Under the pieces are notes generated by a model, which saw only the letters and a program-made list of their open reading frames with translations, did not search any database and had not been told where the DNA came from. Below are positions 1 through 64,000 of a stretch of DNA of 64,000 nt, one piece after another. The position numbers and the translations under genes were made by a program. Each line of letters begins with the position of its first letter. Positions within the stretch are counted from its first letter, which is position 1. Origin of the DNA: Pseudomonas allokribbensis (GTDB lineage: Bacteria > Pseudomonadota > Gammaproteobacteria > Pseudomonadales > Pseudomonadaceae); the NCBI RefSeq assembly GCF_014863605.1, contig NZ_CP062252.1, positions 6,425,501-6,489,500 on the forward strand, read 5' to 3'.

Positions 1-1076
1 CCGAGCAATTGCCCTTCTGCGTCGTGACACAGCGCCTTGACGTCGGCCCCCTGCCCTTCGACCGTCCAGACGCCTTCGCGGCCCCGTGGCGGCGGCGAAA
101 CCACCAGCGGGCAGACCGGCGTTTTAACCGTGATCGGCATCGGCCCGTAGTTCACCGCCGTCGGGTTACCGGCCAGGGTCTGTGCCAGCGCTCGCGCACA
201 ACTCATGAGGGGCATCACGTACAAAAGATTCAGCCCGTCGACTTCGGCGCAGTCGCCCAGGGCGTAAATGTTGGCGTGAGAGGTTTGCAGATGGCGGTCG
301 ACCATCACGCCGCGATTGGTCTGGATACCGGCTGCTGCCGCCAGATCGATCCGTGGGCGCAGACCGATGGCCGACACCACCACATCGCAAGGGACAACCT
401 GGCCGTCGGACAGGTGGGCTTCCAGTCCATCGGCGACTTTTTGCAGTCGGGTCAGCACCGGGCCGAGGTGGAAACGCGCACCGAGGCTTTCCAGCCCGGC
501 CTGCACCGCTGCCGCAGCGGCCGGGTGCAGCAGGGTCGGCATCACTTGCTCGCACGGCGCAACCAGTTGTACCTCATAACCGCCGAGGATCAGGTCGTTG
601 GCGAACTCACAGCCGATCAGGCCGGCACCGAGCAGCAACACCCGACGCTTGCCCGCCGCCGCCGCGCGAAACCGTGCGTAGTCTTCGAGATCGTTGATCG
701 GGAACACAAGATCCGCGCCATCGCCTTCAATCGGCACACGCACGGTTTCGGCGCCCCAGGCGAGGATCAGGTCGCGATAGCTCACCGCTTCCTCACCGAT
801 CCACAACCGCTTGTGGCCCGCGTCGATACCGCTGATGCGGGTGTGCGTGCGAATCTCGGCCTTCAATTGCTCGGCCATGGCGCCAGGTTCGGCCATGCTC
901 AGGCCGTCGGCGTCCTTGTTCTTGCCAAAGCCGGTGGAGAGCATCGGCTTGGAGTAGGAGCGACCGTCATCGGCGGTAATCAACAGCAGCGGGGTTTCGC
1001 CATCGAGTTTGCGAAACTCGCGGGCCAGGTTGTAACCCGCCAGCCCGGTGCCGACGATTACGACAGGTGCGCTCAT
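1..1076 (-). CDS. rubB: Rubredoxin reductase (NAD(P)H/FAD), C-terminus cut by window edge
   Basis: A flavoprotein of the pyridine-nucleotide disulfide oxidoreductase class that passes electrons from NAD(P)H to rubredoxin. It starts at the ATG at 1074-1076. The N-terminus carries an FAD Rossmann motif GTGLAG (residues 9-14). A second Rossmann motif (LLGAGLIG) for NAD(P)H lies near residue 150, and an [10 protein letters not shown] segment marks the C-terminal FAD contact. 358 codons are present; the family is about 380, so roughly the last 25 residues lie outside the window. It sits 20 bp downstream of the rubredoxin gene on the same strand, so the pair is probably one transcript. In Pseudomonas such pairs serve alkane hydroxylase or oxidative stress; no hydroxylase is visible here. 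Confidence 0.93.
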
Positions 1077-1096
1077 GCCTTACTCCTTGTGAGTTC

Positions 1097-1264
1097 TCAG
1101 TTGATTTCGATCATTTCGAAGTCCATCTTGCCGACGCCGCAGTCCGGGCACAGCCAGTCTTCCGGCACGTCCTGCCACAGGGTGCCCGGCGCGATGCCGT
1201 CGTCCGGCCAGCCATCGGCTTCGTTATAGATCAGGCCGCAGACCACACATTGCCACTTCTTCAT
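1097..1264 (-). CDS. rubA: Rubredoxin
   Basis: A 55-residue one-iron electron carrier. The four iron-binding cysteines are present as CVVCG (Cys6, Cys9) and CPDCG (Cys39, Cys42), with the usual aromatic core residues between them (Y13, W19, W30). The length is exactly that of type-1 rubredoxins. It is the first gene of a pair with the reductase downstream. Some pseudomonads carry two tandem rubredoxins at this locus; only one is seen here. The gene is divergent from ubiC across a 199-bp intergenic stretch in which I see no clear regulatory motif. Confidence 0.96.
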
Positions 1265-1463
1265 TCAGGTACTTCCTCAGGGTTCAGGCTTTAGCCGGCG
1301 CGGACGGTCGATGGTGCAGCGCTGCCGTCCGGCTCAGGGCGTTTTGTACTGATCGTACCGGCCAGATGCAAGCCTGTTCGGCGCAATGGCGGCCCGGATC
1401 AATCAAACTCGCGGTTCGCCATGGTAAGCTCGCCGCCTCATTTGCTGCCAATAATGACTCATT

Positions 1464-2015
1464 GTGCAACTCAAAAACGCCCCGCTGTGGCGCCTGCAAA
1501 GCCACCTGAACCCCCTCCCCGACACGTCCACGCTCGACTGGCTGTTCGACGAAGGCTCCCTGACCCGCCGCCTGACCCGCCTGTCCGATGACGGCTTCAG
1601 CGTCACGCCGCTGTTCGAAGGCTGGCAGACCCTGCGCGACGACGAATGCGCGGCGCTGGAGCTGGCCGAAGGCAGCGAAGGCTGGGTGCGCGAGGTGTAT
1701 CTGCGCGGTCATGGCGAGGCCTGGGTGTTCGCCCGCAGCGTGGCGTCGCGCAGTGCCTTGCAGGGCGATGGATTGCATATGGATGAGTTGGGCAGCCGCT
1801 CGCTGGGCGAACTGCTGTTCTGCGATCACGCGTTCCAGCGGCGCGCCATCGAAGTCTGCCATTACCCGGAACACTGGCTGCCCGAGGATTCCCGGGCTCC
1901 CGGACTGTGGGGCCGCCGTTCGCGTTTCGACCGTGGTGCATTGAGCGTACTGGTGGCGGAGATTTTCCTGCCTACGCTGTGGGAAGCCGTCCGCGTCCGT
2001 CCGGAGAACTGCTGA
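1464..2015 (+). CDS. ubiC: Chorismate lyase (chorismate to 4-hydroxybenzoate)
   Basis: Performs the first committed step of ubiquinone synthesis in the cytoplasm: chorismate is split into 4-hydroxybenzoate and pyruvate. The 183-residue length fits pseudomonad UbiC. The [10 protein letters not shown] segment is the conserved core strand around the active-site arginine. The start is a GTG at 1464; no upstream ATG gives a better fit. The stop overlaps the ubiA start by one base (TGATG), so the two genes are translationally coupled and the product is handed to the next enzyme. Confidence 0.95.
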
Positions 2016-2905
2016 TGTATCAAAGCCTGCTCAAATCCCTGAATCGCCTGAACCCGCGTGCCTGGGATTTCATTCAGTTGACCCGGATGGACAAGCCGAT
2101 CGGCATTTACCTGCTGCTGTGGCCGACGCTCTGGGCCCTGTGGATTGCCGGCAAAGGCTCGCCGTCGCTGGCCAACATCGTGATTTTCGTCCTCGGCGTG
2201 GTACTGACCCGCGCCGGCGGTTGCGTGATCAATGACTGGGCCGACCGCAAGGTCGACGGCCATGTGAAGCGCACCGCAGAACGCCCGCTCGCTGCTGGCC
2301 GGATCAGCTCGAAAGAGGCACTGGTGTTCTTCGCCCTGCTGATGGGCGTGAGTTTCCTGCTGGTGCTGTGCACCAACGCCGCGACGATCTGGTTGTCGCT
2401 GGGTGGCCTGGCGCTGGCGTTCACTTACCCGTTCATGAAGCGCTACACCTATTACCCGCAGGTGGTGCTGGGCGCGGCGTTTTCCTGGGGCATGCCGATG
2501 GCGTTCACCGCCGAAACCGGTGAACTGCCGGCGACGGCCTGGCTGCTGTGGATCGCCAACCTGCTGTGGACGGTGGGCTACGACACTTATTACGCGATGA
2601 CCGACCGCGACGATGACTTGAAGATCGGCGTGAAATCCACGGCGATCCTGTTCGGCGAGGCGGACCGGGTGATCATCCTGACCTTGCAGGCACTGTCGCT
2701 GGGCTGCCTGTTGCTGGCCGGGTCGAAGTTCGAGTTGGGGATGTGGTTCCACTTCGGCCTGCTGGTGGCGGCCGGGTGCTACGCCTGGGAGTTCTGGTAC
2801 ACCCGTGATCGCGACCGGATGCGCTGCTTCAAGGCGTTTTTGCACAACCACTGGGCCGGACTGGCGATTTTCGTCGGGATCGTGCTGGATTACGCGTTGC
2901 GCTGA
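2015..2905 (+). CDS. ubiA: 4-hydroxybenzoate polyprenyltransferase
   Basis: Inner-membrane prenyltransferase that joins the polyprenyl chain to 4-hydroxybenzoate. The 296-residue protein has the two Asp-rich substrate/Mg motifs, NDWADRKVD in the first half and [10 protein letters not shown] in the second, and about eight hydrophobic helices. The ATG at 2015 overlaps the ubiC stop. An upstream in-frame extension to 1907 is open but lies inside ubiC and is rejected. A strong terminator follows 7 bp after the stop. Confidence 0.97.
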
Positions 2906-2911
2906 CGTTTG

Positions 2912-2945
2912 AAAAAGATCGCAGCCATCAGGCTGCGATCTTTTA
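2912..2945 (+). terminator. Rho-independent terminator after ubiCA
   Basis: Perfect stem AAAAGATCGCAGCC / GGCTGCGATCTTTT with a 4-base ATCA loop and a T run, just after the ubiA stop. The GATCGCAGCC arm is a widespread Pseudomonas hairpin sequence and recurs in this window near 8.0 kb and 19.47 kb. Being A/T-flanked on both sides, it could also stop the convergent gene at 2970. Confidence 0.9.
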
Positions 2946-2969
2946 ACGGTTCAAATCAATCGACGTGGA

Positions 2970-3347
2970 TCAGTGCTTCGGCATGTGCCACATGTCTTTA
3001 AAGCCTTCGCCCTTCATGTCTCCAGGCTTTTCATCCTTCATAAACGTATAGAGCGGCTTGCCGTCGTAAGACCATTGCATCATGCCGTCATCACGTTTGA
3101 TCGGCATGAATTTGCCTTCGGCCTTGGCACCTGCGGGAGCCATCATTGGTGGCCACATCTTGGCGCATTCTCCGTTACACATCGATTTGCCGCCCATGTC
3201 CTTGTCGAACGTGTAGACAGTCATGCCCTTTTGATCGGTCATCATGCCGTCTTTCATCATTACCGGGTCGGCAGCGAACGCCATGGCAGGCAGAGCAACG
3301 GCGGCAGCCATCAGCAATGCCTTAAAGGAAGCAGTCATTTGAGTCAT
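2970..3347 (-). CDS. Periplasmic COG4315-type repeat protein (predicted lipoprotein family)
   Basis: A 125-residue secreted protein. The first about 25 residues form a signal peptide ending in an Ala-X-Ala type site (AMAFA). No lipobox cysteine is seen, although the family is often annotated as lipoprotein. The mature part has two short repeats, GMTVYTFDKD and GKPLYTFMKDEKPGD, and a CNGEC pair, and it is rich in Met and Lys. These are marks of the COG4315 family, whose function is unknown. The Met/Cys content could suit metal or redox work, which is inference only. A GAAGG Shine-Dalgarno sits before the ATG at 3347; a second ATG three codons in is possible. It is divergent from phoB. Confidence 0.82.
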   Translation of the reverse strand: MTQMTASFKALLMAAAVALPAMAFAADPVMMKDGMMTDQKGMTVYTFDKDMGGKSMCNGECAKMWPPMMAPAGAKAEGKFMPIKRDDGMMQWSYDGKPLYTFMKDEKPGDMKGEGFKDMWHMPKH

Positions 3348-3427
3348 GGAAACCTTCTTTTGTGGTTGTCAGGATTCGGACTTAGAGCTTAGTTCAGGAT
3401 CTGCACAATCGCCGCTGGACTAAAATA

Positions 3428-3445
3428 CTGTCACACGACTGCAAT
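3428..3445 (+). promoter_or_regulatory. Pho box upstream of phoB
   Basis: CTGTCACACGACTGCAAT matches the PhoB-binding pattern of two 7-bp CTGTCAT-like half sites separated by 4 bases. A TATCTA -10 candidate lies at 3454-3459, 8 bp downstream, the usual geometry for PhoB-activated promoters. It implies autoactivation of phoBR; the divergent gene at 2970-3347 may also respond. Confidence 0.75.
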
Positions 3446-3498
3446 AATTCCGTTATCTAATGCGGCGCAAGACAGTTAAATGACAAGAGGATTAAGGC

Positions 3499-4188
3499 AT
3501 GGTTGGCAGGAGCATTCTGATCGTCGACGACGAAGCGCCCATTCGCGAAATGATCGCCGTTGCGTTGGAAATGGCCGGCTATGACTGCCTCGAGGCAGAG
3601 AACTCGCAGCAGGCGCACGCCATTATCGTCGACCGCAAACCGGACCTGATCCTGCTCGACTGGATGCTGCCCGGCACCTCCGGCATCGAGCTGGCCCGCC
3701 GCCTCAAGCGTGACGAGCTGACCGGGGACATCCCGATCATCATGCTCACCGCCAAGGGCGAAGAAGACAACAAGATCCAGGGTCTGGAAGTCGGTGCCGA
3801 CGACTACATCACCAAACCGTTTTCCCCACGCGAACTGGTAGCACGCCTCAAAGCCGTGCTGCGTCGCGCCGGTCCGACCGATGGCGAAGCGCCAATCGAA
3901 GTCGGCGGCCTGCTGCTCGACCCGATCAGCCACCGCGTGACCATCGACGGCCGTCCGGCCGAAATGGGCCCGACCGAATACCGTCTGCTGCAATTCTTCA
4001 TGACCCACCAGGAACGTGCCTACACTCGTGGCCAGTTGCTGGACCAGGTCTGGGGCGGCAACGTCTATGTTGAAGAGCGCACGGTCGACGTGCACATCCG
4101 ACGCCTGCGCAAGGCGCTCGGCGACGCCTACGAAAATCTGGTACAAACCGTGCGCGGCACTGGCTATCGGTTCTCCACCAAGGCCTGA
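3499..4188 (+). CDS. phoB: Phosphate regulon response regulator
   Basis: OmpR-class activator of phosphate-starvation genes. Receiver domain about residues 5-120 has the acidic pair D10/D11, phospho-acceptor D54, T84 and K106. The C-terminal winged helix (about 135-228) contains the conserved [14 protein letters not shown] recognition helix. The length, 229 residues, is canonical. Followed after 38 bp by its kinase gene phoR, and preceded by a Pho box, so the pair is likely autoregulated. Confidence 0.98.
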
Positions 4189-4226
4189 GCCGAGCGCCCT
4201 CCCCGCAGACAAGGACCGCATTTTCC

Positions 4227-5549
4227 GTGAACCAAAACTGGCATGGCACCCTGATTCGCCACATGCTGTTGCTGGTCACCGGCTGCCTGGTGATCGGCCT
4301 GATCACCGGCTACTACGGCTGGAGTCTGGCGGCGGGACTGGGCCTGTACCTGGCCTGGACGCTCAAGCAACTGCTGCGCCTGCACGAATGGCTGCGCCTG
4401 CACCAACCCGATGAAGCACCGCCCGACGGCTATGGCCTGTGGGGTGAAGTATTCGACAGCATCTACCACCTGCAACGCCGCGACCAACGGGTACGCGGAC
4501 GCTTGCAAGCGGTGATCGACCGCGTTCAGGAATCCACCGCCGCGCTGAAAGACGCGGTGATCATGCTCGACAGCGACGGCAACCTGGAATGGTGGAACCG
4601 CGCCGCCGAAACCCTGCTCGGCCTGAAAACCCCACAGGACAGCGGCCAACCCGTGACCAACCTGGTTCGCCATCCGCGCTTCAAGGAATACTTCGAGCAG
4701 GAAAGCTACGCCGAACCGCTGGAAATCCCCTCGCCGACCAACGATCGTGTACGCATCCAGCTGTACCTCACGCGCTACGGCAACAACGAACACTTGATGC
4801 TGGTGCGCGACGTCACGCGCATCCATCAGCTGGAACAGATGCGCAAAGACTTCATCGCCAACGTCTCCCACGAACTGCGTACCCCGCTGACGGTGATCTG
4901 TGGCTACCTGGAAACCCTGCTCGACAACGTCGAGGAAGTGAACCCGCGCTGGAGCCGCGCCCTGCAGCAGATGCAGCAACAGGGCGGCCGCATGCAAACC
5001 CTGCTCAACGACTTGCTGTTGCTGGCCAAACTGGAAGCCACCGATTACCCGTCGGATAACCAGCCCGTGCATATCGACACCCTGCTGCAGTCGATCAAGA
5101 GCGATGCGCAGCAGTTGTCAGGCTCGAAGAATCAGCGCATCACCCTGGAAGCCGACACCAGCATCCTGCTCAAGGGCAGCGAGGCGGAACTGCGCAGCGC
5201 GTTTTCCAACCTGGTGTTCAACGCCGTCAAATACACCCCGGCCGAAGGCAATATCCGCATCCGCTGGTGGGGCGACGATCAGGGCGCGCACCTGAGCGTG
5301 CAGGATTCGGGGATCGGCATCGACAGCAAACACCTGCCGCGCCTGACCGAACGCTTCTACCGCGTCGACTCCAGCCGCAACTCCAACACCGGCGGCACGG
5401 GCCTGGGCCTGGCCATCGTCAAACACGTGTTGCTGCGCCACCGCGCGCGGATGGAGATCAGCAGCGTGCCCGGCCATGGCAGCACATTCACCTGCCATTT
5501 CGCCCCGGCGCAGGTCGCCCAGGCACGGGTCATCAGCGCCGCTGAGTAA
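4227..5549 (+). CDS. phoR: Phosphate sensor histidine kinase
   Basis: Inner-membrane kinase/phosphatase acting on PhoB, with signal input from the Pst complex through PhoU. The 440 residues comprise two membrane segments (about 10-45) with the short cytoplasmic linker typical of PhoR, a PAS domain (about 100-200), HisKA with H215 in NVSHELRTPLT, and a HATPase domain with the N box FNAVKYTP and a GTGLGLAIVKH glycine box. The start is a GTG at 4227 with AAGGA 11 bases upstream. No periplasmic sensor domain is present, as expected for PhoR. Confidence 0.97.
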   Translation: MNQNWHGTLIRHMLLLVTGCLVIGLITGYYGWSLAAGLGLYLAWTLKQLLRLHEWLRLHQPDEAPPDGYGLWGEVFDSIYHLQRRDQRVRGRLQAVIDRVQESTAALKDAVIMLDSDGNLEWWNRAAETLLGLKTPQDSGQPVTNLVRHPRFKEYFEQESYAEPLEIPSPTNDRVRIQLYLTRYGNNEHLMLVRDVTRIHQLEQMRKDFIANVSHELRTPLTVICGYLETLLDNVEEVNPRWSRALQQMQQQGGRMQTLLNDLLLLAKLEATDYPSDNQPVHIDTLLQSIKSDAQQLSGSKNQRITLEADTSILLKGSEAELRSAFSNLVFNAVKYTPAEGNIRIRWWGDDQGAHLSVQDSGIGIDSKHLPRLTERFYRVDSSRNSNTGGTGLGLAIVKHVLLRHRARMEISSVPGHGSTFTCHFAPAQVAQARVISAAE

Positions 5550-5660
5550 TGCCGGACTAGGCAATCGCCAGGTCAGCCGCTACATTGGCTGACTTGCGCC
5601 TGCCTTTCAGGCGCGATTTCTTCTCTCTTACGAATCACACGGAACCCGCAAAACTCCATC

Positions 5661-7001
5661 ATGGACCCTTCCCCTGGCTTGTCCCTCGCTACCATTTTCG
5701 CCGATTTCGGCATGATTCTTTTCGCTCTGATCCTGGTTCTGCTCAACGGCTTCTTCGTTGCGGCGGAGTTCGCCATGGTCAAACTGCGCTCGACCCGGGT
5801 CGAAGCCATCGCTGAACAGCATGGCTGGCGCGGGCACATCCTGCGCACGGTGCACAGTCAGCTCGATGCTTACCTCTCGGCGTGCCAGCTCGGTATCACC
5901 CTCGCCTCCCTCGGCCTGGGCTGGGTCGGCGAGCCGGCGTTCGCGCACATTCTCGAGCCGCTGCTGAGCGCGGTCGGCGTGCAGTCGGCCGAAGTCGTCA
6001 AAGGCATTTCGTTCTTCACCGCGTTCTTCATCATTTCCTACCTGCACATCGTGGTCGGCGAACTCGCACCCAAATCCTGGGCGATCCGCAAACCCGAATT
6101 GCTGTCGCTGTGGACGGCGGTGCCGCTGTACCTGTTCTACTGGGCCATGTACCCGGCGATCTACCTGCTCAACGCCAGCGCCAACACCATCCTGCGCATC
6201 GCAGGGCAAGGTGAACCCGGCCCGCATCACGAGCACCACTACAGCCGTGAAGAACTGAAACTGATCCTGCACTCCAGCCGTGGCCAGGACCCGAGCGACC
6301 AAGGCATGCGCGTGCTGGCCTCGGCGGTGGAAATGGGCGAGCTGGAAGTGGTCGACTGGGCCAACTCCCGGGAAGACCTGATCACTCTCGAGTTCAACGC
6401 ACCGCTGAAAGAGATCCTGGCGATGTTCCGTCGCCACAAGTTCAGCCGTTATCCGGTGTACGACAGCGAGCGCCAGGAGTTCGTCGGCCTGCTGCATATC
6501 AAGGATCTGCTGCTCGAGCTGGCGGCGCTGGATCACATCCCCGAGTCGTTCAACCTCGCCGAACTGACCCGTCCGCTGGAGCGCGTATCGCGACACATGC
6601 CGCTGTCGCAGTTGCTGGAACAGTTCCGCAAGGGCGGTTCGCACTTCGCCGTGGTCGAAGAGGCCGACGGCAACATCATCGGCTACCTGACCATGGAAGA
6701 CGTGCTGGAAGTGCTGGTCGGCGATATCCAGGACGAACACCGCAAGGCCGAGCGCGGCATCCTCGCCTATCAGCCGGGCAAGCTCTTGGTACGGGGCGAT
6801 ACGCCGCTGTTCAAGGTCGAGCGCCTGCTGGGGATCGACCTGGATCACATCGAAGCCGAAACCCTCGCCGGGCTGATCTATGAAACCCTGAAACGGGTGC
6901 CGGAAGAGGAAGAAGTGCTGGAAGTCGAAGGTCTGCGGATCATCATCAAAAAGATGAAAGGCCCGAAAATCATTCTCGCCAAGGTACTGATGCTCGACTG
7001 A
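5661..7001 (+). CDS. CNNM/CorC-type hemolysin-family membrane protein with CBS pair
   Basis: A 446-residue integral membrane protein. The N-terminal CNNM (DUF21) domain (about 10-200) has the hallmark NGFFVAAEFAMVKLR near its start. A tandem CBS pair (about 220-340) follows, then a C-terminal CorC_HlyC domain (about 355-440). Related proteins act in Mg2+ or Co2+ export or Na/Mg exchange; hemolysin is a historical name. It lies 111 bp downstream of phoR. The stop is only 6 bp from the convergent M23 peptidase stop. Confidence 0.9.
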   Translation: MDPSPGLSLATIFADFGMILFALILVLLNGFFVAAEFAMVKLRSTRVEAIAEQHGWRGHILRTVHSQLDAYLSACQLGITLASLGLGWVGEPAFAHILEPLLSAVGVQSAEVVKGISFFTAFFIISYLHIVVGELAPKSWAIRKPELLSLWTAVPLYLFYWAMYPAIYLLNASANTILRIAGQGEPGPHHEHHYSREELKLILHSSRGQDPSDQGMRVLASAVEMGELEVVDWANSREDLITLEFNAPLKEILAMFRRHKFSRYPVYDSERQEFVGLLHIKDLLLELAALDHIPESFNLAELTRPLERVSRHMPLSQLLEQFRKGGSHFAVVEEADGNIIGYLTMEDVLEVLVGDIQDEHRKAERGILAYQPGKLLVRGDTPLFKVERLLGIDLDHIEAETLAGLIYETLKRVPEEEEVLEVEGLRIIIKKMKGPKIILAKVLMLD

Positions 7002-7007
7002 CGGGGA

Positions 7008-7904
7008 TTACCGCTTGCCCAACGCAAAGTTGGGCAACGCCCCCAGCGGCTGGTTGAACTGATACGGAATCGATACCAGCCCCCCACCTGTATTGCGCTG
7101 CACCACGAAGTGCAGGTGCGGGCCGCTGCTGTTGCCGGTATTGCCGGACAGCGCCAGCAGACTGCCCACCGCCACTCGCTGCCCTTCCCGCACACCCACC
7201 GACCCTTGCTTGAGATGCAGATACACGCCCATCGTGCCGTCGTCGTGCAGCACCCGCACGAAATTGCCGGAAGGATCGGTGCCGCGCCCGCTCTGGGAAT
7301 TCTCGGTCTTCACCACCACCCCGGCCCGCGCCGCGATGATCGGCGTACCGACCGGCATGGCGATGTCCATCGCGTATTTGTTCTTCGGCCCGTAGTGGCT
7401 GTAGTCGCCATTGGCACCCTGACTCAGACGGAATGGCCCGCCCCGCCACGGAAACGGATAGCGATAGCTCTGAGCCGCGCCAGCGGGGTCACCCAGGGAA
7501 TACTGGAACATCGGGGTGTACACCAGCGGCTTGCCACCGGACACCGCCGTCAGCAACGCCAGCCGCGTGTTGCTGCGCGCCGGTAGCACCCGGCGGATCG
7601 TTTCAGCCGGTGCGCCACGCACGTTGCTCATCCCGGTAAACGCCAGTGCAACCTCGACCGGCGCATACAGGTCGTTGCGCACGAACACCACGTCCGTGCC
7701 CTTCTGCTTCTTGATGTCGAGATAGACCTGGCGTTCGAGGCGCTCGACCATCCGGTCCTGAAACACGAACACCTGGGAGCCTTTGCTCGGACGGTCGCTG
7801 TACGAAACCACTCCGTTGGCATCGGTGGATTTGTAGATCGTCATGGCCACAGTCGAGGTGGAGGCCATGAGCAGACCACAGAAAAACAGCAGGCGCAGGG
7901 GCAT
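7008..7904 (-). CDS. Secreted M23 (LytM) peptidoglycan endopeptidase with DUF4124
   Basis: A 298-residue periplasmic protein with a signal peptide (about 1-20), a DUF4124 segment (YKSTDANGVVSYSD) and a C-terminal LytM domain of about 130 residues. The zinc motifs HYGPKNKYAMD and HLHF are both present, so catalytic activity is plausible. The ATG at 7902-7904 is preferred over a TTG two codons earlier; the Shine-Dalgarno is weak. It is convergent with the CNNM gene and tandem with the response regulator upstream. It probably trims cell-wall crosslinks or activates an amidase; the substrate cannot be told. Confidence 0.9.
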   Translation of the reverse strand: MPLRLLFFCGLLMASTSTVAMTIYKSTDANGVVSYSDRPSKGSQVFVFQDRMVERLERQVYLDIKKQKGTDVVFVRNDLYAPVEVALAFTGMSNVRGAPAETIRRVLPARSNTRLALLTAVSGGKPLVYTPMFQYSLGDPAGAAQSYRYPFPWRGGPFRLSQGANGDYSHYGPKNKYAMDIAMPVGTPIIAARAGVVVKTENSQSGRGTDPSGNFVRVLHDDGTMGVYLHLKQGSVGVREGQRVAVGSLLALSGNTGNSSGPHLHFVVQRNTGGGLVSIPYQFNQPLGALPNFALGKR

Positions 7905-8002
7905 GGGCAAAAGTTCTGTCGAGTAAGGCCTGGGAATGAGCCTAGCAGCTGAAGCAGACCAGGCTAGTCGACAGATGTTTCAAATTTGGCACAGCACAAA
8001 AC

Positions 8003-8077
8003 AAAAGGTCGCAGCCCAGGGCTGCTCCCGCATTGGAATACCATCCTTTGCGGGGCTGCCCCAGGCTGCGACCTTTT
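8003..8077. repeat. Imperfect hairpin repeat of the Pseudomonas GGTCGCAGCC family
   Basis: Arms AAAAGGTCGCAGCC (8003-8016) and GGCTGCGACCTTTT (8064-8077) are perfect inverted copies around a 47-base interior that contains a second inner pairing of GGGCTGC with GGGGCTGC-like sequence. T runs flank both ends, so it may terminate the response-regulator gene. It resembles hairpin repeats scattered through fluorescent pseudomonads. Confidence 0.7.
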
Positions 8078-8089
8078 TGGCCGCGACGC

Positions 8090-9046
8090 TTACGCGCCCG
8101 GAACGAAGTGCTTCTGCGCCGTGCCGCGGGCGATCAGACGGGAGATGTAGTCGAGCTTCTGCGCGTCCTGGTCGACGAAACGGAAGGTCAGTTGCAGCCA
8201 GTCGCTGTCGGCTTTCTGCTCATGCGCCACGATGGCGTGCAGGTAGCCGTTGAGGCGGGCGATTTCGGCGTTGTCGCCCTGCTCCAGATCGAGCACGGCG
8301 CTGTCGAGGATCTGCGGCAGGGTGTCGGTGCGTTTCACCACCAGCAGCGCTTCCTTGATGCTCAGGGCCTTGATCACGCATTGCTGGGTGCCGCTTGGCA
8401 GGCGCAGCTGGCCCTGACCACGACCGCTGGCCGGAGCGGCGGAGGCTGCCGGTGCTTTCACGGGCGGGCTGTTGAGCAGACCACGCTGTGGCGCGGCGGC
8501 AGGTGCCGGGGCCGCTGCAGCAGGCTTGGCAAACGGATTCACGGGAGCTGCCGCCGGTGCGGAACCGATGACCGCTGCCTTGCCGCCCGTCAACGCGCTC
8601 AGGGAGTCGTTGCCGAACGCCGAATTCATCTTGGTCGGGGCGCTGTTCATCAGGGTGTCGAGCTTGCCGACCTTGTTCAGGGCCTGCTTGACCTTGGTCA
8701 GCAGTTGCTCGTTGGTGAACGGCTTGCTGACGTAGCCGGAAACGCCGGCCTGAATCGCCTGCACCACGTTTTCCTTGTCGCCACGGCTGGTAACCATGAC
8801 GAACGGCATGGTCTTGAGATTGTCCTGCTCACGGCACCAGGTCAGCAGTTCGAGGCCGGACATTTCCGGCATTTCCCAGTCGCACAGGACCAGGTCGAAC
8901 GCTTCCTTGGCCAGCATGGCCTGAGCCTTTTTACCGTTGACGGCGTCCTCGGTGCGGATCCCCGGGAAGTAATTACGCAGGCACTTTTTCACCAGGTCAC
9001 GAATGAACGATGCATCGTCCACGACCAACACACTGATCTTGCTCAT
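8090..9046 (-). CDS. Orphan response regulator with Ala/Pro linker and unknown C-terminal domain
   Basis: 318 residues. The receiver domain (about 1-125) keeps acidic pair D10/D11, phospho-acceptor aspartate in LVLCDWEMP, and SKPF lysine; its SFIRDLVK start resembles CheY-type receivers. A linker of about 75 residues rich in Ala and Pro (about 150-220) follows. The C-terminal domain of about 105 residues has no helix-turn-helix; its beta-rich pattern could be a divergent PilZ-like fold, but I do not see the RxxxR signature, so this is speculation. No cognate kinase is adjacent. It is tandem with phoU, but a terminator at 9186-9213 separates them. Confidence 0.85.
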   Translation of the reverse strand: MSKISVLVVDDASFIRDLVKKCLRNYFPGIRTEDAVNGKKAQAMLAKEAFDLVLCDWEMPEMSGLELLTWCREQDNLKTMPFVMVTSRGDKENVVQAIQAGVSGYVSKPFTNEQLLTKVKQALNKVGKLDTLMNSAPTKMNSAFGNDSLSALTGGKAAVIGSAPAAAPVNPFAKPAAAAPAPAAAPQRGLLNSPPVKAPAASAAPASGRGQGQLRLPSGTQQCVIKALSIKEALLVVKRTDTLPQILDSAVLDLEQGDNAEIARLNGYLHAIVAHEQKADSDWLQLTFRFVDQDAQKLDYISRLIARGTAQKHFVPGA

Positions 9047-9185
9047 CCAACACCCCTATTAAAATCCCGGCAAGCATAACGCTGGCTGATGGCACATTGC
9101 CAAAACTCTTCAGTCACGCCGGGACTTTTCGTTCGCGGGTGCTGCTTTTTAATTCGCTTCTGCCTTCTGAAAAGCAGAAACAAAA

Positions 9186-9213
9186 ACGCCCGGCCAAAGG
9201 GCCGGGCGCTTTT
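9186..9213 (-). terminator. Terminator of the pst-phoU operon
   Basis: Stem CGCCCGGCC / GGCCGGGCG with a short AAAG-type loop, flanked by T runs on the minus strand, 12 bases after the phoU stop. It ends the pstSCAB-phoU transcription unit before the response-regulator gene. Confidence 0.88.
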
Positions 9214-9224
9214 CTCAGGCAATC

Positions 9225-9986
9225 TTACTTATCGTCAGCATCGCCCGGAACATTAGCGGTTTCACCACTTGTTCCTTCAACTTCTTCCTTCATGCGCTTG
9301 AGGCCCATGTGGCGCACGTCGGTGCCGCGCACCAGGTAAATCACCAACTCGGAGATGTTGCGTGCGTGATCGCCGATCCGCTCCAGCGAACGCAGCACCC
9401 AGATAATGCTCAAGACCCGCGAGATAGAGCGTGGGTCTTCCATCATGTAGGTCGCCAGCTCGCGCAGGGCCGTCTTGTATTCGCGGTCGATGATCTTGTC
9501 GTACTGCGCCACCGACAACGCCAGATCGGCGTCGAAGCGGGCAAACGCGTCCAGCGCATCGCGGACCATGTTGCGCACCTGGTCGCCGATGTGACGCACT
9601 TCGACGTAACCGCGCGGCGCTTCACCTTCTTCGCACAGCTGGATCGCACGACGGGCGATCTTGGTCGCTTCGTCGCCGATGCGCTCCAGGTCGATCACCG
9701 ACTTGGAGATGCTGATGATCAGACGCAGGTCGGACGCCGCCGGTTGACGACGGGCCAGAATGCGCAGGCATTCTTCGTCGATGTTGCGTTCCATCTGGTT
9801 GATCTGGTCGTCGATCTCGCGCACTTGTTGGGCCAGACCCGAGTCGGCCTCGATCAGCGCGGTGACCGCGTCGTTGACCTGCTTCTCGACCAGCCCGCCC
9901 ATGGCCAGGAGGTGGCTGCGCACTTCTTCCAGTTCGGCGTTGAACTGCGCGGAAATGTGGTGGGTAAGGCCTTCTTTACTAATCAT
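9225..9986 (-). CDS. phoU: Phosphate signalling protein PhoU
   Basis: Cytoplasmic negative regulator that links the Pst transporter to PhoR. The 253-residue protein consists of two PhoU three-helix repeats. The acidic metal-binding motifs of the form E/DxxxD are visible (IGDEATKIARRA and IGDHARNISE). An AAGGAC Shine-Dalgarno sits 7 bases before the ATG. Last gene of the operon, 74 bp after pstB. Confidence 0.97.
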   Translation of the reverse strand: MISKEGLTHHISAQFNAELEEVRSHLLAMGGLVEKQVNDAVTALIEADSGLAQQVREIDDQINQMERNIDEECLRILARRQPAASDLRLIISISKSVIDLERIGDEATKIARRAIQLCEEGEAPRGYVEVRHIGDQVRNMVRDALDAFARFDADLALSVAQYDKIIDREYKTALRELATYMMEDPRSISRVLSIIWVLRSLERIGDHARNISELVIYLVRGTDVRHMGLKRMKEEVEGTSGETANVPGDADDK

Positions 9987-10060
9987 GTTGGCGTCCTTGG
10001 AGCGTCCGGTAAGGTGCGGCGGGCCGCAGCGTCAATTCAGTGAGCGACAACCAGTGTCTG

Positions 10061-10894
10061 CTAGCCGTAACGACCGGTGATGTAGTCTTCGGTCTGCTTC
10101 TTGGCCGGATTGGTGAACAGGGTATCGGTGTCACCGAATTCCACCAGTTTGCCCATGTACATGAACGCCGTGTAGTCGGACACCCGTGCCGCCTGCTGCA
10201 TGTTGTGGGTCACGATGACGATGGTGAACTTGGACTTGAGCTCGTAGATCAGCTCTTCGACTTTCAGGGTCGAGATCGGGTCGAGGGCCGAGCACGGTTC
10301 GTCGAGCAGCAGCACTTCCGGTTCCACGGCGATGGTACGGGCGATCACCAGACGTTGCTGCTGACCACCGGACAGGCCGAGTGCCGAGTCATGCAGACGG
10401 TCTTTCACTTCGTCCCACAGGGCCGCGCCTTTCAACGCCCACTCGACGGCTTCGTCGAGGATGCGTTTCTTGTTGATGCCCTGGATGCGCAGGCCGTAGA
10501 CCACGTTCTCATAGATGGTCTTCGGGAACGGGTTAGGCTTCTGGAACACCATGCCGACGCGGCGACGCAGCTCGGCCACGTCCTCGCCCTTGCGGTAGAT
10601 GTTGTTGCCGTAGAGGTTGATCGCGCCTTCGACACGGCAGCCATCCACCAGGTCGTTCATGCGGTTGAAGGTACGCAGCAGCGTGGACTTGCCGCAGCCG
10701 GACGGGCCGATGAAGGCGGTCACGCGCTGTTTCGGAATGTTCATGCTGACGTCGTACAGCGCTTGTTTCTCGCCGTAGAACAGGCTCAGGCCCGGCACTT
10801 CGATGGCCACGGTTTCCTGTTCGAGGTTCAGGCTCTGCTTGTCGCGGCCCAGGGCAGACATGTTGATGCCGTGGGTATGTGTTTCGTGCTGCAT
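10061..10894 (-). CDS. pstB: Phosphate ABC transporter ATPase
   Basis: Energy-coupling subunit of the high-affinity phosphate importer. 277 residues with Walker [10 protein letters not shown] (63-71), Q-loop FQKPNPFP, signature LSGGQQQR (174-181), Walker B LLLDEP (195-200) and the switch histidine in VTHNMQQ. GGGAG precedes the ATG at 10894. A second in-frame ATG 11 codons later is a possible alternative start. Lies between pstA and phoU. Confidence 0.97.
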
Positions 10895-10976
10895 GGGAGG
10901 CTCCCTGTGCTAACAAATTCGGTTCGGTTGGCTGCCGGGAATCAGGCCGGCAGCCCTTCAATTCTTGTAACGGCGA

Positions 10977-12647
10977 TCAGCTGTCCAGCGCCTTGTACTT
11001 CTCGCGCAGGTGGTTACGAATCCACACCGCCGACAGGTTGAGCACGGCAATCACCAGCACCAGCAGCAACGCGGTGGCGTACACCAGCGGTCGTGCGGCT
11101 TCGACGTTCGGGCTCTGGAAGCCGACGTCATAAATATGGAAGCCCAGGTGCATGATCTTCTGGTCCAGGTGCAGGTACGGGTAGTTGCCATCCACCGGCA
11201 GCGACGGCGCCAGTTTCACCACACCCACCAGCATCAGTGGTGCCACTTCACCGGCGGCGCGGGCCACGGCGAGGATCATGCCGGTCATCATGGCCGGGCT
11301 GGCCATCGGGATCACGATCTTCCACAGGGTTTCAGCCTTGGTCGCGCCGAGGGCCAGCGAGCCCTCACGCACGGTGCGAGGAATCCGCGCCAGACCTTCT
11401 TCGGTGGCCACGATCACCACCGGCACCGCCAGCAGCGCCAGGGTCAACGAAGCCCACAGCAGACCCGGCGTACCGAAGGTCGGTGCCGGCAGCGCTTCCG
11501 GGAAGAACAAGCGGTCGACCGAACCACCCAGCACGTAGACGAAGAAGCCCAGGCCGAACACGCCGTAAACGATCGCCGGAACACCCGCAAGGTTGTTCAC
11601 CGCGATCCGGATGATCCGGGTCAGGGCGTTCTGCTTGGCGTATTCACGCAGGTACACCGCCGCCAGCACGCCGAACGGGGTCACGATCATCGCCATGATC
11701 AGGGTCATCATCACGGTGCCGAAGATGGCCGGGAAGATCCCGCCTTCGGTGTTCGCTTCACGCGGATCGTCGGACAGGAACTCCCAGATCTTGCTGAAGT
11801 AGAAACCGACCTTGGTGAAGGTGCTCATGGCGTTCGGCTGGTAGGCGTGAACCACTTTGCCCAGGCCGATTTCGATTTCCTTGCCGTTGGCATCACGAGC
11901 GGTCAAAGCGTCACGGTTGAACTGCGCGTGCAGGTCGGCCAGACGGGCTTCAACGTCTTGATAGCGGGCGTTCAGCTCGGCGCGCTCGGCATCCATGTCC
12001 GCTTGCGCGGTGGCGTCGAGTTTGCCTTCCAGCTCCAGTTTGCGGCCGTGCAGACGAATGCGCTCGAGACCGGCGTTGATCGCGCCGATGTCGGTTTTTT
12101 CCAGCGACTTCAGCTGCGCGGCAAGGCCGTTCACGCGGTTGATCCGCGCTTGCAGCTCAGGCCAGGCCGCTTCGCCTTCGGCGATCACCTTGCCGTCCTG
12201 TTTGACGTTGACCAGGTAGCCGTAGAAGTTGCCCCACTCGCGACGCTCGATCGCCATCAGCTCTGGCGGCGTGGTCTGGTTGGTCAGCCACTCGCCGACG
12301 ATCCAGGTGAAGTCGTTGCCGTTCAGGTCACGGTTGCCGACCTTGATCAGCTCGCGGGTCATGAATTCCGGGCCGGCGTCCGGCACCGGCAGACCGGCGC
12401 TCTTCAGACGTGCACGCGGCACTTCTTCTTTCTGCACCACTTCACCGACGACCAGGTGATTGGCCTGGCCCGGCACGTCGTAGCTGGCATGCACCAGATC
12501 CGCCGGCCAGAAGTGACCCAGACCGCGCACGGCAATCACCGCCAGCAGGCCAATGGTCATGATGACCGCGATGGACACCGCGCCACCGCTGATCCAGACG
12601 CCCGGGGCGCCGCTCTTGAACCATCCATTCAGGGAGTTCTGTTTCAC
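10977..12647 (-). CDS. pstA: Phosphate ABC transporter permease, long form
   Basis: 556 residues, nearly twice the length of E. coli PstA (about 296). After one N-terminal membrane helix (about 22-45) comes an extension of about 240 residues (DUF3333-like), including an Ala/Glu/Arg-rich segment predicted to be coiled coil (about 145-230). The usual six-helix permease domain follows from about residue 300, with the EAA-type loop LGATKAETLWKIVIP. The start is a GTG at 12645-12647 with AAGGTAG upstream. 15 bp after pstC. The extension is probably periplasmic and may pair with the enlarged PstC. Confidence 0.93.
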   Translation of the reverse strand: MKQNSLNGWFKSGAPGVWISGGAVSIAVIMTIGLLAVIAVRGLGHFWPADLVHASYDVPGQANHLVVGEVVQKEEVPRARLKSAGLPVPDAGPEFMTRELIKVGNRDLNGNDFTWIVGEWLTNQTTPPELMAIERREWGNFYGYLVNVKQDGKVIAEGEAAWPELQARINRVNGLAAQLKSLEKTDIGAINAGLERIRLHGRKLELEGKLDATAQADMDAERAELNARYQDVEARLADLHAQFNRDALTARDANGKEIEIGLGKVVHAYQPNAMSTFTKVGFYFSKIWEFLSDDPREANTEGGIFPAIFGTVMMTLIMAMIVTPFGVLAAVYLREYAKQNALTRIIRIAVNNLAGVPAIVYGVFGLGFFVYVLGGSVDRLFFPEALPAPTFGTPGLLWASLTLALLAVPVVIVATEEGLARIPRTVREGSLALGATKAETLWKIVIPMASPAMMTGMILAVARAAGEVAPLMLVGVVKLAPSLPVDGNYPYLHLDQKIMHLGFHIYDVGFQSPNVEAARPLVYATALLLVLVIAVLNLSAVWIRNHLREKYKALDS

Positions 12648-12662
12648 AGACTTCTACCTTTC

Positions 12663-14945
12663 TTAAAGCGACGAGTATTTCTTGCGCAGACGCTGACGAA
12701 TCAGTTCCGCGAGGGTGTTCATGACGAAGGTGAACAACAGCAGCACCAGCGCCGAGAGGAACAGCACGCGGTAGTGGCTGCCGCCGACTTCCGACTCCGG
12801 CATTTCCACCGCGACGTTGGCGGCCAGGGTGCGCAGGCCTTCGAACAGGTTCATTTCCATGACCGGCGTGTTGCCGGTGGCCATCAGCACGATCATGGTT
12901 TCACCGACCGCACGGCCCATACCGATCATCAGCGCCGAGAAAATGCCCGGGCTGGCGGTCAGGATCACCACGCGAGTCATGGTCTGCCACGGCGTGGCAC
13001 CGAGGGCCAGCGAGCCCAGGGTCAGGCCGCGCGGCACGCTGAACACGGCGTCTTCGGCGATCGAGTAGATGTTCGGGATCACCGCAAAACCCATGGCCAG
13101 ACCGACCACCAGTGCGTTGCGCTGGTCGTAGGTGATGCCCAGGTCGTGGGAGATCCACATGCGCATGTCACCGCCGAAGAACCAGTTCTCCATGAACGGG
13201 CTCATGTACAGCGACAGCCAGCCCACGAACAGGATCACCGGGATCAGCAGCGCACTTTCCCAGCCATCCGGGACTTTCAGGCGGATCGATTCAGGCAGGC
13301 GGCTGAAAGTGAAACCGGCGACCAGAATGCCGATCGGCAGCAGCATCAGCAGGCTGAAGATGCCCGGCAGATGCCCTTCCACATACGGCGCGAGGAACAG
13401 GCCGGCGAAGAAGCCGAGGATCACCGTCGGCATCGCTTCCATCAGCTCGATCACCGGTTTGACCTTGCGGCGCATGCCCGGGGCCATGAAGTACGCGGTG
13501 TAGATCGCCGCGGCGACGGCCAGTGGCGCAGCCAGCAGCATCGCGTAGAACGCGGCTTTCAGGGTGCCGAAGGTCAGTGGCGACAGGCTCAGTTTCGGTT
13601 CGAAATCGGTGTTGGCAGCGGTCGATTGCCAGACGTATTTAGGCTCGTCGTAGTTCTCGTACCAGACCTTGCTCCACAGCGCGCTCCACGAGACTTCCGG
13701 GTGCGGGTTGTCGAGCAGCAGCGGTTGCAGCTTGCCGCCGGCCTCGACGATCACACGGTTGGCACGCGGCGACAGACCGAACAGGCCCTCGCCTTCGACC
13801 ACCTGATCGACCAGCAAGGTGCGGTGCGCGGTGCTGTGGAACACGCCGAGCTTGCCGCTGGCATCCAGGGCCAGGAAGCCCTTGCGACGTTCTTCAGCGG
13901 TGATTTCAACGATTGGCGTCTTGCCCATCTGGAAGGTACGGATCTGCTTCAGGCGCAGTTCGCCATCGGTGTCGCGGGCCATGAACCACTGGGCCAGGCC
14001 ACCGGTGGAGTCACCGACGATCAGCGAGATACCGCCCACCAGCTGGGTGGAAGCGGTAACTTGCGCATCGGCGTTTTCCAGCAGTTTGTAGCGACCGTTG
14101 AGGCTCTTGTCGCGCAGGCTGAACACGTCGGCCTGGGCACGGCCGTTGATCACGTAGAGCCATTGCTGACGCGGATCGACGAAGATGTTCTTCACAGGCT
14201 CGGTCATCTGCGGCAGATCGATACGCTTCTGCTCGTTGGTGACTTCGCCGGTCATCATGTTTTCTTCGCTGGTCAGCGACAGCACATTGAGTTGCGAACC
14301 GGTGGAGCCGACCAGCATCAGGGTCGAGTCGGTGGCGTTGAGGCTGACGTGCTCCAGTGCACCGCCGCTCTCGTTCAGCGCAATCGGCGTCTCGCCGTAC
14401 GGGAACTCGACCGCCGGGGTGATGGTTTTCTTGCCATCCGGGTAGCTGACTTTATAGGTGTGACGGAACACCAGCGCCTGACCGTTGGACAGGCCCACGG
14501 CCACCAGCGGATGACCCGGCTGGTCTTCGCCGATGGAGGTCACACTGGCGCCTGCCGGCAACGGCAGATCGACGCGCTTCAATTCAGCGCCACTGTCGAT
14601 GTCGAAGAACAGCGCCTGGCCCTTGTCGGAAACGCGCATGGCCACCTGATTCTGCTCTTCGAGCGAAATCATCAGTGGCTTGCCGGCGTCCTGCATCCAG
14701 GCCGGGGTGATTGCATCTTTCGCGGTCAGGTCAGCGCCCTTGAACAGAGGCGCGACGACGTAAGCGAGGAAGAAGAAGATCAGGGTGATGGCTGCCAGCA
14801 CCGCCAGACCGCCGACGAGGACGTACCAGCGGGTGAAGCGATCCTTGAGCGCGCGAATGCGGCGCTTGCGTTGCAACTCAGGCGTATTGAAGTCAATGCG
14901 CTTGGGAGGGTTCGTAGTCATTTTGGAATTGGCCAGATCATTCAT
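12663..14945 (-). CDS. pstC: Phosphate ABC transporter permease, long form with periplasmic beta-propeller-like insert
   Basis: 760 residues, against about 320 in E. coli. One N-terminal helix (about 38-62) is followed by about 390 residues of beta-rich, WD40-like sequence, then the permease domain from about 460 with the coupling loop LGATPWQTMTRVVI. The ATG at 14943-14945 is chosen over an in-frame GTG two codons earlier. Overlap with pstA is none (15 bp gap), and the two long permeases probably assemble as one complex. The insert likely faces the periplasm and could dock PstS or another envelope partner; that is inference. Confidence 0.92.
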   Translation of the reverse strand: MNDLANSKMTTNPPKRIDFNTPELQRKRRIRALKDRFTRWYVLVGGLAVLAAITLIFFFLAYVVAPLFKGADLTAKDAITPAWMQDAGKPLMISLEEQNQVAMRVSDKGQALFFDIDSGAELKRVDLPLPAGASVTSIGEDQPGHPLVAVGLSNGQALVFRHTYKVSYPDGKKTITPAVEFPYGETPIALNESGGALEHVSLNATDSTLMLVGSTGSQLNVLSLTSEENMMTGEVTNEQKRIDLPQMTEPVKNIFVDPRQQWLYVINGRAQADVFSLRDKSLNGRYKLLENADAQVTASTQLVGGISLIVGDSTGGLAQWFMARDTDGELRLKQIRTFQMGKTPIVEITAEERRKGFLALDASGKLGVFHSTAHRTLLVDQVVEGEGLFGLSPRANRVIVEAGGKLQPLLLDNPHPEVSWSALWSKVWYENYDEPKYVWQSTAANTDFEPKLSLSPLTFGTLKAAFYAMLLAAPLAVAAAIYTAYFMAPGMRRKVKPVIELMEAMPTVILGFFAGLFLAPYVEGHLPGIFSLLMLLPIGILVAGFTFSRLPESIRLKVPDGWESALLIPVILFVGWLSLYMSPFMENWFFGGDMRMWISHDLGITYDQRNALVVGLAMGFAVIPNIYSIAEDAVFSVPRGLTLGSLALGATPWQTMTRVVILTASPGIFSALMIGMGRAVGETMIVLMATGNTPVMEMNLFEGLRTLAANVAVEMPESEVGGSHYRVLFLSALVLLLFTFVMNTLAELIRQRLRKKYSSL

Positions 14946-15047
14946 GCGCACACCCTAGCGATCCTGTATGACAGAAAGATGACAATGCAGTGACGCACCA
15001 AATCCGCCGCCAGCAGGGCACTGGCAGTGGATAAAAGAATTCGGGGA

Positions 15048-15085
15048 GTGTGGGAGCCGGGCCGCTTGCGGGCCGGGCCCCACAC
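15048..15085. repeat. REP-like GTGTGGG palindrome
   Basis: GTGTGGG (15048-15054) and CCCACAC (15079-15085) bracket a GC-rich centre with its own GGGCC pairing. It belongs to the GTGGGAGC hairpin class frequent between Pseudomonas genes. Lies in the 175-bp gap between pstS and pstC, where it may protect or attenuate the transcript so that pstS is made in excess of pstCAB. Confidence 0.6.
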
Positions 15086-15086
15086 G

Positions 15087-15115
15087 TGAGTCAGGCGGGG
15101 TTCACCCCTGACTCA
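15087..15115 (-). terminator. Hairpin just after pstS
   Basis: Arms TGAGTCAGG and CCTGACTCA form a 9-bp stem, with further GGGG/CCCC pairing inside, 5 bases after the pstS stop on the minus strand. There is no T run, so it is more likely an mRNA-stabilising or partial-termination hairpin than a full terminator. Confidence 0.6.
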
Positions 15116-15120
15116 GTTTG

Positions 15121-16122
15121 TTACTTTTTTGCGACTTCAGCGCCGCCTTCCTGCAGGCCCAGGTCAGCCAGTGCTTTTGCAGCAACCTTGGCCGGCAGTG
15201 GGATGTAGCCGTCTTTCACTACCACTTCCTGGCCCTGTTTCGACAGAACCAGTTTCACGAACTCGGCTTCCAGCGGGGCCAGAGGCTTGTTCGGGGCTTT
15301 GTTGACGTATACGTACAGGAAACGGGACAGCGGGTACTTGCCGTTCAAGGCGTTTTCTTCGGTGTCTTCGATGAAATCGGTGCTGCCTTTCTTCGACAGA
15401 GCAACGGTTTTCACGCTGGCGGTCTTGTAGCCGATGCCCGAGTAACCGATGCCGTTCAGCGAGGAGCTGATCGACTGTACGACCGAAGCCGAGCCTGGTT
15501 GTTCGTTGACGTTAGGCTTGTAGTCGCCTTTGCACAGGGCTTCTTCCTTGAAGTAGCCGTAGGTGCCGGATACCGAGTTGCGACCGAACAGTTGAACCGG
15601 CTTGTTGGCCAGGTCGCCAGTCACGCCCAGGTCACCCCAGGTTTTCACTTCGGCTTTGGCGCCGCACAGACGGGTGGACGAGAAGATCGCGTCAACCTGT
15701 TCCATGGTCAGGTGCTGGATCGGGTTGTCCTTGTGCACGAATACAGCCAGGGCGTCCACGGCAACCGGGATAGCGGTTGGCTTGTAGCCGTACTTCTGTT
15801 CGAAGGCCGCCAGTTCGGTGTCCTTCATCTTGCGGCTCATCGGGCCCAGGTTGGAGGTGCCTTCGGTCAGCGCAGGTGGCGCGGTGGCGGAGCCAGCGGC
15901 CTGAATCTGGATGTTTACGTTCGGGTATTCTTTTTTGTAGTTCTCGGCCCACAAGGTCATGAGGTTGGCCAGGGTATCGGAGCCGACGCTGGACAGGTTG
16001 CCCGACACACCAGTGGTCTTGGTGTAGCTCGGGATCGACGGGTCAACAGCGGCGAACGCGTTGGCGGTCGCAACGCCAGCAGCGACAAAAGTCATTGCCG
16101 CCATCAAACGCTTCAGTTTCAT
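15121..16122 (-). CDS. pstS: Periplasmic phosphate-binding protein
   Basis: High-affinity phosphate receptor of the Pst importer. 333 residues with a signal peptide ending at about 24 (NAFA). Phosphate-contact motifs are visible: VGSDTL near residue 47, the [21 protein letters not shown] loop region, and [16 protein letters not shown] lies before the ATG at 16122. A Pho box stands about 80 bp upstream. First gene of the pst operon. Confidence 0.96.
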
Positions 16123-16186
16123 GCCTTACTCCTAGCAGATAGGGGGTGTTAAGTCGGGGCCAAGTATCAGCAGGCCGTGTGAACAC

Positions 16187-16218
16187 TCTATGGCTGAAAT
16201 ATGACAATTGGATGAAAG
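16187..16218 (-). promoter_or_regulatory. Pho box and -10 of the pst operon
   Basis: Read on the minus strand, CTTTCATCCAATTGTCAT (16218 to 16201) gives two CTGTCAT-like half sites separated by 4 bases. After 8 bp comes CATAGA (16192 to 16187) as the -10, the same spacing as at phoB. The distal half of the box lies inside the left arm of the terminator of the upstream MFS gene, so the two elements share DNA. Confidence 0.8.
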
Positions 16219-16249
16219 GCCAGCATCCCCTGTCGGAAGGCTGGCCTTT
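16215..16249 (-). terminator. Terminator after the MFS transporter gene
   Basis: AAAGGCCAGC and GCTGGCCTTT (10-bp perfect stem, loop of 15 bases), 41 bases after the MFS stop on the minus strand. The T-run is short. The downstream arm overlaps the pstS Pho box. Confidence 0.7.
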
Positions 16250-16290
16250 CAGCTGTAACCGAACGTGTGAGGCTGATTCAGCGGCGTGAT

Positions 16291-17589
16291 TCAGCGCCCC
16301 TTGCTCCACAGCCAGGCGCCGACCAGGATCCCCATCCCGCACAGTACCGCCACGTAATAGGCAGGCCCCATCGCACTTTCTTTAAGCAGCAGGCTGACCA
16401 CCATCGGGGTCAGGCCGCCGAAGATCGCGTAAGCGACGTTATAAGAGAAGGACAGACCGCTGAAGCGCACCACCGGCGGGAACGCCTTGACCATCACGTA
16501 CGGCACCGCGCCGATGGTGCCGACCAGAAAACCGGTCAGCGCATACAGCGGGAACAGCCAGTTCGGGTGATCGGCGAGGCTGTGATAGAAGGTCCAGGAA
16601 CTGATCAGCAAGCCCAGGCAACCGAACACGAACACGCGACCGGCACCGAAGCGGTCTGCCAATGCACCGGAAATGATGCAGCCCAGGCTCAGGAACACGA
16701 TCGCCAGGCTGTTGGATTGCAGCGCGGTGGTCGGCGAGAAGTGATAGACCGTCTGCAGCACGGTCGGGGTCATCAGGATCACCACGACGATGCCGGCGGA
16801 CAGCAGCCAGGTCAGCAGCATCGAAATGGCGATCGCACCGCGATGGTCACGCAGCACCGCGCGCAGCGGCACTTCTTCGGCCAGGGCCTTGCGCTGTTGC
16901 AGCTCGGCGAACACCGGGGTCTCGTGCAGCCAGCGGCGCAGGTAGACCGAGAACAGGCCGAACACGCCACCGAGCAGGAACGGGATCCGCCAGGCGTAAT
17001 CCGAGACTTCCACTGGCGTATAGATGCTGTTGATCGCGGTGGCGACCAGCGAGCCCAGCAGGATGCCGGCGGTCAGGCCGCTGGTCAGGGTCCCGCAGGC
17101 GTAACCGATGTGCTTCCCGGGTACGTGTTCGGAAACGAAGACCCACGCCCCCGGCACTTCGCCGCCAATCGCCGCGCCCTGGATGACGCGCATCAACAGC
17201 AGCAGGATCGGCGCCCACATGCCGATCTGTGCATAAGTCGGCAGTAGGCCCATGATCAGGGTCGGCACGGCCATCATGAAGATGCTCAGGGTGAACATCT
17301 TCTTGCGCCCCAGCAGGTCGCCGAAGTGCGCCATGACGATCCCGCCCAACGGCCGCGCGAGGTAACCGGCGGCGAAGATGCCGAAGGTCTGCATCAGGCG
17401 CAGCCACTCGGGCATGTCGGCCGGGAAGAACAACTTGCCGACCACGGTGGCAAAGAACACGAAAATGATGAAATCGTAAAACTCCAGCGCGCCCCCCAGG
17501 GCCGATAGCGACAGAGTCTTGTAGTCATTGCGGGTCAACGGTCGTGCGGGTTGGTCGGGCTGCGCGAGGCTCGAGGGCGCTGTGGTCAT
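16291..17589 (-). CDS. MFS transporter, MHS (metabolite:H+ symporter) type
   Basis: A 432-residue, 12-helix inner-membrane transporter. The N-terminus GGALEFYDFIIFVFFA and the loop motif GDLLGRKKMFTLSIFMMA are characteristic of the metabolite:H+ symporter branch (relatives carry citrate, alpha-ketoglutarate, proline/betaine). The ATG at 17587-17589 is preferred; an open extension to 17940 runs into a repeat and is rejected. The substrate cannot be told. It is upstream of pstS on the same strand, but separated by a terminator and the pst promoter. Confidence 0.88.
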   Translation of the reverse strand: MTTAPSSLAQPDQPARPLTRNDYKTLSLSALGGALEFYDFIIFVFFATVVGKLFFPADMPEWLRLMQTFGIFAAGYLARPLGGIVMAHFGDLLGRKKMFTLSIFMMAVPTLIMGLLPTYAQIGMWAPILLLLMRVIQGAAIGGEVPGAWVFVSEHVPGKHIGYACGTLTSGLTAGILLGSLVATAINSIYTPVEVSDYAWRIPFLLGGVFGLFSVYLRRWLHETPVFAELQQRKALAEEVPLRAVLRDHRGAIAISMLLTWLLSAGIVVVILMTPTVLQTVYHFSPTTALQSNSLAIVFLSLGCIISGALADRFGAGRVFVFGCLGLLISSWTFYHSLADHPNWLFPLYALTGFLVGTIGAVPYVMVKAFPPVVRFSGLSFSYNVAYAIFGGLTPMVVSLLLKESAMGPAYYVAVLCGMGILVGAWLWSKGR

Positions 17590-18092
17590 GGCAAGGTCTT
17601 CTCTTATAGTCGGATCTGCCGCCACAACAACGCTGGCTGTGGCTCGGGCAGGTTCGGCACCATAGCAAATTGTTCGAAAAAGCACATAGAGGCGCGTTTT
17701 TGACGGTCGAAATGAGAACCGGACGGTCGTCGCGGAGTCTACCGACCGATATACTCGCAATCTTGCTCCCGCTTGTAGGGGGTTGCTGTGCGAAAACGTT
17801 GCTGTCATCCGACGCTGTGAGAACGTAGCGAGCGAAAGCAAGACAAGGAAAAAACAGGCGAGGACGCGGAGTTTACGGGTTGTAAATGAGCAGTCCGAGC
17901 CTGTTTTTGACGCTGGATTGCTGAGCGCAGTAGTTCTCACAGTGTCGGCAGTCGGTTTCGCAGAGTTTCCCCTTTAGTTGCCTTATGGAAAACGTGACGA
18001 ACGTAGTATGTTCGGTGCTGAATCGTTTTTCCTGAAGACGGCTACCACCAGCAATACCCAACGAAGAGTCACGGGTCAGAGGCACCCCCGGC
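17590..18092. other. 503-bp intergenic region without a convincing gene
   Basis: Holds the promoter region of the leftward MFS gene (17590-17780), a nested palindromic element (17789-17962), and the leader of the rightward thioesterase gene. Short open frames across the palindrome have no Shine-Dalgarno and consist of repeat sequence. The DNA at 17590-17760 is less GC-rich than the genes around it. Confidence 0.7.
17789..17962. repeat. Nested three-tier palindromic intergenic element
   Basis: Three concentric inverted repeats share one centre. The outer arms are CCGACGCTGTGAGAAC (17809-17824) and GTTCTCACAGTGTCGG (17933-17948), 15 of 16 paired, with TGCGAAA/TTTCGCA continuing outside (17789 and 17962). 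The middle arms are AAAAACAGGC (17850-17859) and GCCTGTTTTT (17899-17908). The inner arms are TTTAC (17872-17876) and GTAAA (17882-17886). The overall design suggests a mobile palindromic repeat or a structured RNA. I recall similar sequences in other gammaproteobacterial intergenic regions, but cannot name the family. Confidence 0.65.
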
Positions 18093-18497
18093 ATGATAGA
18101 GCTCGAACAAGAAGATCCGATCCCGCAAGGCGACCTGGCCCTGCAAATCACCGCGCTTCCTCGCGAAACCAACGGCTTTGGCGATATTTTCGGCGGCTGG
18201 CTGGTGGCGCAGATGGACCTGGCCGGCACTGCAATGGCCAGCCGCGTCGCCGGTGGCCGTGTCGCGACCGTTGCCATCGATCGCATGGCGTTTCTGGTGC
18301 CGGTGGCCGTCGGCGCGCAATTGTCCTTTTATACCCAGACCCTGGAAATCGGCCGCAGCTCGATCCAGATGATGGTCGAGGTGTGGAGCGACGATCCGCT
18401 GTCCAGCGAGTGGCGTAAAGTGACCGAAGCGGTGTTCGTGTTCGTGGCCATCGATGGCAGCGGTCGCACCCGTTCGGTTCCGCCACGCGCTCGTTAA
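18093..18497 (+). CDS. Acyl-CoA thioesterase, YciA-type hotdog protein
   Basis: 134 residues, a single hotdog domain. The motif NGFGDIFGGWLVAQMDLAG matches the conserved N-terminal helix of YciA-type thioesterases, in which the first Asp is catalytic. VATVAIDRMAFLVPVAVG is the following strand pair. Hydrolyses short- to medium-chain acyl-CoA in the cytoplasm. The substrate range is not visible from sequence. The 3' end is 59 bp from the mutarotase gene, so the two may be cotranscribed. Confidence 0.88.
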   Translation: MIELEQEDPIPQGDLALQITALPRETNGFGDIFGGWLVAQMDLAGTAMASRVAGGRVATVAIDRMAFLVPVAVGAQLSFYTQTLEIGRSSIQMMVEVWSDDPLSSEWRKVTEAVFVFVAIDGSGRTRSVPPRAR

Positions 18498-18556
18498 ACC
18501 TCGCGGCCGTTTGAAGGTCGATAGTCGTCCCAAGTTGCTGATTCGAGAGTTGTCCC

Positions 18557-19456
18557 ATGAACACGCCCAACGTTGAAGCCGTGAAACTGGATGAACTGAA
18601 CTGCTGGCGCATCCGCCACGGTCAGGCTGAAGTGCTGGTCGCCCAGCAAGGCGCGCACATCCTCAGTTATCAGGTGGACGGCCAGCCGCCGCTGATCTGG
18701 CTGAACGACAAGGCCGTGTTCAAGACCGGCAAGAGCATCCGCGCCGGCGTGCCGGTGTGCTGGCCGTGGTTCGGCGTCTTTGCCCGCAACCCGCAGAGCG
18801 TTCAGGCGATGCGCGTCAGCGAAGAACCGGCCGCCGCTCACGGTTTTGTCCGGGCGATGGATTGGGAACTGGGCGGTATCGAAACCGAGGGCGAAAGCCT
18901 GAAAGTGGAGTTCAAGCTGCCCTACCCGGAAGGTGGTTTCCCGGGTTGGCCGCATCAGGTCGATCTGACCCTGACCCTGCGCCTCGACGATCAACTGCAC
19001 ATCAGCCTGACCAGCCACAACCGGGGTGCCGACACCGTCAGCATCAGCCAGGCGCTGCACAGTTACTTCGCCGTCAGCGATGTGCGCAACGTGCGTGTCG
19101 AAGGCGTGGACGGCCTGGATTACATCGAGACCCTGGATGACTGGAAGACGCACAACCAGCACGGTGACTTGCGCTTTGCCGGGGAAACCGACCGCATCTA
19201 CCTCGATGCTCCGCCGCAACTGAGCATCGTCGATCCGGCCTGGGAACGGCGCATTGTGCTGACCGCTACCGGTTCACGCACGGCAGTGATCTGGAACCCG
19301 TGGATCGACCGCGCCGCCGCGTTCAGCGACATGGACAACGATGGCTGGCAGCGCATGCTGTGCATCGAGACGGCGAACGTGATGGACGATGTGGTGACCC
19401 TGGCACCGGAGGCCAGCCACACCATGGGTGTCAGCGTCGGCAGCCAGCCACTCTGA
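18557..19456 (+). CDS. D-hexose-6-phosphate mutarotase (YeaD-like)
   Basis: A 299-residue galactose-mutarotase-fold enzyme expected to interconvert alpha and beta anomers of glucose-6-phosphate. Family marks are GVPVCWPWFG near residue 72, AAHGFVRAMDW near 93, and the HSYFAVSDV motif near 170. The last includes a histidine expected to be catalytic. The cytoplasmic location fits the lack of a signal peptide. The gene ends at a strong terminator. Neighbouring genes do not point to a specific sugar pathway. Confidence 0.9.
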   Translation: MNTPNVEAVKLDELNCWRIRHGQAEVLVAQQGAHILSYQVDGQPPLIWLNDKAVFKTGKSIRAGVPVCWPWFGVFARNPQSVQAMRVSEEPAAAHGFVRAMDWELGGIETEGESLKVEFKLPYPEGGFPGWPHQVDLTLTLRLDDQLHISLTSHNRGADTVSISQALHSYFAVSDVRNVRVEGVDGLDYIETLDDWKTHNQHGDLRFAGETDRIYLDAPPQLSIVDPAWERRIVLTATGSRTAVIWNPWIDRAAAFSDMDNDGWQRMLCIETANVMDDVVTLAPEASHTMGVSVGSQPL

Positions 19457-19460
19457 AAAC

Positions 19461-19494
19461 AAAAAATCGCAGCCCTGGGGCTGCGATTTTTTTT
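19461..19494 (+). terminator. Terminator after the mutarotase gene
   Basis: AAAATCGCAGCCC / GGGCTGCGATTTT stem with a tiny loop and long A and T runs on both sides. It can work in both directions and so serves the convergent gene at 19506 too. Confidence 0.93.
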
Positions 19495-19505
19495 GCTGCT
19501 CGGGA

Positions 19506-20042
19506 TTACAGATCCTTTTCCTGCACCACCCGCACCTTGTCCGCTTCCAGCGCATAGGCCGCATCGGCCAGGTCATTGCTGACCTTTTCGATCTTCAACG
19601 TGCCGGTCACCCACAGCGGTGTGTAGATGTCATCCAGCTTCAAACCCTTTGGATAACGCACCAGCACCAGTTGATTCGGTGGCGGTGGCGGCACGTGGAT
19701 GCACGCGCCTGGGTACGGCACCAGGAAAAACAACGTGCTACGGCCCTTGGCGTCGGACTCCAGCGGCACCGGATAACCGCCGATGCGGATGTGTTTGTCG
19801 TTCATCGACGCCACGGTCTTGGTCGAATACATCACCGCCGGCAAACCTTTGGCCTGCTTCATCCCGCCCTTCTCGGTGAAGGTGCCGGTGGCTTCCGGGG
19901 AGTTGTGGTCGATTTCAGGCATGGCCTCGAGGGCTTTCTGATCCGACTTGGGCATCAGTTCCAGCCAGTCGGTTTCCGGCAGATCGCCGGCGTGGGCCAG
20001 ACCGCTGCCCAGCAAAAGGAGAGTCAACAGAAGACGGCGCAT
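19506..20042 (-). CDS. Periplasmic DUF3299 protein
   Basis: 178 residues with a signal peptide (about 1-18, ending HAG). The C-terminal half matches the DUF3299 pattern: IRIGGYPVPLE, then FFLVPYPGACIHVPPPPPNQLV, then GTLKIE. Family members sit near macrolide-type ABC transporters in some bacteria; here it is isolated. The Cys/His-Pro stretch PGACIHVPP is the most conserved visible motif and might bind metal. Function unknown. Confidence 0.85.
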   Translation of the reverse strand: MRRLLLTLLLLGSGLAHAGDLPETDWLELMPKSDQKALEAMPEIDHNSPEATGTFTEKGGMKQAKGLPAVMYSTKTVASMNDKHIRIGGYPVPLESDAKGRSTLFFLVPYPGACIHVPPPPPNQLVLVRYPKGLKLDDIYTPLWVTGTLKIEKVSNDLADAAYALEADKVRVVQEKDL

Positions 20043-20132
20043 GAAGATGCTCGCAGGAAGGAGGAAACAGTCAATCGCCGAGCATTCTAGCCCTCTCCAC
20101 CGGTTTGGCAGAGAGGGCTTTGTCGCTTTGGA

Positions 20133-20378
20133 TCAGTTCTTTTTGATCAGGCCGTAGATCACCAGCAGGATGATCGCGCCTACCAGCGCACCGATGAAGC
20201 CTGCACCCTGGCCCGCGTGATAAATGCCCAGGGCCTGACCGCCGTAAGTGGCTGCCAGCGAACCGCCGATGCCCAGCAGGATGGTCATGATCCAGCCCAT
20301 GCTGTCATCGCCCGGTTTCAGGAACCGTGCCAGCAGGCCAACGATCAGGCCGATAAAAATGGTTCCGATAATTCCCAT
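20133..20378 (-). CDS. GlsB/YeaQ/YmgE-family small membrane protein
   Basis: 81 residues with three hydrophobic, Gly-rich helices (about 1-20, 28-48, 57-78). This is the transglycosylase-associated (Tgt) protein family induced by stress in many bacteria. GAGGG Shine-Dalgarno precedes the ATG at 20378. Molecular function not known. Confidence 0.9.
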   Translation of the reverse strand: MGIIGTIFIGLIVGLLARFLKPGDDSMGWIMTILLGIGGSLAATYGGQALGIYHAGQGAGFIGALVGAIILLVIYGLIKKN

Positions 20379-20484
20379 GGCATTTCCCTCTGATTGATTG
20401 GCTATAGCCTAGCCAGACTTTGGCATCCTGCCATCAGAGAACGGCGGCCCCTAATGGTTCCGCCGCTGCCACATGAAACTGTTG

Positions 20485-21567
20485 TTACTCGGCGATCAGC
20501 GCTTCGACCTTGAGGATCTGCTGCTCGAGCGTCGCCTTGTCCTTGCACCGCAGGTTGGCGTGACCGACCTTGCGCCCGGCCTTGAAAGCCTTGCCGTAGT
20601 GATGCAGGTGGCAATCGTCGATGGCGATGACTTTTTCAACCGGCGGAACGACACCGATGAAGTTGAGCATCGCGCTCTCGCCGACCTTCGCGGTCGAACC
20701 CAGCGGCAGACCGGCTACGGCCCGCAGGTGGTTTTCGAACTGGCTGCACTCGGCGCCTTCGGTGGTCCAGTGCCCGGAGTTGTGCACGCGCGGGGCGATT
20801 TCGTTGGCCTTGAGGCCACCGTCGACTTCAAAGAACTCGAACGCCATCACGCCAACGTAGTCCAGCTGCTTGAGGACACGGCTGGAGTAGTCTTCGGCCA
20901 GGGCCTGCAACGGGTGATCGGTACTGGCGATCGACAGCTTGAGAATGCCGCTGTCGTGGGTGTTGTGCACCAATGGATAGAACTTCGTCTCGCCATCACG
21001 GGCGCGCACGGCGATCAGCGACACTTCGCCGGTGAACGGCACGAAGCCTTCCAGCAGGCAGGCCACGCTGCCCAGCTCGGCGAATGTGCCGACCACGTCT
21101 TCAGGCTTGCGCAGGACTTTTTGGCCCTTGCCGTCGTAACCCAGGGTGCGGGTTTTCAGCACGGCAGGCAGGCCGATCGAAGCGACGGCGGCGTCCAGAT
21201 CGGCTTGCGACTGGATGTCGGCGAACGCCGGGGTCGGGATCCCCAGGTCCTTGAACATGCTCTTCTCGAACCAGCGGTCGCGAGCGATGCGCAGGGCTTC
21301 AGCGCTCGGGTAGACCGGCACGAATTGCGAAAGGAACGCCACGGTTTCAGCCGGGACGCTTTCGAACTCGAAGGTCACCAGATCGACTTCATCGGCCAGC
21401 TGACGCAGGTGATCCTGATCGCCGTAATCGGCCCGCAGGTGTTCGCCCAGTGCAGCGGCGCAAGCGTCCGGCGCAGGGTCGAGGAAAGCGAAGTTCATGC
21501 CCAGCGGGGTGCCCGCCAGGGCCAACATGCGACCCAACTGGCCGCCACCGATTACACCGATCTTCAT
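20485..21567 (-). CDS. purK: 5-(carboxyamino)imidazole ribonucleotide synthase
   Basis: ATP-grasp enzyme of purine synthesis: aminoimidazole ribonucleotide plus bicarbonate plus ATP gives N5-CAIR. 360 residues, start at MKIGVIGGGQLGRM (ATG 21565-21567), with the biotin-carboxylase-like N-domain and the ATP-grasp domain (about 100-280; NEIAPRVHNSGHWT near the catalytic site). Ten bases after purE, so the product passes to the mutase encoded just upstream. The open extension to 21630 overlaps purE and is rejected. Confidence 0.97.
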   Translation of the reverse strand: MKIGVIGGGQLGRMLALAGTPLGMNFAFLDPAPDACAAALGEHLRADYGDQDHLRQLADEVDLVTFEFESVPAETVAFLSQFVPVYPSAEALRIARDRWFEKSMFKDLGIPTPAFADIQSQADLDAAVASIGLPAVLKTRTLGYDGKGQKVLRKPEDVVGTFAELGSVACLLEGFVPFTGEVSLIAVRARDGETKFYPLVHNTHDSGILKLSIASTDHPLQALAEDYSSRVLKQLDYVGVMAFEFFEVDGGLKANEIAPRVHNSGHWTTEGAECSQFENHLRAVAGLPLGSTAKVGESAMLNFIGVVPPVEKVIAIDDCHLHHYGKAFKAGRKVGHANLRCKDKATLEQQILKVEALIAE

Positions 21568-21577
21568 CTCAACAACC

Positions 21578-22069
21578 TCAGGCAATACGTGGGTCTGGAT
21601 TGTCCAGGACGCTGTCTGTCTGCTCGGCACGGAAGGTCTTCAGTACCGCGTGGAATTGTGGATGCTTGGCGCCCAGGATGCTCGCAGACAGCAAGGCTGC
21701 GTTGATCGCGCCCGCCTTGCCGATGGCCAGGGTGGCAACCGGAATGCCGGCCGGCATCTGCACGATCGACAGCAGCGAATCGACGCCCGAGAGCATCGCC
21801 GACTGCACCGGTACGCCCAGCACCGGCAGGTGGGTCTTGGCCGCACACATGCCTGGCAGGTGGGCTGCGCCACCGGCACCGGCGATGATCACCTCGATGC
21901 CGCGGCCTTCAGCCTCTTCGGCGTACTGGAACAGCAGATCCGGGGTGCGGTGGGCAGAAACCACCTTGACCTCGTACGGGATGCCGAGCTTTTCCAGCAT
22001 ATCGGCGGTGTGGCTAAGGGTGGACCAATCGGACTTGGAGCCCATGATCACGCCAACCAGTGCACTCAT
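21578..22069 (-). CDS. purE: N5-carboxyaminoimidazole ribonucleotide mutase
   Basis: Converts N5-CAIR to CAIR in purine synthesis. 163 residues, class I PurE, with [10 protein letters not shown] at the start, the active-site histidine in VSAHRTP, and the [12 protein letters not shown] loop. The ATG at 22069 has AGAGG 9 bases upstream. First gene of purEK. The leader contains a strong terminator-like hairpin (22107-22144) that may set expression. Confidence 0.97.
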
Positions 22070-22106
22070 CGTCGCGCCTCTTCTCTCTGGGCGCCCGCAG
22101 GCGCGT

Positions 22107-22144
22107 CAAAAACAACAAGCCACGCAGAATGCGTGGCTTGTTGT
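22107..22144 (-). terminator. Terminator-like hairpin in the purE leader (possible attenuator)
   Basis: On the minus strand, a 14-bp perfect stem (ACAACAAGCCACGC with GCGTGGCTTGTTGT), loop ATTCT, then a T run. It stands about 40 bases before the purE start and downstream of the predicted purE promoter. It could also be the terminator of the LysR gene at 22282, but the TATACT box between them makes an attenuator plausible. Confidence 0.75.
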
Positions 22145-22181
22145 AGGAAAAATGGCCGGACGAACCGGCCGAAGGCCGCGC

Positions 22182-22187
22182 AGTATA
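22182..22187 (-). promoter_or_regulatory. Predicted -10 box of purEK
   Basis: TATACT on the minus strand, with only a weak -35 candidate (GCTGTT-like) upstream. Transcription would begin near 22175. The first ~30 bases of RNA would fold into two small GGCC hairpins before reaching the larger one at 22144-22112. Confidence 0.5.
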
Positions 22188-22281
22188 CCGCAAAGAAAGC
22201 AATAAACAGCCCCCGATGCGACCATCTGTCAAATGAGCCAAAGCCCCGGTTTTATTGACTCAAAGGTCAGCGCCAGCGCAT

Positions 22282-23190
22282 TCAGGAAGATTGTGCCGCA
22301 CCGCCTTCAAGCTTGCGCCACAACAACCGTACATTGGCCTTGCGCACCAGCGCGCAGCGGTACAGGCGAATTTCCAGCGGCACGTGCCATTGCGGGCCGC
22401 CGCAGACCACCAGTTCGCCACGGGCGAGCTCGTTGCGCACGCTCAGTTGCGGCACCCAGGCAATGCCGAGGCCTTCGAGGGCCATGCTTTTCAGGCTGTC
22501 GGCCATGGCGGTTTCATAAATAGTGGTGAAGCGCAGCGCACGCTGGCGCAACAAGCCGTTCACCGAGCGCCCGAGAAACGCCCCGGCGCTGTAGGCCAGC
22601 AGCGGCACACTGGCCTCGCCTTCAAGATCGAACAGCGGTTTGCCATTGGCATCCGCCGCGCACACCGGAAGCATTTCGGTCTGCCCCAGGTGCAGCGACG
22701 GGAAAATTTCCGGGTCCATCTGCATCGCTGCGTCCGGGTCGTAGAACGCCAGCATCAGATCGCAGCCACCTTCACGCAGCGCGTGCACGGCATCGCCGAC
22801 GTTGGTCGCCACCAGCCGCGTGGCGATGTTCAGGCCTTCGTTGCGCAGTTGCGCGATCCAGCGCGGGAAGAAACCGAGCGCCAGCGAGTGCGCCGCCGCC
22901 ACTTGAATCACTTCGCCCTGCCCGCCTTCCAGATGATGGAGGTGGCGCAGCACTTCGCCGAGCTGTTCGACCACCGTGCGCGCGGTCACCAGAAACAGTT
23001 GCCCCGCCGCCGTCAGTTCGACCGGCGTGCGCGAGCGGTTGACCAGCGTCAGCCCGAGCGCCGCCTCCAGGCTGCGGATCCGCCGACTGAAGGCCGGCTG
23101 GGTCACGAAGCGCCGTTCGGCCGCCTGCGAGAAGCTGCGGGTGGCGGCCAGAGCACTGAAGTCCTCGAGCCATTTGCTTTCCAGATTCAT
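22282..23190 (-). CDS. LysR-family regulator divergent from aspA
   Basis: 302 residues. Winged helix (about 1-60) with SFSQAAERRFVTQPAFSRRIRSLE, then a LysR effector domain. The ATG at 23188-23190 has GGAGG six bases upstream and is preferred over an in-frame start eight codons earlier. The 180-bp divergent gap to aspA suggests that it controls aspartase; the effector is unknown. Confidence 0.88.
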   Translation of the reverse strand: MNLESKWLEDFSALAATRSFSQAAERRFVTQPAFSRRIRSLEAALGLTLVNRSRTPVELTAAGQLFLVTARTVVEQLGEVLRHLHHLEGGQGEVIQVAAAHSLALGFFPRWIAQLRNEGLNIATRLVATNVGDAVHALREGGCDLMLAFYDPDAAMQMDPEIFPSLHLGQTEMLPVCAADANGKPLFDLEGEASVPLLAYSAGAFLGRSVNGLLRQRALRFTTIYETAMADSLKSMALEGLGIAWVPQLSVRNELARGELVVCGGPQWHVPLEIRLYRCALVRKANVRLLWRKLEGGAAQSS

Positions 23191-23370
23191 CACGTCCTCC
23201 CGGACACGCACCAAAACAGGTCACACGTCTGCCGCGCACGCGGCGTCACACGGGCATTATGCCGAATGTGCATAGGGCAGTGTTTAACAGCATTGGCCCA
23301 AAATTTCCCACAAGCCTAGCATTCGCAGCGTTCCGGCACAGACCGGGTCCATATCGAGATGATTTCTATC

Positions 23371-24795
23371 ATGTCCTCCGCTGCATCATTCCGCACAGAA
23401 AACGACCTGCTTGGCGCCCTCGAAGTCCCTGCTCAAGCGTATTACGGCATCCAGACCCTGCGAGCGGTGAACAACTTCCGTCTCTCGGGCGTTCCGATTT
23501 CGCACTACCCGAAGCTGGTTGTCGGTCTGGCAATGGTCAAACAGGCCGCTGCTGACGCCAACCGTGAGCTGGGTCACCTGAGCGAAGCCAAGCACGCTGC
23601 CATCAGCGAAGCCTGTGCACGTCTGATCCGCGGCGATTTCCACGAAGAGTTCGTGGTCGACATGATTCAAGGTGGCGCCGGTACCTCCACCAACATGAAC
23701 GCCAACGAAGTGATCGCCAACATTGCTCTGGAAGCGATGGGTCACCAGAAAGGCGAGTACCAGTACCTGCACCCGAACGACGACGTCAACATGGCGCAGT
23801 CGACCAACGACGCCTACCCGACCGCGATCCGCCTGGGTCTGCTGCTGGGTCACGACGCGCTGCTGGCCAGCCTCGACAGCCTGATTCAGGCATTCGCGGC
23901 CAAGGGTCAAGAATTCAACCACGTCCTGAAGATGGGTCGTACCCAGCTGCAAGACGCCGTGCCGATGACCCTGGGTCAAGAGTTCCGCGCTTTCGCCACC
24001 ACCATGGGCGAAGACCTGGCCCGTCTGAAGACGCTGGCCCCGGAACTGCTGACCGAAGTGAACCTGGGCGGCACCGCGATCGGCACCGGCATCAACGCCG
24101 ACCCGCGCTATCAGGCCCTGGCCGTACAGCGTCTGGCACTGATCAGCGGTCAACCGCTGGTTCCAGCCGCCGACCTGATCGAAGCCACCTCCGACATGGG
24201 CGCCTTCGTGCTGTTCTCCGGCATGCTCAAGCGCACCGCGGTCAAGCTGTCGAAGATCTGCAACGACCTGCGCCTGCTGTCCAGCGGCCCACGTACCGGC
24301 ATTAACGAAATCAACCTGCCGGCGCGTCAGCCAGGCAGCTCGATCATGCCAGGCAAGGTCAACCCGGTTATTCCGGAAGCCGTGAACCAGGTGGCATTCC
24401 AGGTCATCGGTAACGATCTGGCGCTGACCATGGCAGCCGAAGGCGGCCAACTGCAACTGAACGTGATGGAGCCGCTGATCGCCTTCAAGATCCTCGACTC
24501 GATCCGCCTGCTGCAACGCGCCATGGACATGCTGCGCGAGCACTGCATCGTCGGCATCACCGCCAACGAAGCGCGCTGCCGTGAACTGGTCGAACACTCG
24601 ATCGGTCTGGTCACCGCACTGAACCCGTACATCGGCTACAAAAACGCCACCCGCATCGCCCGTATCGCCCTTGAAAGCGGCCGCGGCGTGCTGGAACTGG
24701 TGCGCGAAGAAGGTCTGCTCGACGAAGCCATGCTCGCCGACATCCTGCGCCCGGAAAACATGATTGCTCCGCGTCTGGTGCCTCTGAAAGGCTGA
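23371..24795 (+). CDS. aspA: Aspartate ammonia-lyase (aspartase)
   Basis: Cytoplasmic enzyme releasing ammonia from L-aspartate to give fumarate. 474 residues; fumarase/aspartase superfamily signature GSSIMPGKVNP near 322-332. The start at 23371 gives MSSAASFRTE, matching the family length; an ATG four codons earlier (23359) is also open. Upstream of an alanine-type symporter and asparaginase, so this stretch handles asparagine/aspartate use as carbon and nitrogen source. Strong terminator follows. Confidence 0.95.
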   Translation: MSSAASFRTENDLLGALEVPAQAYYGIQTLRAVNNFRLSGVPISHYPKLVVGLAMVKQAAADANRELGHLSEAKHAAISEACARLIRGDFHEEFVVDMIQGGAGTSTNMNANEVIANIALEAMGHQKGEYQYLHPNDDVNMAQSTNDAYPTAIRLGLLLGHDALLASLDSLIQAFAAKGQEFNHVLKMGRTQLQDAVPMTLGQEFRAFATTMGEDLARLKTLAPELLTEVNLGGTAIGTGINADPRYQALAVQRLALISGQPLVPAADLIEATSDMGAFVLFSGMLKRTAVKLSKICNDLRLLSSGPRTGINEINLPARQPGSSIMPGKVNPVIPEAVNQVAFQVIGNDLALTMAAEGGQLQLNVMEPLIAFKILDSIRLLQRAMDMLREHCIVGITANEARCRELVEHSIGLVTALNPYIGYKNATRIARIALESGRGVLELVREEGLLDEAMLADILRPENMIAPRLVPLKG

Positions 24796-24858
24796 TCCGA
24801 CGCGTTACTTGTAGCACCGCTCACCAGGTCGAGGGACTAGACACCTCTCACCTTTTGA

Positions 24859-24892
24859 GGGCTTGGAGATCATTCTCCAAGCCCTTTTTTTT
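24859..24892 (+). terminator. Terminator after aspA
   Basis: Perfect 11-bp stem GGGCTTGGAGA / TCTCCAAGCCC, loop TCAT, followed by eight Ts. Confidence 0.95.
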
Positions 24893-25224
24893 AACTATTT
24901 GAAAGGACAAACGTCTTCTGTGGGAGCCATCCCGCAAAAGCCCGACGCCGGTAACGTCGGGTGTTTCAAAGCCTCGTTTCGTCGCTTGCACCACAACCGT
25001 GCAGACGGGCGCCGCACTGATCGGTATAGTGCCGCCCCTCTTCGCGTGAGCGGTCGTCGGTAACGAGGCCATAACCCATGCGAAACCCGAACTAATAACA
25101 AACCCGCGAAATGGAACCGGGACGAAACCCTCGCCTCGCCTGTCGTGCCGAACGCACACCGGTGTAACGCGATGTTTCCGACCATCCAGTATTTGCTTAC
25201 ACAAAAAACAGCGAGGAAAAATCC
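24893..25224. other. 332-bp intergenic region and long leader of the symporter gene
   Basis: No convincing gene. It has a CCCGACG/CGTCGGG hairpin (about 24940-24962), then a possible TATAGT -10 (about 25025-25030), leaving a leader of roughly 185 nt before the symporter ATG at 25225. Short in-frame starts such as the one at 25079 lead to only five residues. I cannot match the leader to a known riboswitch class by eye. Confidence 0.55.
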
Positions 25225-26670
25225 ATGCTCGAAGTCATCAACGACTTCCTCTCAGGGAAAGTACTGATCGTGCTCATTGTCGGGCTCGGTAGCTACTTCA
25301 CGATTCGCTCGCGTTTCGTTCAATTGCGTCACTTCTTCCACATGTTCGCGGTGTTCCGCGACAGCCTCAAAGGCAGCGCCGGGCAACTCAGCTCGTTCCA
25401 GGCCCTGATGCTCAGCCTCGCCGGCCGCGTCGGTGCAGGCAACATCGCCGGTGTCGGCATCGCCGTGACCCTTGGTGGTCCGGGTGCGGTGTTCTGGATG
25501 TGGGTGACCGCACTGGTCGGAATGTCCAGCAGCTTCTTCGAATGTACCCTGGCCCAGGTCTACAAGCGCGCCGATGGCGACGGTCTGTACCGTGGTGGCC
25601 CGGCCTACTACATCCAGCACGGCCTGAAGCTCAAAGGCATGGCGGTGGTGTTCTCGATCCTGTTGCTGGTCACCTACGGCTTCGCCTTCATTGGCCTGCA
25701 GTCCTACACCGTGACCCACTCGCTGCAAAACGCCTTTGCGTTCGACCCGCAACACACCGGTATCGTCCTGGCAGTGCTGCTGGCCATCACCTTCATCGGC
25801 GGCATCAAGCGCATCGCTTCGGTGTCCGACCTGCTGGTACCGATCAAGACCCTGGCCTATATCGGCGTGACCCTGTACGTGATCGGCACCCAGATCGAAC
25901 ACGTGCCAGCCATGCTGGAAACCATCTTCAAGAGCGCCTTCGGTCTCGACCCGGCCTTCGGCGGCCTGCTCGGCAGCGCGATTGTCATGGGCGTGAAACG
26001 TGGCGTATTCGCCAACGAAGCGGGCCTGGGCAGTGCGCCGAACGTCGCCGCCGTGGCCGCCGTGAAGCACCCGGGCGCTCAGGGCGTGGTTCAGGCTTTC
26101 AGTGTGTTCCTCGACACCTTCGTGATCTGCACCTGCACCGCGCTGCTGATCCTGCTGTCGGGCTTCTACACCCCGGGCTTCGAAGGTGACGGCATCGTCC
26201 TGACCCAGAACTCGCTGGCCGCCGTGGTCGGTGACTGGGGTCGCATGTTCGTCAGCGTCGCGCTGTCGCTGTTCGTCTTCACTTGCATCCTCTACAACTA
26301 CTACCTGGGCGAGAACAGCCTGCAGTTCCTCACCCGCAACCGCGCTGCGCTGATGACTTTCCGCGGCCTGGTGCTGGCGCTGGTGGTCTGGGGTTCGATG
26401 CAGGATCTGTCGACCGTGTTCGCCTTCGCCGACATCACCATGACCTGCCTGGCCTTCGTCAACCTGATAGCCCTGGCCATGCTGTTCAAGGTCGGCATGC
26501 GCGTGATGCGTGACTACGACGAGCAGCGCCGCGCCGGCGTCAGCCAGCCAGTGTTCGACTCCAGCAAATTTACCGATCTGGACCTGGACCTGAAGGCCTG
26601 GCCGACCAGCCCGTCGGTTGCTGCCAAGGCTGACGCTCAGCCGCAAGGCATCCCCGCAGCGCAACGCTGA
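25225..26670 (+). CDS. Alanine/glycine:cation symporter (AGCS family)
   Basis: 481 residues, about 11 membrane helices. The family motif GGPGAVFWMWVTALVGM followed by SSFFECTLAQVYK lies near residues 85-115, and NEAGLGSAPNVAA near 260. Imports a small amino acid with Na+ or H+. Context between aspA and asparaginase suggests the substrate could be Ala, Gly, Asn or a similar amino acid. GAGGAAA precedes the ATG. Confidence 0.93.
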   Translation: MLEVINDFLSGKVLIVLIVGLGSYFTIRSRFVQLRHFFHMFAVFRDSLKGSAGQLSSFQALMLSLAGRVGAGNIAGVGIAVTLGGPGAVFWMWVTALVGMSSSFFECTLAQVYKRADGDGLYRGGPAYYIQHGLKLKGMAVVFSILLLVTYGFAFIGLQSYTVTHSLQNAFAFDPQHTGIVLAVLLAITFIGGIKRIASVSDLLVPIKTLAYIGVTLYVIGTQIEHVPAMLETIFKSAFGLDPAFGGLLGSAIVMGVKRGVFANEAGLGSAPNVAAVAAVKHPGAQGVVQAFSVFLDTFVICTCTALLILLSGFYTPGFEGDGIVLTQNSLAAVVGDWGRMFVSVALSLFVFTCILYNYYLGENSLQFLTRNRAALMTFRGLVLALVVWGSMQDLSTVFAFADITMTCLAFVNLIALAMLFKVGMRVMRDYDEQRRAGVSQPVFDSSKFTDLDLDLKAWPTSPSVAAKADAQPQGIPAAQR

Positions 26671-26681
26671 TCGGGTAAAAA

Positions 26682-26704
26682 CCGGGCGCAGGTCTTGCGC
26701 CCGG
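26682..26704 (+). terminator. Hairpin after the symporter gene
   Basis: CCGGGCGCA / TGCGCCCGG stem with loop GGTCT, 11 bases after the stop codon. No T run follows, so partial read-through into the asparaginase gene is likely. Confidence 0.6.
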
Positions 26705-26769
26705 CGTGACACAAGCGGCGGTCGGCGTCATGCTCGACCGCATGCTGTCTTCGTTCAGGAGAACTCCCC

Positions 26770-27774
26770 ATGAATTCCTCGACCTACCCTGCCGCCCAGC
26801 ACGTCATGGTGCTATACACCGGTGGCACCATCGGCATGCAGGCCAGCGCGAACGGCCTGGCCCCGGCTTCCGGTTTCGAAGCGCGGATGCGCGATTACCT
26901 GCACAGTCAGCCTGAGCTGGTGGTGCCGCAGTGGCGCTTTCGCGAGATGTCGCCGCTGATCGACAGCGCCAACATGACCCCGACCTACTGGCAGCAACTG
27001 CGTGAAGCCGTCGTCGACGCCGTCGATGTGCAAGGCTGCGACAGCGTGCTGATCCTGCACGGTACCGACACCCTGGCCTACAGCGCCGCCGCCATGAGCT
27101 TCCAGTTGCTCGGCCTGCATGCCCGCGTGTGCTTCACCGGTTCGATGCTGCCGGCCGGCGTCACCGACAGCGACGCCTGGGAAAACCTCAGCGGCGCGCT
27201 GGTCGCCCTCGGCCACGGCCTGGCGCCGGGTGTGCATCTGTATTTCCACGGCGAGCTGCTGGCCCCGACCCGTTGCGCGAAAGTGCGCAGCTTCGGCCGT
27301 CATCCGTTCAAACGTCTGGAACGTCAGGGCGGCGGCGTGAAAGCCACCTCGCTGCCAGCCGCGCTGAACTACAACCAGCCCAAGCAACTGGCCAGGGTTG
27401 CCGTATTGCCGCTGTTCCCGGGCATCGGCGCCGAGATCATCGACGGCCTGCTCGACAGCGGCATTCAGGGTCTGGTGCTGGAGTGCTACGGCAGCGGCAC
27501 CGGGCCGAGCGACAATCCAGAGTTCCTTGCCAGCCTCGGCCGTGCGCGGGATAAAGGTGTCGTCGTGGTTGCGGTCACGCAGTGCCATGAAGGTGGTGTG
27601 GAACTGGATATCTACGAAGCGGGCAGCCGCTTGCGTGGCGCTGGCGTGTTGTCCGGTGGCGGCATGACCCGTGAGGCGGCGTTCGGCAAGTTGAATGCTT
27701 TGCTGGGTGCAGGCCTTGAAACGGCCGAAGTGCGGCGTCTGGTCGAACTCGACCTGTGCGGCGAACTCATCTGA
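26770..27774 (+). CDS. L-asparaginase, cytoplasmic type I
   Basis: Hydrolyses asparagine to aspartate and ammonia. 334 residues without signal peptide. Both catalytic threonine motifs are present: TGGTIGM with T20, and HGTDT with T99/D100. The C-terminal domain has the ECYGSGTGPS loop. Next to the symporter and aspA, the route is asparagine to aspartate to fumarate. GGAGA lies before the ATG. Confidence 0.94.
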   Translation: MNSSTYPAAQHVMVLYTGGTIGMQASANGLAPASGFEARMRDYLHSQPELVVPQWRFREMSPLIDSANMTPTYWQQLREAVVDAVDVQGCDSVLILHGTDTLAYSAAAMSFQLLGLHARVCFTGSMLPAGVTDSDAWENLSGALVALGHGLAPGVHLYFHGELLAPTRCAKVRSFGRHPFKRLERQGGGVKATSLPAALNYNQPKQLARVAVLPLFPGIGAEIIDGLLDSGIQGLVLECYGSGTGPSDNPEFLASLGRARDKGVVVVAVTQCHEGGVELDIYEAGSRLRGAGVLSGGGMTREAAFGKLNALLGAGLETAEVRRLVELDLCGELI

Positions 27775-27784
27775 TCGCAACAAG

Positions 27785-27810
27785 CTGTGGGAGCCCCTCT
27801 GCTCCCACAG
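27785..27810. repeat. REP-like GTGGGAGC hairpin
   Basis: CTGTGGGAGC / GCTCCCACAG, 10-bp perfect stem with a CCCTCT loop, 10 bases after the asparaginase stop. Typical of short Pseudomonas intergenic palindromes; it may act as terminator or RNA stabiliser. Confidence 0.8.
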
Positions 27811-27861
27811 CCCGGCATGCAACTTGCTGCCGTTTCCAGCATCCCAAGGCTGGAAGATCTT

Positions 27862-28854
27862 ATGCTCCACTCCCACCTCACCACACTCAATGCAGTCTCG
27901 TTGATCCTCAACACGTTCAAGACCGAAGGCTTGTCCAGTGAAGCGCTGCTCGCCGGCAGCGGCATCAGCGCGGCGGACCTGAGCCGGGCCGACACCCGCA
28001 TCACCACCAATCAGGAGATGCAGGTCTGCGCCAACGCAGTCGCGCTCAAGCACGACATCGGCCTGGAACTGGGCCGGCGCATGCACGTTTCCTGCTACGG
28101 CATCCTCGGTTACGCGCTGCTGACCTGTGCCACCTTCGGTGACGCTTTGCGCCTGGCGATCCGTTATCCGGCGCTGCTGGGAACACTTTTCGAGCTGAGT
28201 CTGGAGGACGACGGCGAACGCATCTGGTTCGTCGCTGCCGATTACCGCGAAAGCCCGGGGATGGCGGTGTTCAACGCTGAGTTCTGTCTGGTGTCGCTGA
28301 AAGTCATCTGCGATGACCTGCTCGGCCATCCACTGCCACTACTCGCCACCCGCTTCGAACACGCCGCGCCGGATTACCGCGACAGCTACGCCGAACACTT
28401 CAACGCGCCCCTGCACTTCGGTGCCAAGGACAACGCCTTTGCCTTTGACCGGCGCTGGCTCGATCAGCCGCTGCCGCTGGCCGACATCATCACCCACCAG
28501 GCCATGGCCGAACGCTGCCGCAAGCAGAACATCGAGTTCACTGGCAGGCAGGCGTGGCTCGGGCGGATCCGCCAGTTGCTGACCGCACAACTCAACGCAG
28601 CACCTGGGCTGGAAGGTCTGGCGCAACAGATGAACTGCTCGCCGCGCACCTTGCGCCGGCATCTGAAGGACATGGGCTGCAGCTATCAGGAACTGCTCGA
28701 CGAACTGCGTTTCGAACGGGCCAAACAGATGCTTTGCGAGGATCAGTTGCCGATCTACCGCATTGCCGAAACCCTCGGCTTCAGCGAGACCGCGAGCTTC
28801 CGCCATGCGTTCGTGCGCTGGAGCGGCGTGGCGCCGAGTCAGTTCCGCGCTTGA
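27862..28854 (+). CDS. AraC-family regulator with arabinose-binding-like N-domain (OruR/ArgR-like)
   Basis: 330 residues. The N-terminal domain (about 25-215) is of the arabinose-binding (PF12625) type; the C-terminal AraC domain (about 235-330) has two helix-turn-helix units with ERAKQMLCEDQLPIYRIAETLGFSE and FRHAFVRWSGVAPSQFR. GGAAG precedes the ATG at 27862. Neighbours suggest amino-acid metabolism control, but target genes are not shown. Confidence 0.88.
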   Translation: MLHSHLTTLNAVSLILNTFKTEGLSSEALLAGSGISAADLSRADTRITTNQEMQVCANAVALKHDIGLELGRRMHVSCYGILGYALLTCATFGDALRLAIRYPALLGTLFELSLEDDGERIWFVAADYRESPGMAVFNAEFCLVSLKVICDDLLGHPLPLLATRFEHAAPDYRDSYAEHFNAPLHFGAKDNAFAFDRRWLDQPLPLADIITHQAMAERCRKQNIEFTGRQAWLGRIRQLLTAQLNAAPGLEGLAQQMNCSPRTLRRHLKDMGCSYQELLDELRFERAKQMLCEDQLPIYRIAETLGFSETASFRHAFVRWSGVAPSQFRA

Positions 28855-28926
28855 GATAAATCAGGCATCGCGCCACTGACTGCACTACATTACGCGGCCC
28901 GCCCCCATTGCCGGTGTTTTTGCTTG

Positions 28927-30816
28927 ATGCTTCTTTTCCGTCGCTATTCACGCCTTGCCTTGCTCGCTGCACTGCTCAACCTGCCATTGGCCGCGCAGGC
29001 CATCGAACTGAACTGGTGGGGGCTCCCGCCGCACTCGGTGGTTGACGCACCCGAATATGGCAAAACCATCATTCCGATCCCCGCCGCGGCTGAAACGCCC
29101 GGAGTTGCGAAACCTCTGACAGGCTTGCTCAGCAGCTTTCGCGGTCTGTTCTACCTGAACGTTTACAGCGATGAGAACTACCGCGAACGTGTGCACAAAC
29201 TGGGACCGATCCCATTGCTCACCGCCGACGAGTTTCACAGCTGCATCACCGAGTTTCAGTACATGAATCTGAGCTCGTCGGCCATGCGCACCGACATCGC
29301 GCCGGGTATCGTGGTCGATACCCTGAGTTTCGACTGTGTCAAAACCAGTGGCTGGGAAACCAAGCGCTACCTGCTGATCGACTGGCGCAAGCCCGGTGAG
29401 CCGTTGATGGCGTTGGGGCGGGTGCGCAACGATCACCTGCTGTCGTTCCAGCCGCTGCAGGAAACCTCTGCAACCGTGCTCGACACCTGGCTCAAAGGTA
29501 TCGAAGGTGCCCGGGACGCCATGCGTTACAGCGTACCCGACGCCCCTCTGAGTATCGAAGTTGATCCACAGCCCTACCAGGCTGGCGACGGCGCCCTGCA
29601 ACTGTGGGAGCTGCACCAGCAACTGAGCAAGGCCAGCGACAAAGGCCCTGGACTGAAGAAAGTCGATGAGCTGTTTTTGAACCAGGACTTCCGCCGAATC
29701 GGTGCCGATCAGAAAGACTTCCCCGGCCAGCTCAACGACATTGCTTACTGGAAAAGTGAACTGGCGCCAGACGAAGGTTCCCGGCAATGGCTGCTGGAAG
29801 TAGCACGTCGCGCACCACAACGCATTCCGGTCTATCTCAACCTCGCGGATCAGGCCTGGAAAAGCTATGAAAAAGCACCCGCCTACACGACCCAGTACGC
29901 ATTGGCGCAGGAGTATTACCGGATTTACTGCGGTCTGCGCCTGCAGCGAAATCTGAGCGTTCCGGAGCGCGTGGTTCAGAGGCTGGGACTAGCCCAGGCC
30001 GAACCTCAGGCCTGCCAGGCACAATGGCCATTGATCGAGGCCGTGGACCAGCAGGACGAGCCGCGTGTACGGCAGTTGCTCGACAGTGGCCTCCAGGCCA
30101 AGACCCTGGGCGAGGACGGCCGAAGTGCCTTGTTGCACGCACTGGATGCACCGAACTTCGCCATCGCCCGCCTGCTGCTCGACCGGGGGGCTGAAACCAG
30201 CGGCATCAACGGCAGCGAACCGCTGGTGATGCAAGCATTAAACAAAGACCTCAAAGCCGACAAGGATCCGCAACAGGGCCAGCGAACCGAGTTTCTGCTC
30301 AATGCCGGCGCCGCCATCGACGAGCCCGATGCGCGGGGTGAGACCCTGCTGATGCAACGTACATCGCGTAAAGATGACGAGCTGTTCAACTGGCTGTTCA
30401 AGCATCCGCAGAACCTCGATCGCCGACAAAGCAAAGAACAGAGAACCGCGTTGTACGAAGCGATCTACCGCAACAACTATTCGGCAGCAAAACGTCTGGT
30501 TGAAGCCGGTGCGCAGCTGAATTTTGTCTACCCTGCCGGACGTTGCCATGAACGAGACCGCCTGGATTCGGTTCTGTACCTCCTCGCCAGCCAGGCCCCC
30601 AGAGGCGACATGGATCGAGAGATCGACCACCAGCAGGTCCTTGAGCTGTTCACGCTGATGCTGGAAAAAGGGGCCGACCCAACGCTGGGTGAGCCCTGTA
30701 CAGACGATGCCTACAGCGCATTGCGCAAGATGCTGGAACAACGACAGCGTCCGGATTGGCTTGAGGTACTTGATCGCCATCAAGCCGCCATTGGCAAAAC
30801 CGCGACTCGCCTCTGA
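28927..30816 (+). CDS. Secreted ankyrin-repeat protein
   Basis: 629 residues with a signal peptide (about 1-24, ending AAQA). A novel N-terminal region of about 350 residues precedes three to five ankyrin-like repeats in about 360-600, for example ALLHALDAPNFAIARLLLDRGAE and ALYEAIYRNNYSAAKRLVEAGA. Preceded by no good Shine-Dalgarno; the ATG at 28927 follows a TTG. Function unknown. Ankyrin repeats imply protein binding, presumably in the periplasm. A terminator follows. Confidence 0.8.
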   Translation: MLLFRRYSRLALLAALLNLPLAAQAIELNWWGLPPHSVVDAPEYGKTIIPIPAAAETPGVAKPLTGLLSSFRGLFYLNVYSDENYRERVHKLGPIPLLTADEFHSCITEFQYMNLSSSAMRTDIAPGIVVDTLSFDCVKTSGWETKRYLLIDWRKPGEPLMALGRVRNDHLLSFQPLQETSATVLDTWLKGIEGARDAMRYSVPDAPLSIEVDPQPYQAGDGALQLWELHQQLSKASDKGPGLKKVDELFLNQDFRRIGADQKDFPGQLNDIAYWKSELAPDEGSRQWLLEVARRAPQRIPVYLNLADQAWKSYEKAPAYTTQYALAQEYYRIYCGLRLQRNLSVPERVVQRLGLAQAEPQACQAQWPLIEAVDQQDEPRVRQLLDSGLQAKTLGEDGRSALLHALDAPNFAIARLLLDRGAETSGINGSEPLVMQALNKDLKADKDPQQGQRTEFLLNAGAAIDEPDARGETLLMQRTSRKDDELFNWLFKHPQNLDRRQSKEQRTALYEAIYRNNYSAAKRLVEAGAQLNFVYPAGRCHERDRLDSVLYLLASQAPRGDMDREIDHQQVLELFTLMLEKGADPTLGEPCTDDAYSALRKMLEQRQRPDWLEVLDRHQAAIGKTATRL

Positions 30817-30825
30817 ATCCGAACG

Positions 30826-30850
30826 GCGCCCCTTCCTGGGGCGCTTTATT
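30826..30850 (+). terminator. Terminator after the ankyrin gene
   Basis: GCGCCCC / GGGGCGC stem with loop TTCCT, then TTTATT. Confidence 0.85.
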
Positions 30851-30980
30851 CGTCCAAGGGGCGAATTTCGGTCAGTTCTTTTGGCCATATCGATCCCCTT
30901 TTGGCCGCTCCTGACGTTCTCCGATTCGCCCCGCGCCGCAACACTGGGGTCAACCGAATCAGCCCTGCGGAGAACAACAA

Positions 30981-32002
<1,022 letters not shown>

Positions 32003-32006
<4 letters not shown>

Positions 32007-33103
32007 ACAGACTCAAGCACTTCATCGCGCCCGCGCTTTGTGCGGCACTGCTGAGCGGCGCCGCGCACGCCGAAGAACGCACCCTGCGCGTCTACAACTG
32101 GTTCGACTACATCACCCCCAAGGCACTGGAAGATTTCAAGGCGCAGAACAGTCAGACCAAACTGGTCTACGACATCTTCGACACCAACGAAGCACTGGAG
32201 GCCAAGTTGCTGACCGGCAACTCCGGCTATGACGTGGTGGTGCCGTCCAACGTGTTCCTGGCCAAGCAGATCGAGGCCGGGGTGTTCCAGCCGCTGGATC
32301 GCAGCCAGTTGCCGAACTGGAACCACCTCGATCCGAAACTGATGAAGCTGATCGAGGCCAACGACCCGGGCAACAAGTTCGCCGTGCCTTACATGTACGG
32401 CACCATCCTGATCGGCTTCAACCCGGCCAAGGTCAAGGCTGCACTGGGTGACAACGCGCCGGTGGACAGCTGGGACCTGATCTTCAAGGAGGAGAACATC
32501 AGCAAGCTCAAGCAGTGCGGCGTCGCCCTGCTCGACTCGCCATCGGAGATCCTGCCGCTGGCCCTGCAACACCTCGGCCTCGACCCCAACAGCAAGAACC
32601 CGGCGGATTACGCCAAGGCCGAAGCCTTGCTGATGAAGATTCGTCCGTACGTGACCTACTTCCATTCGTCCAAATACATGGCCGATATCGCCAACGGTGA
32701 CATCTGCGTCGCGGTCGGTTATTCGGGCAGCTTCTCGCAAGCCGCCAACCGCGCCAAAGAGGCGAAGAACGGCGTGGTGGTCGACATGCGCCTGCCGAAG
32801 GAAGGTGCGCCGATCTGGTTCGACATGCTCGCCATCCCGAAAGGAGCGAAGAACCCGCAGGACGCCTACACCTTCATCAACTACCTGCTGCAACCGCAGG
32901 TGATCGCGCCGGTCAGCGACTTTGTCGGTTACCCGAACCCGAACAAGGACGCCACCGAACATGTCGATCCGGCAATCCGCAACAACCCCAACCTGTACCC
33001 GACGGATGCGGCGATGAATACGCTGTACACCCTGCAACCGTTGCCGCGTGATGCAGAACGGGCACGCACCCGGGCGTGGACCAAGATCAAGTCCGGCACC
33101 TGA
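32003..33103 (+). CDS. Polyamine ABC transporter periplasmic binding protein (PotF/SpuD type)
   Basis: 366 residues with signal peptide (about 1-23, ending AHA) and the PotF-type start of the mature protein, LRVYNWFDYITP. Binding residues of the form NWFDY, SNVF and GDICVAVGYSGS are in the expected places. Overlaps the deacetylase gene by ATGA, so the two are coupled. No permease or ATPase genes follow, so it must share a membrane complex encoded elsewhere or work as a scavenger. A terminator lies 17 bp after the stop. Confidence 0.93.
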
Positions 33104-33120
33104 AACGTTCCGCCCCACCA

Positions 33121-33146
33121 AGACCCGCCTCCGCGGGTCTTTTTTT
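33121..33146 (+). terminator. Terminator after the polyamine pair
   Basis: AGACCCGC / GCGGGTCT stem, loop CTCC, followed by a run of Ts. Confidence 0.95.
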
Positions 33147-33191
33147 GCCTGCAAGATCTATGTACCGCCGCGTGCCGTGGCCGGAATTTTA

Positions 33192-36100
33192 ATGTGCCGG
33201 TTTTCCCCCATGGACACGACCATGACTGAACCTGCCGCCGCCACTACGCCCAGCGTTTCCCCTCCCTTGCTGAAACAGAGCCGGCTGGTCGAACTGACCG
33301 GCCGGGGCTACTCGCTGCATCAAGTCGCCTCGGCGCTGTTGCGCGAAGCACTGATGAAAAGCCATCCCGACCAACACATCGATCCGGATCGCACGATGCT
33401 CGCGACGCCTCTGCGCGAAACCGATGCCACACAGAACGCCACCGGGGTCTTTGCCTTCGAATCCCTGACCCATGCCTTTATCCAGCACTGCTTTAACAGA
33501 ACCACGGCCGATTACATCGAAGGCGAGCACTTCCTGACCCGCACACCCGACGCCACTCCGCCCATCCTCCTGCCGGTGAGCATGGACGACGTCACCTCGC
33601 TGGTGAACGACCTTGCACCGTTTCTGTTCCTCGAATACCAGCAGCGCCAACTCGATTACTGGAATGAGTCCGCCGGCACCCAGCCGCGCTGGCAAGAGCT
33701 GTCCGACCTGTTGTGTTCGGCCGCGAATGTGCAGACGGCCAGTGGCTGGGATGTAGACGAGTGCGCACTGGCGCGATTTGTCGCTCAGCATCCGGATCGG
33801 GCAGAACGCTCGACAGTGAACAGCGATTTCAGCGGGCTGAAAGCCTGCCTGATGGACATCGACCTGGTTGACGGCAAGGACAGCACGCACCTGCTCATTG
33901 CCGGCGCACTGGTGCTGACTGCCACCGTCAAACAGCGGCAACGGATCCTGATGTACACCGTTGCCGATGGCTATGAGTCCTTCGAGTCGCTGGTCGCGCT
34001 GGGCGAAACATTGCCACAGCGACTCGATCCCGAGCTGTCCGGGCGCTCCCTGAAATGGCGCCTGATCGAACCCGAAGGGCATATCTTCGACGCCGTTGCA
34101 CAGGCGCTGATCAGCAATCAGCTCGGTGCGATCGCGGCACTGGACCCCGCCAACCAGTCGATCAGTGCCCAGGCCTCCCCCGCAAGACAGAGCCGCGGTC
34201 GTTTCAATCCGCTCGAACGAGCCCGGCTCGACCAGTTGGAAGAGGCCATTCCCGATTGGCTGCAAGCCGGCTCCCTCCATGATCTGCAGGACTACAGTCG
34301 CTACATTGCCGAGCTCGGCACCTTGCGTGACGACGTCGAGAAGGGTGTTTTCAGAGATGACGACATTCCCCTGATCAAGCCCTACGCCGAACGCCGCATG
34401 TGCGAAGCAATCATCGCCGACAAAAGCGCCGAGGGCGCCGCCGAACTGCCTCTGGAACACCTGCGGATCAGTGTGACCAACAGCCTCGAAACCGGTGGCT
34501 TCACCCTGCCCAATCCATTTGACCGAATACACGAGACCCTGGGTGAGTTCGCCCTGCAAAACGCCCCGCCCTACCAAGCCACGATCGCCTTCGATAATGA
34601 CCGAGCCGTACCTGCCTGGCTGACTGTGGACTTTCTCACCACAATCGCGGAAAAGGTCGACATCGGCGGTCATTACCCGCAACTGATCAAACGCGCACTG
34701 ATTGATGACCCGATCCGGGCGGCCGAGCAAAAGACCCGCTACATGCGCCAGCTGCCGACACTCCTGCCGATGCTTGCACTGGAATGCAAGCTCAAGCACC
34801 AGGGCGACGTCGATCAGCGGGGTTATGACTACGTCTGCCAATTGATGGATGCCATCACCCGCAAACTTCCAACAGCCGAACACTCGGTGACGATCCGTCC
34901 GTTGGCATTCGTCCCTCGCCGCCGCTTGAGCCGGCGTTCGGACGTTGTCGCCAACATGTTCATCATCTGTCCGCGAGACCATACCCAGGGTCCTTGCCTG
35001 TTGTACCGGCCGCTGCTGGACACCCCGTTGATGCAGTTCGCCTCTCTGCAAAACCTGATGTACGCGCTGTATCAGGATGGCGAACTGCGCAATTCGGTAT
35101 TGGCCTGGCTGGGCAGTGCAGCACTGAGTTTCGAGTACTCGCAGTACGCCTTCCCGGTCGGCCTGCCCTCGCCGTGGATCGTCACTCAATTGGCCACCGA
35201 ACCGTTCATGCACCTGGATCTGACAGGCCCGATCGCACTGGAAAACGCCCCCCTCGGCGGCGACATCCTTGCCTCGCTGTACACCGCCAACAGTCAGGCG
35301 CTGGTCGAACTTGCGAACCGCCAGTCGCAGTCCAACAGCGAACGACGCTGGGCGCTTCTGGCGGACAGCGGCTGGGCGATGTTCAGCGTTGCTGCGAACT
35401 TCATGAGCGGCGCGGCGGGTACCGCCGTCTGGGTCTGGCAAACCATCACGCAGATCCAGCAGGCGATTGATGCCAATGAACACGACGACACCCTCGTGGC
35501 CTGGCAATCCACCGCCGATGTTCTGCTGACGCTCGGCATCATCCTGACCCAACGCGTCGTGGCGCGACGCAACCGCTCGTGGCTGCCGCACCAGAAGGAA
35601 TCCCGCGAAACGGCCCGACTGTCGCCGGAGAAAGAGGAGTCCGCACCAGAAGTCACACCGTCAGTCACGCTCGACCCGGTTGCCATCACTGGCGAGGTGC
35701 CTGCCGCGCATCTCACCCAACTCGAGCAAGGGACACTGCTGCGACCCGACACCAGCGCACGCTTCATCGCGATGCTCGACCGCTTCAAGATCGCCACACC
35801 TGACTTGAGCGGGAAACAGGCCTCACCAGTCACTCACCTGTACACCCTCGACGGCAAGACCTGCGCCCGGGTCGGTACGCGCTGGTTCCAGGTGATCGCC
35901 CGGGCAGACGAGCCGGTGCATATCGTCGATCCGGCCGATCCACTGCGTATCGGCATGGCGCTGACATACGACGAGACTGCCGGGCAATGGCACTGGGACC
36001 CGAAACTGCGCTTGCGCGGCGGCATGCCGAAAAGCCGGATCGAGGCGTTCCGCCGCTCCAAAAAGCAGTCAATGGAGGCTGCCTGGACTGAGCTGGAGCA

Positions 36101-37817
36101 ATTTGAAGCACACGAAACAGAGGCGAAAACACAACTGCTGCGAGCGCTGGTGGCCCTTCCACGGGACACCAGCGAAGCCGGCTTCGAGCACTCCGCATCC
36201 GTCTATCTGGGCAGGGCCACGAAGCTGGGCAATGAGTACACCCAGGCGCTGGACCAACTCGAAAACTGGCGTCTGGCGGGTGGCGGTGGCTCGGTACACC
36301 AGGCCAGACTGATGAGCCTGACCCTGGGTCAGCACCGCTGTTTCGGCTCGTGGCTGCGGGTGAAAATGCGGATGTACGCCAAGACCACACAGATCTTTGT
36401 CGACAGCGCGAACCAACACACACTGGTACCACGCAAGCAACAGATCGAAATCGCCACCGTCGCCACCGCGTTGAGCGACGAAATGATCACCACCCTGCAA
36501 ACCCTGGATCGCTCGCTCCAGATATTGAACAGCCATTCGGCCAAGGCCAGAGAAGTGGCCACGAGGCTGGAATTGCTGCTGCCAGACTTCAACACACTCG
36601 ATCTCAAGGCCAATGAAATCGGCATGTCCTACGAGCGCTGTGTGGAGGAGAAGCCGGGAGCCGCCATGAACGCCGCCCGCGCCGCGATCGGGATCATCAC
36701 GGCCACGGCTGCCGATGCCAGTCATGAGCTGATCCTGCTGAGTAAAACCGCGGTGATTGCAGATGGACAGCTGGCGCGGATCGAACGTTTATCGCAGTGG
36801 AACGATCTCTTCGCCAGCCTCGGTGAACGCGTGGAGCAATTGCCTGCGGCCCATCCCGGCCAGTTCGTCCAGGCCAGGCTCGACAGGGTTCGCGAGCTGA
36901 TCGGCGAGTTTCATGAAGTGGCCCGCGAACGCCTGACCACAGAATTGCCCGAACCGGAAGAACGACCCGCCCCCGTCAAGTCCCGGCCGCAGCCTTCAAC
37001 GTCGCAGCCGAAAGTGAAGGTGAGCAAAAGTCGTCCACGCCCCGAAACAGGTGAGTCAGCCCCCATGGCCCAGAGCGGCGAGTCGGAGGCCGAGACATCG
37101 TTCGTCAAACTCACCGCGCAAAGACCCGAACCGACGGCGCCCGCCGATGACGAGGATATTGTTTCAGCGGCAATGGCGCTTGAAGCGAACATCGAGAGCT
37201 TCAACAGGAAAACCCGCGAGGACGCCAAGCGACCGGGGCGTATTCCCGCTGACATCCGCGACATGTTCGAACAGCAAGTCGAACGCCTCAAACAAATGGC
37301 CATCGACGTCGACAGCGCGATCACCCGAAGAAAAAATGCCAGGAAGGATCCTTGGCCCATTGCCTCCCTCATCCCGAACCTGCGCGAAGGCGCAACCCGC
37401 ACCCACGCCGACGGCATTGCGACCTACGCGACCATGCTTAAACAACGCAAACCTCGGGAAACCTATTTCCACTGGCTGCACGACAACGGGCAGGTCAACG
37501 TGATCAAGGACCCACGCGGACGCATTCGTACCCGGCATCGCGGGGACTACTTTCAGGAGTACCGGATTCTCGACAAGGCCAACGCAAACAAACCGCTATG
37601 GGTCGCGCACTTTCATTACGACCAGCTCGGGGATGCGGATGAGCTGTACACCATTGCCCATCTGAAATTCGCCGATGCGTATCTGCAAACGCTGGATGAC
37701 AAAACCCGCCAGACACTGGACACCTTCGACGCCGTCGACAATGCGCTGCGGCGTATCGTCGATCCGCAGGTGCGCGACCTGTTCCTCACCACAGGCCGAC
37801 GCTCGACCGAAAGATGA
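33192..37817 (+). CDS. Giant dermonecrotic-toxin-like protein (DUF6543-type)
   Basis: About 1541 residues, one frame throughout. No signal peptide. The middle part around residue 585 (VVANMFIICPRDHTQGPCLLYRPL, then MQFASLQNLM) resembles the dermonecrotic/DUF6543 toxin N-domain found in large Pseudomonas proteins. Two hydrophobic stretches lie at about 730-755 and 775-790 and could insert into membrane. A long Ala/Glu/Arg-rich helical stretch and a Pro/Glu-rich linker (about 1250-1310) follow, ending in a separate domain of about 120 residues. The start is uncertain: 33192 has GGAA upstream, but 33210 or 33222 are possible. No immunity gene is evident. The stop abuts the convergent MocR stop with no spacer. 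Confidence 0.75.
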   Translation: MCRFSPMDTTMTEPAAATTPSVSPPLLKQSRLVELTGRGYSLHQVASALLREALMKSHPDQHIDPDRTMLATPLRETDATQNATGVFAFESLTHAFIQHCFNRTTADYIEGEHFLTRTPDATPPILLPVSMDDVTSLVNDLAPFLFLEYQQRQLDYWNESAGTQPRWQELSDLLCSAANVQTASGWDVDECALARFVAQHPDRAERSTVNSDFSGLKACLMDIDLVDGKDSTHLLIAGALVLTATVKQRQRILMYTVADGYESFESLVALGETLPQRLDPELSGRSLKWRLIEPEGHIFDAVAQALISNQLGAIAALDPANQSISAQASPARQSRGRFNPLERARLDQLEEAIPDWLQAGSLHDLQDYSRYIAELGTLRDDVEKGVFRDDDIPLIKPYAERRMCEAIIADKSAEGAAELPLEHLRISVTNSLETGGFTLPNPFDRIHETLGEFALQNAPPYQATIAFDNDRAVPAWLTVDFLTTIAEKVDIGGHYPQLIKRALIDDPIRAAEQKTRYMRQLPTLLPMLALECKLKHQGDVDQRGYDYVCQLMDAITRKLPTAEHSVTIRPLAFVPRRRLSRRSDVVANMFIICPRDHTQGPCLLYRPLLDTPLMQFASLQNLMYALYQDGELRNSVLAWLGSAALSFEYSQYAFPVGLPSPWIVTQLATEPFMHLDLTGPIALENAPLGGDILASLYTANSQALVELANRQSQSNSERRWALLADSGWAMFSVAANFMSGAAGTAVWVWQTITQIQQAIDANEHDDTLVAWQSTADVLLTLGIILTQRVVARRNRSWLPHQKESRETARLSPEKEESAPEVTPSVTLDPVAITGEVPAAHLTQLEQGTLLRPDTSARFIAMLDRFKIATPDLSGKQASPVTHLYTLDGKTCARVGTRWFQVIARADEPVHIVDPADPLRIGMALTYDETAGQWHWDPKLRLRGGMPKSRIEAFRRSKKQSMEAAWTELEQFEAHETEAKTQLLRALVALPRDTSEAGFEHSASVYLGRATKLGNEYTQALDQLENWRLAGGGGSVHQARLMSLTLGQHRCFGSWLRVKMRMYAKTTQIFVDSANQHTLVPRKQQIEIATVATALSDEMITTLQTLDRSLQILNSHSAKAREVATRLELLLPDFNTLDLKANEIGMSYERCVEEKPGAAMNAARAAIGIITATAADASHELILLSKTAVIADGQLARIERLSQWNDLFASLGERVEQLPAAHPGQFVQARLDRVRELIGEFHEVARERLTTELPEPEERPAPVKSRPQPSTSQPKVKVSKSRPRPETGESAPMAQSGESEAETSFVKLTAQRPEPTAPADDEDIVSAAMALEANIESFNRKTREDAKRPGRIPADIRDMFEQQVERLKQMAIDVDSAITRRKNARKDPWPIASLIPNLREGATRTHADGIATYATMLKQRKPRETYFHWLHDNGQVNVIKDPRGRIRTRHRGDYFQEYRILDKANANKPLWVAHFHYDQLGDADELYTIAHLKFADAYLQTLDDKTRQTLDTFDAVDNALRRIVDPQVRDLFLTTGRRSTER

Positions 37818-39371
37818 TTAACTGCGCCAGACTTCGCGCAAGCGGGCCAGAGCCGACTCGATCGCCGGCTCCGGCACCGCCGCAAAACCCAGCACCAGAC
37901 CGGCGCGCCGATCGATCGGCGTCGTCGAGTCCGGCAGCCAGTACTTGCTCAAGCCATGGACTTCCACCCCGACGCTGGCGGCCTGTTCGATCAATTGCTG
38001 TTCGCGGGCCACGCTGTCGACCGCCACCGTCAAATGAAGTCCGGCGGACACGGCCGGCAGTTCGCCGACACCCGCCAAACCCTGGGGCCAACCATTGATG
38101 AGCGCATTGCGCCGGCTGAGTGCAGCACGGCGCATCCGCCGGATGTGCCGCTGAAAGTGCCCGGCCGCCATGAACTCGGCCATCACCGCCTGGGTGCTCA
38201 CCTCGGAATGCCGGACATCCACCGCGCGCCGCTGTGCAAAGGCCTCCACCAACCCCGGCGGCAACACCAGATAACCCAGGCGCAGCGCCGGGAACGCGAC
38301 TTTGCCGAAGGTGCCGACGTACAAGACACGACCCTGGCGGTCGAGCGCAGCCAGCGGAGCCAAGGGGGCGCCGGTGTAGCGATACTCGCCGTCGTAATCG
38401 TCCTCGACGATCCAACCCCCGGTGCGCTCGGCCCAGGCCAGCAATTCCAGGCGTCGCGCCAGGCTCATCACCACCCCTGTCGGGTATTGATGAGACGGCG
38501 TGACATAAGCCACACGGCAATCTTCGGCGGCGGCCAACGCTGCGCAATCGATGCCCTCCTCATCCACCGCAATGCCGTGCAATCGACCACCGGCCAATGC
38601 GAACGCATGACCCGCTGCGCGGTAGCCGGGATTCTCGATGCCGACCCCGGCGCCTGGCTCCACCAGCAACTGTGCACAAAGGCTGATTCCTTGCTGTGCG
38701 CCACTGGTGATCACAATTTGCTCAGCCGAGCACTGCATGCCGCGCGAACTGCGCAAATAGGCAGCGATCAGTCCACGCAACCGCGCATCGCCCGCCGGGT
38801 CGCCGTAACACAGTTGCTGCAAATCGGGTTTACGCCAGAACGCCGCATTCAGCTTGGCCCAGACGTCGAACGGGAACAGATCGAACGCCGGAACACCCAC
38901 CCTGAAAGCCCGTGGCGGACCACTCGGCGGCGTAGGCAAATGGTTCTGTTCAAGCCGCTGCATCGCACCGCTGTGGATAACTTTGCTGGATAAATCCCCA
39001 GTGGAATCGACCGATTTTGTGGATAAGGCTGTGGGTAAGCCTGTTGAAAACCCTGTGGATACTTTTGTGGATAGTTTTTTCGTCGGTGTCGCCGATTGGG
39101 GCAACTGCGCCACATAAGTACCGTCCCCGACCCGCCCTTCGATGAAACCTTCGGCATACAGCTGATCGTAGGCGCGCACCACACTGTTGCGGGAAATCGT
39201 CAATGCCGCCGCCAGATCGCGACTGGCCGGCAGGCGTGTGCCGCTGGCCAGGCGCCCGTCGAGCACCCGCAGGCGCAAGGCCTGATAGAGCTGACGGCTC
39301 AGGCCTTTGCGGCGGTCGAGCTCAATGCCGGCAGGGTTGAACGGCAGCGACAGCGTGGTCGAATCGGGCAT
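37818..39371 (-). CDS. MocR-type (GntR-aminotransferase) regulator
   Basis: 517 residues. N-terminal GntR winged helix (about 20-90, with GTRLPASRDLAAALTISRN), a Ser/Thr-rich linker (about 95-140), then a fold-type-I aminotransferase domain (about 150-515). The PLP lysine is in the motif VGTFGKVAFPALRLGY and the aspartate in EDDYDGEYR. Divergent from the PaiB-GNAT-GNAT operon over 92 bp, which is the usual target layout for MocR proteins. The linker is unusually encoded by 12-bp repeats that match DnaA boxes (see the repeat at 38972-39074). Confidence 0.93.
   Translation of the reverse strand: MPDSTTLSLPFNPAGIELDRRKGLSRQLYQALRLRVLDGRLASGTRLPASRDLAAALTISRNSVVRAYDQLYAEGFIEGRVGDGTYVAQLPQSATPTKKLSTKVSTGFSTGLPTALSTKSVDSTGDLSSKVIHSGAMQRLEQNHLPTPPSGPPRAFRVGVPAFDLFPFDVWAKLNAAFWRKPDLQQLCYGDPAGDARLRGLIAAYLRSSRGMQCSAEQIVITSGAQQGISLCAQLLVEPGAGVGIENPGYRAAGHAFALAGGRLHGIAVDEEGIDCAALAAAEDCRVAYVTPSHQYPTGVVMSLARRLELLAWAERTGGWIVEDDYDGEYRYTGAPLAPLAALDRQGRVLYVGTFGKVAFPALRLGYLVLPPGLVEAFAQRRAVDVRHSEVSTQAVMAEFMAAGHFQRHIRRMRRAALSRRNALINGWPQGLAGVGELPAVSAGLHLTVAVDSVAREQQLIEQAASVGVEVHGLSKYWLPDSTTPIDRRAGLVLGFAAVPEPAIESALARLREVWRS
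38972..39074. repeat. Array of DnaA-box-like 12-bp repeats inside the MocR gene
   Basis: TTATCCACA-like 9-mers on the minus strand recur at 39066-39074, 39054-39062, 39042-39050, 39030-39038 and 39018-39026, exactly 12 bases apart, and again at 38985-38993 and 38972-38980. Two (39018, 38972) are perfect DnaA boxes, three differ at one base, two at two. The first five encode the linker repeats LSTK, VSTG, FSTG, LPTA, LSTK. The last perfect box falls in another reading frame (VIHS), so the DNA motif is kept apart from the peptide. Confidence 0.8.
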
Positions 39372-39388
39372 GGCAATGGACCTATGAA

Positions 39389-39421
39389 ATTGGTCATCAA
39401 TGGCTCTTACAACAGACCAAT
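39389..39421. promoter_or_regulatory. Inverted repeat in the MocR/PaiB divergent promoter
   Basis: ATTGGTC (39389-39395) and GACCAAT (39415-39421), centres 26 bp apart, i.e. 2.5 turns. A further GGACC lies at 39378-39382. The arms sit between the two starts in a 92-bp gap and are good candidates for the MocR operator. A TACGAT (39428-39433) could be the -10 for the rightward operon. Confidence 0.55.
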
Positions 39422-39463
39422 AGCCTGCCTACGATGCAGGCATTCGCCAAGGAAAATTTCTCC

Positions 39464-40087
39464 ATGTACACGCCCCGCGCCTTTGCCATCGACGACTTGT
39501 CCCAACTGCACGAACTGATCCTCGCCACCCGCCTCGCCATTCTGGTGACTCACGGCGAACAGGGCTTGCAGGCCAGCCATGTGCCAGTGCTGCTGCATCG
39601 TGAACAAGGCCCGAACGGCACGCTGTACGGGCATCTGGCCAAGGCCAATCCACAGTGGAAAGACCTGCGCGACGGCGCCGAGGCCATGCTGATTTTTCCC
39701 GGTGCCGATGCCTATGTAAGCCCGGGCTTTTATCCGAGCAAGGCCGAGCACGGCAAAGTCGTGCCGACCTGGAACTACGTTGCCGTGCACGCCTACGGTC
39801 ACGCCGAAACCTTCAGCGATGGCGGTCGTCTGCTGGACATCGTCAGCACCCTCACCAATCGCCATGAGGCCGGCCGCGCCCAGCCCTGGTCGGTCGACGA
39901 TGCACCGGCCGATTACATCGACGGCATGCTCAAGGCCATCGTCGGGTTTGCCATTCCGATCGACCGTCTCGAAGGCAAGCGCAAGCTCAGCCAGAACCGC
40001 AGTCCCGAAGACATCGCCGGCGTGCGCGAAGGCCTGGCCGCCAGCCCCGACTTCAACGATCAAACCCTCGCTCACTTGATGCGTTAA
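39464..40087 (+). CDS. PaiB-type FMN-binding protein
   Basis: 207 residues, FMN-binding split-barrel of the PaiB (PF04299) family, with AYVSPGFYPSK, the HGKVVPTWNY loop and VGFAIPIDRLEGKRKLSQNR near the end. The name negative transcriptional regulator comes from Bacillus PaiB and may not reflect the direct role. AAGGAAA lies before the ATG at 39464; an ATG at 39434 is open but lacks a site. First of a three-gene operon with two acetyltransferases. Confidence 0.92.
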   Translation: MYTPRAFAIDDLSQLHELILATRLAILVTHGEQGLQASHVPVLLHREQGPNGTLYGHLAKANPQWKDLRDGAEAMLIFPGADAYVSPGFYPSKAEHGKVVPTWNYVAVHAYGHAETFSDGGRLLDIVSTLTNRHEAGRAQPWSVDDAPADYIDGMLKAIVGFAIPIDRLEGKRKLSQNRSPEDIAGVREGLAASPDFNDQTLAHLMR

Positions 40088-40097
40088 GGAAATCACC

Positions 40098-40544
40098 ATG
40101 AGTCAGATCGACATCCGTCCGGTCAGCGCCGCCGATCACGCGGCCTGGCTGCCGCTGTGGCAGGCCTACCTGCGCTTCTACAACACCGAGTTGCCGGACG
40201 CCGTCAGCCAAAGCACCTGGCAGCGTTTTCTCGACCCGAACGAACCGACCCACGCCGCGCTCGCCTGGGCCGACGGCAAAGCGGTGGGCATGGTTCATTT
40301 CATCTACCATCGTTCGAACTGGAGCATCGAAAACTCCTGCTACCTGCAAGACCTGCTGGTGGAGCCGCAAACCCGTGGCACCGGCGTCGGTCGTCTGCTG
40401 ATCGAACACGTCTACGCCACCGCCAAGGCCGACGGTTGCTGCAAGGTGCACTGGCTGACCCACGAAACCAACGCCACCGCGATCCAGCTCTACGAGCGCA
40501 TCGCCGAGCGTCCGGGTTTCATCCAGTTTCGCAAAGCCATTTAA
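40098..40544 (+). CDS. GNAT acetyltransferase
   Basis: 148 residues. The acetyl-CoA loop motif VEPQTRGTGVGRLLIEHV is intact (motif A of GNAT). AAGGAA Shine-Dalgarno. The spacing to PaiB is 10 bp and to the next GNAT 12 bp. By analogy with Bacillus paiAB, a polyamine acetyltransferase role is possible, but substrate is unproven. Confidence 0.88.
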   Translation: MSQIDIRPVSAADHAAWLPLWQAYLRFYNTELPDAVSQSTWQRFLDPNEPTHAALAWADGKAVGMVHFIYHRSNWSIENSCYLQDLLVEPQTRGTGVGRLLIEHVYATAKADGCCKVHWLTHETNATAIQLYERIAERPGFIQFRKAI

Positions 40545-40556
40545 GGAGCCACGCGC

Positions 40557-41228
40557 ATGACGATTTCTCTCGCCGACTGGAAAGGCGTGCCGCCGCCCTC
40601 CACCACCCTGATCGAAGGCCGCTTCATCCGCCTGGAAAAACTCGACCCGGCGCGCCACGGCGACGACCTGTTCAACGCCCTGCAAGGCCCGGGCGCCGAC
40701 CCGAAACTCTGGGACTATTTGCCCTACGGCCCGTTTCCGGAGCGCAGTGCCTTCAATGACTGGCTGAACAACCATGCTGCCCACAGCGACCCGTACTTCT
40801 TCAGCGTCATCGACCGCGCCAGCGGCCAGGTACAAGGCATCCTCAGCCTGATGTCGATCGTCCCGGCCCAGGGCCGCATCGAAATCGGCCACGTCACCTT
40901 CGGCGCACCGATGCAACGCTCGCCGAAAAGCACCGAAGCGGTCTACCTGCTGGCCAAGGAATCCTTCGCCCTCGGCTACCGTCGCCTCGAATGGAAATGC
41001 AACAACGGCAACGCCCGCTCCAAATACGCGGCCGAGCGGTTGGGTTTCAGCTTCGAAGGTGTGTTCCGCCAGCACATGGTGGTCAAGGGCCAGAACCGTG
41101 ATACCGCGTGGTACTCGATCCTGGACTCGGAATGGCCGGCGATTGCGGCCGGGTTCGAGCGCTGGCTGAGCGACGAGAATCAGACGGCTGAGGGGCAGGT
41201 GAAAGGCTTGGTTGAGTGCCGCGGCTGA
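40557..41228 (+). CDS. GNAT acetyltransferase, RimJ/RimL-like
   Basis: 223 residues, a typical RimJ/RimL-type domain, with AVYLLAKESFALGYRRLEWKCNNGNARSK and the GFSFEGVFRQHMVVKGQNRDTAWYSIL end. It is distinct from the gene before it. Possible targets are amino groups of peptides or small amines. Last of the PaiB operon. Confidence 0.88.
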   Translation: MTISLADWKGVPPPSTTLIEGRFIRLEKLDPARHGDDLFNALQGPGADPKLWDYLPYGPFPERSAFNDWLNNHAAHSDPYFFSVIDRASGQVQGILSLMSIVPAQGRIEIGHVTFGAPMQRSPKSTEAVYLLAKESFALGYRRLEWKCNNGNARSKYAAERLGFSFEGVFRQHMVVKGQNRDTAWYSILDSEWPAIAAGFERWLSDENQTAEGQVKGLVECRG

Positions 41229-41297
41229 GTATGTAAACGCAAAGAAGGAAGCCCCCGACGGCGAGTGCGGCAGTTGAAGGGGTTTCCTGTCTGTTAT

Positions 41298-41329
41298 TGC
41301 TTCATCTGCAACGAATTGCAGATGAAGCA
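41298..41329. repeat. Perfect 14-bp palindrome before the first autotransporter
   Basis: TGCTTCATCTGCAA (41298-41311), loop CGAA, TTGCAGATGAAGCA (41316-41329). No T run, so not a standard terminator. ATCTGCAA occurs once more at 41345-41352 in direct orientation. It lies 112 bp before the autotransporter ATG and could be an operator or a structured leader. Confidence 0.65.
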
Positions 41330-41440
41330 TCCAACCCGCAGACATATCTGCAAAAGAATGCACATAACCCAGACATCATTCTGTAAACCCCCTCCGCTAT
41401 ACAGAACGCCCTCGCTAATAACTAAAAGGACGTTCTCACC

Positions 41441-44398
41441 ATGTCGTTCCCGCCTCAGCGCCTGTCGCTTGCCACTGCCCTGTTGATCGCCACGAGCACC
41501 GCCCACGGCAAGACCGTGCAGATCGACACCGCCACCACCGCGTCGCAGACATTGGGCGGCAACGACACCCTGACGATTTCGGCGCCGGGCAGCATCACCA
41601 ACAGCGGCAAGGCCGTGAGCCTCAAGGACAGCACCAGCGGTGTCGGCGTGATCATCGACAACGCCGGCAAGATTATCTCCACCGGTGGCCGGGCCATCGA
41701 CAGCAGTGGCGATCTGACCCAGGCGCGCAATTACGCCATCTACAACCGCAGCGGCGGACAGATTCTCGGCTCCAACGACGCGATTCGCATCGACAGCAAC
41801 TTCGTCAGCGGCAGCCTGTTGATCGACAACAGCGGCACCATTCGCTCGACCACCGGCCAGGGCCTGGATCTGGATGCGTTGCGCAGCGACGGGGTGAAAA
41901 CCACCATCATCAACCGCGCAGGCGGGCTGATTCGCGGCGACGCCAGCGACGGCATGAAGACCGGCGCCAACGCGACCATCAGCAACTATGGCGAGATCTC
42001 GACCGGTGACTCGCACAACGCCGACCAGAAGTTCGACGGCATCGATATCGACACCGCAACCGGTGTCAGCGTGACCAACTACGGCGTGATCTCCGGCGGC
42101 CGACATGGCATCACCACCGACCTCGGGGCGACGCTGGTGAACTACGGGCAGATCACCGGGCGCAATGGTTCCGGTTTCGGTTCCGACGGCGACGGCACGG
42201 TGATCAACCACGGCACCATCACTGGTGCGTATTCCGGGTTGCAGCCCAACGGCGACGGTGACGGCGTGGACATCGACAAAATCGCCCACATCGAAAACTA
42301 CGGCACCATTCAAGGCGTTGGCGCCGGCGGTGTGGACAAGGGTGGTTTCGCCAACGGCAGTGAAGGCATCGCGCTGGGCGGTGGTTACATTCTCAACGCC
42401 AAGAGTGCCCTGATCAGCGGTGCCAACAGCGCCATTCTGGTGGACGACGGCAGCGGCGGTTCGGGACTGGCGGCCACCACGCTGGAAAACTACGGCACCA
42501 TTCAAGGGCTCGACGGTTTCGGCGTGAAGTTCGTCGGTGAGTTCGCCGACAACGTGATCAACGGCGGCACGATCACCGGCAGCAACGGTCTGGCGCTGGA
42601 CCTGGGCGGTGGCAACGACAGCCTGACACTGCGCAACGGCAGCCGCTTTGTCGGCGTGGCCGATGGCGGCACCGGTTACGACCGGGTAGTGATGGACGAC
42701 GCGGCGGGCGGCAGCTTCGGTGCCAGCCGCAATTTCGAATGGCTGGAGGTCAAACAAGGCGCCTGGACCCTCACCGGCAGCGGCGATTTCAGCGACGGCG
42801 GTGCCGTGCGCAACGGCGCCACCCTGATCAACCAGGGCGGCATCGCCGGCAACCTGACCGTGGACGCCGGCGGCGTTTATGCCGGCGGCGGCTCGGTGAG
42901 CAACCTCAACGTGAATGGCACGTTGCGCACTGACACCCGGCTCGGTACAGCAACCATCGTGCACGACTTGAACATGGGCAGCGCATCCACCCTCGCCTAC
43001 GGCGTCAACGCCGATGGCAGCAGCGCGCCGGTCCAGGTCGGCGGCACGGCCAACCTCAGTGGCGCGACACTGGCGGTCAATCCCGGCAGCGGCACGTATC
43101 CGTGGCAGAGCCATTACACGGTGCTGCAGGCTGCGCGGGTCAACGGTACGTTTGGCGCGGTCACCAGCGACTACGCGTTCCTCACGCCAACCCTCGCCTA
43201 CACGCCGACTCAGGTCGACCTGACCTACACCCGCAACGACGTGGCGTTCAATGAACTCGCCGCCACCGGTAACGGCAGCAACGCGGCCAACAGCCTGGCC
43301 TCGATGGGCAAGAACAATGCGCTGTACAACGCCTTGCTCAACACCACTCAAAGCAGTGCAGGCGCAGCCATCGAGCAACTGGCCGGCGCCAGCAACGCCA
43401 ACCTGACCAGCGCCACCCTCGGCGCCAGCAGCCAGGTCGGCAGCAGCATGCTCTCGGCGATGCAACAGATGGGCGGCAGTCCCGGCTTGATGGTCGGCCT
43501 CGATCAGCGCGACACACCGATCCTCGCCGCCAACGGCGTACCGGCCGCAGCCCGAAACCTGAATGATCCCAATGCTCAGGGCCGGCTCTGGCTGCAAGCC
43601 ATCGGCGGCTACGGCAAGCTCGATGGCGAACATGGCAATGGCCGTCTGGAACAACGCACCAAGGGCAGCGTACTCGGTGCCGACTGGGCGCTGAATCCAC
43701 AATGGCGACTGGGCGTGCTCGGTGGCTATTCGAAGACCGATCTGGACGCCACCGGCGTCGATGGCAATGTCGAAAGCTGGCACGTCGGGGTCTATGCCCA
43801 GCATCAAAACGGCCCGATAGCCTTGCGTCTGGGCGCGGCTTACAGCGGTCATCAGGGCGAGAGCAAACGCACAGTTGCGTTCAACGGTTTCAGCGACCGA
43901 CCCAAAGGCGATTACGACGCCAACAGCCAGCAAGCCTTCGCCGAACTCGGCTACGCCATGGGCAGCGGGCGGCTCAGCGCCGAACCGTTCGCCAGCCTCG
44001 GCTACCAGCGCTATCACCGCGACCGCTATCAGGAAAAGGGTGGCGCGGCGGCGTTACAAGTCGACAGTCAGACTCAGGACAACGTCAGCAGCACCGTCGG
44101 TCTGCGCCTGGCGCACCTGAACTCGCTCGAAAACGGTATGAGCCTGACTCCGCGCATGGCCGCAGGCTGGAAACACACGTATGGCGATGTCAGCAGCTCG
44201 ACCCGTCAGGCATTTGTCGTGGGCGGTACCGCGTTCAGCGTCGATGGCAGCTCGCTGGATCGTGACAGCCTGGTTCTCGAGGCTGGGCTGGACCTGGGCG
44301 TTTCGGCGCGGCATACGCTGGGGCTCGGCTACAGCGGCGAGATTGGCAATAACAGTCGCAATCACGGGTTGATCGGGCAGTGGCAGATGAGTTTCTGA
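41441..44398 (+). CDS. Type Va autotransporter
   Basis: 985 residues. Signal peptide about 1-23. The passenger (about 30-600) is built of beta-helix repeats of the NYGTIQG / NSGTIRS / NRAGGLI kind. The C-terminal autotransporter barrel (about 715-985) begins near RLWLQAIGGYGKL and ends with the obligatory Phe in QWQMSF. A helical segment (IEQLAGASNANLTSATLGASS) sits before the barrel. Likely a surface adhesin or secreted factor. AAAGGA precedes the ATG. Confidence 0.93.
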   Translation: MSFPPQRLSLATALLIATSTAHGKTVQIDTATTASQTLGGNDTLTISAPGSITNSGKAVSLKDSTSGVGVIIDNAGKIISTGGRAIDSSGDLTQARNYAIYNRSGGQILGSNDAIRIDSNFVSGSLLIDNSGTIRSTTGQGLDLDALRSDGVKTTIINRAGGLIRGDASDGMKTGANATISNYGEISTGDSHNADQKFDGIDIDTATGVSVTNYGVISGGRHGITTDLGATLVNYGQITGRNGSGFGSDGDGTVINHGTITGAYSGLQPNGDGDGVDIDKIAHIENYGTIQGVGAGGVDKGGFANGSEGIALGGGYILNAKSALISGANSAILVDDGSGGSGLAATTLENYGTIQGLDGFGVKFVGEFADNVINGGTITGSNGLALDLGGGNDSLTLRNGSRFVGVADGGTGYDRVVMDDAAGGSFGASRNFEWLEVKQGAWTLTGSGDFSDGGAVRNGATLINQGGIAGNLTVDAGGVYAGGGSVSNLNVNGTLRTDTRLGTATIVHDLNMGSASTLAYGVNADGSSAPVQVGGTANLSGATLAVNPGSGTYPWQSHYTVLQAARVNGTFGAVTSDYAFLTPTLAYTPTQVDLTYTRNDVAFNELAATGNGSNAANSLASMGKNNALYNALLNTTQSSAGAAIEQLAGASNANLTSATLGASSQVGSSMLSAMQQMGGSPGLMVGLDQRDTPILAANGVPAAARNLNDPNAQGRLWLQAIGGYGKLDGEHGNGRLEQRTKGSVLGADWALNPQWRLGVLGGYSKTDLDATGVDGNVESWHVGVYAQHQNGPIALRLGAAYSGHQGESKRTVAFNGFSDRPKGDYDANSQQAFAELGYAMGSGRLSAEPFASLGYQRYHRDRYQEKGGAAALQVDSQTQDNVSSTVGLRLAHLNSLENGMSLTPRMAAGWKHTYGDVSSSTRQAFVVGGTAFSVDGSSLDRDSLVLEAGLDLGVSARHTLGLGYSGEIGNNSRNHGLIGQWQMSF

Positions 44399-44566
44399 GG
44401 TTTCGCCAATCGATACTTCAGCGGGGGTTGTAGGCAAAGGCATCTGGTCGACCAGGTAAACCAGGGCAGGCTCATCACTCGCCACCGACCGGGCTACAAA
44501 AGCAGACGTCATCCCCTGCGCCCGGCTCGGAATCGCCCGGCATCGGTGTACCGGCCTCGACTTTTA

Positions 44567-44599
44567 CAGTTTGGCCTCATCCTTCATGAGGCCAAACTG
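44567..44599 (+). promoter_or_regulatory. Hairpin covering the Shine-Dalgarno of the second autotransporter-barrel gene
   Basis: CAGTTTGGCCTCAT (44567-44580) and ATGAGGCCAAACTG (44586-44599) form a perfect 14-bp stem with loop CCTTC. The only Shine-Dalgarno (GAGG, 44588-44591, 9 bases before the ATG at 44601) lies in the downstream arm, so the folded mRNA would hide it. The base after the stem completes an in-frame TGA, so no earlier start in that frame is possible. Confidence 0.75.
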
Positions 44600-44600
44600 A

Positions 44601-46067
44601 ATGCCCATTCAATGCAAATACAAGCTCCAACATCTTGTCCTGGCGGTTGCGCTGGCTATCGGTTGCGTAGAATTTTCACTGGCGGAGCAATCAGAACCCG
44701 ACGCGCACGTCGATATCGAGGTGAAGGTCAAAAAGCCGCGCAAGAAGAAGGAAATACCTGCTCCACTCAGTCTCGCCGAAGAAATACCGCGTGAAGAAAG
44801 GATCGTTCCGACACCCGAAACAAGCCCCGTCAGCACTGAGGTTCCGGCAGTACCCGCTCACACATCCGATGACATTCAACCCAAGAAAGTCGCCACAACA
44901 GAGAGCGGCAGCGCGCTCGAAGAAAGCATCGAAAAACCAACGCCCTTACCCGAACCGGTTCTGGCCGAAACGCCCGCAGCTCAACAAACCCAAGTGGTTG
45001 ACCAGCCACCGTCAACGGATTCCCCTCCATCCGCCGGCAACGCAGCCATCGAAGCCCTGCTCGCTGCCGACGAAACCACGACCCCCATCGCCTACGATCA
45101 ACTCGCCGGCGGCAGCAACGCCAACCTCGCCAAGGCAACCCTGAGCAGCGTCACGCCGGTCAGCGCCAGCCTGCTGTCGGCCATGCACCAACTCGATAAT
45201 GCCCACGACTCACCGGGAAACTCACCACGCCATGCGGCCGGTAACGCAGACACCGGCAGGGTCTGGCTGCAAGCCCTCGGACACGGCGGGAAGCTGGATC
45301 GCGATGTGGAGCCCATGCAGCACTCCACCAAGGGACTGCTACTCGGTGCGGACTGGCGCATCGATGAAGCATGGCGTCTGGGATTGATGGGCGGCACCTC
45401 CGACACGCGCATCGACAGCAAAGAGCTGGACGGCGATCTCGACAGTTGGCACCTGGGCGCTTATGCCTTGCGCCAGACGGGTCCGTTGTCACTTCGGCTC
45501 GGTGCAGCCTGGAGCAGCCATGAAGGCAGCACCCGTCGCGAAGTCTCGTTCGATCGCTTCCATGACCGGCTCAAGGGCAGCTACCACGCCACAACCCAGC
45601 AAGCGTTCATCGAGTCGGGATACAACCTTGACCGGGCCAACGTCAGCATCGAGCCGTTTGCCGGCCTCGGCTACCAAGGCTACCAGCGTGACGGCTACAC
45701 CGAGAAAGGTGGGGCTGCGGCGCTCAAGGTTCACGCTCAATCCCACGGCAACTTCAACACCACTGTCGGCCTGCGCATGGCGAAAGTCAGCACGCTGGAT
45801 AACGGCATGCGCCTCACGCCACGATTCAGCGCGGGGTGGAAACACGTTTACGGCGAAACCTACACCAGCACCCGCCAACGACTGGCCACCGGCGGCCATG
45901 ACTACACCGTTTACGGCGCCGAACTGGATCGCAACAGTCTGCAGCTCGACACCGGGCTGGATCTGGCGATCTCGAACAGCCACGCTGTGGGTGTCGGTCT
46001 GACCGGAGAAATCGGCACCGACAGTCGCAACCATGGCGTATCGGGCCAGTGGCGAATGGCGTTCTGA
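44601..46067 (+). CDS. Autotransporter-barrel protein with short Pro/Glu-rich passenger
   Basis: 488 residues. Signal peptide (about 1-28), then a charged stretch rich in Lys, Glu and Pro (about 30-150) in place of a beta-helix, then a helix (YDQLAGGSNANLAKATLSS) and the barrel (about 220-488) ending in QWRMAF. The barrel and helix are clearly paralogous to the upstream autotransporter, so the pair arose by duplication. With no folded passenger to export, the role may be structural or in display of the linker. The ATG at 44601 lies right after a hairpin. Confidence 0.88.
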   Translation: MPIQCKYKLQHLVLAVALAIGCVEFSLAEQSEPDAHVDIEVKVKKPRKKKEIPAPLSLAEEIPREERIVPTPETSPVSTEVPAVPAHTSDDIQPKKVATTESGSALEESIEKPTPLPEPVLAETPAAQQTQVVDQPPSTDSPPSAGNAAIEALLAADETTTPIAYDQLAGGSNANLAKATLSSVTPVSASLLSAMHQLDNAHDSPGNSPRHAAGNADTGRVWLQALGHGGKLDRDVEPMQHSTKGLLLGADWRIDEAWRLGLMGGTSDTRIDSKELDGDLDSWHLGAYALRQTGPLSLRLGAAWSSHEGSTRREVSFDRFHDRLKGSYHATTQQAFIESGYNLDRANVSIEPFAGLGYQGYQRDGYTEKGGAAALKVHAQSHGNFNTTVGLRMAKVSTLDNGMRLTPRFSAGWKHVYGETYTSTRQRLATGGHDYTVYGAELDRNSLQLDTGLDLAISNSHAVGVGLTGEIGTDSRNHGVSGQWRMAF

Positions 46068-46112
46068 GCCCCGGTCGGGCGCTGCCGCTCACTGCGGCAG
46101 TGCCTGAAAGGC

Positions 46113-46139
46113 AAAAAAAAGGGGAGCACATGCCCCCCC
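46113..46139 (-). terminator. Terminator of the pyc operon
   Basis: On the minus strand, GGGGGG pairs with CTCCCC (one G-U pair), loop CATGTG, followed by eight Ts. It stands about 35 bases after the pycB stop. Confidence 0.8.
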
Positions 46140-46171
46140 GAGGTTTAAAGCGTTGTATCGAGGCCGTTATC

Positions 46172-47980
46172 TCAGCCTTCGATCTCGATCAGGATTTCGC
46201 CCGGGTTCACCCGGTCCCCCTTGGCAACATGAATGGCAGTGACCTTGCCGGCAATCGCGGCCTGGACTTCGGTTTCCATCTTCATCGCTTCGGTGATCAG
46301 CACAGCCTGGCCCGCCTTGACGGTGTCGCCTTCCTTGACCAGCACATCGACGATGTTGCCCGGCATGGTGGTGCTGACGTGGCCCGGTGCCGAAGCCTGC
46401 TTGCGCTTGCTGCTGCCGCCACCGACGAATTCGTTGAGCGGCTCGAACACCACTTCTTCCGGCATGCCGTCGATGGACAGGTAGAAGTGACGCTTGCCTT
46501 CGGCCTTGACGCCGACACCGGTAATGTCCACGCGGTAGGTTTCGCCGTGGACGTCGATGACGAACTCGGTTGGCACGCCTTCGCCGCCGGCCGAAGCCAC
46601 CTTGCCTGCTTCCGGGATCGGCAGCAGCACTTCCGGGGTGAGGGTGCCGGCGGCACGCTCTTCGAGGAATTTGCGGCCGATGTCCGGGAACATGGCGAAG
46701 GTCAGCACGTCTTCTTCGGACTTGGCCAGTGCGCCGATATCGGCACGCAGCTTGGTCATTTCCGGCTTGAGCAGATCGGCCGGACGAACGTCGATCACTT
46801 CTTCGCTGCCGATGGCCTGACGACGCAGCTTCTCGTTCACGGTGCCCGGCGCCTTGCCGTAGCCGCCTTGCAGGTAGAGCTTCACCTCGTTGGTGATGGT
46901 CTTGTAACGCTCACCGGCCAGCACGTTGAAGAACGCCTGGGTGCCGACGATCTGCGAAGTCGGGGTCACCAGCGGCGGGAAGCCGAGGTCTTCGCGCACG
47001 CGCGGGATCTCTGCCAGCACTTCGTTCATGCGGTTCAGCGCGCCCTGCTCTTTCAACTGGTTGGCCAGGTTGGAAATCATCCCGCCCGGTACCTGGTTGA
47101 CTTGAACACGGGTGTCGACGGCGGTGAATTCGCTTTCGAACTGGTGGTACTTCTTGCGCACGGCATAGAAGTACAGGCCGATTTCCTGCAGCAGTTCCAG
47201 GTTCAGGCCGGTGTCGAACTCACTGCCCTTGAGGGCTGCGACCATCGATTCGGTACCCGGGTGGCTGGTGCCCCAGGCGAAGCTGGAGATCGCGGTGTCG
47301 ATGTGGTCGGCACCGTTTTCAATGGCCTTCAACTGGCACATCGCGGCCAGACCGGCGGTGTCGTGGGAGTGGATGAACACCGGCAGCGATTGCTCGGCCT
47401 TGAGGGCTTTGACCAGTTCACCGGTGGCGTACGGGGTCAGCAGGCCGGCCATGTCCTTGATCGCCACGGAGTCGCAACCCATGGCTTCCATTTGCTTGGC
47501 CTGGGCGACGAACGCGTCGATGGTGTGCACCGGGCTGGTGGTGTAGGCGATGGTGCCCTGGGCGTGTTTGCCGGCAGCCTTCACCGCTTCGATGGCCACG
47601 CGCAGGTTACGCACGTCGTTCATCGCGTCGAAGATGCGGAACACGTCGATACCGTTGACTGCGGCCTTGGCGACGAACGCCTTGACCACGTCATCGCTGT
47701 AATGGCGATAGCCCAGCAGGTTCTGGCCGCGCAGGAGCATTTGCAGACGGGTGTTGGGCAGCGCGGCGCGCAGTTGGCGCAGGCGCTCCCACGGGTCTTC
47801 TTTCAGGAATCGTACGCAGGCGTCGAAGGTCGCGCCGCCCCAGACTTCCAGCGACCAGTAGCCGACCTTGTCCAGCTTGTCGCAGATCGGCAGCATGTCT
47901 TCGGTGCGCATGCGGGTGGCGAGCAGCGATTGGTGGGCGTCGCGCAGGATGGTGTCGGTTACGAAAATCTTTTTAGTCAT
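46172..47980 (-). CDS. pycB: Pyruvate carboxylase subunit B (carboxyltransferase and biotin carrier)
   Basis: 602 residues. Carboxyltransferase domain (about 1-300; TDTILRDAHQSLLATRMR), conserved PYC-type central domain, and C-terminal biotinyl domain with the biotin lysine in EAMKMET. Works with PycA to make oxaloacetate from pyruvate, an anaplerotic step. ATG at 47980 has GAGG upstream; it follows pycA by 11 bp. Related to oxaloacetate decarboxylase alpha chains, but the partner and lack of beta/gamma subunits favour carboxylase. Confidence 0.95.
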   Translation of the reverse strand: MTKKIFVTDTILRDAHQSLLATRMRTEDMLPICDKLDKVGYWSLEVWGGATFDACVRFLKEDPWERLRQLRAALPNTRLQMLLRGQNLLGYRHYSDDVVKAFVAKAAVNGIDVFRIFDAMNDVRNLRVAIEAVKAAGKHAQGTIAYTTSPVHTIDAFVAQAKQMEAMGCDSVAIKDMAGLLTPYATGELVKALKAEQSLPVFIHSHDTAGLAAMCQLKAIENGADHIDTAISSFAWGTSHPGTESMVAALKGSEFDTGLNLELLQEIGLYFYAVRKKYHQFESEFTAVDTRVQVNQVPGGMISNLANQLKEQGALNRMNEVLAEIPRVREDLGFPPLVTPTSQIVGTQAFFNVLAGERYKTITNEVKLYLQGGYGKAPGTVNEKLRRQAIGSEEVIDVRPADLLKPEMTKLRADIGALAKSEEDVLTFAMFPDIGRKFLEERAAGTLTPEVLLPIPEAGKVASAGGEGVPTEFVIDVHGETYRVDITGVGVKAEGKRHFYLSIDGMPEEVVFEPLNEFVGGGSSKRKQASAPGHVSTTMPGNIVDVLVKEGDTVKAGQAVLITEAMKMETEVQAAIAGKVTAIHVAKGDRVNPGEILIEIEG

Positions 47981-47991
47981 TGTTCTATTCC

Positions 47992-49407
47992 TCACAGGCC
48001 TGCGTGGGCGGCGATGGCGGCGGCGATGGCCAGGGCCAGCTCTTCGGGTTTGCGCTTGATCGAGTAGTTGGTCAGTTCCGGGTGGCTTTCAACGAAGCTG
48101 GTATTGAACTGGCCGCTACGGAATTCCGGGTTGCGCAGGATTTCCTGGTAGTACGCGGCGGTGGTCTTGACCCCTTGCAGACGCATGTCGTCGAGGGCGC
48201 GCAGACCACGGTCCATCGCCTCTTCCCAGGTCAGTGCCCACACCACCAGTTTCAGGCACATCGAGTCGTAGAACGGCGGGATGGTGTAGCCGGTGTAGAT
48301 CGCCGTGTCGGTCCGCACGCCCGGGCCGCCGGGGGCGTAGTAGCGCGTGATCTTGCCGAAGCTCGGCAGGAAGTTGTTTTTCGGGTCTTCGGCGTTGATC
48401 CGGAATTGCAGGGCAAAACCGCGATGCTGGATGTCTTCCTGTTTCACCGACAGCGGCAGGCCGGAGGCGATGCGGATCTGTTCGCGAACGATGTCGATCC
48501 CGGTGATTTCTTCGGTGATGGTGTGTTCCACCTGCACCCGGGTGTTCATCTCCATGAAGTACACCTCGCCCTCGGCGAGCAGGAACTCCACGGTGCCGGC
48601 GTTCTCGTAACCCACGGCCTTGGCCGCGCGCACCGACAGGTCGCCGATGTAGGCGCGCTGTTCCGGGGTCAGTTGCGGGCTCGGGGCGATTTCGATCAGC
48701 TTCTGATTGCGGCGCTGAATCGAGCAGTCGCGCTCGAACAGGTGCACCACGTTGCCGAAGCTGTCACCGAGGATCTGGGCTTCGATGTGTTTCGGATTGA
48801 CGATACATTTTTCCAGGAACACTTCTGCCGAACCGAAGGCCTTGGTGGCTTCGGAAATGACCCGGGGGAAATTCTGTTCGAGTTCTTCGCGGCTGTTGCA
48901 GCGACGGATACCGCGACCGCCACCACCGGAAGTAGCCTTGAGCATTACCGGATAACCGATACGGTCGCCTTCGGTCAGCGCCTCTTCAATGCCCGAGACG
49001 TTGCCTTCAGTGCCCGGCGTGACCGGAACGCCAGCCTTGATCATGCTGCGGCGTGCTTCGGTCTTGTCGCCCATGCGGCGGATGACTTCCGCCGACGGGC
49101 CAATGAATTTGATACCGCGTTCGGCGCAGATGTCTGCCAGCTCGGCGTTTTCCGAAAGGAAACCGTAGCCGGGGTGCAGTGCATCGCAGCCGGTTTCCAC
49201 GGCCAGGTTCACCAGCTTGCGCGGGTTCAGGTAACCGGCCAGCGGCTCGGCACCAATGCTGTGGGCCTCGTCCGCACGCTTCACATGCAAGGCATGCCGG
49301 TCGGCGTCGGAAAAAATCGCAACCGAGCGGATGCCCATCTCGGCGCACGCACGCACGATTCGTACGGCAATCTCACCACGGTTGGCGATCAGGATCTTTG
49401 TTATCAC
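47992..49407 (-). CDS. pycA: Pyruvate carboxylase subunit A (biotin carboxylase)
   Basis: 471 residues. Biotin carboxylase N-domain ITKILIANRGEIAVR, ATP-grasp with SGGGGRGI, and EMNTRVQVEHTITE in the C-domain. The start is a GTG at 49405-49407 as no ATG fits; the long open extension to 49479 is rejected. First gene of pycAB, divergent from pycR. Confidence 0.95.
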   Translation of the reverse strand: MITKILIANRGEIAVRIVRACAEMGIRSVAIFSDADRHALHVKRADEAHSIGAEPLAGYLNPRKLVNLAVETGCDALHPGYGFLSENAELADICAERGIKFIGPSAEVIRRMGDKTEARRSMIKAGVPVTPGTEGNVSGIEEALTEGDRIGYPVMLKATSGGGGRGIRRCNSREELEQNFPRVISEATKAFGSAEVFLEKCIVNPKHIEAQILGDSFGNVVHLFERDCSIQRRNQKLIEIAPSPQLTPEQRAYIGDLSVRAAKAVGYENAGTVEFLLAEGEVYFMEMNTRVQVEHTITEEITGIDIVREQIRIASGLPLSVKQEDIQHRGFALQFRINAEDPKNNFLPSFGKITRYYAPGGPGVRTDTAIYTGYTIPPFYDSMCLKLVVWALTWEEAMDRGLRALDDMRLQGVKTTAAYYQEILRNPEFRSGQFNTSFVESHPELTNYSIKRKPEELALAIAAAIAAHAGL

Positions 49408-49545
49408 TTGGAGGTTCCCTTGAGCCGGTGGTACCCACGACCTGCTAGACCCAGGTCGACGCGTGACCAAATGTTTCAATCTGGTCGCGCCTTCACACTA
49501 GCGCTCACAAGGGATTAACAAAAATGAATAAAAATTGGGTCAGGC

Positions 49546-49561
49546 ATAAGTAAAGACTTAT
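49546..49561. promoter_or_regulatory. Palindromic site between pycA and pycR
   Basis: ATAAGT-AAAG-ACTTAT, a perfect 6-4-6 palindrome 37 bp before the pycR start. It has the layout of a LysR-type box and is a likely autoregulatory and pycA control site for PycR. Confidence 0.6.
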
Positions 49562-49598
49562 AGTCGTTGCACCAGCCAGCGGCCAGAGCCTGTAGAAA

Positions 49599-50561
49599 AT
49601 GCGTAAGTCCTTGATGCGTATGACATTGCGTCAATTGCAGATCTTCAACGAAGTGTGTGATTTGCGCTCCTACAGCCGCGCAGCCGAGGAAATGTCTCTC
49701 ACACAACCGGCCGTCAGCCTACAGATTCGTCAGCTGGAAGAGCTGATCGGGCAGCCGTTGTTCGATTACGTCGGCAAAAAACTCTACATGACCGAGGCGG
49801 CAGAAGCACTCCAGCGCGCCAGCCGCGACATCTTCGGCCGCCTGGAAAACCTCGACATGCAGCTGTCGGACATGCAGGGCTCGCTGCAGGGCCAGTTGAA
49901 ACTGGCGGTGGAATCCAGCGCCAAATACTTCGTGCCGCACCTGTTTGCAGCGTTCAAACGCCAGCATCCGGAAGTGAATCTGCAACTGACGGTGGTCAAC
50001 CGCGGCCAGGTGATCCGCCGACTCTCCGACAACCGCGACGATCTGGTGATCATGTCGATGGTGCCGCAGGACATGGGTCTGGAGTTCCTGCCGTTCCTCA
50101 ACAACCCGATCGTGGCGGCCGCCCGACCGGACCATCCGCTGGCACACATGGGGCCGCTTCGCCTTCAGGATCTTGAGCCCTACACCTTGTTGATTCGCGA
50201 ACCCGGCTCGGGAACGCGACTGGCTTGCGAGGAGTACTTCAAGGAGAAGCGCGTGCACTTCACCCAGACCCAGGAAGTGGCGTCGGCGGAAGCTCAGCGT
50301 GAGTGCGTATTGGCGGGTCTGGGCCTGGCACTGTTGACGCGCCACGCCCTGAACCTGGAGCTGGCGACCGGCGGCCTGGTGGAGCTGCCGGTCGAAGAGT
50401 TGCCGCTGTTGCGCAGCTGGTGCCTGGTGCAAGCCAAAGCCAAACGGTTGTCACCGGTGGCCCACGCCTTCCTGGCGTTTATCCGCAGCGAACGGGTGCA
50501 GATCAGCGCGCTGGTTGAGCGCTTCGACGGGAAGCTGAAGGCGCTGCCTGCCAGTGATTGA
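49599..50561 (+). CDS. pycR: LysR-type regulator divergent from pycA
   Basis: 320 residues: winged helix (about 8-67) with LRSYSRAAEEMSLTQPAVSLQIRQLEEL, then the effector domain. Divergent LysR regulators of pycA are known as PycR in Pseudomonas, and the name is given on position and family. ATG at 49599 is used; MRMTL five codons later is an alternative. The 3' end overlaps a convergent small gene by 59 bp. Confidence 0.88.
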   Translation: MRKSLMRMTLRQLQIFNEVCDLRSYSRAAEEMSLTQPAVSLQIRQLEELIGQPLFDYVGKKLYMTEAAEALQRASRDIFGRLENLDMQLSDMQGSLQGQLKLAVESSAKYFVPHLFAAFKRQHPEVNLQLTVVNRGQVIRRLSDNRDDLVIMSMVPQDMGLEFLPFLNNPIVAAARPDHPLAHMGPLRLQDLEPYTLLIREPGSGTRLACEEYFKEKRVHFTQTQEVASAEAQRECVLAGLGLALLTRHALNLELATGGLVELPVEELPLLRSWCLVQAKAKRLSPVAHAFLAFIRSERVQISALVERFDGKLKALPASD

Positions 50562-50709
50562 TGTCCTCGGGAAAATCGCCGATTTCGGCCTGAAGCTGAC
50601 GGAGTTCGAAGCGATCTTCGATAGCGCGGCGAAATTCCATGCGGCGCTGGTCTTCCTGCTGACGACGGGTTTTCGCGGCGCTGTTGCGTTCTTCGTAAGG
50701 CTGAGCCAT
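50503..50709 (-). CDS. Small conserved protein, PA3496-type
   Basis: 68 residues: highly charged, MAQPYEERNSAAKTRRQQED start and helical REFRRAIEDRFELRQL-like core. A GGGAG Shine-Dalgarno 8 bases before the ATG and the resemblance to the small envelope-linked family argue that it is real, although its last 59 bases overlap pycR on the other strand. No signal peptide or membrane helix. Function unknown. Confidence 0.7.
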   Translation of the reverse strand: MAQPYEERNSAAKTRRQQEDQRRMEFRRAIEDRFELRQLQAEIGDFPEDINHWQAAPSASRRSAQPAR

Positions 50710-50817
50710 TTCGAGTCTCCCAAGGCGATTACGGGAGTTTCACGATAGGCGCGAGGGATGACGGTTTGGCTGCGTCGGGGTTACAGGCAGATGAAGATTG
50801 CCTTCACCCCATGACCA

Positions 50818-51684
50818 TCAGTCATCCAGCGCTTTCACCGATTTTGGCGACAGCCGCAAGCTGCGCAGGCTGCGTTTGACGCTCTTGAGGTGGTTGACCA
50901 GGCTCGGCCCGCGCGCCATGGCCACGCCCATTGCCAGCACGTCGATCACCACCAGGTGGGCGATACGCGAGGTCAGCGGCGTATAGATTTCGGTGTCTTC
51001 ATGAACGTCGATCGCCAGGTTGACGGTCGACAGCTCGGCCAGCGGCGTCTGGCTCGGGCACAAGGTGATCAGTGATGCACCACTCTCGCGCACGAGGTTG
51101 GCGGTGATCAGCAGGTCTTTGGAACGGCCGGACTGGGAAATGCAGATCGCCACGTCGGTCGGCTTCAGCGTCACCGCCGACATCGCCTGCATGTGCGGGT
51201 CGGAATACGCCGCAGCAGTCAGCAGCAGGCGGAAGAACTTGTGCTGCGCATCCGCCGCCACCGCGCCTGACGCACCAAAACCATAGAATTCGACGCGCTG
51301 GGCCTGGGACATCAGCGTCACCGCTCGCTGCAATTCCAGCGGATCGAGCTTCTCGCGAACCTCCATCAGCGTGTGCAACGTGGTGTCGAAAATCTTCAGG
51401 CTGTAGTCGGCGACGGAGTCGTCTTCATGGATCGCGAACTGACCGAAACTGGCACCGGCCGCAAGACTTTGCGCGAGTTTGAGTTTCAGGTCCTGAAAAC
51501 CGGAGCAACCGATGGCGCGACAGAAGCGCACGATGGTCGGCTCGCTGATGCCGACGCTGTGGGCCAGGTCGGCCATGGAACTGTGCATCACTGCCGCAGG
51601 GTCAAGCAGCACGTGGTCGGCGACCTTGAGCTCCGACTTGCGTAACAGGTGACGTGACTGGGCGATGTGTTGCAGCAGATTCAA
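50818..51684 (-). CDS. MurR/RpiR (HexR-type) transcriptional regulator
   Basis: 288 residues: N-terminal helix-turn-helix (about 1-77; SVGISEPTIVRFCRAIGCSGFQDLK) and a SIS sugar-phosphate-binding domain (about 120-260; [31 protein letters not shown]). Probably a sensor of a phosphosugar. A palindrome upstream (51746-51760) would allow autoregulation. Not next to glucose genes, so it may be a HexR paralogue. Confidence 0.9.
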   Translation of the reverse strand: MNLLQHIAQSRHLLRKSELKVADHVLLDPAAVMHSSMADLAHSVGISEPTIVRFCRAIGCSGFQDLKLKLAQSLAAGASFGQFAIHEDDSVADYSLKIFDTTLHTLMEVREKLDPLELQRAVTLMSQAQRVEFYGFGASGAVAADAQHKFFRLLLTAAAYSDPHMQAMSAVTLKPTDVAICISQSGRSKDLLITANLVRESGASLITLCPSQTPLAELSTVNLAIDVHEDTEIYTPLTSRIAHLVVIDVLAMGVAMARGPSLVNHLKSVKRSLRSLRLSPKSVKALDD

Positions 51685-51745
51685 GGGGCTGGACTCTTGT
51701 TATGGAAAGATGTGCTTTGGCCAGATGCCAAGGATGTAGCAAGCT

Positions 51746-51760
51746 TGTAGTTATACTACA
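51746..51760. promoter_or_regulatory. HexR-like palindrome upstream of the RpiR-type gene
   Basis: TGTAGT-TAT-ACTACA, a 6-3-6 palindrome similar to HexR sites of the type TTGTAAT-N-ATTACA. It is about 62 bp before the ATG of the divergent-less RpiR-type gene and probably its own operator. A lone TGTAG half site lies at 51735-51739. Confidence 0.6.
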
Positions 51761-51834
51761 TGAATCCGCATTTTGCCTGCTCAATGCGTAACTGGATCGC
51801 CCCGGATCAGGCGACATGCGCTGCATGTAGCCCT

Positions 51835-54708
51835 TTACCGGGGATTTTCCTGCTGGCGTAACAACCCGGCCAGACCGGTAGCCTCCACCGGACGGCTGAT
51901 CAGATACCCCTGCACCTCGTCGCAGCCTTCGGCCTTCAAGAACTCAAGCTGCTCCGGCCGCTCGACGCCTTCGGCCACCACTTTCAAAGACAAACCATGG
52001 GCCATGGCGATAATCGCGCGGGTGATCGCCGCGTCCTCGCTGCCCTCCCCCAACCCACGGATAAAGGCCTGATCGATCTTCACGTAATCCACCGGAATCC
52101 GCTTCAGATAGCTCAGCGATGAATAGCCGGTGCCGAAATCGTCGATCGCCAGTTTCACCCCCAGATCCCGCAGCTGCTGGAACGTGGCGATGATGTGTTC
52201 GACGCTGTCGAGCAACTGGCTTTCGGTCAGTTCCAGTTCGAGGTAGTGCGGAGCCAGGCCGGTTTCCTCCAGCACTTGTCGCACCAGGCTGACCAGTTTC
52301 CCCTGACGCAGCTGATGCACCGACAGGTTCACTGAAACCCGGATCGGTGCCAGCCCCTGACGCTGCCATTCGCAGGCCTGCCAACAGGCCTGGCGCAACA
52401 CGAACTCGCCAATCGGACCAATCAACCCAGTCTCTTCAGCCAGACCGATAAAGTCCCCCGGCGGCACCCGGCCCATGGTCGGGTGATCCCAGCGCACCAG
52501 CGCTTCGGCCGCGTTGAGACGGCCGGTCGCCAGACACAGTTTCGGCTGGTAGAACACGTTCAGTTGCTGGTCTTCGATGGCTTTGCGCAACTGGTTTTCC
52601 AGCTGCAAACGCTCCAGTGTGCTGGCTTGCAGGCTGTCGGTGTAGAACTGGAAGTTGTTGCCGCCCAGATGCTTGGCATGTTGCATGGCCATATTCGACT
52701 GGCTGACCAGCGCGGAAATCTCCCGGGCGTTGTCCGGCAACATACTGATGCCCATCGAGGCGCTGACCACCAATTCATGCCCCTCTACCGTCAGTGGCAG
52801 GCGCAGTTTGGCCGACAGCCGCGTGGCGACCCGCGCCAGGCTCGACAGGTTGCCATAGGCATCGAACAGCACCGCGAACTCGTCGCCGGACAACCGGGCA
52901 ATCGTGTCGGCTTCCGGCAAGGCACTGACCAGACGCCGCGACATCCTTTGCAGCAACTGGTCGGCAATCTCGTGGCCAAGGCTGTCGTTGAGCAGCTTGA
53001 ATCGATCCAGATTAATGTGCAGCAGCGCCAGACTCCGCCGCCCGCCCTGCCGCACGCGCTGATGGGCTTCGTGCAGGCGTTCGCGGAACAGCGAGCGGTT
53101 GGCCAGGCCGGTGAGTTCGTCATAGTGGGTCAGGTAGCGCATGCGCTCTTCGGATTCGCGCCGCGCCGACAGATCGGCGAAGAAGCCGACGATATGACTC
53201 ACATTTCCCCGGCTGTCGCGCACCGCATTCAGTTGCAGCCACTGCGGGTACAACTCGCCGTTCTTGCGGGTCTCCACCAGTTCGCCCTGCCAGCTGCCGT
53301 GCTGCTCCAGCGCATGACGGATGGCGACATAGTGTCGGCGGGCATCACGACTGCACGGCAGTTCAACGACGTTGCGCCCGAGCATGTCGTCGATGTCGTA
53401 ACCGGTGACCCGGCTGAAAGCCTGATTGATGGCGATCAGCGAATAATTCGGGTCGAGGATCACGATACCTTCGCTGGCGGCCTCGAATACCGTGGCGGCC
53501 AGTTGCTGCTGGGCCTCCAGACTTTTGCTGACACTGATGTCGCGCCGGGTGCCGACCATGCGGATCACCCGTCCGCTGTCGTCACGCTCCACCGCACGGC
53601 CACGGTCTTCGATCCAGACCCAGTGGCCGTCACCATGACGCACGCGGTACTCGATCTGATAATCCTCGGTGCGCCCCTTCAAATGCTCGATCAGTGCTCG
53701 CTTGAGGGCCGGAACATCTTCCGGGTGCAAGCGTGGGCGCAGATGCCTGAGCAGCCCGGTGACGTATTCCGGGTCAATGCCGAACAGCTCCTGAATCTGC
53801 GTGTGGTGAACCTCATCGGTCTGCAGGTTCCAGTCCCACAGCCCCAGCTCACTGGCCTTCAACGCCAGCGCCAGGCGCGCTTCGCTTTTGCTCAGGGCCT
53901 GATTGGCGGCGTCCAGCTCACGGCTGCGTTGGGCCACACGATCTTCCAGTTCGACCTGGGCTTCGCGCAATTTGCCCTCGGCGCAGCGGCGGTGCTCGAT
54001 TTCTTTCGCCAACTCCTGATTGAGCTGTTCACTGCGCGATTGCGCCTGTTGCAGATGCTCGATCAGGTGCTGATTCTGGAAGCGTCGTAGCAAACCGCGG
54101 TCGATCAGCCGATTGACCTGCCACGCCACCACGCTCAGGGAGCCGAGCAAAATCAGCCCGAGCCAGCCCCAGCCACGCGCCTGCTCGTCACCACCCCAGA
54201 ACAGATAGCCGATGGCCGGCAGCAGGCACGGCAAGGTAAAGGAAAGAAAGGCCGGAATGCTCACGGCGTAAGCCACGCTGGCCGACAGGGTCGCGGCACC
54301 GATCAGGCCGAACACCCAGGCTTGCTGCATGAAGTTGTCGGCCGGGACCAGGGCGATGCCGGCGCCGGCCAGGGTCAGGCCGGTCATGGTCGAACCGAGC
54401 AGGAACATCCGCCCCCAGATCGGCTGGGCCTGGCGATCGGGAATCGCCGAATCGAAGGCCGCGACCTGAATCACCCGCAGTGCCACCAGCGACAGCAGCC
54501 ACACCATCCAGACGCTGACCACAAAGTAACGCTGCGGGCTCCAGAGCAGACCGGCGCAGACCAGACCATTGATCAACATGAACAGGGTGGGCAACAGCGA
54601 ACCCTGATAAAGAAGGCGCGTGCGCTCGACCGCCATCTGGGTGGCGTAATGCTTGCGGATCACCCGGGGTTCCACAGAGGGGCCCGACAGGTCGAAGCTG
54701 AGGGTCAT
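51835..54708 (-). CDS. Membrane PAS-GGDEF-EAL cyclic-di-GMP protein
   Basis: 957 residues. About five to six N-terminal membrane helices (about 35-210), a coiled stretch (about 215-285), two PAS domains (about 285-410, 415-530), a GGDEF domain with SGDEF at 607-611, and an EAL domain with EAL at 735-737 and DDFGTGYSSL. The EAL motifs look complete, so phosphodiesterase activity is likely; the first Gly of GGDEF is Ser, which can still be active. ATG at 54708; an earlier in-frame ATG at 54741 is possible. The open extension to 54912 is rejected. Confidence 0.92.
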   Translation of the reverse strand: MTLSFDLSGPSVEPRVIRKHYATQMAVERTRLLYQGSLLPTLFMLINGLVCAGLLWSPQRYFVVSVWMVWLLSLVALRVIQVAAFDSAIPDRQAQPIWGRMFLLGSTMTGLTLAGAGIALVPADNFMQQAWVFGLIGAATLSASVAYAVSIPAFLSFTLPCLLPAIGYLFWGGDEQARGWGWLGLILLGSLSVVAWQVNRLIDRGLLRRFQNQHLIEHLQQAQSRSEQLNQELAKEIEHRRCAEGKLREAQVELEDRVAQRSRELDAANQALSKSEARLALALKASELGLWDWNLQTDEVHHTQIQELFGIDPEYVTGLLRHLRPRLHPEDVPALKRALIEHLKGRTEDYQIEYRVRHGDGHWVWIEDRGRAVERDDSGRVIRMVGTRRDISVSKSLEAQQQLAATVFEAASEGIVILDPNYSLIAINQAFSRVTGYDIDDMLGRNVVELPCSRDARRHYVAIRHALEQHGSWQGELVETRKNGELYPQWLQLNAVRDSRGNVSHIVGFFADLSARRESEERMRYLTHYDELTGLANRSLFRERLHEAHQRVRQGGRRSLALLHINLDRFKLLNDSLGHEIADQLLQRMSRRLVSALPEADTIARLSGDEFAVLFDAYGNLSSLARVATRLSAKLRLPLTVEGHELVVSASMGISMLPDNAREISALVSQSNMAMQHAKHLGGNNFQFYTDSLQASTLERLQLENQLRKAIEDQQLNVFYQPKLCLATGRLNAAEALVRWDHPTMGRVPPGDFIGLAEETGLIGPIGEFVLRQACWQACEWQRQGLAPIRVSVNLSVHQLRQGKLVSLVRQVLEETGLAPHYLELELTESQLLDSVEHIIATFQQLRDLGVKLAIDDFGTGYSSLSYLKRIPVDYVKIDQAFIRGLGEGSEDAAITRAIIAMAHGLSLKVVAEGVERPEQLEFLKAEGCDEVQGYLISRPVEATGLAGLLRQQENPR

Positions 54709-54967
54709 AGGCAACGTTCTTGTTCTTATAAGTGTGAGCATGCGCCCGGAAACGTGGACGGAGCATACACAAGCCCAACCACTTGCCAAACTGCTCCAGA
54801 TCATAATTTCGCCGAAACTTTTCGGCCTCCCGACACCCGCGAAAGCCCCGAAGCGAGGCGGGCCAACGCCTGTAGCCGGTGACCGACCGGTCGTCATTGG
54901 CAGCACTTTCATCGGCTAATGCAAAGCTCGGTTTGCCCGGGCCTGCGGCGCACCCTAGAATGCCCCG

Positions 54968-57151
54968 ATGCGCGATGATCTCTCCCTTCTGCTGAACTCC
55001 CTCAACGATGCCCAACGCCAGGCCGTAGCGGCTCCCGTTGGTCGTCAATTGGTCCTGGCCGGTGCCGGCTCCGGCAAAACCCGAGTGCTGGTGCACCGTA
55101 TCGCCTGGTTGATCCAGGTCGAAAACGCCTCGCCCCACTCGATCCTGTCGGTGACCTTCACCAACAAGGCTGCTGCCGAGATGCGTCACCGCATCGAGCA
55201 ATTGCTGGGAATCAACCCGGCCGGCATGTGGGTCGGTACCTTCCACGGCCTGGCGCACCGCCTGCTGCGGGCGCACTGGCAGGAAGCCGGGCTGAGCCAG
55301 ACCTTCCAGATCCTCGACAGCGATGACCAGCAACGACTGGTCAAACGGGTGATCCGTGAGCTGGGGCTGGACGAACAGCGCTGGCCGGCCCGTCAGGCCC
55401 AGTGGTTCATCAACGGGCAGAAAGACGAAGGTCTGCGTCCGCAACACATTCAGGCCAGCGGCGATCTGTACCTGGCCACCATGCGCGGCATCTATGAAGC
55501 CTACGAGGCTGCCTGCCTGCGCGCCGGCGTCATCGATTTCTCCGAACTGCTGCTGCGCGCCCTCGACCTGTGGCGCGACCATCCGGGCCTGCTGGCGCAT
55601 TACCAGAAGCGTTTCCGGCACATTCTGGTGGACGAGTTCCAGGACACCAACGCCGTGCAGTACGCCTGGTTGCGTCTGCTCGGCAAGGGCGGCGACAGCC
55701 TGATGGTGGTTGGCGACGACGACCAGTCGATCTACGGCTGGCGCGGTGCGAAAATCGAGAACATTCACCAGTATTCCTCCGACTTCCCGGACTCGGTGAC
55801 CATCCGTCTGGAGCAGAACTACCGCTCCACCGCCGGCATCCTGAAAGCCGCCAACGCCTTGATCGCCAACAACACAGGGCGCCTGGGCAAAGAGCTGTGG
55901 ACCGACGGCGGCGACGGCGAAGCGATCAACCTGTACGCCGCGTTCAACGAACATGATGAAGCACGCTACGTTGTCGAAACCATCGAAAGCGCGCTGAAAA
56001 CCGGCCTGGCTCGCAGCGATATCGCGATTCTCTACCGCTCCAACGCCCAATCCCGCGTTCTGGAAGAAGCCTTGCTGCGCGAACGCATTCCGTACCGCAT
56101 CTATGGCGGCCAGCGTTTCTTCGAGCGGGCGGAAATCAAGAACGCCATGGCCTATCTGCGTTTGCTGGAAGGTCGCGGCAACGATGCGGCGCTGGAACGG
56201 GTGATCAACGTCCCGGCCCGCGGCATCGGCGAAAAAACCGTCGAAGCGATTCGCGACCATGCCCGTCACAGCGATGTGTCGATGTGGGAAGCCATGCGCC
56301 AACTGGTGGCCAATAAAGGCCTGACCGGTCGTGCCGCCGGCGCCCTCGGCGCGTTTATCGAGCTGATCGAGAACCTCGCCGCCAAGTGCGCCGAGATGCC
56401 GTTGCACCTGATGACTCAGACTGTCATCGAGCAATCCGGCCTGATCGCTTACCACGAAGCGGAAAAAGGCGAGAAAGGCCAGGCCCGGGTGGAAAACCTT
56501 GAGGAACTGGTCAGCGCCGCGCGCAACTTCGAGAACACCGAAGAAGACGAAGACCTGACGCCACTGGCGGCGTTCCTCGGCCACGCTTCGCTGGAGGCTG
56601 GCGACACCCAGGCCGACGAGCACGAAGACAGCATTCAGTTGATGACCCTGCACAGCGCCAAGGGCCTGGAATTCCCTTACGTGTTCCTGGTGGGCATGGA
56701 AGAAGGCCTGTTCCCGCACAAGATGAGCCTGGAAGAACCGGGACGTCTTGAAGAAGAACGGCGCCTGGCCTACGTCGGCATCACCCGGGCGATGCAGAAC
56801 CTGGTGATGACCTACGCTGAAACCCGACGCCTGTACGGCAGCGAAACCTACAACAAGGTGTCGCGATTCGTACGGGAAGTACCGAAAGGCCTGATTCAGG
56901 AAGTGCGCTTGTCGAACAGCGTCAGCCGACCGTTCGGCGGCAACCAGGCGATGAGCGGCAGCAACTTGTTCAGCGGCGCCGAGATCCCGGAAACCGGTCT
57001 CAGCCTCGGCCAGGCCGTACGGCACTCGATCTTTGGCGACGGCGTGATCCTCAACTTCGAAGGCGCCGGCGCCCAGGCGCGGGTTCAGGTGAACTTCAGC
57101 GAAGGCAGCAAGTGGCTGATGCTGGGTTACGCGAAGCTGGAAGCGATCTAG
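54968..57151 (+). CDS. uvrD: DNA helicase II
   Basis: Superfamily 1A 3'-5' helicase for nucleotide-excision and mismatch repair. 727 residues; Walker A AGAGSGKT (31-38), DEFQDTN motif II, QNYRST motif IV, and VGITRAM motif VI. C-terminal Tudor-like segment about 670-727 (HSIFGDGVILNFEG). No clear LexA box was seen in the 259-bp upstream gap. Confidence 0.98.
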   Translation: MRDDLSLLLNSLNDAQRQAVAAPVGRQLVLAGAGSGKTRVLVHRIAWLIQVENASPHSILSVTFTNKAAAEMRHRIEQLLGINPAGMWVGTFHGLAHRLLRAHWQEAGLSQTFQILDSDDQQRLVKRVIRELGLDEQRWPARQAQWFINGQKDEGLRPQHIQASGDLYLATMRGIYEAYEAACLRAGVIDFSELLLRALDLWRDHPGLLAHYQKRFRHILVDEFQDTNAVQYAWLRLLGKGGDSLMVVGDDDQSIYGWRGAKIENIHQYSSDFPDSVTIRLEQNYRSTAGILKAANALIANNTGRLGKELWTDGGDGEAINLYAAFNEHDEARYVVETIESALKTGLARSDIAILYRSNAQSRVLEEALLRERIPYRIYGGQRFFERAEIKNAMAYLRLLEGRGNDAALERVINVPARGIGEKTVEAIRDHARHSDVSMWEAMRQLVANKGLTGRAAGALGAFIELIENLAAKCAEMPLHLMTQTVIEQSGLIAYHEAEKGEKGQARVENLEELVSAARNFENTEEDEDLTPLAAFLGHASLEAGDTQADEHEDSIQLMTLHSAKGLEFPYVFLVGMEEGLFPHKMSLEEPGRLEEERRLAYVGITRAMQNLVMTYAETRRLYGSETYNKVSRFVREVPKGLIQEVRLSNSVSRPFGGNQAMSGSNLFSGAEIPETGLSLGQAVRHSIFGDGVILNFEGAGAQARVQVNFSEGSKWLMLGYAKLEAI

Positions 57152-57159
57152 AGTTGCTC

Positions 57160-57195
57160 ATCGTTCCCACGTCGAGGCGTCTGCGTGGGAACGAT
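57160..57195. repeat. REP-type palindrome CGTTCCCACG
   Basis: ATCGTTCCCACG (57160-57171) and CGTGGGAACGAT (57184-57195), 12-bp perfect arms around a 12-base centre, 8 bp after uvrD. This is the classic short repeat of fluorescent pseudomonads; a single copy here. Confidence 0.9.
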
Positions 57196-57231
57196 CACAC
57201 GGCAACGGTTCAATCCTGAAAGGTACGAAAC

Positions 57232-57672
57232 ATGGGCTCTGGCTTCTTTTCCTCCTGGACATTCTGGGCCCTGCTCTCGGCCACCTTCGCCGCGCTGACG
57301 GCGATCTTCGCCAAGGTCGGCATCGAAAACGTCAACTCCGACTTCGCCACCCTGCTGCGCACCATCGTGGTACTCGTCAGTCTGGCCTTGATTTTGTACG
57401 CCACGGGCCAATATCAGTCCTTGGGATCGATCTCTGCCAAGAGCTATCTGTTCCTGCTGCTGTCGGGCCTGGGTACCGGGGCTTCGTGGCTGTGCTACTT
57501 CCGGGCATTGAAAGTCGGACCGGCCTCGCTGGTCGCCCCGGTGGACAAGCTCAGCGTGGTGCTCGTGGCGGTGCTCGGTGTGATCCTGCTGGGTGAGAAA
57601 CTCGACCTGCGCCAATGGGGCGGCATCGGCCTGATCACGGCTGGCGTGGTGATGTTGGCGTTTCGACGCTGA
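57232..57672 (+). CDS. Half-size EamA-family membrane protein
   Basis: 146 residues with five hydrophobic segments, one EamA unit (AVLGVILLGEKLDLRQWGG), half the length of typical DMT transporters. It may function as a homodimer or oligomer. GAAAGGT lies upstream of the ATG at 57232. Substrate unknown. Confidence 0.85.
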   Translation: MGSGFFSSWTFWALLSATFAALTAIFAKVGIENVNSDFATLLRTIVVLVSLALILYATGQYQSLGSISAKSYLFLLLSGLGTGASWLCYFRALKVGPASLVAPVDKLSVVLVAVLGVILLGEKLDLRQWGGIGLITAGVVMLAFRR

Positions 57673-57847
57673 TCAATTTCCCACTGAACGTACCTACTTT
57701 TCCTACAGACAAAAGTACATGGCCTTATTGCCTCGACCGAGCTGAACGTAACCTGTCAGGCAAAAGCCCGAAACACTCTCTCGCTAGCCAGTGACATTTC
57801 AGCTGTGCAACATGGCGCGCGTGTCTCCACAAACGGGAATTCCCTTT

Positions 57848-58723
57848 ATGAAACGTTTTCTTAGCATCGCCATGGCGTTGTGCATCGGCCTGACGATGAG
57901 CCTCGACGCCAACGCCAAGCGCTTTGGTGGTGGCAAAAGCGCCGGCGCTGCGCCGACGCACCAGACCAGCCAGATGGCTCCTTCTTCTCCAAGCGTCGGC
58001 GGCGCGGCAGCGACCGCGGGCGCTGCCGGTGCCGCTGGCGCCGCCGCCAAGGCCGGTGGCGCTTCCAAATGGCTCGGCCCTCTGGCCGGCATCGCCGCCG
58101 GTGGCCTGCTCGCTTCCATGTTCATGGGCGGCGGCTTCCAGGGCATGCAGATCTTCGACATCCTGATCATGGCCGTGATCGCGTTCGTGATCTTCCGCTT
58201 CATCGCCGCTCGTCGCCGCAAGCAGCAGGAGCAGTTCGCTCCGGCCGGCGCGCCGATGCAGCGTGAAGTGTTCGAGCAGAAGCCGGCTGCCATGGGTTCG
58301 ATCTTCGGTGGTTCGGCCGCTCCGGCTGCCGCCCGTCCGGTGATCAACGCACCGGCCTGGTTCAACGAGCAGCGCTTCCTCGAAGCCGCCCGCAGCCACT
58401 TCCAGGCGTTGCAGCAGCACTGGGACGCCAACGAAATGGACAAGATCGCCGAGTTCGTGACCCCGCAAATGCTCGACTTCCTCAAGCGTGAGCGTGCTGA
58501 TCTGGGTGATGGCTTCCAGTCCACCTACATCGACAACCTTCAGGTTCAACTGGATGGCGTGGATGATCGTGCGGACAAGACCATCGCGACCCTGACCTTC
58601 ACCGGTGTGTCGAAAACCTCGCGTTTCGACCAGGGCGAAGTGTTCAGCGAAAGCTGGAACATGGAACGTCCGCAGGGCGACAACCAGCCTTGGCTGGTCG
58701 CCGGTATCCGCCAGAACGGCTGA
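57848..58723 (+). CDS. Tim44-domain membrane protein
   Basis: 291 residues: signal-like helix (about 1-22), a Gly/Ala-rich region (about 50-75), a hydrophobic stretch (about 75-118) and a C-terminal Tim44-like domain (about 155-290) of the type that binds to peptides in mitochondria and is found in many proteobacteria. Its bacterial role is not known. ATG at 57848 with MKRFLSIAMALCIG; earlier in-frame starts are rejected. A terminator follows. Confidence 0.87.
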   Translation: MKRFLSIAMALCIGLTMSLDANAKRFGGGKSAGAAPTHQTSQMAPSSPSVGGAAATAGAAGAAGAAAKAGGASKWLGPLAGIAAGGLLASMFMGGGFQGMQIFDILIMAVIAFVIFRFIAARRRKQQEQFAPAGAPMQREVFEQKPAAMGSIFGGSAAPAAARPVINAPAWFNEQRFLEAARSHFQALQQHWDANEMDKIAEFVTPQMLDFLKRERADLGDGFQSTYIDNLQVQLDGVDDRADKTIATLTFTGVSKTSRFDQGEVFSESWNMERPQGDNQPWLVAGIRQNG

Positions 58724-58752
58724 TCACCTCCGACGTTTTACCCGCAGCAATA

Positions 58753-58778
58753 AAAACCCCGGCCTCGGCCGGGGTTTT
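58753..58778 (+). terminator. Terminator after the Tim44-like gene
   Basis: AAAACCCCGGCC / GGCCGGGGTTTT, 12-bp perfect stem with a 2-base spacing at the tip (TC), followed by C and T-rich DNA. Confidence 0.93.
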
Positions 58779-58861
58779 CTATTTCGCGGTTGCATCTATA
58801 GCGAGCTACTGTATAAACCGCCCCATATAAACCGCGCCATTCAAGCAAGAGGATCCCGGAC

Positions 58862-59269
58862 GTGGAAGAAATCATCGAACAACTGCGCGAAGCCAACGAA
58901 CCCGTACCGGTTCCCCTGGAGTTGCCTGACGAAGACCAACTGGTGGAAGTCGAAGAAGAGCTCTTCATCAACATCCCGTTTGTCTTCAAGGAATTTCTGC
59001 TGACCGTCAGCGACGTGGTTTACGGCAGCCTGGAGCCGGTGACCGTCACCGACCCGCAATCCCACACCTACCTGCCGGATGTGGCGGCCAACGCCTGGGA
59101 CGCCGGCGTGCCGCGCGACCTGATCCCGATCTGCCAGGACGGCGACAACTACTACTGCGTCGAAGAAGACGGCACCGTGGTGTTGTGGTCCGGCGAAGAA
59201 GAGCTGATCACCGAAGAGTCCTGGGAATCGGTCTGGCACTGGGCACGGGACGTCTGGCTGGAAAGCTGA
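58862..59269 (+). CDS. SMI1/KNR4-family protein
   Basis: 135 residues, strongly acidic. Single SMI1/KNR4-like domain with FVFKEFLLTVSDVVYGSLEP and the DLIPICQDGDNYYCVEEDG strand pair. The start is a GTG at 58862 with GAGGATC upstream. The family often acts as immunity protein against polymorphic toxins, but no toxin gene is adjacent; it may be a housekeeping member. Confidence 0.86.
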   Translation: MEEIIEQLREANEPVPVPLELPDEDQLVEVEEELFINIPFVFKEFLLTVSDVVYGSLEPVTVTDPQSHTYLPDVAANAWDAGVPRDLIPICQDGDNYYCVEEDGTVVLWSGEEELITEESWESVWHWARDVWLES

Positions 59270-59290
59270 TCCCCCAGCCGCCCCGCCGGA

Positions 59291-61054
59291 TCAATGCCCC
59301 GACGATTCCTTGTGGTTGTCGAGGGTTTCCAGCAAGGCCACCTGCATCCGCGTGTGTACCCGGATGAACCAGCGCCAGAGTAGCGCCGCCACGGCGGCCG
59401 CGACCACGGCGACCAGCACCAGCAGCTTGTTGGTCGGCAAGATACTGGCCGACAAGGCTGCCAGCAGCAGGAAAATCACCAGCAGCGAGAGGATCGGGAT
59501 CACTTCGGCGATCACCCGGCGCACTCGCTGTGTGTGACGCCCCGCCATCTCCGGCTTCACGCCCATCTCGGCCAGCAGCATCGACAGCGCCTTGAGCTTG
59601 CGATAGGCCGCGATCAGGAACGGCAGCGACAGCAGCAACGCCCCTCCCCAGATCAACGCCTTCTGCCAGCTCGGATCGCTGATCCAGTCCTGCAGCCACG
59701 TCGAGAGGCGCCCGGCAAAGAACGCGCCGGCAAAGAAGATCGCAATCACCAGCGCCAGATTGACCCCGACCTGCAACAGAATCCGCCGGATCATCGACGC
59801 CAGCATCGCGCCCTCGCCCTGCGGCTGAATGCTGCGCAGCCATTCGCCATACATCCCGAACACCCGCCCGAGACGCTGCGGCATGGCAGCAGACAGCTTG
59901 ATCGACAGCGGATCGGCCGCGCGGATCAGGTACGGCGTCAGCAGCGTGGTGATGACAGAGACCGCCACGGCGACCGGATAAAGAAAGTTGCTGGTCACCT
60001 GCAGCGTCATGCCCAGCGCGGCGATGATGAAGGAGAATTCGCCAATCTGCGAAAGGCCCATCCCGACCCGCAGTGAGGTGCGTCCGTCATTGCCAGCGAT
60101 AAACGCACCGAGGCCGCAGGACAACATCTTGCCCAACACTACGGCGACGGTGATCACCGCAATCGGCCACCCGTATTGCAGAAGGATCATCGGGTCGAGC
60201 ATCAGGCCGATGGCGACAAAGAAGATCGCGCTGAACAGGTCGCGAACCGGTTCGATCAGGCGTTCGATCTTCAGCAATTGCCGCGACTCGGCCATGATCG
60301 CGCCGATCAGGAATGCGCCGAGCACCATGCTGTATTCAAGCTTGACCACCAGCAGGCAGAAGCCGAAGCACAGGCCGAGCACAGTGATCAGAAGCATCTC
60401 GTTGCTTTCGAACTTCGCCACATAGGCCAGCAATCGCGGGACCAGCAGAATACCGATGACCAGCGCGACGATCATGAACAGCGAGAGTTTGCCGACCGTG
60501 GAAAACACTTCACCGGAGCTGACCGTGCCGCTGACCGCGATGCTTGAAAGCAGCGCAATGATGCCGATGCCGAGAATGTCCTCGACGATCAGCACACCGA
60601 AGATCAACTGGGCGAAGCGCTCGTTCTTCATCTTCAGATCGTTGAGCGCCTTGACGATGATGGTGGTCGAGGAAATCGCCAGGATGGCGCCCAGGAACAG
60701 CGAGTCCATGGTGTTCCAGTCGAACCAGCGGCCGATTTCGTAGCCGATCCAGATCATCAGGATGATTTCCAGGAACGCCGCGATAAACGCCGTGGCGCCG
60801 ACCTTGAACAGCTTGCGCAGGCTGAACTCAAGGCCCAGGCAGAACATCAGGAAAATCACCCCCAGCTCGGCGAGGGTCTTGATGGTTTCTTCGTCGTGGA
60901 TCAGGCCGAACGGCGGCGTGTGCGGGCCGATGATGAAGCCGGCGACGATATAGCCGAGCACTACCGGCTGTTTGAAACGGTGGAACAGCACAGTCACCAC
61001 GCCTGCGACCAGCATGATCACCGCCAGATCCTGAATAAAGCTGATGGCATGCAT
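59291..61054 (-). CDS. Cation:proton antiporter (CPA2, KefB/YbaL-like, without TrkA domain)
   Basis: 587 residues. Na+/H+ exchanger domain (about 8-385) with the CPA2 motifs GYIVAGFIIGPHT, LEFSLRKLFK and GVLIVEDILGIGII. The C-terminal 200 residues hold about four further hydrophobic segments rather than the TrkA-N nucleotide-binding domain of KefB, so regulation must differ. AAGGAG before the ATG at 61054. Divergent from the thioesterase gene. Confidence 0.9.
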   Translation of the reverse strand: MHAISFIQDLAVIMLVAGVVTVLFHRFKQPVVLGYIVAGFIIGPHTPPFGLIHDEETIKTLAELGVIFLMFCLGLEFSLRKLFKVGATAFIAAFLEIILMIWIGYEIGRWFDWNTMDSLFLGAILAISSTTIIVKALNDLKMKNERFAQLIFGVLIVEDILGIGIIALLSSIAVSGTVSSGEVFSTVGKLSLFMIVALVIGILLVPRLLAYVAKFESNEMLLITVLGLCFGFCLLVVKLEYSMVLGAFLIGAIMAESRQLLKIERLIEPVRDLFSAIFFVAIGLMLDPMILLQYGWPIAVITVAVVLGKMLSCGLGAFIAGNDGRTSLRVGMGLSQIGEFSFIIAALGMTLQVTSNFLYPVAVAVSVITTLLTPYLIRAADPLSIKLSAAMPQRLGRVFGMYGEWLRSIQPQGEGAMLASMIRRILLQVGVNLALVIAIFFAGAFFAGRLSTWLQDWISDPSWQKALIWGGALLLSLPFLIAAYRKLKALSMLLAEMGVKPEMAGRHTQRVRRVIAEVIPILSLLVIFLLLAALSASILPTNKLLVLVAVVAAAVAALLWRWFIRVHTRMQVALLETLDNHKESSGH

Positions 61055-61337
61055 GGCGTGGGCTCCTTGAATGACGATGCTCGCGGCAGGCGTCTGAAAA
61101 CGTCTGGGCGAGCTGAGTAAAAATCCGCTTTAGATGTAGGAATCGCCCTTGGGGTGGGCTTTTGCAGGGTAACACCGCGACTTCCGGCTGAAAGGCGGTG
61201 CAATATATGGAAACAGATCGATCCGGGCGTGACGGCGGCCAGTTGCCCGGCGTCCCGATAACGGTGGTTTTGAAAAGCGACCAGGCACCCGCAGAGGTGC
61301 TTCTTCCAGCAACCCTGCCTTGACCCGTGAGAACGTT

Positions 61338-61820
61338 ATGGAACCCGGAAACGCCCAGCTGTCGATGACGGTACTGATGACCCCCGACATGGCCAACTTC
61401 TCTGGCAATGTCCACGGCGGCACCCTGCTCAAATACCTCGACGAAGTGGCCTACGCCTGCGCGAGCCGCTACGCCGGCCGCTACGTGGTGACCCTGTCGG
61501 TGGATCAGGTGATTTTCCGCGAGCCGATCCATGTCGGCGAACTGGTGACCTTCCTGGCGTCGGTCAACTACACCGGCAACACCTCGATGGAAGTCGGCAT
61601 CAAAGTGGTCACCGAGAACATTCGCGAGCGCTCGGTGCGCCACACCAACAGCTGCTTCTTCACCATGGTTGCGGTGGACGATCAGCGCAAACCGGCCGCC
61701 GTGCCGCCGCTGCAACCGCAGAACAGCGAAGACAAACGTCGTTACATGCAGGCCCAGCAACGCCGGCAGATTCGCCAGGAGCTGGAAAAGCGCTATCAGG
61801 AAATCAAGGGCGACGCCTGA
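61338..61820 (+). CDS. Acyl-CoA thioesterase
   Basis: 160 residues, hotdog fold of the YciA/ACOT type, with the active-site motif NFSGNVHGGTLLKYLDEVAYACASRYAG. A lysine/arginine/glutamine-rich tail (about 135-160) is likely helical. ATG at 61338; an in-frame TTG at 61320 is rejected. Distinct from the shorter thioesterase at 18 kb. Confidence 0.9.
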   Translation: MEPGNAQLSMTVLMTPDMANFSGNVHGGTLLKYLDEVAYACASRYAGRYVVTLSVDQVIFREPIHVGELVTFLASVNYTGNTSMEVGIKVVTENIRERSVRHTNSCFFTMVAVDDQRKPAAVPPLQPQNSEDKRRYMQAQQRRQIRQELEKRYQEIKGDA

Positions 61821-61827
61821 GTGACAG

Positions 61828-61856
61828 AGCGCTCGCAGGCCATGCCTGCGAGCGCT
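61828..61856. terminator. Hairpin between convergent thioesterase and pdxY
   Basis: AGCGCTCGCAGGC / GCCTGCGAGCGCT, 13-bp perfect stem with loop CAT, in a 43-bp gap between two convergent stops. Probably a bidirectional terminator, although the T runs are lacking. Confidence 0.75.
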
Positions 61857-61863
61857 GCAATGA

Positions 61864-62736
61864 TCAGAGGCTGATCGCCGTCGCCTCGAACTTCACCCGC
61901 GGATGAGCGATCCGGTCCTGCGCCCGCACCAGTTGCAGTTCATAGCTGGCGCAGGCCTGGGTTTCCAGCAGCACTTCATGCACCGCCGCTGCGGTGAATT
62001 CAAACGCCGCCACCAGACTGTCGCCGAGCAGCACCCGCGCCAGGAACAGGCCGGACGTCAGATCGCCCACACCGACCGGCTGACGTGGGAACGCCAGAAG
62101 CGGACGACGCAGGTGCCAACTGCCCTCGGCCGTCACCAGCAGCATCTCGAAGCCATCCGCCGGTTTCCCCGGGTAATCCAGATGCTTGACCAGCACCGCT
62201 TTCGGCCCGCGCGCCAGCAGCGCGCGCGCCATCGCCAGGCAATCGAACAGCGACTGCGGCTTGCGCCCGGAGAAGCTGTCCAGCTCGAGCTGGTTCGGGC
62301 ACATGAAGTCAGCCACCGCTGCGGCTTCGTCGAGCAGGAAGTCGCTGACTTCGGCCGGCACGCTGCAACCTTTCTCCGGATGACCCATCACCGGGTCGCA
62401 CAGGTACAGGGCTTTCGGATTGACCGCTTTGATCCGCTCGATGCCACTGAGAATCGCCCGGCCCTGCGCCGCACTGCCGAGATAACCGGACAGCACCGCG
62501 TCGCAATTGCCCAATTCACCGATGGCGGCGATACCTTCAACCAGTTCCGGGATCCGCTGCGGTGCCAGCACTTCCCCGGCCCACTGGCCGTATTGGGTGT
62601 GGTTGGAAAACTGCACGGTGTTGAGCGGCCAGACATTGACCCCGACCCGCTGCATCGGAAAAACCGCAGCGCTGTTGCCGGCGTGGCCGAACACCACATG
62701 GGACTGGATGGCGAGCAGATGAGGCGTACGTTTCAT
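61864..62736 (-). CDS. pdxY: Pyridoxal kinase
   Basis: Phosphorylates pyridoxal and related B6 vitamers with ATP. 290 residues, the PdxY length. Ribokinase-like fold: [22 protein letters not shown] near the N-terminus and the [17 protein letters not shown] anion hole/catalytic Asp motif near the C-terminus. Start ATG at 62734-62736; a longer open frame to 63249 runs into the divergent DUF3301 gene and is rejected. Confidence 0.95.
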
Positions 62737-62853
62737 TCGGGTTTTTCCGTAAAACGATTGAAATTCAAGCCGCGCAGTATGCGACGAAACGCAGCCTGTA
62801 CGACAGACCGGCGACGCAGTTAAGCTGATGCCAACTTTTGGAGTTTCTTGTTG

Positions 62854-63267
62854 ATGCTGACCCTGGAAAACATTTTCGTGCTGATGCTGTTCGCCGTTGC
62901 CGGCGCGTGGCTGTGGCACAACCACGGCCTGCGTGAGCGGGCGCTGGAACGGGTCAAGCAGCATTGCGTGAATGTCGGCGTCGAACTGCTCGACGGCAAC
63001 GTGGCGCTGAAGAAGATCGGTTTCATCAAGGATGCCAGTGGCCGTCGACGTCTGGCCCGGGTCTACAACTTCGAGTTCACCGTGACCGGCGAAACCCGTC
63101 ACAACGGTACCATCACCCAGTTCGGCCCCCACAGCGCTCAGATCGAACTGGCGCCCTACCCGGCACCGTTCGACGACACCCCACCGGTGGTGGAAGTGGC
63201 CAAGCCGACCGCGCAAGTGATCGAGCTGAGCCAGTGGCGCCAGGAACACACCAAGTGGAAGCCTTGA
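62854..63267 (+). CDS. DUF3301 protein
   Basis: 137 residues. One N-terminal membrane helix (about 4-22), then a soluble domain with the family pattern [19 protein letters not shown] at 62854 is preferred over a TTG at 62848; GGAG stands upstream. Its stop is 1 base from the convergent CobW stop. Function unknown. Confidence 0.85.
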
Positions 63268-63268
63268 G

Positions 63269-64000
63269 TCAGGCCGCTTGAATCCGACAGCCGGCCAATC
63301 CTGCCTGCAACTCGTCGATCGCCTGCGGCTGGTCGAAAATCAGCTCGATCCGTGAATCCTTGCGCCACTCACTAGGCTGCCAGTCCAGTTTGGTGTTATC
63401 CAGCGCATTGGCTGACCGCCAGTCGTCCTGGCTGTGGATAACCAGCTTCGCCCGGCGCCAGTGCAGAGATTCCAGCCACTGAGTGATGCGAATCACGTCA
63501 AACGTCTGGCTTGGGTGCCAGCGCCAGCCGATGCTCCAACCGCCCTCCTGCGCCTGACTCAGGCAAATCGGTAAAGCCGGATCGCTCCAGACGGCCGGCA
63601 TCTGCGCCAGCCCCTTGGGCACGATCAACTTATCCACACCCGCTTGCGCTTGAGCTGTCACACCCGGTAATTCGCTCAGGGGCAACGACGCCTGTTGTGT
63701 CCAGATCAGCCTGACCGGCGGTAGCTGGCGGACGATCAGCTCACGCTCGGATTCATCGAGGCTTTCTGCCTTGTTCAACACCAGCAGGCCGGCATTCGGG
63801 ATCGCCTCCTGTTGAGCCGGAGGCAGTGTCTTGCCCGCCACCAGTGCCTGGGCGTCCAGCACCAGAACGCAGGGCTGAACGGCGAGAACGCCTTGCCATG
63901 GCGCCTCGCTCAGTTGTTGCAGCAACTGCACCGGATGCCCCAATCCGGAAGGCTCGATGAACAGGCGATCCGGCTGAGACTTGCGCAATAAACGTCCCAG
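63269..64000 (-). CDS. CobW/COG0523-family GTPase, N-terminus outside window
   Basis: The visible 243 codons are the C-terminal part; the N-terminal Walker A lies beyond the right edge. [14 protein letters not shown] carries the Walker B-like EPSGLGHP motif, and NKAESL is the NKxD-type guanine motif. These proteins are metal chaperones, often for Zn. Two perfect DnaA boxes lie inside (63433-63441 and, on the other strand, 63630-63638). Confidence 0.85.

What the first reader, a model, noticed from the sequence alone, without database searches (positions are those of the whole stretch)
38972..39074. DnaA-box array built into the linker of a MocR regulator
Seven TTATCCACA-like 9-mers lie in 103 bp on one strand, the first five at a strict 12-bp pitch. 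Two are perfect DnaA boxes and three differ by one base. The five tandem units encode a Ser/Thr-rich protein linker, but the last perfect box is in a different reading frame, so the DNA word seems to be kept for its own sake. The cluster could titrate DnaA, as datA- or DARS-like loci do, or regulate the gene by initiator level. The simpler alternative is a coding minisatellite that happens to resemble the box.
Basis: partly seen in the sequence, partly recalled or inferred. Interest (0 to 1): 0.78.

Follow-up and report, generated by a model that had tools for sequence, protein, structure and literature searches.

The report
DnaA-box array inside a regulator gene
A row of binding sites for the protein that starts chromosome copying is written into the middle of a Pseudomonas regulator gene; its letters are kept far more strictly than the protein needs and they survive where the gene is lost, so it looks like a replication-control DNA element living inside a gene.

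Summary
Seven TTATCCACA-like sites lie on the coding strand of a MocR/PdxR-type gene (39371..37818, minus): two exact, three with one mismatch, two with two. Five stand at a strict 12-bp pitch; the last is out of frame. The coding-minisatellite alternative fails. In 93 Pseudomonas orthologues the row has five registers. Box codons show 0-4 third-position changes in 17 of 18 columns (control median 25; 12 of 200 controls are as low). The out-of-frame box keeps its letters while the residue changes. In three genomes where the gene is gone (two apparently independent losses) the row remains beside the same neighbours. So selection acts on the DNA. The 3-bp gaps match the tandem double box that E. 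coli DnaA prefers in vivo. The array holds this genome's only exact 12-bp-pitch pair. It lies 48-158 kb left of dnaA in 29 of 31 genomes measured, within an origin-centred excess of exact boxes (144 of 152 in the origin half). Most likely it binds a head-to-tail DnaA row and buffers free DnaA after initiation; local transcription control is the main rival. It is not shown to be datA or DARS: no IHF consensus, and it is coding. DnaA binding is untested.

The parts
37818..39371 (-). MocR/PdxR-type regulator gene (517 aa: GntR winged helix, linker, aminotransferase-like domain) that hosts the array
   Evidence: PF00392, PF00155; NCBIfam PdxR 427 bits, cut-off 320
39018..39074 (-). five-register tandem DnaA-box array, 12-bp pitch (9-bp box + 3-bp gap), in frame, encoding LST/VST/FST/LPT/LST
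   Evidence: five registers in 93 of 93 parsed array orthologues; kept without the gene in G043, G392 and, as four registers, G037
39066..39074 (-). register -4, CTATCCACA, 1 mismatch
   Evidence: <=1 mismatch in 86 of 93
39054..39062 (-). register -3, GTATCCACA, 1 mismatch
   Evidence: 1 mismatch in 67 of 93, 2 in 26
39042..39050 (-). register -2, TTTTCAACA, the weak middle box
   Evidence: 2 mismatches in 66 of 93, 3 or 4 in 18, 0 or 1 in 9
39030..39038 (-). register -1, TTACCCACA, 1 mismatch
   Evidence: <=1 mismatch in 88 of 93 while the residues vary LPT/LST/LSP/FST
39018..39026 (-). register 0, exact DnaA box
   Evidence: exact in 91 of 93
38985..38993 (-). TTATCCAGC, 2 mismatches, 13 bp before the last box; not consistently kept among orthologues
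38972..38980 (-). out-of-frame exact DnaA box (encodes V-I-H-S), 46 bp from register 0
   Evidence: present with <=1 mismatch in 78 of 93 (exact in 72), 46 bp from the row in 77 of the 78
39434..40087 (+). divergent FMN_bind_2 gene, neighbour
40098..41228 (+). two GNAT acetyltransferase genes (40098-40544, 40557-41228), the neighbours that stay beside the array where the regulator is lost

Best explanation
The array is a DnaA-binding DNA element that arose once inside the interdomain linker of a MocR-type regulator in an ancestor of the Pseudomonas branch whose named members here include P. fluorescens, P. putida and P. syringae records, and selection has held it at the DNA level since; the Ser/Thr-rich peptide is largely a by-product. 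Shown: DNA-level conservation, fixed register number, out-of-frame box, survival after gene loss, origin-proximal position. Inferred: DnaA binds it as a head-to-tail row, because the boxes are tandem with 3-bp gaps. Inferred, less certain: the locus works in replication control. It is copied soon after initiation, doubles a strong DnaA sink about 100 kb from oriC and lowers free DnaA, working with the many single boxes around the origin. That would be titration, possibly with nucleotide-state control. My odds: DNA element selected for DnaA binding about 0.9; replication control by DnaA buffering as its main role about 0.55.
For: (1) Box codons: TTA 2.2%, ACA 7.8%, TCC 12.4% of their family in the gene body, yet of 259 LST triplets in 93 linkers 114 read TTATCCACA and 62 CTATCCACA. 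(2) Parsimony on the gene-body tree: 17 of 18 box codon columns have 0-4 third-position changes and one has 7; 200 control columns have median 25, 12 of them 0-4. (3) Out-of-frame box: GTT for Val in 74 of 74 rows with VIH (6.2% in the body), and the next codon starts with A in 72 of 74 while coding S, N, R, T or K. (4) Five registers in 93 of 93, register 0 exact in 91; spacing to the out-of-frame box 46 bp in 77 of the 78 rows that have it. (5) Gene gone, row kept, in G037, G043 and G392 beside the same GNAT pair; between the sisters G043 and G392 the three strong boxes are 27 of 27 identical, against 57 of 75 and 87 of 100 in the flanks. (6) E. coli DnaA ChIP-seq finds double boxes 2-3 bp apart at 15 of 16 bound regions (PMC11317965, section 5). 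(7) 29 of 31 array genomes with gene and dnaA on one contig have it 48-158 kb left of dnaA. (8) 144 of 152 exact boxes of this genome lie in the origin half, P 1e-33.
Against: I found no DnaA binding, initiation or expression data for this locus in the library searched. One named orthologue of 80 (L180, a P. putida record) has lost the array with the gene intact, so it is not indispensable everywhere. The out-of-frame box is missing in 15 of 93. In G527 the row is weak (mismatches 2,1,3,1,1). In G029 the gene lies 1.33 Mb from dnaA and in G094 275 kb on the other side, so early replication is not absolute. No IHF consensus within 400 bp of the linker in any of 93. Array-less Pseudomonas also concentrate boxes near the origin (G078: 45 of the 50 places listed lie in the origin half, counted by hand), so the array is not needed for the general pattern.
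Confidence: 0.6

Rival explanations
1. DnaA-dependent local transcription control: a DnaA row on the array acts as a roadblock or operator for the regulator gene or for the adjacent FMN/GNAT operon, linking it to the cell cycle.
For: The array sits beside the GNAT pair also where the regulator is lost (three of three); in G043 it lies about 75 bp from the GNAT1 start. DnaA is a known transcription factor (PMC8203912, abstract start and passages).
Against: In this genome the array is about 300 bp inside the regulator gene and 360 bp from the FMN gene, not at a promoter. Its distance to GNAT1 differs strongly between genomes (about 75 bp in G043, 330 bp in G037, 1 kb here). Thirteen of 13 gene-less genomes with a more distant GNAT1 have no row within the 1.5 kb held on each side.
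Confidence: 0.25
2. Coding minisatellite: a repeated Ser/Thr-rich linker peptide whose codons resemble the DnaA box by chance or by recent expansion.
For: Five units are in frame and encode [LVF]-[SP]-T repeats; linkers are generally loosely constrained (general knowledge).
Against: Register number is fixed at five (93 of 93), codons are conserved far beyond synonymous expectation, one box is out of frame, and the row is kept without the gene.
Confidence: 0.03
3. Rare-codon pause: the cluster of rare TTA/CTA/ACA codons slows translation between the two domains to help folding.
For: The cluster lies between the DNA-binding and aminotransferase domains and uses rare codons.
Against: TCC is not the rarest Ser codon (TCA and TCT are rarer); of the out-of-frame box's codons only GTT is rare; the 9-letter word is kept, not just rarity; the row survives where the gene is gone.
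Confidence: 0.03
4. Binding site for a different protein that reads TTATCCACA-like words.
For: Binding was not tested here; other factors could use the word.
Against: TTATCCACA is listed as the P. putida high-affinity DnaA box (PMC4285127, passages); four exact copies lie in the last 350 bp before dnaA in this genome, where P. putida oriC is placed (PMC3056050, passage); the pitch fits DnaA double boxes.
Confidence: 0.07

Closest known systems
oriC-proximal DnaA-box clusters of Bacillus subtilis (Okumura 2012; not held; seen only through PMC5295017 passages)
   Same: DnaA-box cluster outside oriC, near the origin; deletion of all six in B. subtilis gives early initiation
   Different: Here the cluster lies in a coding linker, in a regular five-register tandem row conserved across a genus; no deletion data. 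[quoted passage not shown] subtilis
datA of Escherichia coli
   Same: Cluster of DnaA boxes away from oriC; its essential boxes have one directionality (PMC5742627 passages), as here
   Different: datA is non-coding and needs an IHF site; no IHF consensus here (0 of 93); about 100 kb rather than hundreds of kb from oriC (E. coli distance recalled); hydrolysis activity untested
DARS1/DARS2 of Escherichia coli
   Same: DnaA-box clusters that act on DnaA; a 3-bp-spaced double box occurs in DARS1 and DARS2 (Table 1)
   Different: IHF and Fis act at DARS2 (title and abstract start of PMC4245941); nucleotide exchange untested here
Double DnaA box (Stringer 2024, E. coli ChIP-seq, PMC11317965 section 5)
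   Same: Tandem boxes with 3-bp gap; often a weaker upstream and an exact downstream box
   Different: Five registers in a row instead of two, and intragenic
Origin-proximal DnaA-box enrichment and titration in E. coli (Olivi 2025, PMC12371093 abstract, passages and section 6)
   Same: Boxes concentrate around oriC beyond composition expectation
   Different: E. coli analysis is of scattered boxes; here there is also an intragenic array conserved across species
MocR interdomain linkers (Data in Brief 2016, PMC5026710 passages)
   Same: Linkers of 60 residues or more are tabulated, including entries with the code 9PSED (recalled as Pseudomonas)
   Different: The word 'repeat' does not occur in the text, and the passages I saw name no DNA-level constraint

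Membership tests
datA-like DnaA-inactivating locus | cluster of DnaA boxes outside oriC, essential ones in one direction | tested here: met
   (direction and cluster; which boxes are essential is untested)
datA-like DnaA-inactivating locus | IHF-binding site within the cluster | tested here: not met
   strict consensus WATCARNNNNTTR (recalled) absent from the linker and 400 bp on each side in 93 of 93; a degenerate site is not excluded
datA-like DnaA-inactivating locus | non-coding locus | tested here: not met
   inside an intact ORF in this genome; outside the regulator only where the gene is lost
datA-like DnaA-inactivating locus | promotes hydrolysis of DnaA-bound ATP | not testable with these tools
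   needs biochemistry
DARS | promotes ADP release from DnaA | not testable with these tools
   needs biochemistry
Origin-proximal DnaA-box cluster (B. subtilis type) | several DnaA boxes outside oriC, near the origin | tested here: met
   48-158 kb from dnaA in 29 of 31
Origin-proximal DnaA-box cluster (B. subtilis type) | removal advances initiation | not testable with these tools
   needs mutant
Double DnaA box | tandem boxes 2-3 bp apart | tested here: met
   (3-bp gaps); definition
Coding minisatellite | repeat number varies between relatives | tested here: not met
   five registers in 93 of 93; the departures seen are L180 (none) and the gene-less G037 (four)
MocR/PdxR regulator (host gene) | GntR winged helix plus aminotransferase-like domain | tested here: met

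The most novel reading that the evidence does not exclude
A replication-control locus shared by a large branch of Pseudomonas is hidden inside a protein-coding gene: a DnaA-nucleating array was inserted once into a permissive protein linker, has dictated that stretch of peptide by DNA-level selection ever since, and is retained as a free-standing element when the host gene is deleted. It would be the functional counterpart of datA or the B. subtilis clusters, acting as a tandem DnaA row without IHF.
Probability: 0.5. Interest if true: 0.8.

Novelty: new variant of a known kind. Interest (0 to 1): 0.72.

Why it matters
Whether chromosomal DnaA sites control initiation by titration is a live question; the 2025 E. 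coli paper says experimental evidence had been lacking (PMC12371093, abstract). This locus offers a clean test outside enterobacteria: all boxes could be removed by synonymous changes without touching the protein, in a genus where, for P. putida, a review reports no repression of dnaA by extra DnaA (PMC8203912, passage). It is also a clear case in which a DNA-binding-site array shapes a protein sequence and survives the death of the gene.

Tried and rejected
Rejected: coding minisatellite and rare-codon pause (see rivals). Tried without a clear result: IHF consensus search around the array (none in 93); array presence against total box number (array-less genomes also have many boxes, so no simple link). 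Array in other genera of the family: an array-specific pattern with up to 3 mismatches hit 1 of 106 other-genus genomes (G546, at 3 mismatches, not followed) and 6 of 13 same-genus genomes; of the seven same-genus misses, G028 and G113 are array-less, four (G297, G423, G446, G470) have regulator E-values like those of array-less orthologues but were not inspected, and G624 was not examined. Paper searches: no paper holds 'DnaA box', 'Pseudomonas' and 'MocR' together; the other searches listed no paper that I recognised as describing this array. I saw only titles and abstract starts of most hits, and the library lacks most subscription papers.

Rows dropped and limits: 9 of the 119 genomes were not fetched as orthologues (G012, G014, G027, G037, G043, G064, G075, G080, G118) and were examined later. 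Two of 110 loci (L077, L093) failed my linker parser and are not in the counts; both carry boxes. One search listed 100 of the 152 box places; the other 52 are taken to lie beyond 5.79 Mb because the list is ordered. In the parsimony count changes are counted only among rows with the commonest residue, so the box columns rest on 47 to 93 rows and columns with fewer rows can show fewer changes. In one search only three candidates per genome were scored, so absence of the regulator elsewhere in G392 rests on that and on the 8 kb read round its GNAT pair; for G037 and G043 twelve candidates were scored.

Full report
WHAT IS THERE. The gene on the minus strand at 39371..37818 encodes a 517-residue protein with a GntR winged helix and an aminotransferase-like domain, scored by NCBIfam as a PdxR-type MocR regulator (427 bits, cut-off 320). 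Divergent from it lie an FMN_bind_2 gene and two GNAT acetyltransferase genes. That context resembles the PdxW regulons described in PMC5320631 (pyridoxamine-phosphate oxidases plus RimI/RimL acetyltransferases; passages); that the FMN gene is such an oxidase is my inference. Between the two domains the coding strand carries seven DnaA-box-like 9-mers: five at exactly 12-bp pitch and in frame, a sixth weak one, and a seventh exact one in the +1 frame. The window has 14 sites with at most one mismatch against 4.46 expected, and five are in these 103 bp. In the whole genome (one contig, 6,565,027 bases, starting at dnaA) this is the only exact TATCCACA-N4-TATCCACA.

IS THE DNA WORD SELECTED? They keep the 9-mers. 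Of 119 genus genomes with a match, I fetched the orthologous locus from 110; 108 parsed. Ninety-three carry the array; fifteen have a short linker (41-46 residues) with no box of at most one mismatch. In the 93, registers are counted from the last tandem box: register 0 is exact in 91, register -1 has at most one mismatch in 88, register -4 in 86, register -3 has one mismatch in 67 and two in 26, and the middle register -2 is weak in most (two mismatches in 66, three or four in 18). The next register upstream has four or more mismatches in all 93, so the row is five long. At register -1 the residues vary (LPT 46, LST 24, LSP 13, FST 6) while the box distance stays at or below one mismatch in 88. 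Among the best 80 of 571 named relatives, including records titled P. syringae, P. putida, P. fluorescens, P. cichorii and P. fragi, 79 keep at least three boxes of at most one mismatch; one, L180, has none.

Codon use shows the constraint is not on the peptide. In the gene bodies TTA is 2.2% of Leu, ACA 7.8% of Thr and TCC 12.4% of Ser; of 259 LST triplets in the linkers, 176 read TTATCCACA or CTATCCACA. On a tree built from the gene body (linker excluded), 200 well-conserved degenerate control columns show a median of 25 third-position changes (mean 22.7). Twelve of the 200 controls have 0-4. Of the 18 box codon columns 17 have 0-4, and the middle Ser has 7. Changes are counted only among rows with the commonest residue, 47 to 93 rows per box column; in the six columns with all 93 rows the counts are 0, 3, 0, 1, 0 and 0. 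The out-of-frame box is the cleanest case. In the 74 rows with Val-Ile-His, Val is always GTT (6.2% in the body), and the next codon begins with A in 72, whether it codes Ser, Asn, Arg, Thr or Lys. It is present with at most one mismatch in 78 of 93, exact in 72, and 46 bp from the row in 77 of the 78, although the letters between diverge. Fifteen of the 93, all with 61- or 66-residue linkers, lack this last box but keep the row.

THE ARRAY OUTLIVES THE GENE. I searched 398 genus genomes for the regulator; 23 lack an intact close copy by my cut (best E above 1e-150). Their GNAT neighbour was then used as a landmark, together with three more genomes with weak or split matches (26 genomes). In G043 and G392 the regulator and the FMN gene give no match in the 8 kb round the GNAT pair, yet the five-register row stands there (mismatches 0,1,2,2,0 and 0,1,3,1,0). 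In G037 only pieces of the regulator remain, with a stop just before the row (read by eye), but four registers at 12-bp pitch remain (1,1,2,0). G043 and G392 share their flanks and are taken as sisters, so this is two apparently independent losses and three genomes, three of three keeping the row. An antisense ORF that the tool lists across the G043 row I take to be spurious. Between the sisters the three strong boxes are identical at 27 of 27 positions, all five differences in the row fall in spacers or weak registers, and the flanks are 57 of 75 and 87 of 100 identical. That sample is small, so I treat it as support rather than proof. G080, G433 and G449 have split reading frames and also keep the row, in G080 weakly (2,1,5,1,0); these could be sequencing errors. 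G527, with a 64% regulator, has a weak row (2,1,3,1,1). Thirteen other gene-less genomes have only a more distant GNAT neighbour (61-66%) and no row in the stretch held; six had no usable landmark. In the tree of 109 proteins the array-bearing ones and L180 form one clade (94 taxa, support 0.85), with the 15 array-less orthologues outside, so one gain and one seen loss within an intact gene.

WHERE IT IS. In 31 array genomes in which gene and dnaA are on one contig, 29 have the array 48-158 kb upstream of dnaA on the left arm; G094 has it 275 kb on the other side and G029 1.33 Mb away (three of the distances, for G036, G062 and G084, about 92-97 kb, were worked out by hand with the contig lengths). 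This genome has 152 exact TTATCCACA against 16 for the reversed word; 144 lie in the origin-proximal half (P about 1e-33). Excess over the reversed word holds in 80 of 80 genus genomes counted. It is not tied to the array: G078 has no array in its orthologue, and 45 of its 50 listed boxes lie in the origin half (hand count). For comparison, E. coli is reported to have 32 exact boxes (PMC11317965, section 5) and an origin-proximal enrichment of looser boxes (PMC12371093, section 6).

HOW IT PROBABLY WORKS. E. coli DnaA in vivo prefers two tandem boxes 2-3 bp apart; 15 of 16 ChIP-seq regions have such a pair, often a weak upstream and an exact downstream box, and adding one base to the gap hurts binding at the site tested. 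The array is that arrangement extended to five, with the exact box downstream. datA's essential boxes also point one way, read as head-to-tail DnaA contacts (PMC5742627 passages). From this I infer a cooperative DnaA row. Being copied early, it would double a strong sink soon after initiation, as the titration argument in PMC12371093 runs for origin-near boxes. The review PMC8203912 (passage) says raised DnaA did not repress dnaA in P. putida, which would leave more room for chromosomal buffering; this is an argument, not evidence for this locus. The main rival is local transcription control, because the row stays near the GNAT pair. Nothing here measures binding or initiation.

MEMBERSHIP AND NOVELTY. 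It meets the description of an origin-proximal DnaA-box cluster and of a multiple double box. It fails two tested features of datA (IHF consensus, non-coding). The biochemical features of datA and DARS could not be tested. No paper in the held library has DnaA box, Pseudomonas and MocR together. I therefore call it a new variant of a known kind: an initiator-box array carried in, and shaping, a coding sequence.

Noticed in passing
L126 (this genome C1:663530-664105), L325-L330: A second conserved DnaA cluster: between an ABC ATPase gene and a short-chain dehydrogenase gene on the right arm, about 615-700 kb from dnaA; the six other genomes fetched share the double box TTAACCACA-3bp-TTATCCACA (this genome has a two-mismatch version), and 5-7 boxes of at most one mismatch were seen in each of the seven stretches. 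Candidate DARS/datA counterpart; no strict IHF consensus.
   Followed up: partly
G000 whole chromosome: Exact DnaA boxes: 152 against 16 for the reversed word, 144 in the origin half, many of those looked at lying inside long ORFs.
   Followed up: partly
G003:C1:1483051, G015:C1:28829, G007, G009 and others: A recurring double box TATCAACAGAGTTATCCACA, about 29-34 kb from dnaA on the right arm in the two genomes placed (G003, G015).
   Followed up: no
L180: A P. putida-titled orthologue (82% identity) has lost every box and the LST peptide but keeps the regulator frame: a natural array-minus control.
   Followed up: partly
L095 and L197 linkers: These two linkers are 95 residues long and carry an extra in-frame stretch (with GASLLA) before the array; from memory it resembles translated REP-type repeat DNA.
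   Followed up: no
G029:C1:4375067-4376611: In this close relative (95% identity) the gene lies 1.33 Mb from dnaA rather than about 100 kb; rearrangement or assembly effect.
   Followed up: no
window 33048-37817: A 1589-residue ORF with a ToxA_N (dermonecrotic toxin N-terminal) domain match ends next to the last base of the regulator's ORF, convergent with it.
   Followed up: no
window 63433 and 63630: Two exact DnaA boxes on opposite strands 197 bp apart inside one ORF (63269-63988, minus).
   Followed up: no
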